In this document: positions 1-55,972 of the stretch, piece by piece
Layout: every line of letters starts with the position of its first letter
Position numbering within the stretch: position 1 is the first letter of the stretch
Made by a program: the position numbers and the translations under genes
The notes under the pieces: model-generated
Database searches by the model: none
Told to the model about the DNA's origin: nothing
Seen by the model: only the letters and a program-made list of their open reading frames with translations
Assembly: GCA_004356985.1 (NCBI GenBank)
Contig: SMXQ01000074.1
Span: 1-55,972, forward strand
DNA: 55,972 bases
Direction: 5' to 3'
Origin: Alphaproteobacteria bacterium
GTDB taxonomy: Bacteria; Pseudomonadota; Alphaproteobacteria; SMXQ01

Positions 1-2
1 CC

Positions 3-1373
3 TTCCGTATCCTTGTGGACGACACCGCCGCGTGTTACCAGGCCTTGGGCGTGCTGCACGGCGCCTATCCGGTGGTGCCGGGGCGCTTCGATGACTACAT
101 CTCGACGCCCAAGCCCAACGGGTACTCTTCCATCCATACCTGCGTCATCGGACCCGGCCGCAACAAGATCGAAATCCAGATCCGCACCCACCTGATGCAC
201 GAAATCGCCGAGCGGGGCGTGGCCGCCCATTGGCAGTATAAACAGGGTGAAATGCCGGAACGGGAGGGCCGGAAGTTCGGCTGGATGCGGGAGCTGCTTC
301 AGATCCTCGAACACGCCGGAGGCCCGGAGGAATTCCTCGAGCACACCAAGCTGGAAATGTACCAGGACAATGTGTTCTGTTTCACGCCGCGCGGTGACCT
401 GATCAACCTGCCCAGCGGCGCGACGCCGGTCGATTTCGCCTATGCGGTGCATTCCAACATCGGCGATACCTGCGTCGGCGCCAAGATCAACGGACGGATC
501 ATGCCGCTCCGGACGGCGCTGGAAAACGGCGACCAGGTGGAGATCATCACCTCCAAGGCGCAGACTCCGTCGCCGACCTGGGAGACTTTCGTGGTCAGCG
601 GCAAGGCGCGCTCCGCCATCCGCCGCTTCATTCGGACCCGGGAGGTGCAAGAGTACACCTACCTGGGGCGGGCCATCTTAGAGAAGGCGTTCGAGGAATT
701 CGATTACACCTATTCGGACCGGGCGCTGCGCGGTGTGCTGAAGATCTTCCGCCATGACAACGTCGAAGACCTGATCGCCGCCGTGGGCTCGGGCATGCTG
801 CGGGGGCGCGAGGTTCTGGTGGCGGTCTTCCCCGGCCTCAAGGAGGAAATCGAAAGCGGAACCCGAGGCAAGGTGGTGGCCCTGGCCCATGCGCGCCGGG
901 AACGCGACCAGAAAAAGGCCGGCGGGTCGGCGGTGCCCATCAAGGGGCTCACCCCCGGCATGGCGCTTCATTACGCCAATTGCTGCCATCCGCTGCCCGG
1001 CGACCGCATCGTCGGCATCGTCACCCCGGGCAAGGGCGTGACCATCCACACCATCGATTGCGAGACCCTGGAAAGCTTTTCCGACATGTCGGAGCGTTGG
1101 CTGGATGTCGCCTGGGACGTGGAGCTGGCGGAAAATCAGGTGGGCCGAATCCATGTCACGGTGATCAACGAGCCCGGCGCGCTGTCGTCGCTGTCGACGG
1201 TGATCGCCAAGAACCTCGGAAATATCCTCAATCTCAAAATCACCCACCGTTCGGCCGACTTTTTTGAAATGGCCATCGACGTAGAGGTGGAAAATCTTAA
1301 GCATCTCAGCAATATCATCGCCGCGCTGCGCGCGACCCCGGCCATCAACTCGGTAGAGCGTGCGCGTGGGTGA
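3..1373 (+). CDS. RelA/SpoT family bifunctional (p)ppGpp synthetase/hydrolase, 5'-truncated by window edge
   Basis: Open frame from base 3; motifs YISTPKPNGYSSIHT, EIQIRTHLMHEIAERGVAAHWQYKQG (synthetase), TGS region VFCFTPRGDLINLPSGATPVDFAYAVH, C-terminal ACT. Confidence 0.95.
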   Translation, partial: FRILVDDTAACYQALGVLHGAYPVVPGRFDDYISTPKPNGYSSIHTCVIGPGRNKIEIQIRTHLMHEIAERGVAAHWQYKQGEMPEREGRKFGWMRELLQILEHAGGPEEFLEHTKLEMYQDNVFCFTPRGDLINLPSGATPVDFAYAVHSNIGDTCVGAKINGRIMPLRTALENGDQVEIITSKAQTPSPTWETFVVSGKARSAIRRFIRTREVQEYTYLGRAILEKAFEEFDYTYSDRALRGVLKIFRHDNVEDLIAAVGSGMLRGREVLVAVFPGLKEEIESGTRGKVVALAHARRERDQKKAGGSAVPIKGLTPGMALHYANCCHPLPGDRIVGIVTPGKGVTIHTIDCETLESFSDMSERWLDVAWDVELAENQVGRIHVTVINEPGALSSLSTVIAKNLGNILNLKITHRSADFFEMAIDVEVENLKHLSNIIAALRATPAINSVERARG

Positions 1374-1388
1374 GAGGTTTGCGAAACC

Positions 1389-1946
1389 GTGATATTCGGC
1401 CGCCACCATAAACCATCGCTAGGGGCGCGGGCCAGAAATCTGATCTGGCCCCGTTCAGGGTGGCTGCGCGCGACCCGGTACCTCGCCCACCGGGTCGGCC
1501 GCCTGCCGGGGACGCCTTATGCCATCGCCGCGGGCTTCGCCTGTGGCGCCGCGGCGTCCATGACACCGCTTATGGGGTTTCATTTCGTGTTGGCGGGATT
1601 GTTGGCCTGGATCATCGGCGGGTCGATCCTGGCCTCGGCCATCGGTACCGCGGTGGGCAACCCCTGGACCTTCCCCTTCATCTGGGTTTGGATTTACAAC
1701 CTGGGAAGCTGGATCCTGGGATTGACCGACGAACTCGGCAACCAGACCATCACCCCGGGCTATGTGTGGGAACATCCGATGGATGTCCTGCTTCCCATGT
1801 TGGCCGGTTCGCTGCCCACTGGGATATTGACCTGGCTGATTATTTTCCTGCCGATCCGGCACCTGGTCCGGGACTACCAGTCCCGTCGCAGCGACCGTCT
1901 GGCGCGGCGCGCGCTGGCCAGGCAAGGGTCCGGGGGCATCGAATGA
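1389..1946 (+). CDS. DUF2062 domain membrane protein
   Basis: ORF 185 aa; [26 protein letters not shown]...[14 protein letters not shown] typical of DUF2062; stop overlaps pdxJ start (ATGA). Confidence 0.8.
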
Positions 1947-2719
1947 CGGTGCCGGCGAAAGCACCCTGGCCAAGCCTGCGGTTGGGGGTCAATATCGACC
2001 ATGTGGCGACCATCAGGAATGCCCGGGGCGGGGGCCATCCGTCGCCGTTGAGGGCGGCGCGGATCGCCGCCCAGGCGGGAGCCGATGGCATCACCGCCCA
2101 TCTCCGGGAAGACCGCCGGCACATTTCCGATGACGATATCATGGCGCTCGGCCGGGAGATCGAGCTGCCGCTCAACCTGGAGATGGCGGCCACCGAAGAG
2201 ATGCTGGGCATCGCCCTGCGCCACAAGCCCCACGCGGCCTGCATCGTACCCGAAAAGCGCCGGGAACTGACCACCGAAGGCGGGCTGGACGTCGCCGGAG
2301 GCGGCGGCCGGCTTGGCGATTTCACCCGCCGGCTGGTGGGCGCGGGCATCCGCGTTTCCCTGTTCATCGACCCCGACCCCATCCAGATCGAAGCCGCCGC
2401 CGCCATGGGCGTGCCGGTGGTGGAGTTGCACACCGGCGCCTATTGCGACGCCGGTCACGGCCGGGGCGAAGCGGAACTGGCGCGGATCAGGACGGGCGCG
2501 GCCCTGGCCGCGGAAGCCGGGCTCGAATGCCATGCCGGCCATGGCTTGAGTTTCGATACCGTCGGCGCCATCGCCGCCATTCGCCAGATCGAGGAACTCA
2601 ACATCGGCCATTTCCTGATGGGGGAGGCGATCTTTTCCGGCCTGGATTCGGCGATCAAGCGCATGCGGGCCCTGATGGACAAGGCGCGGGCCGAGCTCTC
2701 CGGCCAAATGAGCGCGTGA
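1943..2719 (+). CDS. pdxJ: Pyridoxine 5'-phosphate synthase
   Basis: [65 protein letters not shown] at 1943. Confidence 0.95.
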
Positions 2720-2731
2720 GGCGCCCGACCC

Positions 2732-3136
2732 GTGATCATCGGCCTCGGCAGCGACCTCATCGACATCCGGCGCATCGGCCGCACCATCGAACGGCACGGC
2801 GAACGCTTTCTTTGCCGCATCTTCACCGACATCGAGCGCAGCAAATCGGAAAATCGCGCCAACAGGATCGCAAGCTACGCCAAGCGCTTCGCCGCCAAGG
2901 AAGCCTGCTCCAAGGCGTTGGGCACGGGGTTTCGCCGCGGCGTCTACTGGCGCGACATGGGGGTCGTGAACCTGGCTTCGGGCAAGCCGACCATGGCCCT
3001 GACCGGCGGCGCGCTGGCGCGGCTGGGCGAGATTCTTCCCGCCGGATGCGAGGCACGGATCGACGTGTCGCTGAGCGATGAACCGCCCCTGGCCCAAGCC
3101 ATCGTGGTCATCAGCGCGGTTCCCAAAACCACCTGA
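2732..3136 (+). CDS. acpS: Holo-[acyl-carrier-protein] synthase
   Basis: [32 protein letters not shown]...[22 protein letters not shown] start. Confidence 0.93.
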
Positions 3137-3254
3137 CAATGACGGCCGCGCAACGCCCATGCTTTCCCTTGACAGCGGTCATTGTCCATGCATGCTTACG
3201 CGCCCTTGGAACGAAAGTTATTCATTTAAATTCAATAGGTTAAGTGCATTTTAG

Positions 3255-4031
3255 ATGGCCCACGCGCAGCCCGAAAAGAAAACCCCGAATGGCGCCGGCG
3301 GAAAACCCGGCGGTTGGCTGGAATCCATCAAAACCGTGGTCTACGCGGTCTTGATCGCGGTGGTGGTGCGGACCTTCGCGTACGAGCCCTTCAACATTCC
3401 GTCGGGTTCGATGATGCCGACGCTTCTGGTCGGCGACTACCTGTTCGTTTCCAAACTGTCCTACGGCTACAGCCGCCATTCCCTGCCGTTCAGCCTGCCG
3501 CTGATCTCCGGGCGCCTATTCGCCTCGGTGCCCGAACGCGGGGACGTCGCCGTCTTCAAGCTGCCGACCGACAACAAGACCGATTACATCAAGCGGATCA
3601 TCGGCCTGCCCGGCGACCGCATCCAGGTGCGGGGCGGCATCCTTCATATCAACGGCACGCCGGTCAAGCGGCGGCGCATCAGTGATTGGGTCCAGCGCGA
3701 CCCATGGGGCAATGCCGTCGCCATGGCGCGCTATATGGAAACCCTTCCCAACGGCCGCGAGCATTTGATCATCGAGAAGTCCGATAGCGATCAGCTCGAC
3801 AACACGCCGGTCTATGTGGTGCCCAAGGGCCATTATTTCGCCATGGGGGATAATCGGGACGGTTCGCTGGATTCCCGCGTGCTCAACCATGTGGGCTATA
3901 TCCCGGCCGAAAATCTGGTGGGCCGCGCCGAGATCCTGTTCTTCTCGACCAACGGGAAGGCGCGCTGGTGGGAAATCTGGAAATGGCCCACGGCGACCCG
4001 ATTCTCCCGGCTTTTCACCAGCGTGAAATAA
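3255..4031 (+). CDS. lepB: Signal peptidase I
   Basis: PFNIPSGSMMPTLLVGDYLFVSK, GDVAVFKLP...DYIKRIIGLPGDRIQ, YFAMGDNRDGSLDSR. Confidence 0.95.
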   Translation: MAHAQPEKKTPNGAGGKPGGWLESIKTVVYAVLIAVVVRTFAYEPFNIPSGSMMPTLLVGDYLFVSKLSYGYSRHSLPFSLPLISGRLFASVPERGDVAVFKLPTDNKTDYIKRIIGLPGDRIQVRGGILHINGTPVKRRRISDWVQRDPWGNAVAMARYMETLPNGREHLIIEKSDSDQLDNTPVYVVPKGHYFAMGDNRDGSLDSRVLNHVGYIPAENLVGRAEILFFSTNGKARWWEIWKWPTATRFSRLFTSVK

Positions 4032-4051
4032 CCGGCGGGGTTGCGGGGCCG

Positions 4052-4804
4052 ATGGCGGATCAGGGCTGGGACAAGGGGCACCATGGGCTGCTCGGCGCCC
4101 TGGCCGAGGACCTGGGTCACCGGTTCGCCAGGCCGGAATTGCTGGCCGAGGCGTTGACCCACCGCAGCGCCGCGCAACCGGACCTTCATCGATTCGGCTA
4201 TGAACGCCTTGAATTCCTGGGTGACCGGGTATTGGACCTGGTGATCGCCGACCTGCTCTTGGAAAGTTTCCCCGATGTGCCTGAGGGAGACCTCGCGCGG
4301 CGTCTCAGCGGACTCGTCCGCCGCGAAGCGCTGGAGGAAGTAGCGGTAGCCCTCGACCTTGGGCGTTTTTTAACCCTCGCCGAGAGCGAGGCGCGCACCG
4401 GCGGGCGCGAAAACGCAGGCATTCGGGCCGATGCCTGTGAAGCCGTGATCGGCGCGCTCTATCTCGATGGGGGCCTGGCGGTAGCCCGGCGTTTCATCCT
4501 CGCCAACTGGCGGCCGTTGCTGGAGAAAGCGGGCACGGCGGCGCGCGACCCCAAGACACGTCTCCAGGAATGGGCCCAGGGGCGCAAGCTGCCCTTGCCC
4601 GATTATCGGGTGGTGGACGAGGCCGGCCCGGCTCATGATCCCGTGTTCACCATGGAGGTCGTGGTCGAAGGCGAAAAACCCGCCCGCGCCAAGGCGGGAT
4701 CGAAACGCCGGGCCGAACAGGGCGCGGCGCGGCAACTGCTGGCAAGCATCGACGGTGGCGGCGAAAGCGACGAATCGGCAACCGAGGAATCCGGCGATGA
4801 CTGA
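4052..4804 (+). CDS. rnc: Ribonuclease III
   Basis: YERLEFLGDRVLDLVIADLL signature, C-terminal dsRBD; internal ATG 4052 preferred over upstream ORF start. Confidence 0.93.
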   Translation: MADQGWDKGHHGLLGALAEDLGHRFARPELLAEALTHRSAAQPDLHRFGYERLEFLGDRVLDLVIADLLLESFPDVPEGDLARRLSGLVRREALEEVAVALDLGRFLTLAESEARTGGRENAGIRADACEAVIGALYLDGGLAVARRFILANWRPLLEKAGTAARDPKTRLQEWAQGRKLPLPDYRVVDEAGPAHDPVFTMEVVVEGEKPARAKAGSKRRAEQGAARQLLASIDGGGESDESATEESGDD

Positions 4805-5741
4805 CGGTCCAGGCCCGATCCCCGCCGAAGGCGAGAGCAAATGCGGTTTCATCGCGTTGTCGGGCGCGCCCAATGCGGGAAAATCGACCCTTCTCAACCG
4901 CATCGTCGGGACCAAGATCGCCATCGTCACGCCCAAGGTGCAGACCACCAGAGCCCGCATGTCGGGCATCGCCCTTCGCGGCCCGGCGCAACTGATCTTT
5001 ATCGACACGCCGGGCATCTTCACGGCCAAGCGCCGTCTGGAACGTGCCATGGTCGCCGCCGCTTGGTCGGGCATCACCGACGCGGATGTGGCGGTGGTGG
5101 TGGTCGATGGCGACCGCGCGGCAAAATCGCCGGCCAAGATGGACCCCGATACCGCCGACATCGTGGCCGGGTTGAAGCGCCTCGGGGCGCGGGCGGTCCT
5201 GGCCTTGAACAAGATCGACCTGGTTCGGGCGGAATCGCTGCTCGAGGTGACCCGCGTCCATGACGCGAGCGGGGTGTTCGAGCGAATTTTCATGATTTCC
5301 GCGACCACCGGCGATGGCGTCGACGACCTTGTGGATCACCTTGTCCAGGGACTCCGTCCGGGCCCCTGGCTCTATCCCGAAGACCAGCTGACCGATGTCC
5401 CCATGCGGGTGATGGCGGCCGAAATCACCCGCGAACAGGCCTTCCTCCAGCTTCACCAGGAACTCCCCTACGCCTTGACCGTGGAAACCGAAAGCTGGCA
5501 GGAGCGCGAGGACGGCGCGGTCAGAATCGACCAGATCATCTTGATCCAGCGTGAAAGCCAGAAAGGCATGGTGGTGGGCAAGGGCGGCAGCCGCATCAAG
5601 TCCATCGGCACCGCCGCCCGGGTCGAGCTGGAACAATTGTTGGGCCGCAAGGTCCACCTGTTCCTGCACGTCAAGGCGCGGCCCAACTGGATGGAGCGCC
5701 CGGAGCATTACCGCGAGATGGGGCTCGATTTCAAGGGCTGA
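4797..5741 (+). CDS. era: GTPase Era
   Basis: GAPNAGKSTLLNRIVGTKIAIVTPKVQTTR, IDTPGIF, NKIDLV, KH domain GKGGSRIKSIG; overlaps rnc end. Confidence 0.95.
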   Translation: MTDGPGPIPAEGESKCGFIALSGAPNAGKSTLLNRIVGTKIAIVTPKVQTTRARMSGIALRGPAQLIFIDTPGIFTAKRRLERAMVAAAWSGITDADVAVVVVDGDRAAKSPAKMDPDTADIVAGLKRLGARAVLALNKIDLVRAESLLEVTRVHDASGVFERIFMISATTGDGVDDLVDHLVQGLRPGPWLYPEDQLTDVPMRVMAAEITREQAFLQLHQELPYALTVETESWQEREDGAVRIDQIILIQRESQKGMVVGKGGSRIKSIGTAARVELEQLLGRKVHLFLHVKARPNWMERPEHYREMGLDFKG

Positions 5742-5784
5742 ATTGGCATCGAGCCCGGCCTGGGATTGGTGGTATAGGGCGGCT

Positions 5785-6531
5785 ATGGAATGGCGCGATC
5801 AAGGCTTGGTGTTGTCAGCCCGCAAGCACGGGGAAACGGCCGCGATCGTCAGCCTGCTCAGCCCCGCACAAGGGCGCCATCTGGGCCTTGTCCGGGGCGG
5901 ACAGTCGCGCCGCCGCCAGGGATTGCTCCAGCCCGGCAACCTGGTCGACGCCCATTGGCGGGCGCGCCTGGAAGAGCATCTCGGCACCTTCACCCTGGAG
6001 GCTATTCACGGCTTTTCGGCGGTGGTTCTGGATGACCCGCTGCGTCTCAAGGGCCTGAGCGCGGCGTTGGCGCTGCTCGACGCCGGGCTGGCCGAGCGCG
6101 AAGCCCATGAAGGCATTTTCCATGGGACCATCGCCCTGTTGCGCGCGCTGGAAGCGGCGCCGGGCAGGGGCGGAGAGGATGGCGCGCGCGGCTGGATCGC
6201 CGGCTACGTGCGCTGGGAGCTGGGCCTGCTCGACTGCCTTGGTTTTGGCCTCGATCTTTCCGCCTGCGCCGCCACCGGGACGACCGAGGACCTGGTCTAC
6301 GTCTCACCGCGGTCGGGCCGCGCCGTAAGCCGGGATGCCGGTGCGCCCTACCGGGAGAAACTGCTGGCGCTGCCGGCTTTCCTCATGGACCCCGAGGCCG
6401 TGCCAAGCCGCATGGATATCGCCGCCGGCCTGGCACTCACCGGGTATTTCCTCCAAAGCCATCATTTCGCCGCGGCGGGCCGGGCCATGCCCGCGGCGCG
6501 AAACCGCTTCATTGATGCGGTCGGGAAATGA
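5785..6531 (+). CDS. recO: DNA repair protein RecO
   Basis: MEWRDQGLVLSARKHGETAAIVSLLSPAQGRHLGLVRGGQSRR; position after era. Confidence 0.92.
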   Translation: MEWRDQGLVLSARKHGETAAIVSLLSPAQGRHLGLVRGGQSRRRQGLLQPGNLVDAHWRARLEEHLGTFTLEAIHGFSAVVLDDPLRLKGLSAALALLDAGLAEREAHEGIFHGTIALLRALEAAPGRGGEDGARGWIAGYVRWELGLLDCLGFGLDLSACAATGTTEDLVYVSPRSGRAVSRDAGAPYREKLLALPAFLMDPEAVPSRMDIAAGLALTGYFLQSHHFAAAGRAMPAARNRFIDAVGK

Positions 6532-6582
6532 GCTACTATATGTTGTGTTATCTTGTGTTTTTAACCTCCGCGTAGGGGTGCC

Positions 6583-8811
6583 TTGCCCATGGCCGCAGCC
6601 GCATCCGAAACCACCGTCCTGGACACCCCGCTGGCCGACGCGCTGGGCGAGCGCTACCTCTCCTACGCCTTGGCGACCATCATGTCGCGCTCCCTGCCCG
6701 ACGTGCGCGACGGGCTCAAGCCGGTCCATCGGCGCCTGCTCTTTGCCATGCTCAAGCTCAGGCTGGATCCCACCACCGGGTTCAAGAAATGCGCCCGGGT
6801 GGTGGGCGATGTCATCGGCAAATATCATCCCCATGGCGACGCCGCCGTCTACGACGCGCTGGTGCGCCTCGCCCAGTCCTTTGCAGTGCGTTACCCGCTG
6901 GTGGACGGCCAGGGGAATTTCGGCAACATCGACGGCGATAACGCGGCCGCCATGCGCTACACCGAGGCCCGGCTGACGGCGGTGGCGAGCGCGCTTCTCG
7001 CCGGCATCGACGAGGACGCGGTCGATTTCCGCGAGACCTATGATGGCGAGGAAAGCGAGCCCGTCGTCCTGCCCGCCGCCTTTCCCAATCTGCTGGCCAA
7101 TGGCGCCACGGGCATCGCCGTCGGCATGGCGACCTCCATCCCGCCCCACAACGCGGGCGAACTGTGCGACGCGCTTTTGCACCTCATCAAGCACCCCAAG
7201 GCGACCATCTCCAAGCTCGCCCAATTCGTGCCCGGGCCCGATTTTCCCACCGGCGGCGTGCTGGTGGAGCCCCGCGGCGCCATTATCGACGCCTACAAGA
7301 CCGGCCGCGGCGGCTTTCGCCTGCGTGCGCGTTGGCAGGTGGAAAAGCTTCCCCAGGGCCGCTATCAGGTGGTGGTCACCGAGATTCCCTGGCAGGTGCA
7401 GAAATCCCGGCTGATGGAAAAGGTGGCGGCATTGATGGAGGCGCGCAGGCTGCCCCTGGTGGGCGATATCCGCGACGAATCGGCGGAAGAGGTGCGGCTC
7501 GTCATCGAACCCAGGGCGCGCGGCGTCGAACCCGAACACCTCATGGCCCAGTTGTTCCAGCTCACCGAGCTGGAGACCCGGGTCGCCTTCAACATGAACG
7601 TGCTCGACGCCGACCAGACGCCGCGGGTGCTGAACTTAGCCGAGGTGTTGGCCGCGTTCCTCGACCATCGCCACGTGGTGCTCAAGCGCACCACCGCCTT
7701 CCGGCTTGCCAAGATCGAAGCTCGGATCGAGGTTCTCGGCGGCTACCTCGCCGCTTACGGCAATCTCGATCTCGTCATCAAGATCATCCGCGAGGAAGAC
7801 CAACCCAAGCCGAAACTGACCAAGGCCTTGAAGATCACCGATGTCCAGGCGGAGGCGATCCTCAACATGCGCCTGCGCGCCTTGCGCAAGTTGGACGAGG
7901 CGGAAATCCGCCAAGAGCACACCCGCCTGACCAAGCAAGCCCGGGAGCTCGGCGTCCTTCTCAAGGACGAAAAGCAGCGCTGGCGCCTGATCGCGGCGGA
8001 GATCCGCAAGACGCGGGCGGCCTTCGGCGCCAAGACCGAGTTGGGAAAGCGGCGAACGGAAATCGCCGCGCCGCCGGCGGCGGTGGTGATCCCCATCGAC
8101 GTCGCGGTGGAAAAGGAGCCGCTGACCATCGTCTGTTCGGCCAAGGGGTGGATCCGCGCCTTCAAGGGCCATCTCGAGGCCGGCGCCGAGGTCAAGTACA
8201 AGGACGGCGACGGGCCCGCCTACCGGTTGCATGGGGAAACCACCGACAAGCTGATCCTGTTCGCGACCGATGGGCGTTTCTATACGCTTGGTTGCGACCG
8301 TCTGCCGCCCGGCCGCGGCAATGGCGAACCGGTGCGCCTGATGTTCGATCTGTCCAACGACCACGATATCGTCGCCCTCCTGGTGCACCGGCCCGGCCGT
8401 AAGCTGGTCGTGGTGTCCAGCGACGGGCGCGGATTCATCGCCGCCGAGGACGGCGTGATCGCCCAGACCCGGGGCGGCAAGCGGGTTCTCAACGTGCGCG
8501 GCGATGTCGAGGCCCAGGCCTGCGTGCCGGTGGACGGCGACCATGTCGCGGTGATCGGCGAGAACCGCAAGCTGCTGGTTTTTCCGCTGTCTGAATTGCC
8601 CGAGATGGCGCGCGGCCGCGGCGTCAAGCTGCAGTCCTACCGTGATGGCGGGCTGTCCGATATCACCACCTTCCATCTGGCGGCGGGGCTGTCGTGGAGC
8701 CTTGGCGCGCGCACCCGCACGGAGACCGATCTCGCCGCCTGGATCGGCAAGCGGGCCCAGGCAGGGCGCCTGCCGCCCAAGGGCTTCCCGCGCACCAACC
8801 GCTTTTCGTGA
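6583..8811 (+). CDS. parC: DNA topoisomerase IV subunit A
   Basis: [61 protein letters not shown], active-site [10 protein letters not shown]. Confidence 0.95.
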
Positions 8812-8979
8812 CGCCCCCAGGGCGCCCGGGCGGAGGGCCGGGCCGATTTGAAAAGATGGACGTGTTTTGCGTGGTCGGCTAGCGTGGATCCCCATGTTAA
8901 ATAAACTTTAATGATAGATGCCCAAGGTATTGAATTCTGCGATTCTGGCATTTGATGTCGCTGGAGAGGAGGGGCGCCG

Positions 8980-9609
8980 ATGGGGGCGAGAGTTAAGCAT
9001 GCGATAGGCGCTCTTTTCGGTTGTGTCCTGGGGTTCGGGGCCAGCGTGACTCTGCAAAATACCGCCGGCCCTTCGACGGCCTCCGCCCCTTCACCGGCCG
9101 GAATGGTCATGGGGATAACCTTCTCCAAGGCCCATGCGGACAGCAAACGGAGGAAAAGAACCCGGGCAAGGAAGGCCGCGGCGCGAAAGGCTGAAGAAAA
9201 GCGCCTTGAGGAAGCCGACAAGAAGCTCGAGGGCATTAGGAGGGCAACCCTGCCCGCCAATTGCGTCAAGGATTTCAATGCATCGGCTACTTATGCAACG
9301 GAAACCTACCTCTGTGGCGGCATGTATTATCAGCGCTACGAGGAAAACGGGGTCACCGGCTTCGAGGGTCATGCCGTCGGCTTGGATCGTGGGGCAATCA
9401 AAAGGGCGCAAGCGCGCCGGGCGGAAGCGCGGCGGGCGAAAGCCAAGATGAAGCTCCAGGTGACCAGGCGGGCCGACCTGCCCGCCAATTGCGTCTATGA
9501 TACCTATGTCTCGGCCGCCACTAACTCCGACGTCTATGCCTGCGGCGGCGTCCGTTACCGGCAATACCAGGAAAAAGGGGTCACCGGCTACGAGGTGGTC
9601 AAACCCTGA
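8980..9609 (+). CDS. Secreted protein with two copies of a ~45-aa two-cysteine repeat; paralogue of 10931..11584
   Basis: N-terminal hydrophobic segment; repeats LPANCVKDF..SATYATETYLCGGMYYQRYEENGVTGFE and LPANCVYDTYVSAATNSDVYACGGVRYRQYQEKGVTGYEVV; RBS gagagg. Confidence 0.8.
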   Translation: MGARVKHAIGALFGCVLGFGASVTLQNTAGPSTASAPSPAGMVMGITFSKAHADSKRRKRTRARKAAARKAEEKRLEEADKKLEGIRRATLPANCVKDFNASATYATETYLCGGMYYQRYEENGVTGFEGHAVGLDRGAIKRAQARRAEARRAKAKMKLQVTRRADLPANCVYDTYVSAATNSDVYACGGVRYRQYQEKGVTGYEVVKP

Positions 9610-9756
9610 ACGCCGCCGCCGCCCGGCCCATGGCGGCCCGGTGTTCGGCGATGACGGCGATCAACTCAACAGGCCCCGGGGGCCTATCGCACCTGTAGAG
9701 CACTCGCCGGCCGAAGGGTTCGATCGGGCCGGATAACGCCCTAAGGAAATGTCCTC

Positions 9757-10560
9757 TCAATTCCTCTTGTGCTTGGCCTGCCATCGCCGCGCCATCTTCT
9801 TGGCTTGGGCAATTTGGGCGGGGTTCATGCGCGCGGCGACCGTGTTGCGGGATTCGCCAGCCCCCTTGTCTCCGCTTGCCGCCGCCAAACTCAGCCACAT
9901 ATGAGCGAAAACATAGTCCTGTGGTACGCCTTGGCCGTTGAGATACAACCCACCGAGGAGGTATTGGGCTTTGGCGTATCCCCGTTCGGCGGCCAAGCGG
10001 TACCACTTCATCGCCGCGGCGTAGTCCTGCGGGACGCCCCGGCCTTGGCCGTGCATGATGCCGAGGGTGGTCAGGGCGGTGGCATCACCCCGATCGGCGG
10101 CCTTGGCAAACCACTTCAACGCCTCGGCGTTATCCTGGGGCACCCCTTGGCCGTCCAGGTACATCCTCCCGAGCCTCGATTGGGCGAAGGCATCACCCTG
10201 CTCGGCGGCCAAGCGGAACCACTGCAACGCCTCGCCATGGTCCTGGAGGACGCCGTGGCCGTTGCGATACATGATGCCGAGGTTGAATTGGGCGCTGGCA
10301 TACCCCTGTTCGGCGGCCTTACGGTACCATTTCACCGCCTGGGTGTCGTTCCGTGGAACACCCCACCCATTGTTGTACATGAAGCCGAGGTTGTATTGGG
10401 CGGCGGCATTTCCCCTTGCGGCAAGGGGCCGCCATTCCCTTAGGGCGGTGGCGTGGTCGCCACGGAGGTAGGCATCTACCCCCTTCTTGGCATCCTGCGC
10501 CGTCGCCGGCACCACCACCGCCAGTCCAAGCACCAAGGCTAAAGCCGTTCGTGTCAACAT
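9757..10560 (-). CDS. Secreted Sel1-repeat (TPR-like) protein
   Basis: Signal peptide MLTRTALALVLGLAVVVPATAQ then successive AEQGxAxAQxxLGxMYxxGxGVPQDxxxAxKWxRLAA repeats. Confidence 0.9.
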   Translation of the reverse strand: MLTRTALALVLGLAVVVPATAQDAKKGVDAYLRGDHATALREWRPLAARGNAAAQYNLGFMYNNGWGVPRNDTQAVKWYRKAAEQGYASAQFNLGIMYRNGHGVLQDHGEALQWFRLAAEQGDAFAQSRLGRMYLDGQGVPQDNAEALKWFAKAADRGDATALTTLGIMHGQGRGVPQDYAAAMKWYRLAAERGYAKAQYLLGGLYLNGQGVPQDYVFAHMWLSLAAASGDKGAGESRNTVAARMNPAQIAQAKKMARRWQAKHKRN

Positions 10561-10930
10561 AGCCGTCCCCTCACTTCGAAGCGCTGAATTTTCACAGCCT
10601 ACGCCCCATCCCCTAAGAATTTCAAGGAAACCCCCCGGCGCGGCTGGGAGACTTCTCATGCGCCGCGTGGCGGGCTCCCAGATCGCAGGGGTGCTGGCCG
10701 ACGGCGGGCGGAGCGGGGAGAGGCGTGGCGGGCGCCGCGCGGCGCCCGGCGGGGCCATCTGCCAAAGGCGCGCGCCAACAGCGCCATTGAAACCACCATG
10801 AATGCCGCTTAGCCTCAGCACCCAGCGATGCTTGGTGCGCCTTTTTCAACGAAGAGCGGGACAATCCAGGTTCGATTGCGATGCCCATTGGCGGTCAATG
10901 GGTATGAAGTCGCTGGAAAGGAGAGCGCCC

Positions 10931-11584
10931 ATGGGGGCGAGGGTAAGGCATGTGTTGGGCGCGCTTTTCGGCTGTGGCCTCGGTTTCGGGGCCAGCGTGA
11001 CTGTGAACGATATTTCCAGTCCTTCCATGGCCTTCGCTCCTTCGCCGGCCGGCGCGGTGCAGGGCAAATTGGTTTTGCGGCTGACCTTCCCCAAGGCCCA
11101 TGCGGACAGCAAACGGAGAAAAAGAACCCGGGCAAGGAGGGCCGCGGCGCGCCGGGCCCAAGCGAAGGCGCGCGAGCTTGCCGATAAAATTCTCCTCGGC
11201 ACCAGGAGCGCCACCCTGCCCGCCAATTGCGTCTACGATTCCTATGCGTCGGTTTCCCATGCTGCCGAAACCTTCATCTGTGGCGGCCTTTATTATCAGC
11301 GCTTCCAGGAAAACGGGGTCACCGGCTTCGAGGGTCATGCCGTGGGCTTGGATCGCGGAGCAATCAAAAGGGCGAAAGCGCGCCGGGCGGAAGCCGAAAA
11401 ACAGCGCCGGGCGAAAGCCCAGAAAAAGTTCCAGACCACCCGGCGCGCCACCCTGTCCGCCAATTGCTTCTACGATTCCTACGCGTCCACTTCCAGTGCC
11501 ACCGACGTTTTCGCCTGCGGCGCCCTCCGTTACCGGCAATACCAGGAAAAAGATGTCACCGGCTATGAGGTGGTCGAACCCTGA
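10931..11584 (+). CDS. Secreted protein with two copies of the two-cysteine repeat; paralogue of 8980..9609
   Basis: MGARVRHVLGALFGCGLGFGASVTV near-identical N-terminus and repeats LPANCVYDSYAS.../LSANCFYDSYAS...; ATG at 10931 with shared upstream DNA. Confidence 0.8.
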   Translation: MGARVRHVLGALFGCGLGFGASVTVNDISSPSMAFAPSPAGAVQGKLVLRLTFPKAHADSKRRKRTRARRAAARRAQAKARELADKILLGTRSATLPANCVYDSYASVSHAAETFICGGLYYQRFQENGVTGFEGHAVGLDRGAIKRAKARRAEAEKQRRAKAQKKFQTTRRATLSANCFYDSYASTSSATDVFACGALRYRQYQEKDVTGYEVVEP

Positions 11585-11668
11585 ACGTCCCCGCGGCCCG
11601 GCCCATTGCGCCCCGGGCCGCCCGGCCGCCATGGCCGCGGCGGAACGTAGCGTCGTCTGGAAAGTGCT

Positions 11669-11863
11669 CTAGGCGACGGCGTGGCCGGCCAAGGGAATAA
11701 TTTCGGCCTGCGGAGCTTTCCCCGATAGCTCATAAAGCTCTCGGCGGCACTGGTCCAATTGCTTAACCGTCCGGGTGTCCTGGGTGTCGAATATTTCTAT
11801 GCAACTGAGCTTGATCTCAACGAGATCGATGAGGGTCTCGACGGACTTTTTCGATAACAACAT
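11669..11863 (-). CDS. Small uncharacterised protein (64 aa)
   Basis: MLLSKKSVETLIDLVEIKLSCIEIFDTQDTRTVKQLDQCRRELYEL; RBS-like aggagg/gatgat upstream; internal start chosen over long upstream extension. Confidence 0.6.
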   Translation of the reverse strand: MLLSKKSVETLIDLVEIKLSCIEIFDTQDTRTVKQLDQCRRELYELSGKAPQAEIIPLAGHAVA

Positions 11864-12049
11864 ATCATCCTCCTGATCTACCTGATTCGAGGTTGAAACT
11901 GAGGATGATGATCGAACATAATTTGTTAAAAGGTTGTTAAAATTTGCCCCGTCGTCAATTAATGGGTGGGGGGGGCGTATATAATGGGTTCGGGCGGAGT
12001 GCCCCGCCACCAATGTATGGGTCTCCCCTTGACGCCAGAGGAGGAAACG

Positions 12050-12514
12050 ATGTCCATCGATCATCAAGATGACACACAAGAACTTGACCATGTCGAAGCC
12101 GAATCGCGCATCCAGGCCTTTCGCTACCAAAAGCCCGATAAATTTTCATCGGGCAAGGCCTCGGTTCGTCTCTGCAACAGCGATGTCCTCATGGGGCTCG
12201 TCCAGGTGGTTAGGGACGGCGGCGAAAACAATCTCCACTACCACAAGACCAACGACGGATTCTGGCTGGTCCTTGGCGGACGGGCGAAGTTCTACGGCCC
12301 CGGCGACGTGGAACTGGGTGAGTTCGGCCGCCATGAAGGGATCATGATCCCTAGGGGCGCGCGCTATTGGTTCGAGCGCGTGGGAGAGGAGGATTTGGAA
12401 ATCCTACGGGTCGGAGGATCCGCCGATCTGGCGGCCAAGAACTCCGGCCGCACCGATGTATCCAAACAAAAATTCATCATCGGCAGTACTGAAAGATTCG
12501 ACGGCAAGCGGTGA
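12050..12514 (+). CDS. Cupin-domain protein
   Basis: GENNLHYHKTNDGFWLVLGGRAKFYGPGD...GIMIPRGARYWFERVGEEDLEILRV; RBS gaggaaa. Confidence 0.8.
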   Translation: MSIDHQDDTQELDHVEAESRIQAFRYQKPDKFSSGKASVRLCNSDVLMGLVQVVRDGGENNLHYHKTNDGFWLVLGGRAKFYGPGDVELGEFGRHEGIMIPRGARYWFERVGEEDLEILRVGGSADLAAKNSGRTDVSKQKFIIGSTERFDGKR

Positions 12515-12746
12515 GCGCGCACTCCGCACTCCGCGTTCAAGGGCACGCCGTGCGCGCCACGTTTGATCGGTGAAGGGCCCGACGCCGAAGGCCAACCCCC
12601 GCCCACCGCGCCGCCCATGGCCGGGGGATCGAGCGTGGCCCACGGGGGCCATGGTTCGAGCGGGGAGGTGGAGAAATTTAGCCCACCGTGGGTGGCCGCA
12701 TGGAAATGCCCTGAGGCGGGCTTGACGAGACAGAGGAGGAACCAAG

Positions 12747-13169
12747 GTGGCGAAACTGAGACATATCGCGATGTCGGTCCCGGATCCCCATAAGGCGGCG
12801 GATTTCTATTGTGAAGCGTTCGACATGAAGCGGGTGGGCGAGAGGGATTCAACCCTGGCAAAAGGCGTCTTCGTGTCCGACGGGGTGATTACGGTGGCGT
12901 TCCTAAATTTCAAGACCGACGCCCAGGGGCCCAAGGAGTTCGTCGGTTTGCATCACATCGGGTTTTGGGTCGACGACATCAGGGAGGCCGAAGAAAAGGT
13001 CGAAAAAGCAGGGGCCCAATACCTCATGGGGCGCCCCGAGCAGGACCAAGGTTCGGTGTTTTACGAAGAGAAATTCCGCGATCCCAATGGCGTGATCTTC
13101 GACATCACCCATGTCGGGTGGGATGGTTCCGTCAAGGACGTGGTGCCGGCAGAGGAGGCAAGCGGCTAA
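12747..13169 (+). CDS. VOC (glyoxalase/bleomycin resistance) family protein
   Basis: KLRHIAMSVPDPHKAADFYCEAFDMKRV...GLHHIGFWVDDI...FRDPNGVIFDI; GTG start, aggagg RBS. Confidence 0.88.
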   Translation: MAKLRHIAMSVPDPHKAADFYCEAFDMKRVGERDSTLAKGVFVSDGVITVAFLNFKTDAQGPKEFVGLHHIGFWVDDIREAEEKVEKAGAQYLMGRPEQDQGSVFYEEKFRDPNGVIFDITHVGWDGSVKDVVPAEEASG

Positions 13170-13210
13170 GCGCCACATGTTGGGGCCGCGGGGGCCGGCC
13201 TTCGGCGCTC

Positions 13211-14341
13211 TCAGGCTTTCGGGCGCAGGACGCGGTGGCGCATGTCGAGGAACCCCTGATCGGAAAGCCTCGACCACGAGAGCGCTTCCTCGCGGAAGGC
13301 GTGGAACGAGCGATAGGTTCGCCTGGTCAGGTCGTCGGCCGCTTCCATTTCCCCCAGGACTTGCGCCGATGCCTTGCCGAACGCCGCCGTCACGTCGTCG
13401 GGGAAGCGCCGCAGCTTGACCCCATGGCGGGCGATCAGGGTCTTGAGCGCGGTCCCGTTGCGGTGGTTGAATTCGCCCAGCATGGCTTCCGCCTCGGCCC
13501 GGCAGGCGGTGGCGATGACGGCGCGGAGATGGCCGGGCAGGGCCTCGAATTTGGCCTTGTTGACGAAACACTCGATGCCGGTGCCGGGCTCGTGGAAACC
13601 GGGCCAGTAGTAAAACTTGGCGATCTTGTAAAAGCCGAAGGCGAGATCGTTCCACGGGCCGACCCATTCGGTGGCGTCGATCCGGCCCGTTGTCAGGGCG
13701 GTGAAGATTTCCCCGCCCGGCAGGTTTTCCGCCGTCGCCCCGATGCGGCGCAGGACTTCGCCGCCGAGCCCAGGCATGCGCATCTTGAGGCCCTTGAAAT
13801 CATCCATGGAGCGGATTTCCTTCTTGAACCAGCCGCCCATCTGAACCCCGGTATTGCCGGCGAGAAAGGGCTTCAGGCCGAACTGTCCGTAGCCCTCGTC
13901 CCAGAGCGCCTGGCCGCCGCCATAGTGGATCCAGGCCGACAACTCCTGGGCGGTGAGGCCGAACGGCACGGCGGCGAAGAAGTTGAACGATTTGGATTTT
14001 CCCTGCCAGTAATACGGCGCCGCATGGCCCATTTCCACCGAGCCCTGGGCGACCGCGTCGAAGGATCCGAAGGCGGCAACCAAGGTGCCCGCCGCGGCGA
14101 CCTTGACCGTGAGCTCGCCGCCGCTCATGGCGGTGATGCGCTGGGCCAGGCGCGCCGCCGAGGTGCCGAGGCCGGGGAACATTTCCGGCCAAGTGGTGAC
14201 CATGGTCCAGTGCCGGGTCTTTTTGCGGGCCACCGCGGGAGCCGACGGCCGGCCCTTGGCGCGCGGACCCAATGCATAGGCGCCGGCGCCGCCGACCACC
14301 AGGCCGGTCGCGGCTCCAGCCAGGAAATCACGGCGATTCAT
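13211..14341 (-). CDS. TRAP transporter substrate-binding protein (DctP family), Tat-type signal
   Basis: MNRRDFLAGAATGLVVGGAGAYA; WPEMFPGLGTSAARLAQRI; GLKMRMPGLGGEVLRRIGA; GRIDATEWVGPWNDLAFGFYKIAKFYYWPGFHEPG. Confidence 0.92.
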   Translation of the reverse strand: MNRRDFLAGAATGLVVGGAGAYALGPRAKGRPSAPAVARKKTRHWTMVTTWPEMFPGLGTSAARLAQRITAMSGGELTVKVAAAGTLVAAFGSFDAVAQGSVEMGHAAPYYWQGKSKSFNFFAAVPFGLTAQELSAWIHYGGGQALWDEGYGQFGLKPFLAGNTGVQMGGWFKKEIRSMDDFKGLKMRMPGLGGEVLRRIGATAENLPGGEIFTALTTGRIDATEWVGPWNDLAFGFYKIAKFYYWPGFHEPGTGIECFVNKAKFEALPGHLRAVIATACRAEAEAMLGEFNHRNGTALKTLIARHGVKLRRFPDDVTAAFGKASAQVLGEMEAADDLTRRTYRSFHAFREEALSWSRLSDQGFLDMRHRVLRPKA

Positions 14342-14414
14342 CGGCTCACTCCCCTGTGACGATGGTTGTTGGCTCCATGCGCTGCCCCCGGCCGGGGGGC
14401 GTCGAAGGGCATGA

Positions 14415-15155
14415 CTATACGGATTCCTTCATGGCGGCACCACGACTCGAGACCAGCGGCGCCCAGCCTTGGGGGCCGAACGCCTCGATCGGCCGGAAGC
14501 GGGATTTGTAATCCATCTTGGCGCAGCCGGAAATCCAGTAGCCGAGATAAACGTAGGCGAGATCGCGGCGCTTCGCCTCGGCGATCAGCCATAGGATCAT
14601 GTGGGTGCCGAGCGCCAGTTTGGCGTTCTCCGGAGCATAAAAGCTGTACACCGCAGACAGCGCGTCGGGCAGGGTGTCGGCCAGCATCACGGCGACCAGT
14701 TCGCCGCCCTCGGCGCGGAATTCGGTGACAGCGGTCTCCACCGGGCTTTCCTCCACCATGGCCCGGTATTCCATGAAGGACATGCGGTCCATGCCGCCGC
14801 CGGGATGGCGTTCGGCCTGATAGCGCGTGAACAGGCCGTATTGCTCGGTGGTTGCCTGGGGCGGGGCGGTGTCCGCCGTCACATGACGGTTGGCCCGCCG
14901 CACGCGGTCCAGCGAACGGCTTGGCGTGAACGCGCTGGCGACCACCCGGACCGGGCGGCAGGCGTCGCAACTGGGACAGGCCGGCCGGTACATGAAACCG
15001 TGGCTGCGCCGGAACCCGGCACGGAGGCCGTCATGGTACAGATCCTTTGCCCCCTTGCCCGTGAGTTCGGTCGCGACGACGCGTTCGTTCCGCCCCTCGA
15101 GATAGGGGCAGGGGCGCAGGGGGGAGGCGTGAAGAGGATGGAGCCTTGGCGACAT
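14415..15155 (-). CDS. bpt: Bacterial leucyl/aspartate-glutamate transferase (arginyltransferase family)
   Basis: CPYLEGRNERVVATEL...GFRRSHGFMYRPACPSCDACRPVRVV; YVYLGYWISGCAKMDYKSRFRPIEAFGPQGW. Confidence 0.9.
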   Translation of the reverse strand: MSPRLHPLHASPLRPCPYLEGRNERVVATELTGKGAKDLYHDGLRAGFRRSHGFMYRPACPSCDACRPVRVVASAFTPSRSLDRVRRANRHVTADTAPPQATTEQYGLFTRYQAERHPGGGMDRMSFMEYRAMVEESPVETAVTEFRAEGGELVAVMLADTLPDALSAVYSFYAPENAKLALGTHMILWLIAEAKRRDLAYVYLGYWISGCAKMDYKSRFRPIEAFGPQGWAPLVSSRGAAMKESV

Positions 15156-15215
15156 GGCCGCATTATGGCGCGAATGGGAAGCCCCCCGCAATCGCGGGTG
15201 CTGTGCGCCGGCCGA

Positions 15216-16289
15216 TCAGCGCCCGGGCGGGTTGGCGAACGGGATGACGCGCTTGAGTTTGGCGCCCTTGACCACGGGCGGCGGCGGCGGCGCCACCGCC
15301 TTCCTGGCCGGCCGGCGGGGGGCCACCTTAGGCGGCGGACGGTTCTGCCGCAGCAGGGTGATCGAGATGCGGCGATTGCGGGCGTCGCGGGGATCACCGG
15401 TGATCAGGGGTTCGGTCGCGGCTTTGCCGATGATGCGGGCGAAGCGTTGCTTGGGGACCCCGAAGCGAGTCAGTGCACGGCGCGATGCATTGGCGCGGCC
15501 GGTGGACAATTCCCAGTTGGAATAGCTGGCCCCGCGTGTGTAGGGAATGGCGTCGGTATGGCCGGCGATGATGATCTTGTTGGGCAGCCTTGCGATCGCG
15601 TGGGCCACCACTTCCAGAAGCTGGCGGGTGTATTGGTAGGGCACCGAGGAGCCGCGCGCGAACATGGATTTCTTGTCGCGGTCGATGATCTGAATGCGCA
15701 AGCCTTCTTCGGTCGATTCGAGGATCAGATGATCGGCCAAATTGCGCAGGCCCGGCAGGGTCGCCAGGGCCCTCTTGATGGCTTTGCGGACCATATCGAA
15801 GGTCTTGTCCTCGCGCTTGCGCAGGATGGTATTGAGTTCTTCCTCGCTGGGTTTTCTCCCAGAAATCTCCGAATCGTTGGCCTGGCCCGAACCATCGGGA
15901 TTTTCCGTTTGCCACGTGCCGGGTCCGGTGCTACCCGCAACTTGCACCAATTCCTGGGTGTTTTCGCCGTCCTTGGGGGGCATCGGCTCGGGCACGCCAA
16001 GGGGCGCGCCCCGGCCGCGCTGCGGGCCGTCCAAGGTGATGGTCTGGCCGCCCAGCACGCCGCCGGCGCCCGACGCCGTGCGGGCGATGGAAGCGGGGGC
16101 GAAATAGTTCGAGATTCCCGAGCGTTGCTCCTGGGTGGTCGAACTGAGCAACCACATCAGAAGGAAGAACGCCATCATCGCCGTCACGAAATCGGCATAG
16201 GCCACCTTCCAGGCGCCGCCATGATGGGCCTCGTCGTGACCGCCTTTCTTCTTCCTGACGATGATGATCGGTGCCGCGTTGGTCGCCAT
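15216..16289 (-). CDS. motB: Flagellar motor protein MotB (OmpA-like domain)
   Basis: HHGGAWKVAYADFVTAMMAFFLLMWLLSST plug/TM; OmpA-like NKIIIAGHTDAIPY...NWELSTGRANASRRAL. Confidence 0.92.
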   Translation of the reverse strand: MATNAAPIIIVRKKKGGHDEAHHGGAWKVAYADFVTAMMAFFLLMWLLSSTTQEQRSGISNYFAPASIARTASGAGGVLGGQTITLDGPQRGRGAPLGVPEPMPPKDGENTQELVQVAGSTGPGTWQTENPDGSGQANDSEISGRKPSEEELNTILRKREDKTFDMVRKAIKRALATLPGLRNLADHLILESTEEGLRIQIIDRDKKSMFARGSSVPYQYTRQLLEVVAHAIARLPNKIIIAGHTDAIPYTRGASYSNWELSTGRANASRRALTRFGVPKQRFARIIGKAATEPLITGDPRDARNRRISITLLRQNRPPPKVAPRRPARKAVAPPPPPVVKGAKLKRVIPFANPPGR

Positions 16290-16332
16290 GTCTTCCTGCC
16301 TACCTGATCAGCCGCCCGGGGATGCCCGCCGG

Positions 16333-17196
16333 CTACGTAAACTTCGGCGCGTTGTCCACGGCTTCTTCGACTTCGTAGAAGCTGGGCCGCACGTCCTCGA
16401 ACAGCGCCTTGCGGGCGAATTCCACCGAGACCGCGGGCGCGTTGCCCTGCATGTGGGCCAGCAGCCCGACCTTGATGCACTGAAAATATTTGATCTCTGC
16501 GTTGAAGGTTTGCTTCAGAAAAGACGCCATGGGACCGAACAGGCCGTACGCCAAAAGCACGCCGAGGAAGGTTCCCACCATGGCGCCGGCGATCAGCCCG
16601 CCGAGAACTTCGGGCGGTTCGGTGATGGACCCCATGGTCTTGATGATGCCCAGAACCGCGGCGACGATGCCCAGCGCCGGCGTGGCGTCGGCCATGGACT
16701 GGATGGCGTTGGATATCTGCAGCTCTTCGTTGTGCCGGGTGTCGATCTCCTCTTCCATCAGGGCTTCCATCTCGAACGGGTTTTCCGAACCCAGGATCAT
16801 CATGCGCAGGTAATCGCAGAGAAATTCGAGAGCGTGATGGTTCTTCTGGAAGATCGGAAATTTCTTGAACAGGTCGCTGTCGTGGGGGTCTTCCACATGG
16901 GCCTCGAGCGCCAGCATGCCCTTGGACTTGGCCAATTTGAAAATCGCGTACTGCATGGTCAGCAGTTCCAGATAAGACTCCTTGCTGTGCGGAGACCCCT
17001 TCATGAGCTTGCCGAGGGCCTTGCAGGTATTGATCAAAACATTCTTGGGGTTGCCGATGATGAAGGCGCCCATGGCCGCGCCGCCGATGATCACCAGTTC
17101 GAACGGCTGCCAAAGGACGTACAGCTTGCCCCCGAGCGCGACATATCCGCCGAACACGGAAACGACCACTATGACGTTACCAATGATGAAAAGCAT
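16333..17196 (-). CDS. motA: Flagellar motor stator protein MotA
   Basis: MLFIIGNVIVVVSVFGGYVALGG...GGAAMGAFIIGN; ADATPALGIVAAVLGIIKTMGSI; adjacent motB. Confidence 0.93.
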   Translation of the reverse strand: MLFIIGNVIVVVSVFGGYVALGGKLYVLWQPFELVIIGGAAMGAFIIGNPKNVLINTCKALGKLMKGSPHSKESYLELLTMQYAIFKLAKSKGMLALEAHVEDPHDSDLFKKFPIFQKNHHALEFLCDYLRMMILGSENPFEMEALMEEEIDTRHNEELQISNAIQSMADATPALGIVAAVLGIIKTMGSITEPPEVLGGLIAGAMVGTFLGVLLAYGLFGPMASFLKQTFNAEIKYFQCIKVGLLAHMQGNAPAVSVEFARKALFEDVRPSFYEVEEAVDNAPKFT

Positions 17197-17265
17197 GGGA
17201 GACCGGCCCGTTTTTAAACTCGTGAATGCGGTCCCTAGATTGCGGGCATTTGATTAAAAAGCCGT

Positions 17266-19713
17266 TTACCGGGGGGCTTTTGGGCGTGGTGGCGGCGCCG
17301 GCGCGCTCGGCACCAGGCGCAGCCTCCTGAGACCGTCATGGACGCGCGAGGGAATCGTCAGGTAGCCGCCATCGCGCCAGGTCTCGATCAGGTCGCGGTA
17401 ATGGGGAGACAGGGGATTGCCCGATTGCCCGGTCGGCTGGATGAACACGGAGCTCTCGAGATCGGCCAAATCGTAGATCGCCCGGAAGGTCGCGCCGTGC
17501 CTGTGGGCGAACGGATAGCGCCGTGAAAACAGCCGCGTTGTCCCCCGGTTGAGGGTGAAGGTGTCGCCGTCGGTGGCGATCGCGATATCGGCGAAACCGC
17601 CGATCAGCGGCAAGGAGGACAACGCCCGGTTCCTGAATCGCGCGATATGAGCATCGCCCCAGCGCCATTTGCCCATGTCCGGCCCGAACCGCCGGCGTAG
17701 GTCTTCCAGGGCGGCGATGAGCGCGGCCGCGAGCACCGACCCACAGGATTCAAGCGCCGGGGTCGAGACATCGTCGCACCAGGCGCGGTCGCCTTCGAGA
17801 ACGTTTCGGATAAACAAGGGGTCGACGCGCCGGTAGCCGCCGGCGAGGGGGCCGAGTTCGTCGGCCACCAGGCCAGGGAGGATCCGGCGCAGCCAGGCGT
17901 TGAAGATGAGCGGCTCCGGTTTTGCCCGGAGCACCATGGCGTCCCAGGCGGCAAGCCGGTCGAGCGCCGGGCCGGTCTCGGGTGTCCGCGGGGTCGCGGC
18001 AAGCAGGACCGGAATGATCTCGCGCGCGGCAAGGGAGAGATTGTCCATCTGCATGGCGGCACTGGCGGCGATGTCATGGCGCCGGTCGTTGGTGAGTTTC
18101 TGCGCGATGCGTTGGGCGCGGTAAGGCCTGCCCCAGTCCCGGGTGATGAGATAGGGGTACGCCGGTCCGACAACCCTGTTGTTGGCATTGATGACGAGAC
18201 CGCTCTTGGGGTCCACCATGGTGGGGAGAGCATCGAAGGGGATGTACCCGGTCCAATCATCGGCGGCATGGTCGCCGCGAACCGGCGCGAAGCCGTCCCC
18301 CGACCTGCGTATGGGGATGCGGCCGGCCAGTTGGAAACCGATCCGCCCTTGGACGTCGCCGTACACGAAATTCTGAACCGGGCTATGGAAGTTCCGCAAG
18401 GCGGCGCGAAATTGCGCCCAGTTTTGCGCCCGGTTGAGATGGTAGAGCGCCTCGGCCGTGCGGTCGTCGGGTTCCAGCATCGCCGCCCTGAGCGCCACCA
18501 CCGCGCCGCTTGGCGCGACCGGGTCGGCGCGGTCCGTGAGGTCGGAAATCACCGGACCGTTGCGGGTGGCGCGGATGGTCAGGCGAACCGGGTCGCCGCC
18601 CTTCACCTTGATGGTCTCCCCCCGGGTGATGAAGGCGCGGCTGCCATGGGGCGTGAGGTAGCGCCCCCCGTCGCTGGGACGGAGCCGCTCGATCACCAGG
18701 TCCTGGGTGTCGGCGCCGGTGGCGGTGACGGTCCAGGCGATGGCCTGGTTGTGGCCGAAGATATGGAAAGGCATGCCCGGCAGGGTGGCGCCGGCGATGG
18801 TCAGCCCCGGCGCCGTGATCCGCGCGAGGTACCACAGATTGGGGGCCTGAAATCCGAGATGCGGGTCGCCGGCCAGGATCGGCTTGCCCGATGCCGTGCG
18901 GCGCCCCGACACCGCCCAAGCATTGGAAGCGCTGGACCATAGAGGCGTGGGGATCGCCTGCGCCAGGGCCTCGAAGGGCAGGTCTGGCACGCCCTCCCAA
19001 ATTGTTCGGGAGGGGGCCGGCCGGCGCGCCGCTTCGCGGACGGGGCCGGGCACCGTCACCGGCGCGTCGGCGGGGTAGGGTGGCCACAAGGCCGCCACCT
19101 GGGCCGGCGCGAGGCGCCGCAGGAGCCCGGCGCGCAGGGCCTCGCGGCGCCAGTTGGTGGAAAGCCGTAAACCCATGAGCCGTCCCCAGAGAAGCGATTC
19201 CTCGGCCTTCCAGGGGGCGGGGCGGATGCCGGTGAAGTAGAATTCGGGCGGCAGGGCGCCGGAATGGGTGGCAAGCCAGCCATTGACGCCCCGGGCATAG
19301 GCCCCAAGCGCGGCCTGCACCGGGGCCGGTAGATTCCCGAGATTGTGGCGCGCAAGGCGGGCGAGGCCCAGGGTGCGCATGGTACGGTCGTGGGGCACGA
19401 GCCTTGCGCCCGCCATTTCCGCCAGGCGCCCGCTCGCCGTGCGGCGCATCATCTCCATCTGCCATAGGCGGTCCTGGGCATGGACGAATCCCAGGGCGAA
19501 ATAAGCGTCGAGTTGGGTCTCGGCGCGGATATGGGGAACGCCGCGGGCATCGCGAAAAATCTCTATGGTCGATTGGGGCCCGGTCAGTCGGATGGTGCCC
19601 TCGGTCACTGGCAGGGAGGTCCTGAGCCACAGATAGCCGCCGCCGGCAAGAACCAGCGCCAGGCCCGGGACGGCCACGAGAAAGACGATGAATGCGCGCC
19701 TAATTAACCGCAT
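17266..19713 (-). CDS. Penicillin acylase family protein (Ntn hydrolase)
   Basis: GVPHIRAETQLDAYFALGFVHAQDRLWQME; catalytic SNAWAVSGRRTASGKPILAGDPHLGFQAPNLWY. Confidence 0.92.
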   Translation of the reverse strand: MRLIRRAFIVFLVAVPGLALVLAGGGYLWLRTSLPVTEGTIRLTGPQSTIEIFRDARGVPHIRAETQLDAYFALGFVHAQDRLWQMEMMRRTASGRLAEMAGARLVPHDRTMRTLGLARLARHNLGNLPAPVQAALGAYARGVNGWLATHSGALPPEFYFTGIRPAPWKAEESLLWGRLMGLRLSTNWRREALRAGLLRRLAPAQVAALWPPYPADAPVTVPGPVREAARRPAPSRTIWEGVPDLPFEALAQAIPTPLWSSASNAWAVSGRRTASGKPILAGDPHLGFQAPNLWYLARITAPGLTIAGATLPGMPFHIFGHNQAIAWTVTATGADTQDLVIERLRPSDGGRYLTPHGSRAFITRGETIKVKGGDPVRLTIRATRNGPVISDLTDRADPVAPSGAVVALRAAMLEPDDRTAEALYHLNRAQNWAQFRAALRNFHSPVQNFVYGDVQGRIGFQLAGRIPIRRSGDGFAPVRGDHAADDWTGYIPFDALPTMVDPKSGLVINANNRVVGPAYPYLITRDWGRPYRAQRIAQKLTNDRRHDIAASAAMQMDNLSLAAREIIPVLLAATPRTPETGPALDRLAAWDAMVLRAKPEPLIFNAWLRRILPGLVADELGPLAGGYRRVDPLFIRNVLEGDRAWCDDVSTPALESCGSVLAAALIAALEDLRRRFGPDMGKWRWGDAHIARFRNRALSSLPLIGGFADIAIATDGDTFTLNRGTTRLFSRRYPFAHRHGATFRAIYDLADLESSVFIQPTGQSGNPLSPHYRDLIETWRDGGYLTIPSRVHDGLRRLRLVPSAPAPPPRPKAPR

Positions 19714-19743
19714 ATTTCAAAATATTATATCTATTTATTAATC

Positions 19744-20847
<1,104 letters not shown>

Positions 20848-20992
20848 TCACGCGAGGACCATATCCAATATTTCCTACCCCGGATAGCATTAGTAAACTT
20901 TTAAGTATTTTCCACCAATACTGGAATTTGCGAGAAAGGCAATCTGCGCTGGTGCAGGGGTCTGCGGGGACTAAATTGTGGAGTGAGGCAGC

Positions 20993-21472
20993 GTGAATCA
21001 TATTTATCAAGAGGTCATTTTCCTGGTTGAAAGGCTTCATCGCCAATTCCTGGAAGTGGTCAAGAGCGAATTGGAACGTTTGGATACCTCGGACATCAAC
21101 AATATCCAGGCTTTGATCCTGTTCAATGTCGGCGACGAGGAACTCACCGTGGGCGAACTGACCAACCGCGGCTATTACCTCGGTTCCAACGTTTCCTACA
21201 ACGTCAAGAAAATGGTGGAAAACGGGTATTTGATCCACCAACGCTCGACCCACGACCGGCGCTCCATCCGTGTCCGCCTGTCGGAAAAGGGGCTGGTCCT
21301 GTTTCATTCCCTGCGCGAGATGTTCGAGCGCCACATCGCCGATATCACCGAAGGGCCGATTACCGAGGAAGAACTCGGCGAAGCTTCCATGGCGCTGCGT
21401 CATATGGAGCAGTTCTGGACCCGGATACTGACCTTCGGCACGCGAACCCCGGCGAAGGCCTCGGCCGCCTAG
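20993..21472 (+). CDS. MarR-family winged-helix transcriptional regulator (LdtR-like)
   Basis: LDTSDINNIQALILFNVGDEELTVGELTNRGYYLGSNVSYNVKKMVENGYLIHQRSTHDRRSIRVRLSEKG. Confidence 0.88.
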   Translation: MNHIYQEVIFLVERLHRQFLEVVKSELERLDTSDINNIQALILFNVGDEELTVGELTNRGYYLGSNVSYNVKKMVENGYLIHQRSTHDRRSIRVRLSEKGLVLFHSLREMFERHIADITEGPITEEELGEASMALRHMEQFWTRILTFGTRTPAKASAA

Positions 21473-21514
21473 ATCGCCTTCCAACGATCCCTCTTCCCCG
21501 CCCGGCGGGGCATG

Positions 21515-21546
21515 CCGCGGCCCTTTCTCGGGCCGCGGTTTCTTTT
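21515..21546 (+). terminator. Rho-independent terminator downstream of the MarR gene
   Basis: ccgcggccc-tttctc-gggccgcgg perfect 9-bp stem followed by tttctttt. Confidence 0.8.
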
Positions 21547-21591
21547 GCCTGTCCCGTCCGCCACCGGGGGCGTTTCCAGAGCGAAAAAAAT

Positions 21592-24585
21592 CTAACCGGC
21601 CACCGCGTTCGATCGCCGGGCGGGGGACGTCATGCGGGCTTCGCCGGTGATCTCCTGGCGCAACTCTTCGAGAACCTTGGTGACCTCATGGACCAGGGTG
21701 ACGGTTCTTGGAACCAGGAATTGAACCAATTCCTTGTCCGCGTCGCGGGCGGCGAACTCCAACTGCTTGGCGTTTTCATGGAGCCCCCAGGCCCCGAAGC
21801 TGCCCGAGGTGCTCTTGAGATTATGCGCCCGTTCGATGAGGAATTCGTAATCCTCCTGTGCGGCCAGCCTCATGATGTGCTGGGCGCTGGCATGGGCCTC
21901 TGAGCAATAGGTTTGAATGAGCGCCGCCGCGCGCACCGGACCGACCGCGAGGATCAGGCCGTCCATGGTGTCCCGGGCCACGGTGCTTTCGGTGGCGGGA
22001 AGGGATTCGGGGGTGGTTGAATCCGTGTCGGCTGCGGCGGTCGCCAGGTTGGCCGGGACGCAGGATTGGGTCCGCCCCCAGCGTTCCAGTGCCTGGGCCA
22101 GCTTCGCGACATCGACAGGCTTCGCGAGATAATCGTCCATGCCCTTAGCGCGGCACACCTTGTCCTCGCCGTGCATGGCGTTGGCGGTCAGCGCGATGAT
22201 GGGGATACGGTTCTTGGGTGGCGGCAGTTTACGGATTTCGGCAGTCGCCTCGAAGCCGTCCATCTCCGGCATTTGCACGTCCATCAGCACGATATCGTAG
22301 GGCAGCCTTTTGACCGCGTCGACCGCCTCTTTGCCGTTGCCCGCGACTTCCGCGCGGTGCCCCATCTTGGTCAGCAGGGCGACGGCGAGCATCTGGTTGA
22401 CGTGATTGTCTTCGGCCACCAACACCCGTAACGGAGTCATCTTTCGCGTCGCCTTGGCGTCGATATCATTTTCCTCCGCCGTGGCCGCAAAGTCATTGTC
22501 GTCCGCTTGCGCCGTTGCCGTCCCGTCCAAGGCGGTCAATCGGCGGATGCAGCCGATCATCATCGCTTGATGCAGGGGTTTGTTCAGGCACTCGGTCACG
22601 CCCATGGCATTCATCATCTCCGCGCTCGGGCGCTGACCGGTGGTGACCATGAGAATGCAATGCGCGCCGTGTTCGAGCTCGGCATTGCGCCTGGTGATTT
22701 CGGCGTTGTTGGTCATGGCGAGGTGGTGGTCCAAGAGGGCGATGTCGAAGCGGGTTTGGCCGGAATCGGGCCGCAAGGCCGCCAGTGCGCCGGGGGCGTC
22801 GGCGACGGCGGTGACCATGGCGCCGCGGTCGCGCAGCTGGCGTTCGAGGGCATCCCGGCCATGGTCAAGGGGGGCGGCGATGAGAATGGCGATGCCGGCC
22901 AGGATTTTTTCGGGGTTGGGGATCGAAGGTGTGTCGGCTTCGGCGAAGCCCAAGGGGACCTGGAACCAGAAACGGCTGCCTTTTTCGGGGTTGCTGGTGA
23001 CGCCGATGTCGCCCTCCATCAGGGTCGTCAGCTTTTTACAGATGGCCAGGCCCAGTCCGGTGCCGCCATAGCGCCGCGAGGTCGATGAATCGGCCTGGGT
23101 GAAGCGGTCGAACAACCGGGACTGGATCTCTTCGGAAATGCCGATGCCGCTGTCGATGACCTCGAATTGCAGCACCATGCCGTCATCCATCTGGCAGATG
23201 ATTTTGGCTTCGATGGTGACGGCGCCTTCGGCGGTGAACTTCACGGCGTTACCCACCAGGTTGATGAGTATTTGACGGAGGCGGCCGGGATCGCCACGCA
23301 GCAGCGGCGGCAGGGCGGGCGGGACGTAGCTGCCCAGGGACAGGTCCTTGAGATTGGCTTTGGGCGCAAGCAGGTCCAGCACGCTTTCGATCAGGTTGGC
23401 CGGATCGAAGGCGATGTCCTCGAGTTCCAGCCGGTTCGCTTCCAGTTTGGAGAAGTCGAGAATGTCGTTGATGATGGTGAGCAGTGCCCCGGCGGATTCG
23501 CGGATGGATTCCGCGTAGACCTGTTGATCGTTGTCGAGCTTGGTATCCAGAAGCATCCCGGTCATGCCGATGACACCGTTCATGGGGGTGCGGATTTCAT
23601 GGCTCATGGTGGCCAGGAATTCGGATTTGACGATGCTGGCATTCTCCGCTTCGTCGCGGGCCTCGGCCAGGTCCTCGGCGAATTGGCCGAGTTCGACGCC
23701 CTGATTTTCGAGGCGTGCGTGGGCGTATTCCATTTGCACCACCCGGTCCTGCAGTTCCTTCTCGACCTGTTTCATGCGGGTGATGTCGGTGCGGACCCCC
23801 ACATAGGCGCCATCGGGCGTGCGCTTTTCCGAAACCTGGATCCATCGTCCGTCCGCGAGCTCCACCTCGAAGGGGCCGGTGGGATTACGATGCTGCGCCA
23901 AACGTCGCTTTATCCACTTCTCGGGGTCGGCGACGGCGTCCGGAGGCGGCGCCTTGGTGATGGCGGCGCGCAGGATATCCTCGAAACGCACGCCCGTGAC
24001 GATGGCGTCCCGGACATCGGTGAAGATGGTCTTGTACTTATCGTTACAAAGCACCATCCGATCGTCGTTGTCGAACAGCACGAAACCTTCGGAGATCGAC
24101 TCGATTGCCTCGGTGAGCTGGGTGCGGGCCCGGGACAGTTCCTCCACCGCGATGCGGTGGGCCTTGGCGTCCTTATTCTCGGCGGCATGGGCCTCATTCT
24201 CGGCGGCATGGGCCTCGGCAAGCCGGATTGTCCGCCGCTTGGCATTCACCGCGTAGGTGGCGAAGATGACGACCATGGAAAGGCCGCTGGCGAAGCTGAG
24301 CAAACCGTGGAGTTGGCGTGGGCCGAGGTGATAGTTTTCCATCATGTGGTCCAGCGATTGGCCCAAGGTGTGCTCGTCCAGGACCCATATCAAGGCGGTG
24401 GTAGCGGCCGCCACGGCCACACCCGAAAGGATCGCCCAGGCAAGCGACCGGAAGCTTCCCAAGCCGGTTGGCGCCAAACCGGTCGGCGCCAATCCCGTGG
24501 GCTTGCGCCCGTCGGGGTGGGCGCGATCACCTTTGGGCGGCTCGGTCGTTTTGGCAGTGGCGGTCATTTCACGCGGTTTCCCCAT
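21592..24585 (-). CDS. Hybrid sensor histidine kinase with PAS-like domain, two receiver modules and C-terminal Hpt
   Basis: Two N-terminal TMs; His[24 protein letters not shown]; HATPase [15 protein letters not shown]2 [16 protein letters not shown]; Hpt [14 protein letters not shown]. Confidence 0.93.
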
Positions 24586-24738
24586 GATGATAGTAAATTA
24601 TACATAGGTCTAAACTATTATTATGAATCACCGGTTAGTAAAACGTTAATCGCAAGGGGGGGCGCTGGCACCACCATCCACTTTCCTTTAGACTTGATGT
24701 TATTCGACTGGCCAGGGAACGGGTTGCTCGCGGGGCGC

Positions 24739-24975
24739 ATGGAGAAATCCACGGAAATTGAAGGGGTGATCGTGGAATTTTACCGGGTCGGCAATGCCGT
24801 CAAGGTCTCCGCGGTGGATACCAGGACTTTTCTCGAAGTCTCCATCGTCGCATCGCCCCACTGCTCCGAACAAGAGATGACGGACACGGTCCTGCGCAAG
24901 CTCGCCTACGTTCAGGAAAAAAAGCTCGGGCAGGAAAAAAAGCTCGGGCAGGAAAAAAAGCGCGGGCAGGAATAA
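24739..24975 (+). CDS. Small conserved-type protein (possible DUF6898) with C-terminal KLGQEK repeats
   Basis: MEKSTEIEGVIVEFYRVGNAVKVSAVDTRTFLEVSIVAS...LRKLAYVQEKKLGQEKKLGQEKKRGQE; in-frame ATG 24739. Confidence 0.65.
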   Translation: MEKSTEIEGVIVEFYRVGNAVKVSAVDTRTFLEVSIVASPHCSEQEMTDTVLRKLAYVQEKKLGQEKKLGQEKKRGQE

Positions 24976-24984
24976 AGGCGCGGG
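24913..24984 (+). repeat. 18-bp tandem repeat, four copies (last degenerate and containing the stop codon)
   Basis: caggaaaaaaagctcggg x2, caggaaaaaaagcgcggg, caggaataaaggcgcggg. Confidence 0.95.
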
Positions 24985-25045
24985 CGCCAGGAGCCGCCGG
25001 TGGAACGTTGACAGGGTACTTAGGGGCGGCCGGGTAGGCGTTTAG

Positions 25046-25960
25046 ATGGAATATTTCCTCCAGCAACTGATCAACGGCCTCACCTTGGGCGCGGTCTATG
25101 GGTTGATCGCCATCGGCTACACCATGGTTTACGGCATCATCGGCATGATCAATTTCGCCCATGGCGAGATCTACATGATCGGTTCCTTCATCGCCCTGAT
25201 CTGCTTCACCATCCTGGGCCTGACCGGGGTCGCCTCGGTGCCGCTGGCGATCCTGGTGGTGCTCGTGGTGACGGTTTTGTTCACCGCCGCCTACGGCTGG
25301 GCCGTGGAACGCCTCGCCTACCGGCCGCTGCGGGGATCGTTCCGGCTGGCGCCCCTGATTTCCGCCATCGGCATGGCGATCTTTCTTCAGAATTACGTGC
25401 AGCTGCTTCAGGGCGCCCGGGTCAAGGCCATGGCGCCCATGGTCACGGGCGGCTTCGTGGTGACCGAAAAGGCCGGTTTCCAGGTGACCCTCAGTTACAT
25501 GCAGATCACCATCATGGCGCTGACGGTGGTCCTCATGGCGGGGTTCTCCCTGGTCATTTCACGGACCGCCTTGGGGCGCGCCCAGCGGGCCTGCGAACAG
25601 GATCAGAAGATGGCGGCCCTGTCGGGGATCGACGTCGACCGCACGGTTTCCCTGACCTTCCTCCTGGGCGCCGGGCTGGCCGCCGTCGCCGGGGTGATGA
25701 CGACCCTGCACTACGGGGTGATCGATTTCTACATCGGTTTCCTGGTCGGGCTCAAGGCCTTCACCGCGGCCGTGTTGGGCGGCATCGGGTCGCTGCCGGG
25801 GGCCATGCTGGGCGGCATCCTGATCGGCCTGGTGGAGGCGTTCTGGGCGGCCTATTTCGCCGCCGAGTATAAGGACGTGGCGGCCTTTTCCATTCTGGTG
25901 CTGGTCTTGATCTTTCGCCCGACGGGCCTGATGGGCAGGCCCGAGGTGGAAAAAGTCTAG
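25046..25960 (+). CDS. livH: Branched-chain amino acid ABC transporter permease (LivH-type)
   Basis: [42 protein letters not shown]. Confidence 0.93.
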
Positions 25961-25962
25961 CC

Positions 25963-27288
25963 GTGACCACCGTGGACCTGGGGGATCGCTTCGGCGGCGA
26001 CGGCGTCCAGTGGGGGGCGATTCTCAAGGATGCAGGCATGGCCGCCCTGGTGGCCTTGGTTCTCACCCTGCTGTTGTTCGGCGTGCGGCTGTCCGACGGC
26101 GGCGGCGGCGGGCTTCAGTTCCGTCCCTGGTGGGTGGTGATCGCGGTGGCCTCCGTGTTTGCCGGCCGTGGGGCCGTGGCCCTGTGGATCGGCACCAGAA
26201 AACCGGCATCGGCTGCCGCGCTCCCCTGGTTCGACCGCGCCCTCGCCCGGCTTTCCCAACACAAGAGGTTGTTGTTTGCCGGTTTCTTCCTGGCGGTGGC
26301 GATCCTGCCCCTGTTGCCGGTCGCCGACCGGCGGATGGTGGACCTGGCGACCCTGGTGATGATTTACGTCATGCTGGGTTGGGGGCTCAACATCGTCGTC
26401 GGCCTGGCCGGCTTGCTCGATCTCGGGTACGTGGCATTTTACGCGGTGGGGGCGTATTCCTACACCTTGCTGGCGATCCATTTCGATTTGAGCTTCTGGG
26501 CGTGCCTGCCGCTGGCTGGCGCCATCGCCGCCCTGTTCGGAGTCCTTCTGGGGTTTCCGGTGCTCAGGCTCAGGGGCGACTACCTCGCCATCGTGACCCT
26601 CGGCTTCGGCGAGATGGTTCGCATCATCTTAATCAACTGGTCGGATTTGACGGGCGGCTCCGAAGGCATCACGGGGATCGCCGTGCCCACCTTCTTCGGC
26701 CTCCGTTTCACGCCCACCCCCGCCGCCGGGGAAACCGCGTTCCACCAGTTCTTCGCCATTCCCTTCGCCGGCATCCACAAGCTGATCTTTCTTTACTACA
26801 TCATCCTTGTGCTGGCGCTGTTGACCCACCTCTTTTCCGAGCGCATGCGCGGGCTTCCCCTGGGACGCGCCTGGGAGGCGCTGCGCGAGGATGAAATCGC
26901 CAGCCGGTCGCTGGGCCTCAATCCGGTCCTCGTCAAACTGTCGGCTTTCGGGATCGGCGCCATGTTCGCCGGTTTCGCGGGCTCTTTTTTCGCCACCCGC
27001 CAAGGGTTCATCAACCCGTCGTCATTCACCTTCATCGAATCGGCGATCATCCTCGCCATCGTCGTGCTGGGCGGCATGGGCAGCCAGGTCGGCGTCATCT
27101 GCGCCGCCATGGTCCTGATCCTGCTGCCCGAACTGGCCCGGGATTTCGCGGAATTCCGCATGCTGTTGTTCGGCGGAGCCATGGTGGCGATCATGGTGTG
27201 GCGGCCGCGCGGGCTTCTCGCCCATCGGGTGCCGAGCGTGCGCCTGGGTCCGGAGCCGCCCGGGGCCCGGCGGGGCGGTCCCCCATGA
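25963..27288 (+). CDS. livM: Branched-chain amino acid ABC transporter permease (LivM-type)
   Basis: [52 protein letters not shown] start. Confidence 0.93.
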
Positions 27289-28157
27289 GCGCGCTTGGCC
27301 AACCCGATGCAATGGTGCCGGCGATGCTCGAGGTCGCCCATCTTTCCATGCATTTCGAGGGCATTACCGCCATCGACGACGTTTCGTTCAGCGCCCGGCG
27401 GGGGGAAATCACCGGCATCATCGGTCCCAACGGCGCCGGCAAAACCACCGTCTTCAACTGCATCACCGGTTTCTACCGGCCCAGTGTCGGGCGCATCGCC
27501 CTCGACCACGAAGGGGGCCGGTTCCTGCTGGAGCGCATGGAGGGCTTCCGCATCGCCCGGGACGCGGGGGTCGCCCGCACCTTCCAGAATATCCGCCTGT
27601 TCCCGCGCATGACGGTGCTGGAAAATCTGCTGGTCGCCCAGCACGTGAAGCTGATGCGCGCCTCGGTCTTTTCCATCGCCGGTTTGCTGGGCCTAAGGCG
27701 GTTCCGCGAGGCCGAGGCCGCGGCCATCGAGGTGGCCCGCGGCTGGCTCGATCGACTGGGGCTCCTCATGGCCGCCGACCGCGAGGCGGGGACCCTGCCC
27801 CATGGCCAGCAGCGCAAGATCGAAATTGCCCGGGCCATGTGCTCGGAGCCGAAGCTGCTTTGCCTCGACGAACCGGCGGCCGGCCTCAACCCCCGTGAAA
27901 CCGCGGAACTCAACAAGTTGTTGCTGGACATCCGCGAAGACTACGGTGTCGGCATCCTGTTGATCGAGCACGACATGGCCGTGGTCATGGGCATATCGGA
28001 CCGGATCATCGTGCTGGATCACGGGGCCAAGATCAGCGACGGCACCCCGGGCGAGGTGCGCAACGATCCCGCGGTGATCCGGGCCTATCTGGGGGAAGAG
28101 GACGATCCGCCCGCGCCAAGCGTTCCCGGGCCGCCCCCCGGCGGCGGGCGCCCATGA
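27285..28157 (+). CDS. livG: Branched-chain amino acid ABC transporter ATP-binding protein (LivG-type)
   Basis: Walker [25 protein letters not shown]-type motif [32 protein letters not shown]. Confidence 0.93.
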
Positions 28158-28891
28158 GCGCGGGCGCGGCGGAACCGCTTTTGGCCGTGCGCGGCATAGC
28201 CGCCTATTACGGCGCGATCCAGGCGCTTTCGGGGATCGATCTCGAGGTGCGGGAAGGGGAAATCGTCACCTTGATCGGCGCCAACGGGGCCGGCAAGTCG
28301 ACCCTGCTGATGACCATTTGTGGCAACCCGCGCGGGCGCGGCGGGCGCATTGTGTTCGATGGCCGGGACATCACCGCCCTGCCCACCCACGCCATCGCCA
28401 GGCTGGGCATCGCCCATGTGCCGGAAGGCCGCCGCATCTTTCCCCACATGACGGTCATGGAGAACCTCCAGATCGGCGCGGTCTGCGCCGCCGAGCAAGA
28501 TTTCGAGGGGGACCTTGATTACGTGTTCGCGCTGTTCCCGATTCTCGACGAACGGCGGCATCAGCGCGGGGGGACCCTGTCGGGGGGCGAACAGCAGATG
28601 TTGGCCATCGGCCGGGCGCTCATGAGCCGGCCCCGGCTCTTGCTGTTGGATGAACCGTCGCTCGGCTTGGCGCCCCTGGTGGTGCGCCACATCTTCGAGG
28701 TCATCGCCGAAATCAACGCCGAGCGCGACATGACGGTCTTCCTGGTCGAGCAAAACGCCTATCGTGCCCTCGGCCTTGCCGACCGTGCCTATGTCATGGC
28801 CAACGGCGAGATCCGCATGGAAGGCACCGGGGAGGAACTGCTCGCCGACGCGGATATCCGCGCCGCCTATCTGGAAGGGGGGCACGGGTGA
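28154..28891 (+). CDS. livF: Branched-chain amino acid ABC transporter ATP-binding protein (LivF-type)
   Basis: GANGAGKSTLLMTICG; HVPEGRRIFPHMTVMENL; LSGGEQQMLAIGRALMSRPRLLLLDEPSLGLAP. Confidence 0.94.
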   Translation: MSAGAAEPLLAVRGIAAYYGAIQALSGIDLEVREGEIVTLIGANGAGKSTLLMTICGNPRGRGGRIVFDGRDITALPTHAIARLGIAHVPEGRRIFPHMTVMENLQIGAVCAAEQDFEGDLDYVFALFPILDERRHQRGGTLSGGEQQMLAIGRALMSRPRLLLLDEPSLGLAPLVVRHIFEVIAEINAERDMTVFLVEQNAYRALGLADRAYVMANGEIRMEGTGEELLADADIRAAYLEGGHG

Positions 28892-29220
28892 CGGTGATCG
28901 CCGATTGGCCGGTATTCGTCGGCCTGACCGTCGGCATCTTCGGTGCCGCCGCCTGGCTTACCGGGGCGGCCCTGGCCGCCACTTGGCGGCCCTATCGGCA
29001 GCTGCTGGGCTATGCCTTGTTGCTGGCGCTCTTCGACCGTTTCCTCAGCTGGGGACTGTTCGGCGCGCCGCTCACCTCCGGGGCCGATTTTCTCCGCGAT
29101 TTCGCGGCCATCGCCGCCATCGGCCTGCTGGCGTGGCGCCTGGGCCAGGTCCGGCGCATGGTCGGCCAGTATCCCTGGCTTTACGAGAAGGCGGGGCCCT
29201 TGAATTGGCGCCAGCGGTAG
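28888..29220 (+). CDS. Small membrane protein translationally coupled to livF
   Basis: 110 aa, several hydrophobic segments; GTG start overlaps livF stop. Confidence 0.7.
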   Translation: MTVIADWPVFVGLTVGIFGAAAWLTGAALAATWRPYRQLLGYALLLALFDRFLSWGLFGAPLTSGADFLRDFAAIAAIGLLAWRLGQVRRMVGQYPWLYEKAGPLNWRQR

Positions 29221-29234
29221 GTGAATGATCCAGT

Positions 29235-29266
29235 CAAATGGTTCAATTGGGCCAAATGGTTCAATT
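29235..29266. repeat. 14-bp direct repeat (caaatggttcaatt) with 18-bp period upstream of the substrate-binding protein gene
   Basis: Two exact copies at 29235-29248 and 29253-29266. Confidence 0.8.
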
Positions 29267-29329
29267 TAGCCGGCTAGTGCATTACTCTTTCACCGGGACC
29301 AATGACAAGATCGCGCCAGGGGGCACGCC

Positions 29330-30454
29330 ATGAACGCTAGATCAGTCACCATTCTGTCCGCCTTGATGGCTATTGGGTTCGCTCTTTCGGGGTGCGATTC
29401 CAAAACCGGCGAATCCCAATTCATCGTCATCGCCACGGCGGGGCCCATGACCGGGCAGTACGCGACCTTCGGCGAGCAGATGCGCCTCGGCGCCCAACAG
29501 GCGGTCAAGGACATCAACGCCGCGGGCGGGGTGCTGGGCAAGCAACTGAAGCTCGAGATCGGCGACGACCAATGCGACCCCAAGCAGGCCGTGGCGGTGG
29601 CCAACCAGATGGTCAACAAGGGCGTGAAATTCATGGCTGGGCATTTCTGCTCGGGCTCCTCCATCCCCGCCAGCCTGGTCTACCAGGAGGAAAACATTCT
29701 CATGATCTCGCCGGGCTCGACCAATCCGAAGTTGACCGAGCGCGGCATGTCCAACGTGTTCCGGGTGTGCGGACGCGACGACCAGCAGGGCCAGGTCGCC
29801 GGTGACTTCATCGCCGACCATTTCAAGGACAAGCGGATCGCCGTGGTGCATGACAAACAGGCCTATTCCCAGGGTTTGGCCGAAGAGACCATGAAACAGC
29901 TGAAGAAACGGGGCATCACCCTGGCCATGACCGGAACCGTGACGCCCAAGGAAAAGGACTATTCGGCGATCGTCACCAGGCTCAAGAAAAACCGCATCGA
30001 CATTCTCTTCTATGGCGGCTACCACGCCGAGGCCGGTTTGATCGTGCGCCAGATGCGCGAACAGGGGCTGACCACCCGCCTGGTGTCCGGCGATGCCCTG
30101 GTGACCCAGGAATTCTGGAACATCACCGGCAAACTGGGCGAGGGGACGCTGATGACCTTCAGCCCGGACCCCCGCAAGAACCCCAAGGTCGCGCCCCTGG
30201 TGGCCAAATTCAAGGCGCAGGGGTATTCGGCCGAGGGCTATACCCTCTATACCTATGCCGCCATCCAGGTGTTCGCCCAAGCGGCGGAACGCGCCGGCGG
30301 GACCGACGCCGCCAAATTGCGGGCGGAGCTCCACGGCGCCAAGTTCGACACCGTGCTGGGCTCCATCGGCTTCGACGCCAAAGGCGACGTGTCGGCGCCG
30401 GGCTACGTTTTCTATGAATGGAAGAACGGCACCTACGATTACGCCGATTTCTGA
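29330..30454 (+). CDS. Branched-chain amino acid ABC transporter substrate-binding protein with lipobox-like LSGC
   Basis: IATAGPMTGQYATFGEQMRLGAQQAVKDINAAGGVLGKQLKLEIGDDQCDPKQAVAVANQMV. Confidence 0.92.
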   Translation: MNARSVTILSALMAIGFALSGCDSKTGESQFIVIATAGPMTGQYATFGEQMRLGAQQAVKDINAAGGVLGKQLKLEIGDDQCDPKQAVAVANQMVNKGVKFMAGHFCSGSSIPASLVYQEENILMISPGSTNPKLTERGMSNVFRVCGRDDQQGQVAGDFIADHFKDKRIAVVHDKQAYSQGLAEETMKQLKKRGITLAMTGTVTPKEKDYSAIVTRLKKNRIDILFYGGYHAEAGLIVRQMREQGLTTRLVSGDALVTQEFWNITGKLGEGTLMTFSPDPRKNPKVAPLVAKFKAQGYSAEGYTLYTYAAIQVFAQAAERAGGTDAAKLRAELHGAKFDTVLGSIGFDAKGDVSAPGYVFYEWKNGTYDYADF

Positions 30455-30592
30455 TCGGCCGTCCCGGGGCATCGCCGTTATCTTCGGCAGTCCTTGTGGC
30501 GGGGTGGCGTGGCCCCCCGACATATGGTAATGAAGCCGGTCGAATTTCCCGCCGCCGAATGACCCGCGGCGGGCCGTCCGAAGGGAAAGGCC

Positions 30593-31027
30593 GTGCCCTC
30601 AGAAACCATCGCCATCGCCTCCGATCACGGTGCGCTCGAACTCAAGAATGCGCTCACGGAAGATCTGGAACGCCGTGGGTTTTCCGTCCTCGACCTGGGG
30701 ACCGACGGGCCCGATGCGGTGGATTATCCGGATTTTGCCGACGCCCTCGCCTCGGCGATCCGCGAGGGCCGCGCGGCCCGGGGGGTATTGCTGTGCGGAT
30801 CGGGGATCGGCATGAGCATCGCCGCCAACCGTCACCGCGAGATTCGCGCGGCCCTGGTCCATGACAACCTGGCCGCCCGGATCGCCCGCCGGCACAACGA
30901 CGCCAACGTCCTGGTGATGGGTGGCAGGTTCATCGGCATGGAGGTGGCCAAGGACTGCCTGGCCGCCTTTCTCGATACCGAATTCGAAGGCGGCCGCCAT
31001 GCCCGGCGCGTCGCCAAGCTGTCTTGA
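30593..31027 (+). CDS. rpiB: Ribose-5-phosphate isomerase B
   Basis: IAIASDHGALELKNAL; GVLLCGSGIGMSIAANRHREIRAALVHD; RRHNDANVLVMGGRFIG; GTG start. Confidence 0.94.
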   Translation: MPSETIAIASDHGALELKNALTEDLERRGFSVLDLGTDGPDAVDYPDFADALASAIREGRAARGVLLCGSGIGMSIAANRHREIRAALVHDNLAARIARRHNDANVLVMGGRFIGMEVAKDCLAAFLDTEFEGGRHARRVAKLS

Positions 31028-31072
31028 CAGACGGGCCGCCGGATGGGCCCGCAGGGTGAGGAATTTGTGACC

Positions 31073-32386
31073 ATGTCGTCCGTATCAAACAGGACAGAGG
31101 CCGCTTCTCAAGAGGCCTTTTTCGGCGAGGACTTGCAGGCCCGGGATCCGGAAGTGTTCGCCGCGGTTGACCGCGAACTCAAGCGCCAGCAGGACCAGAT
31201 CGAATTGATCGCCTCGGAGAACATCGTCTCCCGGGCGGTGCTGGAAGCCCAGGGCACGGTGCTGACCAACAAATACGCCGAAGGCTATCCCGGGCGGCGG
31301 TACTACGGCGGATGCGAATTCGTCGATATCGCCGAGCAACTGGCCATCGACCGGGCCAAGGCGCTGTTCGGTTGCGCTTACGCCAATGTGCAGCCCCATT
31401 CGGGATCCCAGGCCAACCAGCAGGTCTTCTTCGCGCTGATGAAACCGGGCGACACGTTCATGGGCATGGCGCTCTCCGCCGGCGGGCACTTGACCCACGG
31501 GGCGGCGCCCAATCAGTCGGGAAAATGGTTCAACGCGGTCCAATACGGGGTCCGAAAACAGGATGCGCTGATCGATTTCGACGAGGTCGAAAGCCTGGCC
31601 CGGCAACACCGGCCGAAGATCATCCTGGCCGGCGGGTCGGCCTATCCGCGGATCATCGACTTCGCGCGTTTCCGTGAAATCGCCGATGCCGTGGGCGCCG
31701 TCCTGATGGTGGACATGGCCCATTTCGCCGGGCTGGTGGCCGGCGGCGTCCATCCCAATCCGCTGGATTACGCGGACGTCGTGACCACCACCACCCACAA
31801 GACCCTGCGCGGTCCCCGGGGCGGCATGATCCTCGCCAATGACCAAGACATGGGCAAGAAGATCAACTCCTCGGTCTTCCCGGGCACCCAGGGCGGGCCG
31901 CTGATGCACGTGATCGCCGCCAAGGCGGTGTGTTTCGGCGAGGCTTTGGCGCCCGAGTTCAAGGTTTACGCCGCCGCCGTCAAGGACAATGCCCGCATTC
32001 TGGCCGACGTCCTGCAGGAGGAGGGCGTCGATATCGTCTCGGGCGGCACCGATACCCACCTGATGTTGGTGGACCTGAGGCCTTTGGGGCTCACCGGCAA
32101 GGCGGCGGAAGCGAGCCTCGAGCGGGCGGGGATCACCTGCAACAAGAACGCCGTGCCCTTCGATCCGCAAAAGCCGTTCGTGACCTCGGGCATTCGCCTG
32201 GGCACGCCGGCGGCCACGACCCGGGGCTTCGGTCCCGCCGAATGGCGGTTGGTGGGGGCCTGGATCGGCGAGGTGCTGGGCGGGTTGAAGGCCAACCCCG
32301 AGGACAATTCCGCCGCCGAAACCGAGGTGTGCCAGAAGGTCGGCGCGCTCTGCCGGCGCTTTCCGATTTACCCGGACCTGAATTAA
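31073..32386 (+). CDS. glyA: Serine hydroxymethyltransferase
   Basis: [57 protein letters not shown]. Confidence 0.96.
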
Positions 32387-32413
32387 ACCGAAGGGCGAGG
32401 AGGCCCGAGTGCA

Positions 32414-32872
32414 ATGCGTTGTCCTTTCTGCGGTCATGACGATTCCCAAGTCAAGGATTCGCGTCCCACCGAAGAAGGCGCGGCCATCCGCCGGCGCCGG
32501 TTCTGCGCCGCCTGCGGTTCGCGCTGGACCACCTTCGAGAGGGTCCAGATCCGAGACATGATGGTGCTGAAAAGCGATGGCAAGAAGCAGCTGTTCGACC
32601 GCGACAAGCTGATCCGTTCGATCCGTATCGCCGTGCGCAAGCGGCCGGTGGACGAGGAACAGGTGGAGCGGATCGTCACCTCCATCCAGCGCCGCCTCGA
32701 GACCATGGGGGAAAGCGAAATTCCATCTAGCCATATCGGCGAGTTGGTGATGGAGGCGCTGGCCGGCATCGACCAGGTCGCTTACGTCCGCTTCGCTTCG
32801 GTCTATCGCAACTTCCGCGAGGCTAAGGACTTCGAGGAATTCGTGGGCCAATTGAGTGTCGACGGGAACTGA
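32414..32872 (+). CDS. nrdR: Transcriptional repressor NrdR
   Basis: [45 protein letters not shown]. Confidence 0.96.
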
Positions 32873-33989
32873 TCAATCCGATATCCGCCACATGATGTCG
32901 GCGCTGGCGCTGGCGCGCCGGGGCTTGGGCCGGGTTTGGCCCAACCCGGCGGTGGGCTGCGTATTGGTGGACGCCCAAGGCGCGGTGGCGGGGCGCGGCT
33001 GGACCCAGCCCGGCGGCCGCCCCCACGGGGAAACCGAGGCGCTCGGCCGCGCCGGGGACGCGGCCCGCCATGGCACCGCTTACGTGAGCCTGGAACCCTG
33101 CGCCCATCACGGTGAAACGCCGCCCTGCACCGACGCCTTGATCGCCGCCGGGATCGCCCGCGCCGTGATCGCCACCGAGGACCCCGATCCAAGGGTATCG
33201 GGCGCCGGGATCGCCCGCTTGGAGAAGGCCGGCATCGAGGTCCGGGTCGGGGTCGGGCGCCGTGACGCCGAGCGGCTCAACGCCGGGTTCATGAAACGGG
33301 TGACCGAGGGGCGCCCCTTGGTGACCTTGAAATGCGCCACCACCCTCGACGGCCGCATCGCCACCCATACCGGCGAAAGCCGGTGGATCACCGGAGAGGT
33401 CGCGCGGTCATGGGGCCATGGTTTGAGGGCGTCCCACGACGCCGTGTTGACCGGGGCCGCGACGGTGCGGGCCGACGATCCGGAATTGACCTGCCGGCTT
33501 CAGGGGATGGAGTCGTTCTCGCCGCTGCGGGTGGTGCTGGATTCCCGGCTGACCACGCCGCTCACCGCCAAGCTGGTGGTCACGGCACATGATCGCCCGA
33601 CCTGGATCATGACCTTGGCGGGGGGCGAACGCGGCCGCAAACAGGCCTTCCTCGACTGCGGCGTGGAGGTGATCGAGGTGGATGCCGACGATGGCGGCCG
33701 TCCCGATGCCGGTGCCGTCCTTGGCGTCCTTGCCCAACGGGGGGTGACCAGGGTGCTCGCCGAAGGCGGCGGACAGGTGGCGGCGGCGCTGCTCCGGGCC
33801 GGCGCCGTGGACCGTATCGCCTGGTTCCGGGCGCCCGGCATTATCGGCGGCGACGGGGTGCCGGTGGCCGAGGCTTTCGGCGTCGACGGGCTCGGTCAGA
33901 TGGCCGCGTTCGAGCGCCGCCACAGTTTTTCCGCTGGGCGTGATTGCCTTGAAATCTACGAGCGCCAAGGCGGCGTCGGGCGTCACTAA
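32856..33989 (+). CDS. ribD: Riboflavin biosynthesis deaminase/reductase RibD
   Basis: [46 protein letters not shown], reductase [23 protein letters not shown]. Confidence 0.95.
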
Positions 33990-34008
33990 GGGCAAGGAAG
34001 GGGCGACC

Positions 34009-34614
34009 ATGTTCACCGGGATCATCACCGATATCGGGACGGTCCGGTCGATCGCGCCGGGGACCGATAGCCGCATTTCGATCGCCACCGGTTTCGATGT
34101 GGACGAACTCGACATAGGGGCTTCCATCGCCTGCTCGGGTCCTTGCCTGACGGTGGTCGCCAAGGGCCGGGACGGCGGCCAGGGCTGGTTCGCCGTCGAG
34201 GTCTCGGCGGAGACCCTGGCGCGGACCACCCTGGGGCGCTGGGCGCCGGGGCATCGCGTCAATCTGGAACGCGCCATGCGGCTCGGCGACGAACTGGGCG
34301 GTCACATGGTGAGCGGCCACGTCGACGGCATCGCCACCCTGCGGGCGCGGGCGCCGGTGGGCGGGGAAGACGGCAGCGTGCGGCTGACCTTCCAGGCGCC
34401 CCCGGGATCGTCAAAGTTGGTCGCCGAAAAGGGTTCGGTGACGCTCGATGGGGTTTCCCTGACGGTGAACCATGTCGCGGACGATAGCTTTTCGGTCAAC
34501 CTCATCCCCCATACCCTGGAAAACACCACCCTTGGCGATCATGGGGAAGGCGCCGATGTCAATTTCGAGGCGGACATGATCGCGCGCTACCTGAACCGTC
34601 TTGCCTTGGCCTGA
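34009..34614 (+). CDS. ribE: Riboflavin synthase alpha subunit
   Basis: MFTGIITDIGTV; LGGHMVSGHVDGIA; GSVTLDGVSLTVN. Confidence 0.95.
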   Translation: MFTGIITDIGTVRSIAPGTDSRISIATGFDVDELDIGASIACSGPCLTVVAKGRDGGQGWFAVEVSAETLARTTLGRWAPGHRVNLERAMRLGDELGGHMVSGHVDGIATLRARAPVGGEDGSVRLTFQAPPGSSKLVAEKGSVTLDGVSLTVNHVADDSFSVNLIPHTLENTTLGDHGEGADVNFEADMIARYLNRLALA

Positions 34615-34699
34615 TTCGGTTGTATGTTCCAGGCATTGAGGCCTGCCGGGGGCTGTCGCGACGCATTTCAGGCGGTCGTGGGACAGCCATCGGAAATGA

Positions 34700-35155
34700 G
34701 TGAGCATCCGAATCATGGCGCATATCATGATTGTCGAGGCGCGGTTCTACGAGGACATCGCCGATGAACTGGTCAGGGGTGCGGCGGCGGCCTTGGAGGA
34801 GGCCGGGGCGACCTATGAACGAATCGCCGTGCCCGGCGCTTTCGAAATTCCCGGCGCGATCCGCCTCGCCATGGATGCCAGGCGAGAGGGGGCGGCCCGT
34901 TTCGACGGCTATGTGGCGTTGGGTTGCGTCATCCGCGGCGAGACCACCCATTACGACTATGTCTGCGGCGAATCGGCCCGCGGCCTGCAGCAGCTTATCC
35001 TCGAGCACAAGCTCGCCATCGGCTACGGTATCTTGACCGTCGAAAACCGGGACCAGGCCACGGAACGGGGCGCCGTGGAAAAGGGCGACAAGGGCCGCGC
35101 CGCCGCCCTTGCCTGCCTCGCCATGATCGGCCTGGCCCGTGAATTCAGCGGATAG
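34700..35155 (+). CDS. ribH: 6,7-dimethyl-8-ribityllumazine synthase
   Basis: VPGAFEIPGAIRLA; GYVALGCVIRGETTHYDYVCGESARGLQQL; GILTVENRDQATERG; GTG start. Confidence 0.94.
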   Translation: MSIRIMAHIMIVEARFYEDIADELVRGAAAALEEAGATYERIAVPGAFEIPGAIRLAMDARREGAARFDGYVALGCVIRGETTHYDYVCGESARGLQQLILEHKLAIGYGILTVENRDQATERGAVEKGDKGRAAALACLAMIGLAREFSG

Positions 35156-35159
35156 GGCC

Positions 35160-35684
35160 ATGGCCGCCGGGGATAGCGCGCCCAATGTCAAGCCGGCCCC
35201 GGCCGCCGCGGTGGGGCGCCGCGCCGCCGCCAGGCTCTCAGCCGTACAGGCGCTCTATCAGATCGAGATCACGGCCGGGGTGGCGGTGGATCAGGTGATC
35301 GCCCAGTTCTTGGCCGGCGAAGCGCCGCAAGGCGATGGCGAAGATGAGCCGAGTGCGGCACTGCCGGCGCCTGACCCGGATTTGTTTGCCGCCATCGTCG
35401 GCGGCGTGGTCGCCCATCGCCAGCGGCTCGATGGCATCATCGGCGCCAAGCTGTCCGTCGATTGGACCGTCCCGCGGCTCGAAATTCTCGTCCGCCTCAT
35501 CCTCGAGGCCGGGGTTTTCGAATTGACCTTCCGCGACGATATCCCGCCCAAGGTGTCCATCAACGAATACGTGGGCGTCGCCAACGCCTTTTTCGACGGC
35601 GCCGAGCCCGGCCTGATCAACGGCGTCCTGGATTCCGTTGCCGGCATGTCCGAGGCCGGGCCCGTGCCGCCGGGCGGGGCCTGA
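35160..35684 (+). CDS. nusB: Transcription antitermination protein NusB
   Basis: RRAAARLSAVQALYQIEI; LSVDWTVPRLEILVRLILEAGVFEL; VSINEYVGVANAFF. Confidence 0.93.
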   Translation: MAAGDSAPNVKPAPAAAVGRRAAARLSAVQALYQIEITAGVAVDQVIAQFLAGEAPQGDGEDEPSAALPAPDPDLFAAIVGGVVAHRQRLDGIIGAKLSVDWTVPRLEILVRLILEAGVFELTFRDDIPPKVSINEYVGVANAFFDGAEPGLINGVLDSVAGMSEAGPVPPGGA

Positions 35685-35698
35685 CCGGGGAGGCGGCG

Positions 35699-36691
35699 GT
35701 GGCGGCCAATGGGATCGGTGACGAGTTCGATCTGATCGCCAAGTACTTCGCGCCGCTGGCCGCGGGGGCGCCCGGTGCCCTTGGCCTTACCGACGACGCC
35801 GCCATGGTCGATGTCCCCGCCGGCCAGCGCTTGGTCGCGGCGGTCGACACCGTGGTCGCCGGGATCCACTTTCTTGGCGACGACCCGCCCGGCGACATTG
35901 CCCGCAAGATCATCCGGGTCAACCTTTCGGACCTTGCCGCCATGGGCGCGCGGCCGCTCGGGCTGTTGCTTGCTTTGGTGCTGCCGCGCGACGTGACCGG
36001 CGATTGGATGGAGCGGTTCGCCGCCGGCCTCAAGGCCGATATCGATGAATTCCATGCGCCGCTGATCGGCGGCGACACGGTTGCCGGCGGCGGCCCCCTG
36101 ACACTGACCTTGACCGCGCTGGGCACGGTGCCGGCCAACCAGGTGCTGACGCGCGCGGGCGCGTTGGCGGGAGACGCGATCTATGTCACCGGCACCATCG
36201 GCGACGGGGCGCTTGGGCTCGGCGTCGCCAAGGGCACCCTCAAGGGGCTCGACCAGGCGCACCAAAACTACCTTCTCGGACGTTACCGCCGGCCTCGGCC
36301 GCGGCTCGACTTCGGGGTTCGATTGCTGGGTCATGCCCATGCGGCGATCGACGTTTCCGACGGCCTGATCGCGGATCTCGGCCATATCTGTACCTGCTCC
36401 GGGGTCGGCGCGCGCCTGGCCGCCCAGGCGGTGCCGCTGTCCGACGCGGCCCAAGCGGCGCTGGGTCTCGGAGAAGGCAAGTTGGCGGACCTGCTCACCG
36501 GCGGTGATGATTACGAGCTATTGTTCACCGCGCCCCCGGAAGACGACACGGCGCTGCGCGCCATGGCTAGCGATCTCGCCGTCGACGTCACCCGCATCGG
36601 GTCGATCACCGACGGCGGCGGGCTTGAAGTGGAAGATGGGGACGGTTCGGAGTCGCGTATCGGCAAGGGCGGCTATCGGCATTTTCGCTGA
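35699..36691 (+). CDS. thiL: Thiamine-monophosphate kinase
   Basis: GDEFDLIAKYFAPLA...GLTDDAAMVDV; HFLGDDPPGDIARKIIRVNLSDLAAMGARP; LTGGDDYELLFTAPP; GTG start at 35699. Confidence 0.93.
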   Translation: MAANGIGDEFDLIAKYFAPLAAGAPGALGLTDDAAMVDVPAGQRLVAAVDTVVAGIHFLGDDPPGDIARKIIRVNLSDLAAMGARPLGLLLALVLPRDVTGDWMERFAAGLKADIDEFHAPLIGGDTVAGGGPLTLTLTALGTVPANQVLTRAGALAGDAIYVTGTIGDGALGLGVAKGTLKGLDQAHQNYLLGRYRRPRPRLDFGVRLLGHAHAAIDVSDGLIADLGHICTCSGVGARLAAQAVPLSDAAQAALGLGEGKLADLLTGGDDYELLFTAPPEDDTALRAMASDLAVDVTRIGSITDGGGLEVEDGDGSESRIGKGGYRHFR

Positions 36692-36707
36692 GGCCGCGGT
36701 TTCACGC

Positions 36708-36914
36708 ATGGCCCCCATTCATGGTTTGCAATTGTCACGCCGCCGCCGCCAAGGCCCCGGGCTCGGCTACCACTTGGTGGGGATCGACCCCGACCGCTGG
36801 GAATTGATGCGCTACAGCACCTGGAAGGGGCACGATTGCGGGCCCGCCTGCGATGCCGACATGATGGAATGCTATGAATTTCTCCATCTTTCCCGGCCGG
36901 TTGCTTCCGCCTAA
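36708..36914 (+). CDS. Small hypothetical protein (68 aa)
   Basis: ORF downstream of thiL: GLGYHLVGIDPDRWELMRYSTWKGHDCGPACDADMMECYEFLHLSRP. Confidence 0.4.
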   Translation: MAPIHGLQLSRRRRQGPGLGYHLVGIDPDRWELMRYSTWKGHDCGPACDADMMECYEFLHLSRPVASA

Positions 36915-37014
36915 CCCCGCTTGCAACCGGGGTCCGCGGGCGCATTCATCGATTCACCGATAATTTAGAAATCTCTGTCAAGGTCGGGCGGTTGCGAAAA
37001 CCCGGGAGACGGCC

Positions 37015-37458
37015 ATGAAACCCTTGGCGAGGATCGCCATAGCCTGTTTCGCCCTGTGGCTTGCCGCGCCAACGGCATGGGCCGCCGGCGACGAGTCGGA
37101 ATCTGGCGGCGCCCTCGACCAATTCCTTGGAAATTATCCGCAATTCTATAAATTGCAGCCCTTTTACATCCCCGTCATCCGCGACGGCGAGGTGGTCAAT
37201 CAGGTCAATTTGATTATCAGCATCGAAACCTTTGGCCAGGCGGACAAGGAAAAGGTCATGGCGGCACGGCTCAGGCTGCAGGACGCATTCTTGGCCGACC
37301 TCAACGGGGTTGTCGCCGTGCGCCATGGCAACGGCCGGCCGTATATCGCCCAAACCATCAAGATAAGGCTGAGGCGACTGGCCAGGAAGATCGTCGGCGG
37401 GAACGTGGTCAAGGACGTCTTGATCGAAAGCTCCTTCACCATGCGCCCCCGGACATAA
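37015..37458 (+). CDS. Secreted protein with FliL-like C-terminal region
   Basis: Signal peptide MKPLARIAIACFALWLAAPTAWA; PFYIPVIRDGEVVNQVNLIISIETF...IKIRLRRLARKIVGGNVVKDVLIESSFTMRP. Confidence 0.7.
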   Translation: MKPLARIAIACFALWLAAPTAWAAGDESESGGALDQFLGNYPQFYKLQPFYIPVIRDGEVVNQVNLIISIETFGQADKEKVMAARLRLQDAFLADLNGVVAVRHGNGRPYIAQTIKIRLRRLARKIVGGNVVKDVLIESSFTMRPRT

Positions 37459-37462
37459 ATCG

Positions 37463-37519
37463 CCAACCCCGCGCGCCCAACCCCGCGCCCCCAAGCCCCG
37501 CGCCCCCAAGCCCCGCGCG
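37463..37519. repeat. ~15-bp GC-rich tandem repeat, about 3.7 imperfect copies
   Basis: caaccccgcgcgcc/caaccccgcgccccc/aagccccgcgccccc/aagccccgcgcg. Confidence 0.85.
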
Positions 37520-37568
37520 TTGACTTCTTTCCCGTTGCCATGGCGGGACGATTGCGCAATCTTGCGCC

Positions 37569-38753
37569 ATGCCCCGAGCGGCCCGCCGCAACCTTTTACT
37601 GCTTGCCCTCTGCCAAGCCCTTTTCCTGACCGGAAGTTCCATGGTTCTGACGGTGACGGCGCTTGCCGGGGAGGCCCTGCGGCCGGGTTCCGGTCTGGCC
37701 ACCCTGCCCATCTCCCTGCAGTTCGTGATGACCATGGCGGCGACGGTTCCCGCCTCTTTCATGATGCGGCGGTTCGGCCGCCGCGCCGGGTTTCAGTTCG
37801 GCGCGGCGGTCGGTATCATCGCCGGGCTGATCAACGTCGTGGCATTGATGGGCGGGAATTTCGTGTTGTTTTGCGTCGGCTCCGCCCTGGTCGGCGTGCT
37901 CAACGGGTTCGCCCTCTATTACCGTTTCGCCGCCGCCGATTGCGCCGACGAGGAGAACCGCTCGCGGGCCATCTCCTTAGTGCTGGCGGGTGGGGTCGTG
38001 GCGGCGTTTTCCGGTCCCAATCTGGCGCGCGTCACGGTGGATGCCTTGGGGGACGCGGCCTTTGCCGGCAGCTTCGCCGCCCTTGCCTTGATCCAGGTGG
38101 TGACCATCGCCTTGCTGGTTTTCGTGAGCATCCCCGGGCTGAGCGCCAGGGAACGCAAGGACCAGGGCCGTCCCCTCTTGGAAATCCTGCGCAATCCCGC
38201 GGTCGCCGTGGCGATCCTTGCCGGCGTGGCGGGATACAGTTCCATGACCCTGGTGATGACCTCGACGCCGTTGGCCATGGATGGCATGGGCCACGGGTTC
38301 GGAGACACCGCCTTCGTCATCCAGTGGCACGTGTTCGCGATGTTCGCGCCCTCCTTTGTCACCGGCCACCTGATCAAGCGTATCGGCGCCCTGCCGGTGA
38401 TCCTCGCCGGCGCGGTTTTTATCCTGGCCTGCGTGGCGGTGAACCAGATGGGCCAAGGGCTCTGGCAGTTCACCACGGCGCTGATGGCGTTGGGGGTCGG
38501 CTGGAATTTCATGTTCATCGGCGGCACCAGCTTGCTGACCGGGGTGACCGCCCGTGCGGAACAGGCGAAGGTCCAGGGATTCAACGATTTCCTGATGTTC
38601 GGCGCGGTCGCCCTGGCGGCAATGTCGGGCGGAATGCTGCATCAGAATCTCGGTTGGGAGGTCTTGAATTACGCCGTGGTGCCTGGGATCGCGGCGTCCC
38701 TGGTCGCCACCCTGTGGCTTTGGCCGGCGCGCCAGGTCCACGGGGCTGGATGA
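37569..38753 (+). CDS. MFS transporter
   Basis: ~12 hydrophobic segments; SSMVLTVTALAGEALRPGSGLATLPISLQFVMTMAATVPASFMMRRFGRRAGF. Confidence 0.9.
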   Translation: MPRAARRNLLLLALCQALFLTGSSMVLTVTALAGEALRPGSGLATLPISLQFVMTMAATVPASFMMRRFGRRAGFQFGAAVGIIAGLINVVALMGGNFVLFCVGSALVGVLNGFALYYRFAAADCADEENRSRAISLVLAGGVVAAFSGPNLARVTVDALGDAAFAGSFAALALIQVVTIALLVFVSIPGLSARERKDQGRPLLEILRNPAVAVAILAGVAGYSSMTLVMTSTPLAMDGMGHGFGDTAFVIQWHVFAMFAPSFVTGHLIKRIGALPVILAGAVFILACVAVNQMGQGLWQFTTALMALGVGWNFMFIGGTSLLTGVTARAEQAKVQGFNDFLMFGAVALAAMSGGMLHQNLGWEVLNYAVVPGIAASLVATLWLWPARQVHGAG

Positions 38754-38921
38754 CCGCCCCATCATGGGGTGGTTGCGTCCCGAGGCGAGTTCTGGCATGT
38801 TCCCGCCACTTTTGGGGTGGCACCGGTGGGGCGGCCGATGGATGGAATCCGGCGGCCATAGGGGGCCGGGCTCACTTGGCTCCCGCTGGGCCCCCGGGAT
38901 AGAAACGAGGGAAAAATCCTG

Positions 38922-40997
<2,076 letters not shown>

Positions 40998-41075
40998 TTT
41001 GGGCGTTTCGCGGCGCCGTGCACGGCCGGGTCGCATTGGACTATTTGGCCGGGTCATGCACCGGGTCGCCACAGG

Positions 41076-41106
41076 AAAAGCCCCGGCAAGGTCCCGGGGC
41101 TTTTTC
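41076..41106 (+). terminator. Rho-independent terminator after hppA
   Basis: aaaagccccggcaaggtcccggggcttttt: stem plus T5. Confidence 0.85.
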
Positions 41107-41140
41107 CGTTCATGGTGCGCGGGGCCGGTGCAAGGGGACG

Positions 41141-41641
41141 CTACAACCCGTCTGCTCCGCCCGTCTGTTCGAAGCGACCGAGGTTGCCGATCAATTGCTG
41201 TATGAGCCCGAATTCCTGTCCCGGTGTCGGCGTCTTGCGGTCGACCGGCTTGATTTTGCGGCCATCGGCGAGGGAGTATTTCTTGACCTTGGTGACACGG
41301 CCGGCCCCGTTGAAGGATATGGCGACCACCTCGCGCCACAGCGGCCTGGCCTTGGAAAAGGCGACGGTCTGGTCCTTTTGGGTGATGTAGTACCAAGTTT
41401 CGTTGTCGAAGGTCGCGACGTTGGTGGGGGAGCCCAACAGCTCGCGGACGGTGCCGCGGTCCTGGACGCCAGGTTGGATCTGGGTCAGCTTTTCCTGATC
41501 CACCGCATTGCCCCGGACGATGATGTCCGCCGTGCATCCCACCGTCGCCAGCGCCAACGCTACGAACACCGCCGCCGCCGACGCGCGTATGGTCCCTTTC
41601 GGCCGGGGGGTGCCGTGGCCTGGGGTGGGGTTGTCCATCAT
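41141..41641 (-). CDS. bamE: Outer membrane protein assembly factor BamE (SmpA/OmlA)
   Basis: Lipobox ATVGC; QIQPGVQDRGTVRELLGSPTNVATFDNETWYYIT. Confidence 0.88.
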   Translation of the reverse strand: MMDNPTPGHGTPRPKGTIRASAAAVFVALALATVGCTADIIVRGNAVDQEKLTQIQPGVQDRGTVRELLGSPTNVATFDNETWYYITQKDQTVAFSKARPLWREVVAISFNGAGRVTKVKKYSLADGRKIKPVDRKTPTPGQEFGLIQQLIGNLGRFEQTGGADGL

Positions 41642-41818
41642 AACCTCTCGATGCCGCCGCCCGGGCGGCGGCCATTGCCCACTTCGACGATTCCACTTCG
41701 AGTTTTCACGACTGGGAGCCTTCCGGCCGCCGCCGCGCTTGACGCGATACCCATGGGCTACCATCTTGGGGGCACAATCGCATCGTGGAATTCCCCCTGT
41801 CAACACCCGCGGGCTCAA

Positions 41819-42385
41819 ATGATTCTTGATACCTTGTTCCGAAAGCGCCGGTTGCGCGCGCCCGCGGGCCAGGTTTACGGCGCTTTGGTGGCCCAGGCGC
41901 GCGACCCGTGGTTCTATCGCCGACTCGGCGTCCCCGATACCGTCGAGGGCCGCTTCGAAATGGTCGCCCTGCACTGCTTTCTCGTGCTCAACAGGCTCAA
42001 GATGGCGCACCGCGATGGCCAGCCCCTGGCCCAACAACTGGGACAGGCGGTGTTCGACATGATGTTCGCCGACATGGACCGGAACCTGCGGGAAATGGGC
42101 ATCGGTGATCTCGGCATCGCCAAACGGGTCAAGGCCCTGATCAAGGGGTTATATGGCCGCATCAAAGCCTATGAGGAGGGGTTGGCCGGCCCCGACGGGC
42201 TGCTGGCCGAGGCGCTGGACCGCAATGTCTTCGCCGGCGCGGCCCGGGACGGGGCGGCGCCGGCGCTGGCGGTCTACCTCCGGGATTCCGTTGCCTGTCT
42301 CCGGGAAATACCCCTGGAGGCGATCATCGGCGGGCGCCTGGCCTTCGCGCCGCCCGCCGCCGCCCCCGGCGAGGCGGATCCATAG
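41819..42385 (+). CDS. Ubiquinol-cytochrome c chaperone (CBP3-like)
   Basis: YGALVAQARDPWFYRRLGVPDTVEGRFEMVALHCFLVLNRLK; FDMMFADMDRNLREMGIGDLGIAKRVK. Confidence 0.9.
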   Translation: MILDTLFRKRRLRAPAGQVYGALVAQARDPWFYRRLGVPDTVEGRFEMVALHCFLVLNRLKMAHRDGQPLAQQLGQAVFDMMFADMDRNLREMGIGDLGIAKRVKALIKGLYGRIKAYEEGLAGPDGLLAEALDRNVFAGAARDGAAPALAVYLRDSVACLREIPLEAIIGGRLAFAPPAAAPGEADP

Positions 42386-42412
42386 GACCCACCGGGAGGG
42401 AACCGGCCGATC

Positions 42413-43012
42413 ATGGCGAAACCCACGGATAGCAAACCCCCAACCCCGGACATGAAGGATTCCGCCATGAGCGAGTTCTCGCGGCTGATCGCGGTGGAAC
42501 CCGGCATGGGGGCCGGGACCGAGGCAATGGCCATCGAGGTCGAGGCCGGGCCCGAGGAACGCGCGGCCCTGGCCGCCCGGTTCGGGCTGCTGTCCCTCGA
42601 TCATCTGTCGGCCAAGGGCCGTCTCCAGGTGTTCGACGGCGGCCAGAGCGCGCGGCTGGAGGCACGCATGGCCGCCGACGTGGTCCAGCCCTGCGTGGTC
42701 ACCCTTGAACCGGTGGCATCCCACATCGAAGACAGCTTCGCCGTGCGCTACACCCGGCGCCAGACGGCGGGCGCCGAGGGCGGCGCGGCCAGGGAAGTCT
42801 GGGTCGCCCATGACGAGGAGGAAGAACCCGAGCCGTTCACCGATAGCGGCATCGACGTCGGCGAAGCGGTGGCGGAATGCCTGGGCCTCGCGCTGCCTCC
42901 TTATCCGCGTGCGGCTGATGCCGATTCCGCCTCGGCGTCCCTCGGCCATGCCATTGATGACAAGGAACGAAAATCGCCGTTTGCCGGGTTGGAGGCATTA
43001 AAGAGGAAATGA
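42413..43012 (+). CDS. DUF177 (YceD) family protein
   Basis: FSRLIAVE...AADVVQPCVVTLEPVASHIEDSFAVRY; upstream of rpmF. Confidence 0.88.
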   Translation: MAKPTDSKPPTPDMKDSAMSEFSRLIAVEPGMGAGTEAMAIEVEAGPEERAALAARFGLLSLDHLSAKGRLQVFDGGQSARLEARMAADVVQPCVVTLEPVASHIEDSFAVRYTRRQTAGAEGGAAREVWVAHDEEEEPEPFTDSGIDVGEAVAECLGLALPPYPRAADADSASASLGHAIDDKERKSPFAGLEALKRK

Positions 43013-43117
43013 ACCCTCAAGCGGCTTGCCAGGTCCCTGAATTTCGGTAATAAACTGCACTTTCCAGTGGGCGGCGGCAGGTTGGCGATGCCGCCCAGGA
43101 CCGAGAGATATCGATAA

Positions 43118-43303
43118 ATGGCTGTTCCAAAGTCAAAAATTTCCAAGTCGCGGCGCGACCAACGCCGCTCCCACGATGCCCTTAAGGCCAGCGCGTATGG
43201 GGAATGCCCCAATTGCGGTGAGTTGAAACGGCCCCATCACGTGTGCGGCTCTTGCGGTTACTACGACGGCAGGGAAGTGGCCGAGACCGAAGGCGTCGTT
43301 TGA
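43118..43303 (+). CDS. rpmF: 50S ribosomal protein L32
   Basis: [24 protein letters not shown]...[25 protein letters not shown]. Confidence 0.97.
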
Positions 43304-43354
43304 CGGGGCTCCCCCAAAGGCGCCGGAAGCAATCCTAATGCTAGGTGGAACACC

Positions 43355-44398
43355 ATGGGTTTGACCATAGCCCTTGACGCCATGGGCGGTGACGGCGCAC
43401 CAGGCGTGATCGTCGGGGGCGCAGAGTTGGCGCGCATCCGTTATCCCGGCATAGAGTTCATGTTCTATGGCGACCAGGAGCCGATCGGCGCTTTGCTCGG
43501 CGGTTACGAGAAACTGCGCGCGGTGTCGATGATCCACCATACGGAGACCGTTATCAGCGGCGAGGACAAGCCGTCGGCGGCCCTGCGCAAAGGCCGCGGC
43601 TCTTCCATGGGGCTGGCCATCGACGCGGTCAAGCGGGGCGAGGCGGCCGGCCTGGTCTCGGCGGGCAACACCGGGGCCTTGATGGCCATGGCGAAACTCG
43701 CCCTGAGGACGTTGCCGGGGATCACCCGACCGGCCATCGCGACGGTCCTGCCGACCACGGTGTCGGAATGCGTGATGCTCGATCTCGGCGCCAATATCCA
43801 ATGCGACGACCGCAACTTGGTCGAATTCGCGATCATGGGCGAAGTCTTCGCGCGCACCGTGCTGGGCCTTCCCAAACCCAGCATCGGGCTGCTCAACGTC
43901 GGCGAGGAGGCGCTCAAGGGCCATGAGGCGATCCGTCAGGCCGCGGCGACCCTGCGCGAGATCGATCTGCCCATCGAATTCCATGGCTTCGTGGAAGGCG
44001 ATGCCGTGTGGGCGGGGGCGGTGGATGTGGTGGTGACCGATGGGTTCACCGGCAATGTGGCGCTGAAGACCGCCGAGGGAATCGCCAAGATGTACACCTC
44101 ATTTATGCGCAAAGCCTATCGGTCCTCGGTGATTTCCCGGCTGGGTTACTTGCTGTCCCGGGGGGCGCTGAACAAGGTGCGTCTCAAGGTCGACCCGCGC
44201 CGCTACAACGGCGCCATGTTGCTGGGGCTCAATGGAATCGTCATCAAGAGCCACGGCGCCACCGACGCCTTCGGTTTCGCCAATGCCATCGGCGTCGCCG
44301 TCGACATGGCCGATGGCGGATTCAACGATCTGATCACCCAAGAGTTCGATCACCTGGGAAGTTTCGGCGCCCCGGTGCAGAAAGTCGCCAGCTCCTGA
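43355..44398 (+). CDS. plsX: Phosphate acyltransferase PlsX
   Basis: [61 protein letters not shown]. Confidence 0.95.
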
Positions 44399-45372
44399 TG
44401 GTGATCCGGTCCGTCGTTCAAGGTTGGGGGGCGTACCTTCCCGAAAAGATTTTGACCAACGACGATCTCGCCAAGATCGTCGAGACTTCCGATGAATGGA
44501 TTGTCGAGCGGACCGGAATCCGCCAGCGCCACATCGCCGCGGACGGTGAGATGACGTCTGATCTCGCCACCCACGCGACCGTGCAGGCGCTTGCGCGGGC
44601 CGGCATCGATGGCGCGGAAATCGACATTATCGTCCTCGGGACGGCGACCCCCGATGAAACCTTTCCGGCGACGGCGACCCGGGTCCAGGAACGGATCGGC
44701 GCCCATACCGCCTTCGCCTTCGATGTCCAGGCGGCCTGTTCCGGCTTCATTTACGCCCTTGCCCTGGCGGATAATTTCCTGCGCTTGGGCCAGGCCAGGA
44801 CGGCCCTGGTCATCGGCGCCGAGACCTTTTCCCGGATTCTCGATTGGCAAGACCGCACCACTTGCGTGCTCTTCGGTGACGGGGCCGGGGCGGTGGTGCT
44901 GCGGGCCGAGGAGGGAACCGGCGCCAACACCGATCGGGGCGTTCTTTCGACCCATCTTCATTCCGACGGCCGCCAGCACGATCTCCTCTACGCCGATGGC
45001 GGTCCATCGTTCAATCAAATGGCCGGCGTCGTCCGCATGCAAGGCCGCGAAGTGTTCCGCCAGGCGGTTATAAAGTTATCGGCAGTGGTGGGGGAGGCCT
45101 TGGTAAGCAATGGATTTTCCGTTGCCGACGTGGACTGGCTGGTGCCCCATCAGGCCAACAAGCGGATTCTCGATTCGACGGCCAGGAAATCGGGAATTAG
45201 CCTGAAAAAAATGGTGGTGACGGTGGATCGGCATGCCAATACCTCGGCGGCGTCGATCCCCCTGGCGCTCAGCGAAGCGGCAAACGATGACCGCATCAAG
45301 CAGGGCGATCTGGTGGTTATGGAGGCCATGGGCGCGGGTTTTACCTGGGCCGCCGCGACCCTGCGCTGGTAG
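44398..45372 (+). CDS. fabH: 3-oxoacyl-[acyl-carrier-protein] synthase III
   Basis: [61 protein letters not shown]. Confidence 0.96.
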
Positions 45373-45508
45373 CCGCGAAAGCCTTTTTCGAATTCCACCC
45401 CCGGATTCCCCAGTGATTCGTGAATTAGGTAAGCGACTTCTCGCATCCCTTTGATCTTGACGGCTTTTTTAGGGAAGGGTACCTTGACATCCTTCTTGGG
45501 AGGATGCC

Positions 45509-45916
45509 ATGGCTGACAATACCGTAACCCGCGCCCAATTGGGTGAAGCGGTCTATCAGGAGGTGGGGCTTTCGCGCAACGAATCTGGCGAATTGGTCGA
45601 AGCCGTGCTTCAGGAGATCAGTGACGCGTTGATCCGCGGTGAGACCGTCAAGATCTCATCGTTCGGCAGTTTTTCGGTACGCCAGAAAGGCCCGCGCGTC
45701 GGCCGCAATCCAAAAACCGGCGAGGAAGTTCCAATTCTTCCGCGCAAGGTTCTCGTCTTTCGGGCCTCCCACGTCCTGAAAAGCCGGGTCGACAATTCCA
45801 TGCCGCGGACGGAAGACGCCGCCGCCGGGAAGGCCACGGAGGAGACCGTCGCCGAGCCCGCGGCCGGTCCTTTTTTTCCCGGCCCCGTGCGTGACCGAGA
45901 CGGGGGGAACATTTAA
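45509..45916 (+). CDS. ihfA: Integration host factor alpha subunit
   Basis: [49 protein letters not shown]-terminal extension. Confidence 0.93.
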
Positions 45917-46333
45917 ATGGCGCAGTTGGCCCGATCGGATCCGAACTCCGTCGCCGGGCGGCGCAACGGCAAGTCCGCCGAGGCCTTCCGGACGATCAGC
46001 GAAGTCGCCGATGAACTGGAAATTCCCCAACATGTCCTGAGATTCTGGGAATCCAAGTTTTCCCAGGTCAAGCCGCTGAAACGCGGCGGCGGGCGCCGTT
46101 ACTACCGTCCCGAAGATATCGTCCTGCTGCACAATATCCGGACCCTTCTCTACCAGGAAGGCTACACCATCAAGGGTGTCCAGAAATTGCTGCGCGAAGG
46201 GCAGGTCAGCCGCGCCGAGGCGGACGGCGCCGCGGATGGCGACGGCGCGGGTTCGCTGGACGATGCCCAGCGCCAGGAAATCCGCGCCATCATCGACGAA
46301 CTGACCGAGCTCAAGAAGCTGTTGGCTGACTGA
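45917..46333 (+). CDS. MerR-family transcriptional regulator
   Basis: [57 protein letters not shown]. Confidence 0.93.
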
Positions 46334-46453
46334 GTCCTCGCGGCCCGCGCCCGAACGTCCTTGGGCCCTCGAAGGCGCGCCAGCGACTCGATTGCGCCCC
46401 TGGCGGCTAGGATGGTAGAGTGCCTGCCGGTCCATGTCGGGACGGTCCGATGA

Positions 46454-46530
46454 CGGAGCGTAGCGCAGCCTGGTAGCGCACTTCACTGGGGGTGAAGGGG
46501 TCGTGGGTTCGAATCCCGCCGCTCCGACCA
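46454..46530 (+). tRNA. tRNA-Pro (anticodon GGG), CCA encoded
   Basis: 77 nt cloverleaf: cggagcg acceptor; cttca-ctggggg-tgaag anticodon arm; gtggg-ttcgaat-cccgc T arm; cgctccg-a-cca. Confidence 0.95.
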
Positions 46531-46537
46531 ATTTGTC

Positions 46538-46576
46538 AAGGGGCCTGATGGCCGGTCCGTCGGGCCCTTTGTTTTG
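46538..46576 (+). terminator. Probable terminator after tRNA-Pro
   Basis: aaggggcc...gggccctttgtttt imperfect stem with T-rich tail. Confidence 0.5.
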
Positions 46577-46633
46577 CCGGTTTTTGGACGATTCCGGGCG
46601 CTTGGGCAGGGGGCGGGGGGGCCTGCGGTGTTC

Positions 46634-46903
46634 ATGCGCTTCGCCGATGCCGAGATGGGCGGCCATATGTCGGTGTTCGGCCCCGGGCTTTACAAGAACG
46701 GGCGCCACCTGGGCCCGCCGCAGTTCCGCGGCAAGGGCGAGACCGCCCAAGACCGGGCCGACCGGCAGATCGAATACCCCGACGAGGACCCCTGGATCCG
46801 CGAGACCTTCGAGGCCGAGCTCGCCAAGCGCGGGGCCAAGAGCCTCATGGTGCCCGAGGCCTACCGGGACCGCGATTACCAGTGGGACTACGGCGACGAT
46901 TAG
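46634..46903 (+). CDS. Small hypothetical protein
   Basis: ORF MRFADAEMGGHMSVFGPGLYKNGRHLGPPQFRGKGE...WIRETFEAELAKRGAKSLMVPEAYRDRDYQWDYGDD. Confidence 0.4.
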   Translation: MRFADAEMGGHMSVFGPGLYKNGRHLGPPQFRGKGETAQDRADRQIEYPDEDPWIRETFEAELAKRGAKSLMVPEAYRDRDYQWDYGDD

Positions 46904-47082
46904 AATTGGATCATGGCCATTGGCAAGGTGCTGGCGCGGCAAGGGTGGGCGATTTAGAATAGCGCCAATTCCCAGTGGGACGGGCGAAGACCCGTCAACA
47001 GGGGGATCGGAGATGACAAGTTCACCGGCGGCGGCGCTAGGTCGGCCCGGCACGCGCATATCAAAGTGTAGGGGGTTTTGCC

Positions 47083-48147
47083 ATGTCCGTGATTGACGCC
47101 GATACCCACGTCGATGAATCGGAAAGCACCTGGGCGAAATTGGAGGGCACTCCGTTCGAGAAATATATTCCGTTGACGGTCAGTTTGCCGCCGGAAGTGT
47201 CCAAACGTGCGGGCTTTCGCGGATTGACCAGCCGCAAGTGGGTGGTTGAAGACAGGATGCAGAACCGGGCCGTCCGGGATGAAGTGAATCATCCTCTCCG
47301 GGTACGCAGAGAACTGGAGGACGTGCCCGGCCGCGTGGCCCAGATGGACGAGATGGGCGTGGACGTGCAGATCATTTTTCCGACCTTCTTCATTCGCTAC
47401 GCCACCAACAACGCCGAAGCGGAATGGGCGCTGACCACCACCTACAACCGCTGGCTCGCCGAGAAATGCGCGCCGACGAACGGGCGGTTGCGGTGGGCGG
47501 CCGTTCTGCCGTTTATGCGGCCCGACGCGGCCGTGGAGGAGTTGCGCTGGGCTAAGGAGCACGGCGCCTGCGGCATCTTCAAGCGGGGGTTCGACCTGGA
47601 TAGGCCGGTCACGGACCCGCATTTCTTTCCGGTCTATGAGGAAGCCAGTGCCCTTGACCTGCCCCTGTGCATCCACACCGGTCACCCGCTGCCCGGCCAG
47701 GAATGGGACAGGGGGTTCCCCATCATGTCGTCGTTCAGTGAGTTGGTGAGTTCCAACATTCCAGAGCAGTTCCCGAATCTTCGGTTCGGGTTCATCGAGG
47801 CCGGGGCGTCCTGGATTCCCTACATGATTTCGCAATTGGGCGCGCGCAAACGCCAGGTCGAGCGCGGCCAGAACAGCCGATTGCCCCACCTATTCGAACT
47901 GGCGCCCGAATTGTTCCGCGAGAACCGCGCCTTCGTCACCATCGACCTTATCGACGACATCGAGTCGATTCTAAAGTTCGGGACTGAAGACAGCCTGATG
48001 ATCGGTACCGATTACAGCCATACCGATATCTCCGCCAACCCGAGCGCGTTGGACGGGGTGAACGACTGGGTCAAGGAAGAAAGGATCAGCAAAGAACAAG
48101 CCCACAAGATCCTGGTGAGCAACCCCCAGGCGTTCTACGGACTCTAG
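47083..48147 (+). CDS. Amidohydrolase-2 family protein
   Basis: VIDADTHVDESESTW; VQIIFPTFFIRYATN; PNLRFGFIEAGASWIPYM; LMIGTDYSHTDIS; paralogous to 49565..50617. Confidence 0.9.
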   Translation: MSVIDADTHVDESESTWAKLEGTPFEKYIPLTVSLPPEVSKRAGFRGLTSRKWVVEDRMQNRAVRDEVNHPLRVRRELEDVPGRVAQMDEMGVDVQIIFPTFFIRYATNNAEAEWALTTTYNRWLAEKCAPTNGRLRWAAVLPFMRPDAAVEELRWAKEHGACGIFKRGFDLDRPVTDPHFFPVYEEASALDLPLCIHTGHPLPGQEWDRGFPIMSSFSELVSSNIPEQFPNLRFGFIEAGASWIPYMISQLGARKRQVERGQNSRLPHLFELAPELFRENRAFVTIDLIDDIESILKFGTEDSLMIGTDYSHTDISANPSALDGVNDWVKEERISKEQAHKILVSNPQAFYGL

Positions 48148-48265
48148 ATCATAGTCCGCGGTCAGTGCTCTCGGCTGGGAAAGGCCGCATCCGGGTTATG
48201 GCAGGCGCCGGCATCGGCGCCCCGCCGCCGGCCCAACCCTGGTTTATGAGTTGCGCTAGGCGGAC

Positions 48266-49484
48266 CTAATCGGGGTAGGGGGTCTGGTGGCAGAGCATCA
48301 CTTCCGCCCTGGTTTCCGCCGAACGTTCGATGGCGGCCAGCACCTCTTGGGTGGCCTTGCCCCAGCGGCCATCGGCCGGCAGCGCCCGGCCCTCGGCGAC
48401 GGCGAGGTAGAAGGTCCGGAGACGCTCATCCCGCCCGTCGCCGGCATCGGTGAAGGTGATCTCGCGCTGTGCATCGTCGCCATCGACGATCAGGCCTGAG
48501 GGCGAGAGCCGCACGTCGCCGTGGTCGAAACTCGCCACCAGGGGTCCCCCCAGGATCCAGCCGCCCGACCGGCCGGGCGAATTCGAGGCCTGGGTGGAGC
48601 GCCGGCCGCCGCCGTAACGCTCCGCCGCCGCCGCCGCTTCCTCCCAGCCGGGGTCGTCTGCGTGGCGGCCGAGTTCGGCCCTAGCCCGGGCATGGCGCTG
48701 GGGATCGGCCAGGGGGGCGGCGGCTTTGATGCCATGGACCAGTGCCCGGGAATCAAAGTGGTCGTAGCCGGAGCACACCGCGGTGCCGCAAACCCCGTCC
48801 TCGAATTCGAAATATACGGTGTAGCTGCCGGCCACCCGGCGGGCCGGATCCCATGCCCCGGTCATGCCCCGAACGCTGCGCATCAGCCCGCCGCCGATGG
48901 TGCGGATGATGTCGAATTGATGTGGCCCCTGACGCCAGAGGATACCCTGGCCCCATCCCGGGGTCATCTCGTCGCCCGTGCGGGGCCGGTAGAGCCAGTC
49001 GACGAACCGCCAGCTATGGATCATGCGCAGCCGCCCCAGTTCGCCGCCGCGCGCAAGATCGCGAATTCCTTGAATGCGCGGCTCGAAGCTGTGCTTGACG
49101 TTGACCCCCAGCAGTACGCCGTTGCTCTCGGCGATTTGGATCATTTCCTCGGCGTCTTCCAGGGTCACGGCCATGGGTTTTTCGATGAGCACGTGCTTAC
49201 CGCGGCCCAGGGCGGCCCGGGCGTGGGCGAAGTGCAAATGATTGGGCGTCCCGATGTAAACCAGATCGACCGCCCCATGGGCGCACAGGCTCTCGACGTC
49301 GCTAAAGGTTTTCCACCCCGGGGACATTTTGCCTGAAGCGGCCCAAGGTCGTGGCGTCGCTGTCCGCCGCCGCCACCAGTTGGAAGTACGGGCTGCGCTG
49401 GAAGCTCGGCAGCATATTCACGGCGGCGCCGCCGAGCCCGACGATTCCCAGTCCCAGGGGGGACGAGCATTCAACCATGGTCAT
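48266..49484 (-). pseudogene. Gfo/Idh/MocA family oxidoreductase, split by a 1-nt frameshift (or assembly error)
   Basis: N-terminus MTMVECSSPLGLGIVGLGGAAVNMLPSFQRSPYFQLVAAADSDATTLGRFRQNVPG in one frame; WKTFSDVESLCAHGAVDLVYIGTPNHLHFAHARAALGRGKHVLIEKPMAVTLEDAEEM continues in another; switch at cccc-gggg. Confidence 0.85.
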
Positions 49485-49564
49485 GGCATCCTCCCCCCAT
49501 GCGCGCATCCGCCAGCGTTCCCACCCAGCGCCGCCCAACGTGCCGTGCGGCCAGGGGCGCGCAC

Positions 49565-50617
49565 TTAGGCGATGCCGTAAAGCTCGCTGGGGTTGGTTTG
49601 CAGGATTTTTTCCACCGACGAGGCCTTGATGCCGCCGTCTTCGCCGAGCCGCTTGATCACCTCGATCTCCACGGCCACGTCGTTGTGTCCGTAATCGGTG
49701 CCGACGATCAGGTTGTCGTCGCCGATCTCGTCGAGCAACCAATGCAAATGGTCGGACTTTTGGGTGGTGATATAGAAGTTGTTGTCGGACAGCGTGGTGT
49801 CGGTCATTTGGATGCCCTTGGCGGCGAGCCGCATGCGCGCTTCGTTCAGCATATAGGGCACCCATTGCGCGCTGGCTTCGACGAAAGCCCAACGCAGGCC
49901 GGGGAACCGCTTGGGGATCTCGTCGCCCAGCAGGTACAGGAAGGCGCCCATCACCGGAAACTTGAAGATCATGATGCCGAGATCCCGGTTGAAGGAGTCG
50001 TGATTGGCGAAGCTGGAATTGCCGGCGTGATAGCAGAGCGGCAGGTCGAGCTCCTGGGCGATCTCGAAGAGCGGGAAGAAATAGCGGTCGTTGGTGAACC
50101 GTTCGCATTCGAAGCCGCGCATGAATATGCCGCAGGCGCCGTTGGCCTTGGCCCATTCGAGCTCTTGGCGCACCAGGCCCGGATCCACCAGGGAATAGAG
50201 CGGCGGCACCGCCACCCATCGCAGGCGCCCGCCGGACTGCTTCCAGATGTCGCCCAGCCAGCGATTGTAACTGCGCGCCAGGGCCATTTCGCGGTCGTGT
50301 TCGTTGGTGATCGGGCGCAGGAACAAGGTTGGGAACAAGACCTGGATATCGATGTCGGTCTGGTCCATGTGGGCCAGCCGGCCGGCGATATCCACCATGT
50401 CCCGCACGTCCTCGGGAAGATCGCGGGCGACGTTGGTCTTGGTCTGGAAGTGATCGCCGATCTTCCAGTATTCGTTGCGTTGGTTGGCCCGGAATGGCGC
50501 GCTGTCATTCTCGTCGCGGACGAAGATCTGGGGGCGGAACTCTTGCTCGCCTTCTTCCATGTAGTCCCAGGTTCGGGCGGTCTCGATCACATGTGCGTCG
50601 GCGTCGATCCTTGCCAT
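49565..50617 (-). CDS. Amidohydrolase-2 family protein
   Basis: RIDADAHVIETARTWDYM; IQVLFPTLFLRPITN; FPGLRWAFVEASAQWVPYM; LIVGTDYGHNDVA. Confidence 0.9.
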   Translation of the reverse strand: MARIDADAHVIETARTWDYMEEGEQEFRPQIFVRDENDSAPFRANQRNEYWKIGDHFQTKTNVARDLPEDVRDMVDIAGRLAHMDQTDIDIQVLFPTLFLRPITNEHDREMALARSYNRWLGDIWKQSGGRLRWVAVPPLYSLVDPGLVRQELEWAKANGACGIFMRGFECERFTNDRYFFPLFEIAQELDLPLCYHAGNSSFANHDSFNRDLGIMIFKFPVMGAFLYLLGDEIPKRFPGLRWAFVEASAQWVPYMLNEARMRLAAKGIQMTDTTLSDNNFYITTQKSDHLHWLLDEIGDDNLIVGTDYGHNDVAVEIEVIKRLGEDGGIKASSVEKILQTNPSELYGIA

Positions 50618-50738
50618 CTCGCGCTCTCCCAAATTTCTTGCGTCATCCCTGCCGCGCGCCAGCCCCGTTCGCGGCCTGGCTTTTGCTTAGGCCGCGGAGT
50701 ATGGGCGCGGGATCGACGATAATCTTTTCGGGGCCGGG

Positions 50739-51962
50739 CTACCAGTTATTACACTTGCGCCTGACGCGGGCATAGGCGCGCGGCGTATCCACCATTTTCT
50801 GGGCCGCAACCAAGGATTTCATCATTTCTTTGTAGACCGGGCGGAGCAGTTCGTCGGAGATTGCCTTGACTTCTTTGCGCGCCTGCCCGGCGGAATTCAC
50901 CATGGCGGGATCCTGGCCGGTGGGAATGAGAAGGGAAGTCAGGGCGCGGCGGATCCGTGGCGCATATTCTTCCAGATTTTTCCTGGCAACCCGGACATGT
51001 TCGCGTTCGTGGGCCAAAATGACCCTGTAGGGACAGCTCCCCACGGGGTATTCCTTGGCCACGAAAACGTCGAGCCGGCGGTACCGCAGATTGACGTCGA
51101 AGCCGGTGATCCAAAAACAGAATTTATCGCCGACCGGCAGCCCTTGCGCCCTGGGCCGGGTTTCGATGACGAAATCCGGCTTCATCAGCCCCAGGGCGCG
51201 GGTGTTGTGGCCCAGGCCTGAAATCTTGCCCAGTTGGGCAATGCTGCGGGAATGGTCGATACGGGGTGTGGGGAATTTGATCGTGACGTTGACGTCATAG
51301 GGCGCATTGGGGAAACCGCCGGCGCAGTTCGACGGCGCCCGCAAGGCCATCTCCATCCGGCCATTGGCCATGTCTCGGCGGGTCTTTTCCGTGGAGCGAT
51401 CGACATAGGTGTTGCGCAGCAACTCCCGCGCTTGAAGATCGTTCTGCCGCGCCGCCTGATGAAGCCATTTGGCCGCCAGATTATGATCACGGCGAACGCC
51501 GCGCCCTTCGAGGTACATATTCCCCAATTGGCGCTGGGCATCGACGTCGCCGCCTTCGGCGGCGAGTTCGTACCATTGCGCGGCGGCGGCGTAATCGCGC
51601 TTGCCCCAGGCGCCCTCGGCGTGCAAATCACCAAGGATCCGTTGCGCCATGGTATCGCCGCTGTCCGCCGCCTGGGAATACCAGTAAACGGCTTTTTCCA
51701 GGTCCGCCGTGGCCCCCAGTCCGTATTGGTACATCACACCCACGTAACTCTGGGCCATGCCGTCGCCCCGCCGTGCGATGGGCAGGAATTCGCGCAACGC
51801 GGCGGCGTAATCCTCGCGTTCATAGGCGGCGACGCCCTCGTCGAACCCGGCGCGAACCGGCTCCGAGGACATGGGGAGCAGGAATAGGGTTAACAAAATG
51901 GCCGTTCCAAGGAACCGCACGATACCCCCCCATAAGGCATTGAATGAAGCTACCGCAATCAT
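50739..51962 (-). CDS. Secreted Sel1-repeat protein with C-terminal HExxH (DUF922-like?) domain; start may be internal
   Basis: Sel1 repeats GDGMAQSYVGVMYQYGLGATADLEKAVYWYSQAAD...; C-terminus YRVILAHEREHVRVARKNLEEY. Confidence 0.8.
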   Translation of the reverse strand: MIAVASFNALWGGIVRFLGTAILLTLFLLPMSSEPVRAGFDEGVAAYEREDYAAALREFLPIARRGDGMAQSYVGVMYQYGLGATADLEKAVYWYSQAADSGDTMAQRILGDLHAEGAWGKRDYAAAAQWYELAAEGGDVDAQRQLGNMYLEGRGVRRDHNLAAKWLHQAARQNDLQARELLRNTYVDRSTEKTRRDMANGRMEMALRAPSNCAGGFPNAPYDVNVTIKFPTPRIDHSRSIAQLGKISGLGHNTRALGLMKPDFVIETRPRAQGLPVGDKFCFWITGFDVNLRYRRLDVFVAKEYPVGSCPYRVILAHEREHVRVARKNLEEYAPRIRRALTSLLIPTGQDPAMVNSAGQARKEVKAISDELLRPVYKEMMKSLVAAQKMVDTPRAYARVRRKCNNW

Positions 51963-52189
51963 TCTGTTAGAATAATTCTATCATTCATTAACCAAGGGTG
52001 GAAGAAATTTTATACATCTTTAGTGATATTTGCGGCCGGCAAGCCGAATCTCATCGATGCTTGCCACTCAGGCCGCCAGCACCGGTTCCCGGGACCGTCT
52101 CACGGGAATCTATTTTATGACCGGCGGCGCTGATAAACTGATCACAATGGAAGCGCGCCGCGCATAACCAAGATCTAAGGGGTGACACC

Positions 52190-53155
52190 GTGATCAACGC
52201 CGCAATCATCGGCCTCGGCGGCTGGGGCCGTAGGCTCGTTTCATCGGTCCAGGGGAAGAGCAGCCGCATCGGGTTTTCGGCGGCGGTGGTGCGGACGCCG
52301 GAGAAGGTCGCGGAATTCGCGGACGAACACGGACTCGACCTCGGCACGGATCTCGATGCCGTGCTCGCCGACGATTCCATAGACACGGTGGTGGTGGCCT
52401 CGGCCGCCGGCGTCCATGCGCGCCACGGCCTTGCGGTCATCAGGGCGGGCAAGCCGGTGATGGTGATCAAGCCCCTCGCCTTGTCCCAGGCCGACGCCGA
52501 GCAATTGCGCGCCGAAGCCGAGCGCGCGGGCGTCATCCTGGCGCTGGGCTACAACCGCTGCTTCCTCCCCGCCAATGGGGAACTGCGCGCCCTGGTGGCC
52601 TCGGGCGCGCTGGGGACGCCCTTGCATGCGGAAGGTAATTTCTGTGTCGACCGTTTTGGCCAGGTGGCCCCGGGCGGGTGGAAAGCCGACAACCGGCAGA
52701 CGCCGCCCGGCGCGCTCACCGACCACATGCTCTATGAAATGATCAGGATGTTCGGCCCGGTGGCCGAGGTTCATGCGATTGCCGGGGACCGTGCGGGCCT
52801 GGCGACCCTCAAGGACACCACGGCGACCCTGCTGCGGTTCGCCAATGGGATGAGCGGCGCATTGACGGCGATCGGCACCACCGCGGACCTGCTGCGGCTT
52901 CAGGTGTTCGGCACCTTGGGTTGGGCCGAGGTGCGGGGCATGGACGTGCTCACCACCGCCTATACTCAAGGCGAAGGCGAGAGCAAAACCTTTCCCAGGT
53001 TCGAGGCCGAGCGGGCCCAGTTGGAAGGTTTCGCCGATGCCATCGAAGGCAAGGCGGCGTTTCCCGTCACGGCGGAACAAGCCGCCCACGCGGTGGCCGT
53101 GCTCGAGGCCATTCGGAGATCGGCCGAGGACGGGGCGCCGGTTGCCCTCGCCTGA
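52190..53155 (+). CDS. Gfo/Idh/MocA family oxidoreductase
   Basis: VINAAIIGLGGWGRRLVSSV; DTVVVASAAGVHARHGLAVIRAGKPVMVIKPLALSQADAEQL; GTG start. Confidence 0.9.
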   Translation: MINAAIIGLGGWGRRLVSSVQGKSSRIGFSAAVVRTPEKVAEFADEHGLDLGTDLDAVLADDSIDTVVVASAAGVHARHGLAVIRAGKPVMVIKPLALSQADAEQLRAEAERAGVILALGYNRCFLPANGELRALVASGALGTPLHAEGNFCVDRFGQVAPGGWKADNRQTPPGALTDHMLYEMIRMFGPVAEVHAIAGDRAGLATLKDTTATLLRFANGMSGALTAIGTTADLLRLQVFGTLGWAEVRGMDVLTTAYTQGEGESKTFPRFEAERAQLEGFADAIEGKAAFPVTAEQAAHAVAVLEAIRRSAEDGAPVALA

Positions 53156-53191
53156 CTAAAATCTCGACCAACAAGCCGTAAAGGGGGAGCC

Positions 53192-54115
53192 ATGGCCGGC
53201 CACAGGATCGACATCCATCATCATTTCTATCCACCCGACCTCAAGGACGTTCTCGGCGGCGGACCGACCCGGGACTGGACGGTGCAATCGTCGCTCGACG
53301 AAATGGATGCCAACGAATTCGCCTCCGTGGCGTTGTCGGCCTCGTCGATTCCCACCGCCTGGTGGCGCCACGACGATGACTGGCTGCGCAAGACGGTGCG
53401 CCGGTTCAACGAATTCGGCGCCGAGATGGTCAAGGACAGGCCCGACCGCTTCGCGCTGTTCGCCTTCCTCTCCATGCGCGACGTCGACGGCAGCCTGGCC
53501 GAGATCGAATACGTCTTCGATACCCTGGGCGCCGACGGCGTCGGCATCGCCACCTCGTTCGGCGACAAATGGCCGGGCGATGGCGAATTCGCGCCGATCT
53601 TCGACGAGCTCGACCGCAGGGGCGCGCTGGTCTACGTCCACCCGACGGTGCCGTTCTGTTGCGAAGGCCTGTTGGGCGTCTCCTCGTCCCTGGTCGAATA
53701 CCCGTTCGATACCGCCCGCGCCATCCTCAGCCTGTTGCTGGGCGGCACCTTCATCCGTTGCCGCAATATCCGTTTCGTGTTCTGCCACGCCGGCGGCGTG
53801 TTGCCGGCGCTGACCGGGCGGATCGAATGGGGCACGGCGCGGATAGAGGGTTTTCCCGCGCTCACCCCCGACGGCTACCGGGCCGAGCTGGCGCGGCTCC
53901 ATTTCGACACCGCCACCTCGGCCAACCCGATCGCCCTCGGCGCGCTGCGCGCGGTGGTGCCGGTCAGCCAAATCCTGTTCGGCAGCGATTTTCCCTATGG
54001 CCGCATCGGCCCGACCCTGGCCGGGCTGGACCATTGCGGGTTAACCAAAGCCGAACGCGCCGCCGTTGAACGCGGCAACGCGCTGCGCCTGGTGCCGCGC
54101 TTGGGCGCTGGGTGA
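53192..54115 (+). CDS. Amidohydrolase-2 family protein (ACMSD-like, HxH metal motif)
   Basis: IDIHHHFYPPDLKDVL; FVFCHAGGVLPALTGRIEW; ILFGSDFPYG. Confidence 0.9.
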   Translation: MAGHRIDIHHHFYPPDLKDVLGGGPTRDWTVQSSLDEMDANEFASVALSASSIPTAWWRHDDDWLRKTVRRFNEFGAEMVKDRPDRFALFAFLSMRDVDGSLAEIEYVFDTLGADGVGIATSFGDKWPGDGEFAPIFDELDRRGALVYVHPTVPFCCEGLLGVSSSLVEYPFDTARAILSLLLGGTFIRCRNIRFVFCHAGGVLPALTGRIEWGTARIEGFPALTPDGYRAELARLHFDTATSANPIALGALRAVVPVSQILFGSDFPYGRIGPTLAGLDHCGLTKAERAAVERGNALRLVPRLGAG

Positions 54116-54195
54116 GCGTTGAGCGTGCCGCCCGGGCGCCGGACCAGCCCCGGGCGGTGCAGGCCGATGAAGCCGCGGTGCTTTGTTTGAAAACG

Positions 54196-54223
54196 TCGTA
54201 TTCAACCAACTGGTTGAATACGA
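54196..54223. terminator. Perfect 12-bp stem / 4-nt loop hairpin, possible terminator
   Basis: tcgtattcaacc-aact-ggttgaatacga followed by attttg. Confidence 0.55.
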
Positions 54224-54234
54224 ATTTTGCGAGC

Positions 54235-54451
54235 TAGCAGGCTGCTGAAAGACTCTGCTTCGTGGCCCGATGCTTCGAGACACGCGCTATGCGCGTTCCT
54301 TAGCATGAGGGTGAGTTGACACGCTCTACGCGCGTTCCCCGGCATGAGGGTAAGTTATGGAAATAACTCATTCCTTATCCTGAGGAAGGCCCTGGGGGGC
54401 CTGTCTCGAAGGATGGGCAACTGCTTCAAACGGTTTTTCGCCAGCCTGCTA
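54235..54451. repeat. 217-bp MITE-like / palindromic intergenic element with terminal inverted repeats
   Basis: Ends tagcaggctgctgaaagac and (rc) tagcaggctggcgaaaaac; inner arms cccgatgcttcgagacacgc / (rc) cccatccttcgagacaggc; two 39-bp direct repeats 54279-54317 and 54318-54356. Confidence 0.8.
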
Positions 54452-55006
54452 ATTGAGCTCGCGGTCCTTCCAGTATTTGGTGCCCTGGATGGTGGCCTGG
54501 AGGGCCAAGCCGCTCTCGGTGAGCTGGTAAAGCCTAATCCCCGGTGCGATGTCGACGGCACCGGCCCAGGCGTCGCCCTTGGAACCGGCCTTGGCCGCGG
54601 CGTCGGCCTGGGCGGAAGCGTCCCAGCCCTTGTTGATGAACCATTGCAAATTCTTGCGCCGGGTGAACACGAACACGCCGCGGAAATCCTTGATGCCGAG
54701 ACCAATGCCGATGCCCGCCGATCCCATGTTCATGTAGGTGTTCTTGCCGGTCTTGTTGTCGTGCACCACGCCCCAGCCGCCACCGGCCGACAAAAAGATC
54801 AGGTTGACGCCGATATTGGAGAACACGCCATAGCCGGCGGCGGTCCTGATGCGCGCGCGCGCGCTGGGCTCCAGCTTATAGAGCTTGGTGAGCGTGTCGG
54901 CGCGCATCTTCAAAATGGTGGCGCGTTTTTCCGCCACCGTGCTGCCCGCAGCGCAGGCCCCAAGCAGGGCGACGAGAAAGAGCGGCATGATCAATCTAAG
55001 TTTCAT
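54449..55006 (-). CDS. SYLF/YSC84-domain lipoprotein
   Basis: Lipobox LLGACA; AAGYGVFSNIGVNLIFLSAGGGWGVVHDNKTGKNTYMNMGSAGIGIGLGIKDFRGVFVF. Confidence 0.88.
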   Translation of the reverse strand: MKLRLIMPLFLVALLGACAAGSTVAEKRATILKMRADTLTKLYKLEPSARARIRTAAGYGVFSNIGVNLIFLSAGGGWGVVHDNKTGKNTYMNMGSAGIGIGLGIKDFRGVFVFTRRKNLQWFINKGWDASAQADAAAKAGSKGDAWAGAVDIAPGIRLYQLTESGLALQATIQGTKYWKDRELN

Positions 55007-55311
55007 GGTGATCCTCGAATATCTTGCGGCCTGGGCGGATCGGGCGGCCGCCGCCATCCGTCGCCATGGATGGCAACGGACCCTCGCAAGGTTAATAAAT
55101 CTTTTTAGCTCCCGCCGCCAGTTCACCGCCCCCGTTGCCCGGTCCACGGCGCCCGAATAGGCCGAAATATGCCCCATCTCCACCCATGGATGGATTCCTA
55201 AGATATTGAAACTACACCATTCCAGGCCATTTCAACGCAAATTTAAAATAGCTAAAATTTTATTTAATAGTATTCACCCCGCACCCGCCTAGGGGATAGG
55301 ATGTGCCCATC

Positions 55312-55818
55312 ATGAGACGGTTTGCATCCATCCTCGCCATGTTGGCGGCACTTAATCTCGCCGGCTGCGCCGGGGTCGCGTTGACCGCCGGCGGCATCGC
55401 CGGCAGCGCCGGCGTCAATCACACCCTCAGCGGCATCGTTTACAAGACCTTCACCGCCCCCCTCAAGGATATGAGGATCGCCACGCTCAAGACCCTCAAC
55501 CGGATGCAGATCAAGGTCACCGCCGACAAAAAGGCGGAATATGGGTGGCGCATCGACGGCACGGCGTTCGAGAGGACCATCGAGATCGAGTTGGAGCGGT
55601 TGACCCCCGCCGCCACCCGCATGCGGGTCACCACCAACAAGGGATCCATATTCAAGGACAGCGCCACCAGCACCGAAATCATATTACAGACCGCCCGGCG
55701 CCTGGAAAACACCAAGCGGCGCAAACAAAACGCTAAACAGCGCCAGAAAAACACCACCCAGCGCCCGGCAAACACGAAAAAGCCGCGCCACAGCCACACT
55801 AGTGGGAGTAAATCATGA
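55312..55818 (+). CDS. DUF3568-like lipoprotein with basic C-terminal tail
   Basis: Lipobox LAGCAG; TLSGIVYKTFTAPLKDMRIATLKTLNRMQIKVT; K/R/Q/N-rich tail. Confidence 0.75.
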   Translation: MRRFASILAMLAALNLAGCAGVALTAGGIAGSAGVNHTLSGIVYKTFTAPLKDMRIATLKTLNRMQIKVTADKKAEYGWRIDGTAFERTIEIELERLTPAATRMRVTTNKGSIFKDSATSTEIILQTARRLENTKRRKQNAKQRQKNTTQRPANTKKPRHSHTSGSKS

Positions 55819-55972
55819 AACGTTTATTGCTGCCTTTCGGTTTCGCCATCGCCATAGCCCTCGCCATGGGAGGCCCGGCCACCGCACAGGAGACCGACGC
55901 CGCGCTCTCGACCGGCAACCAGAAAATCGTCGATGCCATTTATGATTCCCAGTTCGGGTCCTTCAACGATCA
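55815..55972 (+). CDS. Secreted protein, 3'-truncated by window edge
   Basis: ATG overlapping previous stop; MKRLLLPFGFAIAIALAMGGPATAQ signal peptide, open to window end. Confidence 0.6.
   Translation, partial: MKRLLLPFGFAIAIALAMGGPATAQETDAALSTGNQKIVDAIYDSQFGSFND

Follow-up and report, generated by a model that had tools for sequence, protein, structure and literature searches.

Related families

The closest described relative of the repeat analysed here is the unit of DUF6515 (PF20125), a secreted sequence of the form LPxG....GG.YY..xG.YY......YVVV.P that is often repeated two or three times; in the library searched, we found no paper on its function and only one incidental mention of the domain. 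A second point of comparison is provided by the Cys_rich_FGFR (GLG1) proteins of PF00839, which are likewise small secreted proteins built from Cys repeats, although the repeat is a different one and they are neighbours of members of the wider family described below rather than homologues. In the window, by which we mean the entire 55,972-nucleotide stretch of alphaproteobacterial DNA under analysis, two genes encode predicted secreted proteins that each contain two copies of a 46-residue module. This module shares its strand pattern and register with the DUF6515 unit in profile alignment, and it is repeated in similar fashion. It differs, however, in possessing two cysteines in a C-x16-C arrangement, in its helical insertion, in the charged helices that space the repeats and in falling below the Pfam cut-off, whereas the DUF6515 units collected here lack Cys, form a shorter hairpin and abut one another directly.

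A duplicated gene pair and its genomic context

Gene A (8980-9609) and gene B (10931-11584), both on the plus strand, encode two-module proteins of 209 and 217 aa, with pI values of about 9.9 and about 10.2 respectively, that are predicted to be exported. Both frames are open across these coordinates, start with ATG and are preceded by a Shine-Dalgarno-like site (AGGAGG at 8967-8972, 7 nt before the ATG of gene A; AAGGAG at 10918-10923 for gene B). That they are paralogues, as the initial annotation proposed, is borne out by 72% identity between the proteins and by a duplicated DNA block (approximately 8953-9641 versus 10905-11616, 80-82% identity) that begins about 30 bases before the ATG and ends about 30 bases after the stop codon. 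The dN/dS ratio is 0.45 for A versus B and 0.29-0.53 for the other whole-gene pairs compared; synonymous change exceeds replacement change per site in all comparisons, which identifies these as protein genes that are being maintained. For the two most diverged pairs, dN/dS is lower in the modules than in the linkers and the rest of the protein (0.19 versus 0.37, and 0.19 versus 0.53), and in more recent pairs (A versus B, and B versus the homologue G003a) constraint on the modules is no stronger than on the rest of the protein.

When the 96 nearest genomes were searched, homologues were found in only three, all of the same genus (G001, G002 and G003). Weak matches of a single-protein search outside the genus were Arg-rich or out of frame where inspected, and single-sequence scans of genome contigs and plasmids returned no match. 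Seven family proteins are known from the genus; five carry two modules, and the two that carry three are found in two sister genomes. Evolution through both intragenic and whole-gene duplication, as originally envisaged, is supported by module trees and by gene order in the sister genomes. Modules group largely by their position within the protein, indicating that the internal duplication predates the genus-level splits; as to the timing of the whole-gene duplication relative to the split from G003, 24% of bootstrap trees unite the two window copies. A single copy in G003 lies directly 3' of parC, matching the window, and is followed within about 2 kb by an arginyltransferase homologue. At this parC-side locus the window, in which the arginyltransferase gene occupies 14415-15191, has two copies, which flank a Sel1-repeat gene, and more genes beyond them.

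The Sel1-repeat gene (9757-10560, minus strand; PF08238, 1.2e-59) encodes a secreted protein outside the family; it is oriented opposite to A and B, and we have set it aside as a partner because it has no homologue on the G003 contig that carries the single copy. Other paralogues adjoin a cytochrome oxidase cluster in G003, UbiD-like and amidohydrolase-like genes in G002, and a GST-like gene in both G001 and G002 (all assigned by eye from the translations). The paralogues are flanked by unrelated genes, and so context fixes no partner across the genus. The three-module paralogue of G003 (locus L034, 1197-3002) is situated between the cytochrome oxidase cluster and a gene for a TIGR02281-type secreted aspartic protease, the latter also giving a weak SH3 match. 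In G001 and G002, the gene after the two-module gene has the same orientation and encodes an unnamed secreted Cys-rich protein with three CPKGxF...CYSCPRGY...AC repeats (L037, 10679-12199, and L036, 4506-5282). The G001 protein has a long extra C-terminal region after the repeats, and no protein with this repeat was found in the window genome or in G003.

Modules, spacers and predicted fold

The four window modules lie at 9241-9378 (A1), 9469-9606 (A2), 11207-11344 (B1) and 11444-11581 (B2), all on the plus strand, and were placed by genus alignment and by the profile searches A3 and A5 described below; in addition, an AlphaFold2 model of the full protein B has strands at residues 114-117, 120-127 and 130-137 within B1, and B2 was modelled in isolation. 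Each protein therefore has the two modules, and each module the two invariant cysteines, that had been noted at the outset. Fifteen columns are invariant across the four window modules, while L4, C8, D11, S15 and C25 are kept in all 16 modules of the genus, and the spacing of the cysteines is always C-x16-C.

For the isolated module AlphaFold2 predicts a three-strand β-meander with a mean pLDDT of 89.4, a confident fold that agrees with the proposal of a discrete domain. In this model C8 belongs to an N-terminal segment, a short helix (residues 12-16) sits in the Cys-to-Cys loop, and C25 ends the first of three strands (22-25, 28-35 and 38-44). No Foldseek match to the PDB or to viral models fell below E 0.03, and none of the solved structures that we compared by fold and sequence resembles the module. 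The full protein B is modelled as helix-module-helix-module, with helices at residues 52-89 and 142-170 and low confidence for residues 1-51.

These helices correspond to the Arg/Lys/Ala-rich linkers previously remarked upon, which consist of 67-77% K/R/E/A/Q and carry a net charge of +4 to +10. The first basic helix is encoded at 9139-9240 in gene A, by alignment to helix 52-89 of protein B, and at 11105-11206 in gene B. The inter-module helix comprises 30 aa in gene A (9379-9468, from the model of protein B and from composition) and 33 aa, the conserved length, in gene B (11345-11443, helix 142-170), all on the plus strand. Across the genus the distance from module to module is 79 residues in seven of nine pairs, and 76 and 77 in the remaining two, a spacing that persists although the linker sequences diverge. 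Arg/Lys-rich helices and a pI range of 8.8-10.2 across the family might recall antimicrobial-like or DNA/RNA-binding basic peptides released outside the cell, but the helices are also rich in Glu, and Pfam and NCBIfam scans revealed no toxin, bacteriocin or nucleic-acid-binding family above noise, making this explanation very improbable indeed.

The cysteine pair

Both cysteines occur in 16/16 genus modules and 16/16 modules of the wider family, and neither occurs in 23/23 DUF6515 units, counts that carry some bias, since much of the wider set was recruited with Cys-rich profiles. The Cys-to-Cys loop is 8, 12 or 16 residues long; its length changes in steps of four between two fixed ends, a pattern that would suit a staple between strands at the hairpin base. 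DsbB is encoded in three genomes (G000, G001 and G002) and was not found in G003, which is approximately 91% complete and carries family genes. Taken together, the both-or-neither distribution, the variable loop and the presence of DsbB make a C8-C25 disulfide within each module a likely prediction.

An invariant Cys pair accompanied by an invariant Asp and Ser would also suit a redox-active or metal-holding module, for example in a periplasmic metal or copper chaperone without any polymer binding, and the three-module gene of G003 does stand directly after a cytochrome oxidase cluster. We nevertheless judge this quite improbable, given that the module has no conserved His or Met, that D11 and S15 are not conserved in the wider two-Cys family, and that the other loci have unrelated neighbours. 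C-x16-C is not known as a thioredoxin-like or common metal-binding motif, which also counts against a metal or redox role.

Export

The N-terminal region of gene A (8980-9138, plus strand) encodes a hydrophobic stretch, IGALFGCVLGFGASV, then a spacer and a putative signal-peptidase-I-like site, A-H-A|D, located by hydropathy and an A-x-A scan. That of gene B (10931-11104, plus strand) is a signal or anchor region running to the same A-H-A|D, located by the A-x-A scan and of low confidence in AlphaFold2. This accords with the membrane- or signal-like N-terminus reported in the initial annotation: a single hydrophobic stretch is followed some 25-30 residues on by a conserved A-x-A, whose alanine at -3 is invariant across seven homologues.

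Alignment of the homologues shows that Cys15, inside the hydrophobic stretch, is likewise invariant. Combined with the constant 79-residue period and the helical linkers, this might be taken to mean that the protein is held by an uncleaved inner-membrane anchor, or as a lipoprotein through Cys15, with the repeats serving as a spacer or ruler across the periplasm. We think this rather unlikely. A bacterial lipoprotein is rejected on the lipobox [LVI][ASTVI][GAS]C, since the sequences read ALFGC, ALLGC or ICGC, placing Phe, Leu or Cys at the would-be -2 position, and hydrophobic residues run on after the Cys. The conserved A-x-A downstream of the hydrophobic stretch argues against an anchor, and three-module forms would differ in length, which is awkward for a spacer.

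Membership of a wider two-Cys family and the link to DUF6515

No Pfam or NCBIfam model matches the module in scans of the window proteins, and scan matches to CHASE7, SepX and SVIP were low-complexity noise from the Arg/Ala helices. The module was initially described as unrecognised, and to that extent the description stands; what does not stand is its orphan status, since remote homology connects it to a wider two-Cys family in other Pseudomonadota. Run against 385 genomes of the class, a profile of the 16 genus modules (A3) produced weak matches, of which three were convincing on reading (L039, L043 and L041); L042 and L044-L048 proved to be out of frame or due to chance. The three are predicted exported proteins, each carrying one module that reads LPxxC-x8/12-CxxVxYR...YxVV, and a search started from L039 added a fourth, L076. 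From these four single-module proteins, with genus members excluded, we built a second profile (A5), which recovered all four window modules from the 385 genomes (1.1e-5, 3.5e-5, 0.003 and 0.004); the remaining matches were its own sources, one duplicate fragment and one weaker match. This comes near to a reciprocal and independent test of homology, falling short in that the A5 source proteins had first been noticed via the window profile or through a search that started from it.

Alignment of the genus module to the wider two-Cys family (A7 and A8) with hhalign gave 95.3% for A3-A7 and 96.5%, E 7.6e-10, for A3-A8. The window modules display the family pattern LP-x2-C ... CGG-x-YY ... YxVV with both Cys, and the window proteins have the family's N-terminal layout, in which a hydrophobic stretch, spacer, A-x-A and basic stretch precede the module, as is also the case in L039, L043 and L076. 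Single-module proteins (L039, L043, L076, L129, L131-L136 and L142) resemble those of the window in their signal or TM segment, their LPxxC...CGGxYY sequence and their invariant Cys, and the alphaproteobacterial ones possess an Arg-rich VARRTxRRT stretch between signal/TM and module. They differ in having just one module where the genus proteins have two or three, in a Cys loop of 8 or 12 residues instead of 16, and in lacking fixed-length K/R/E/A spacer helices between modules. A second two-Cys subtype (L127, L142, L130, L135, L136 and L145) comes from outside the class to which the window belongs and has a conserved ATAAAVTAxVAVTSAVxGSxV-like hydrophobic segment directly before the module, at the end of which lies the two-Cys unit; one genome, G465, carries two copies of it about 6 kb apart.

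The PF20125 model gave no match at E <= 10 to the window proteins or the 16 modules, and its curated cut-off of 24.9 bits is not reached by the window modules. Two-Cys relatives also score under this cut-off (L041 17.8, L123 21.8 and L135 23.0 bits), with E-values of 8e-5 and 1.9e-4 for those just below it. When the two-Cys family was aligned by hhalign with 23 DUF6515 units from other genomes (A6), the results were 97.1% for A7-A6 and 97.8% for A8-A6, while the direct comparison of genus module and DUF6515 units (A3-A6) was weak at 29.8%, albeit in register. In column-shuffle controls 0/200 reached the real score for each of A3-A7, A7-A6 and A3-A6. Because the direct alignment is weak, the link between module and DUF6515 runs through the wider two-Cys family, and on sequence comparison we would regard the window module as distantly related to the DUF6515 unit rather than as a member. 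Its novelty is the two-Cys, long-loop, multi-bead form with helical spacers, a lineage-specific elaboration of the uncharacterised DUF6515 kind.

A putative role in the cell envelope

Clues to location come from the wider family. In L041 the module is followed by a PG_binding_1 domain, and single-module genes in three genomes of different families (L039, L043 and L129) are directly upstream, on the same strand, of an open frame for a secreted PF00839 protein with two repeats (1050-1508, 1576-2052 and 1031-1459, respectively). The PF00839 locus beside the single-module gene is the sole one found in two of these genomes and one of two in the third; a search of the window genus found no PF00839 gene. 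The domain fusion and these neighbours, together with high pI and export signals, point to the cell envelope.

On a slender balance of probability, we favour a bead-and-rod protein of the envelope, exported and strongly basic, whose disulfide-stapled modules would bind anionic polymers; this putative role draws on the charge of the protein, on a single domain fusion and on gene neighbours in distant genomes. The protein would cross the inner membrane, whereupon DsbA and DsbB would link the two cysteines on adjacent strands of every module and so staple the hairpin at its base; the charged helical rods would keep the rigid beads in a row at constant distance. Residing in the periplasm or cell envelope, it may bind peptidoglycan, LPS or exopolysaccharide in a structural or tethering capacity. 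Copies are gained in the genus by internal module duplication and whole-gene duplication. A more specific proposal is a genus-specific envelope ruler composed of disulfide-stapled, DUF6515-like beads that charged single helices keep at a fixed 79-residue period, in which the number of modules (two or three) sets the reach and the wider family has secreted Cys-repeat partners; we consider this unlikely.

Through these comparisons an apparent orphan repeat comes to link the unnamed two-Cys family of Pseudomonadota with the uncharacterised DUF6515, and suggests that one small β-meander fold is common to both. The operon-like pairing with PF00839 genes and the fusion with a peptidoglycan-binding domain provide a first genomic hint at function.
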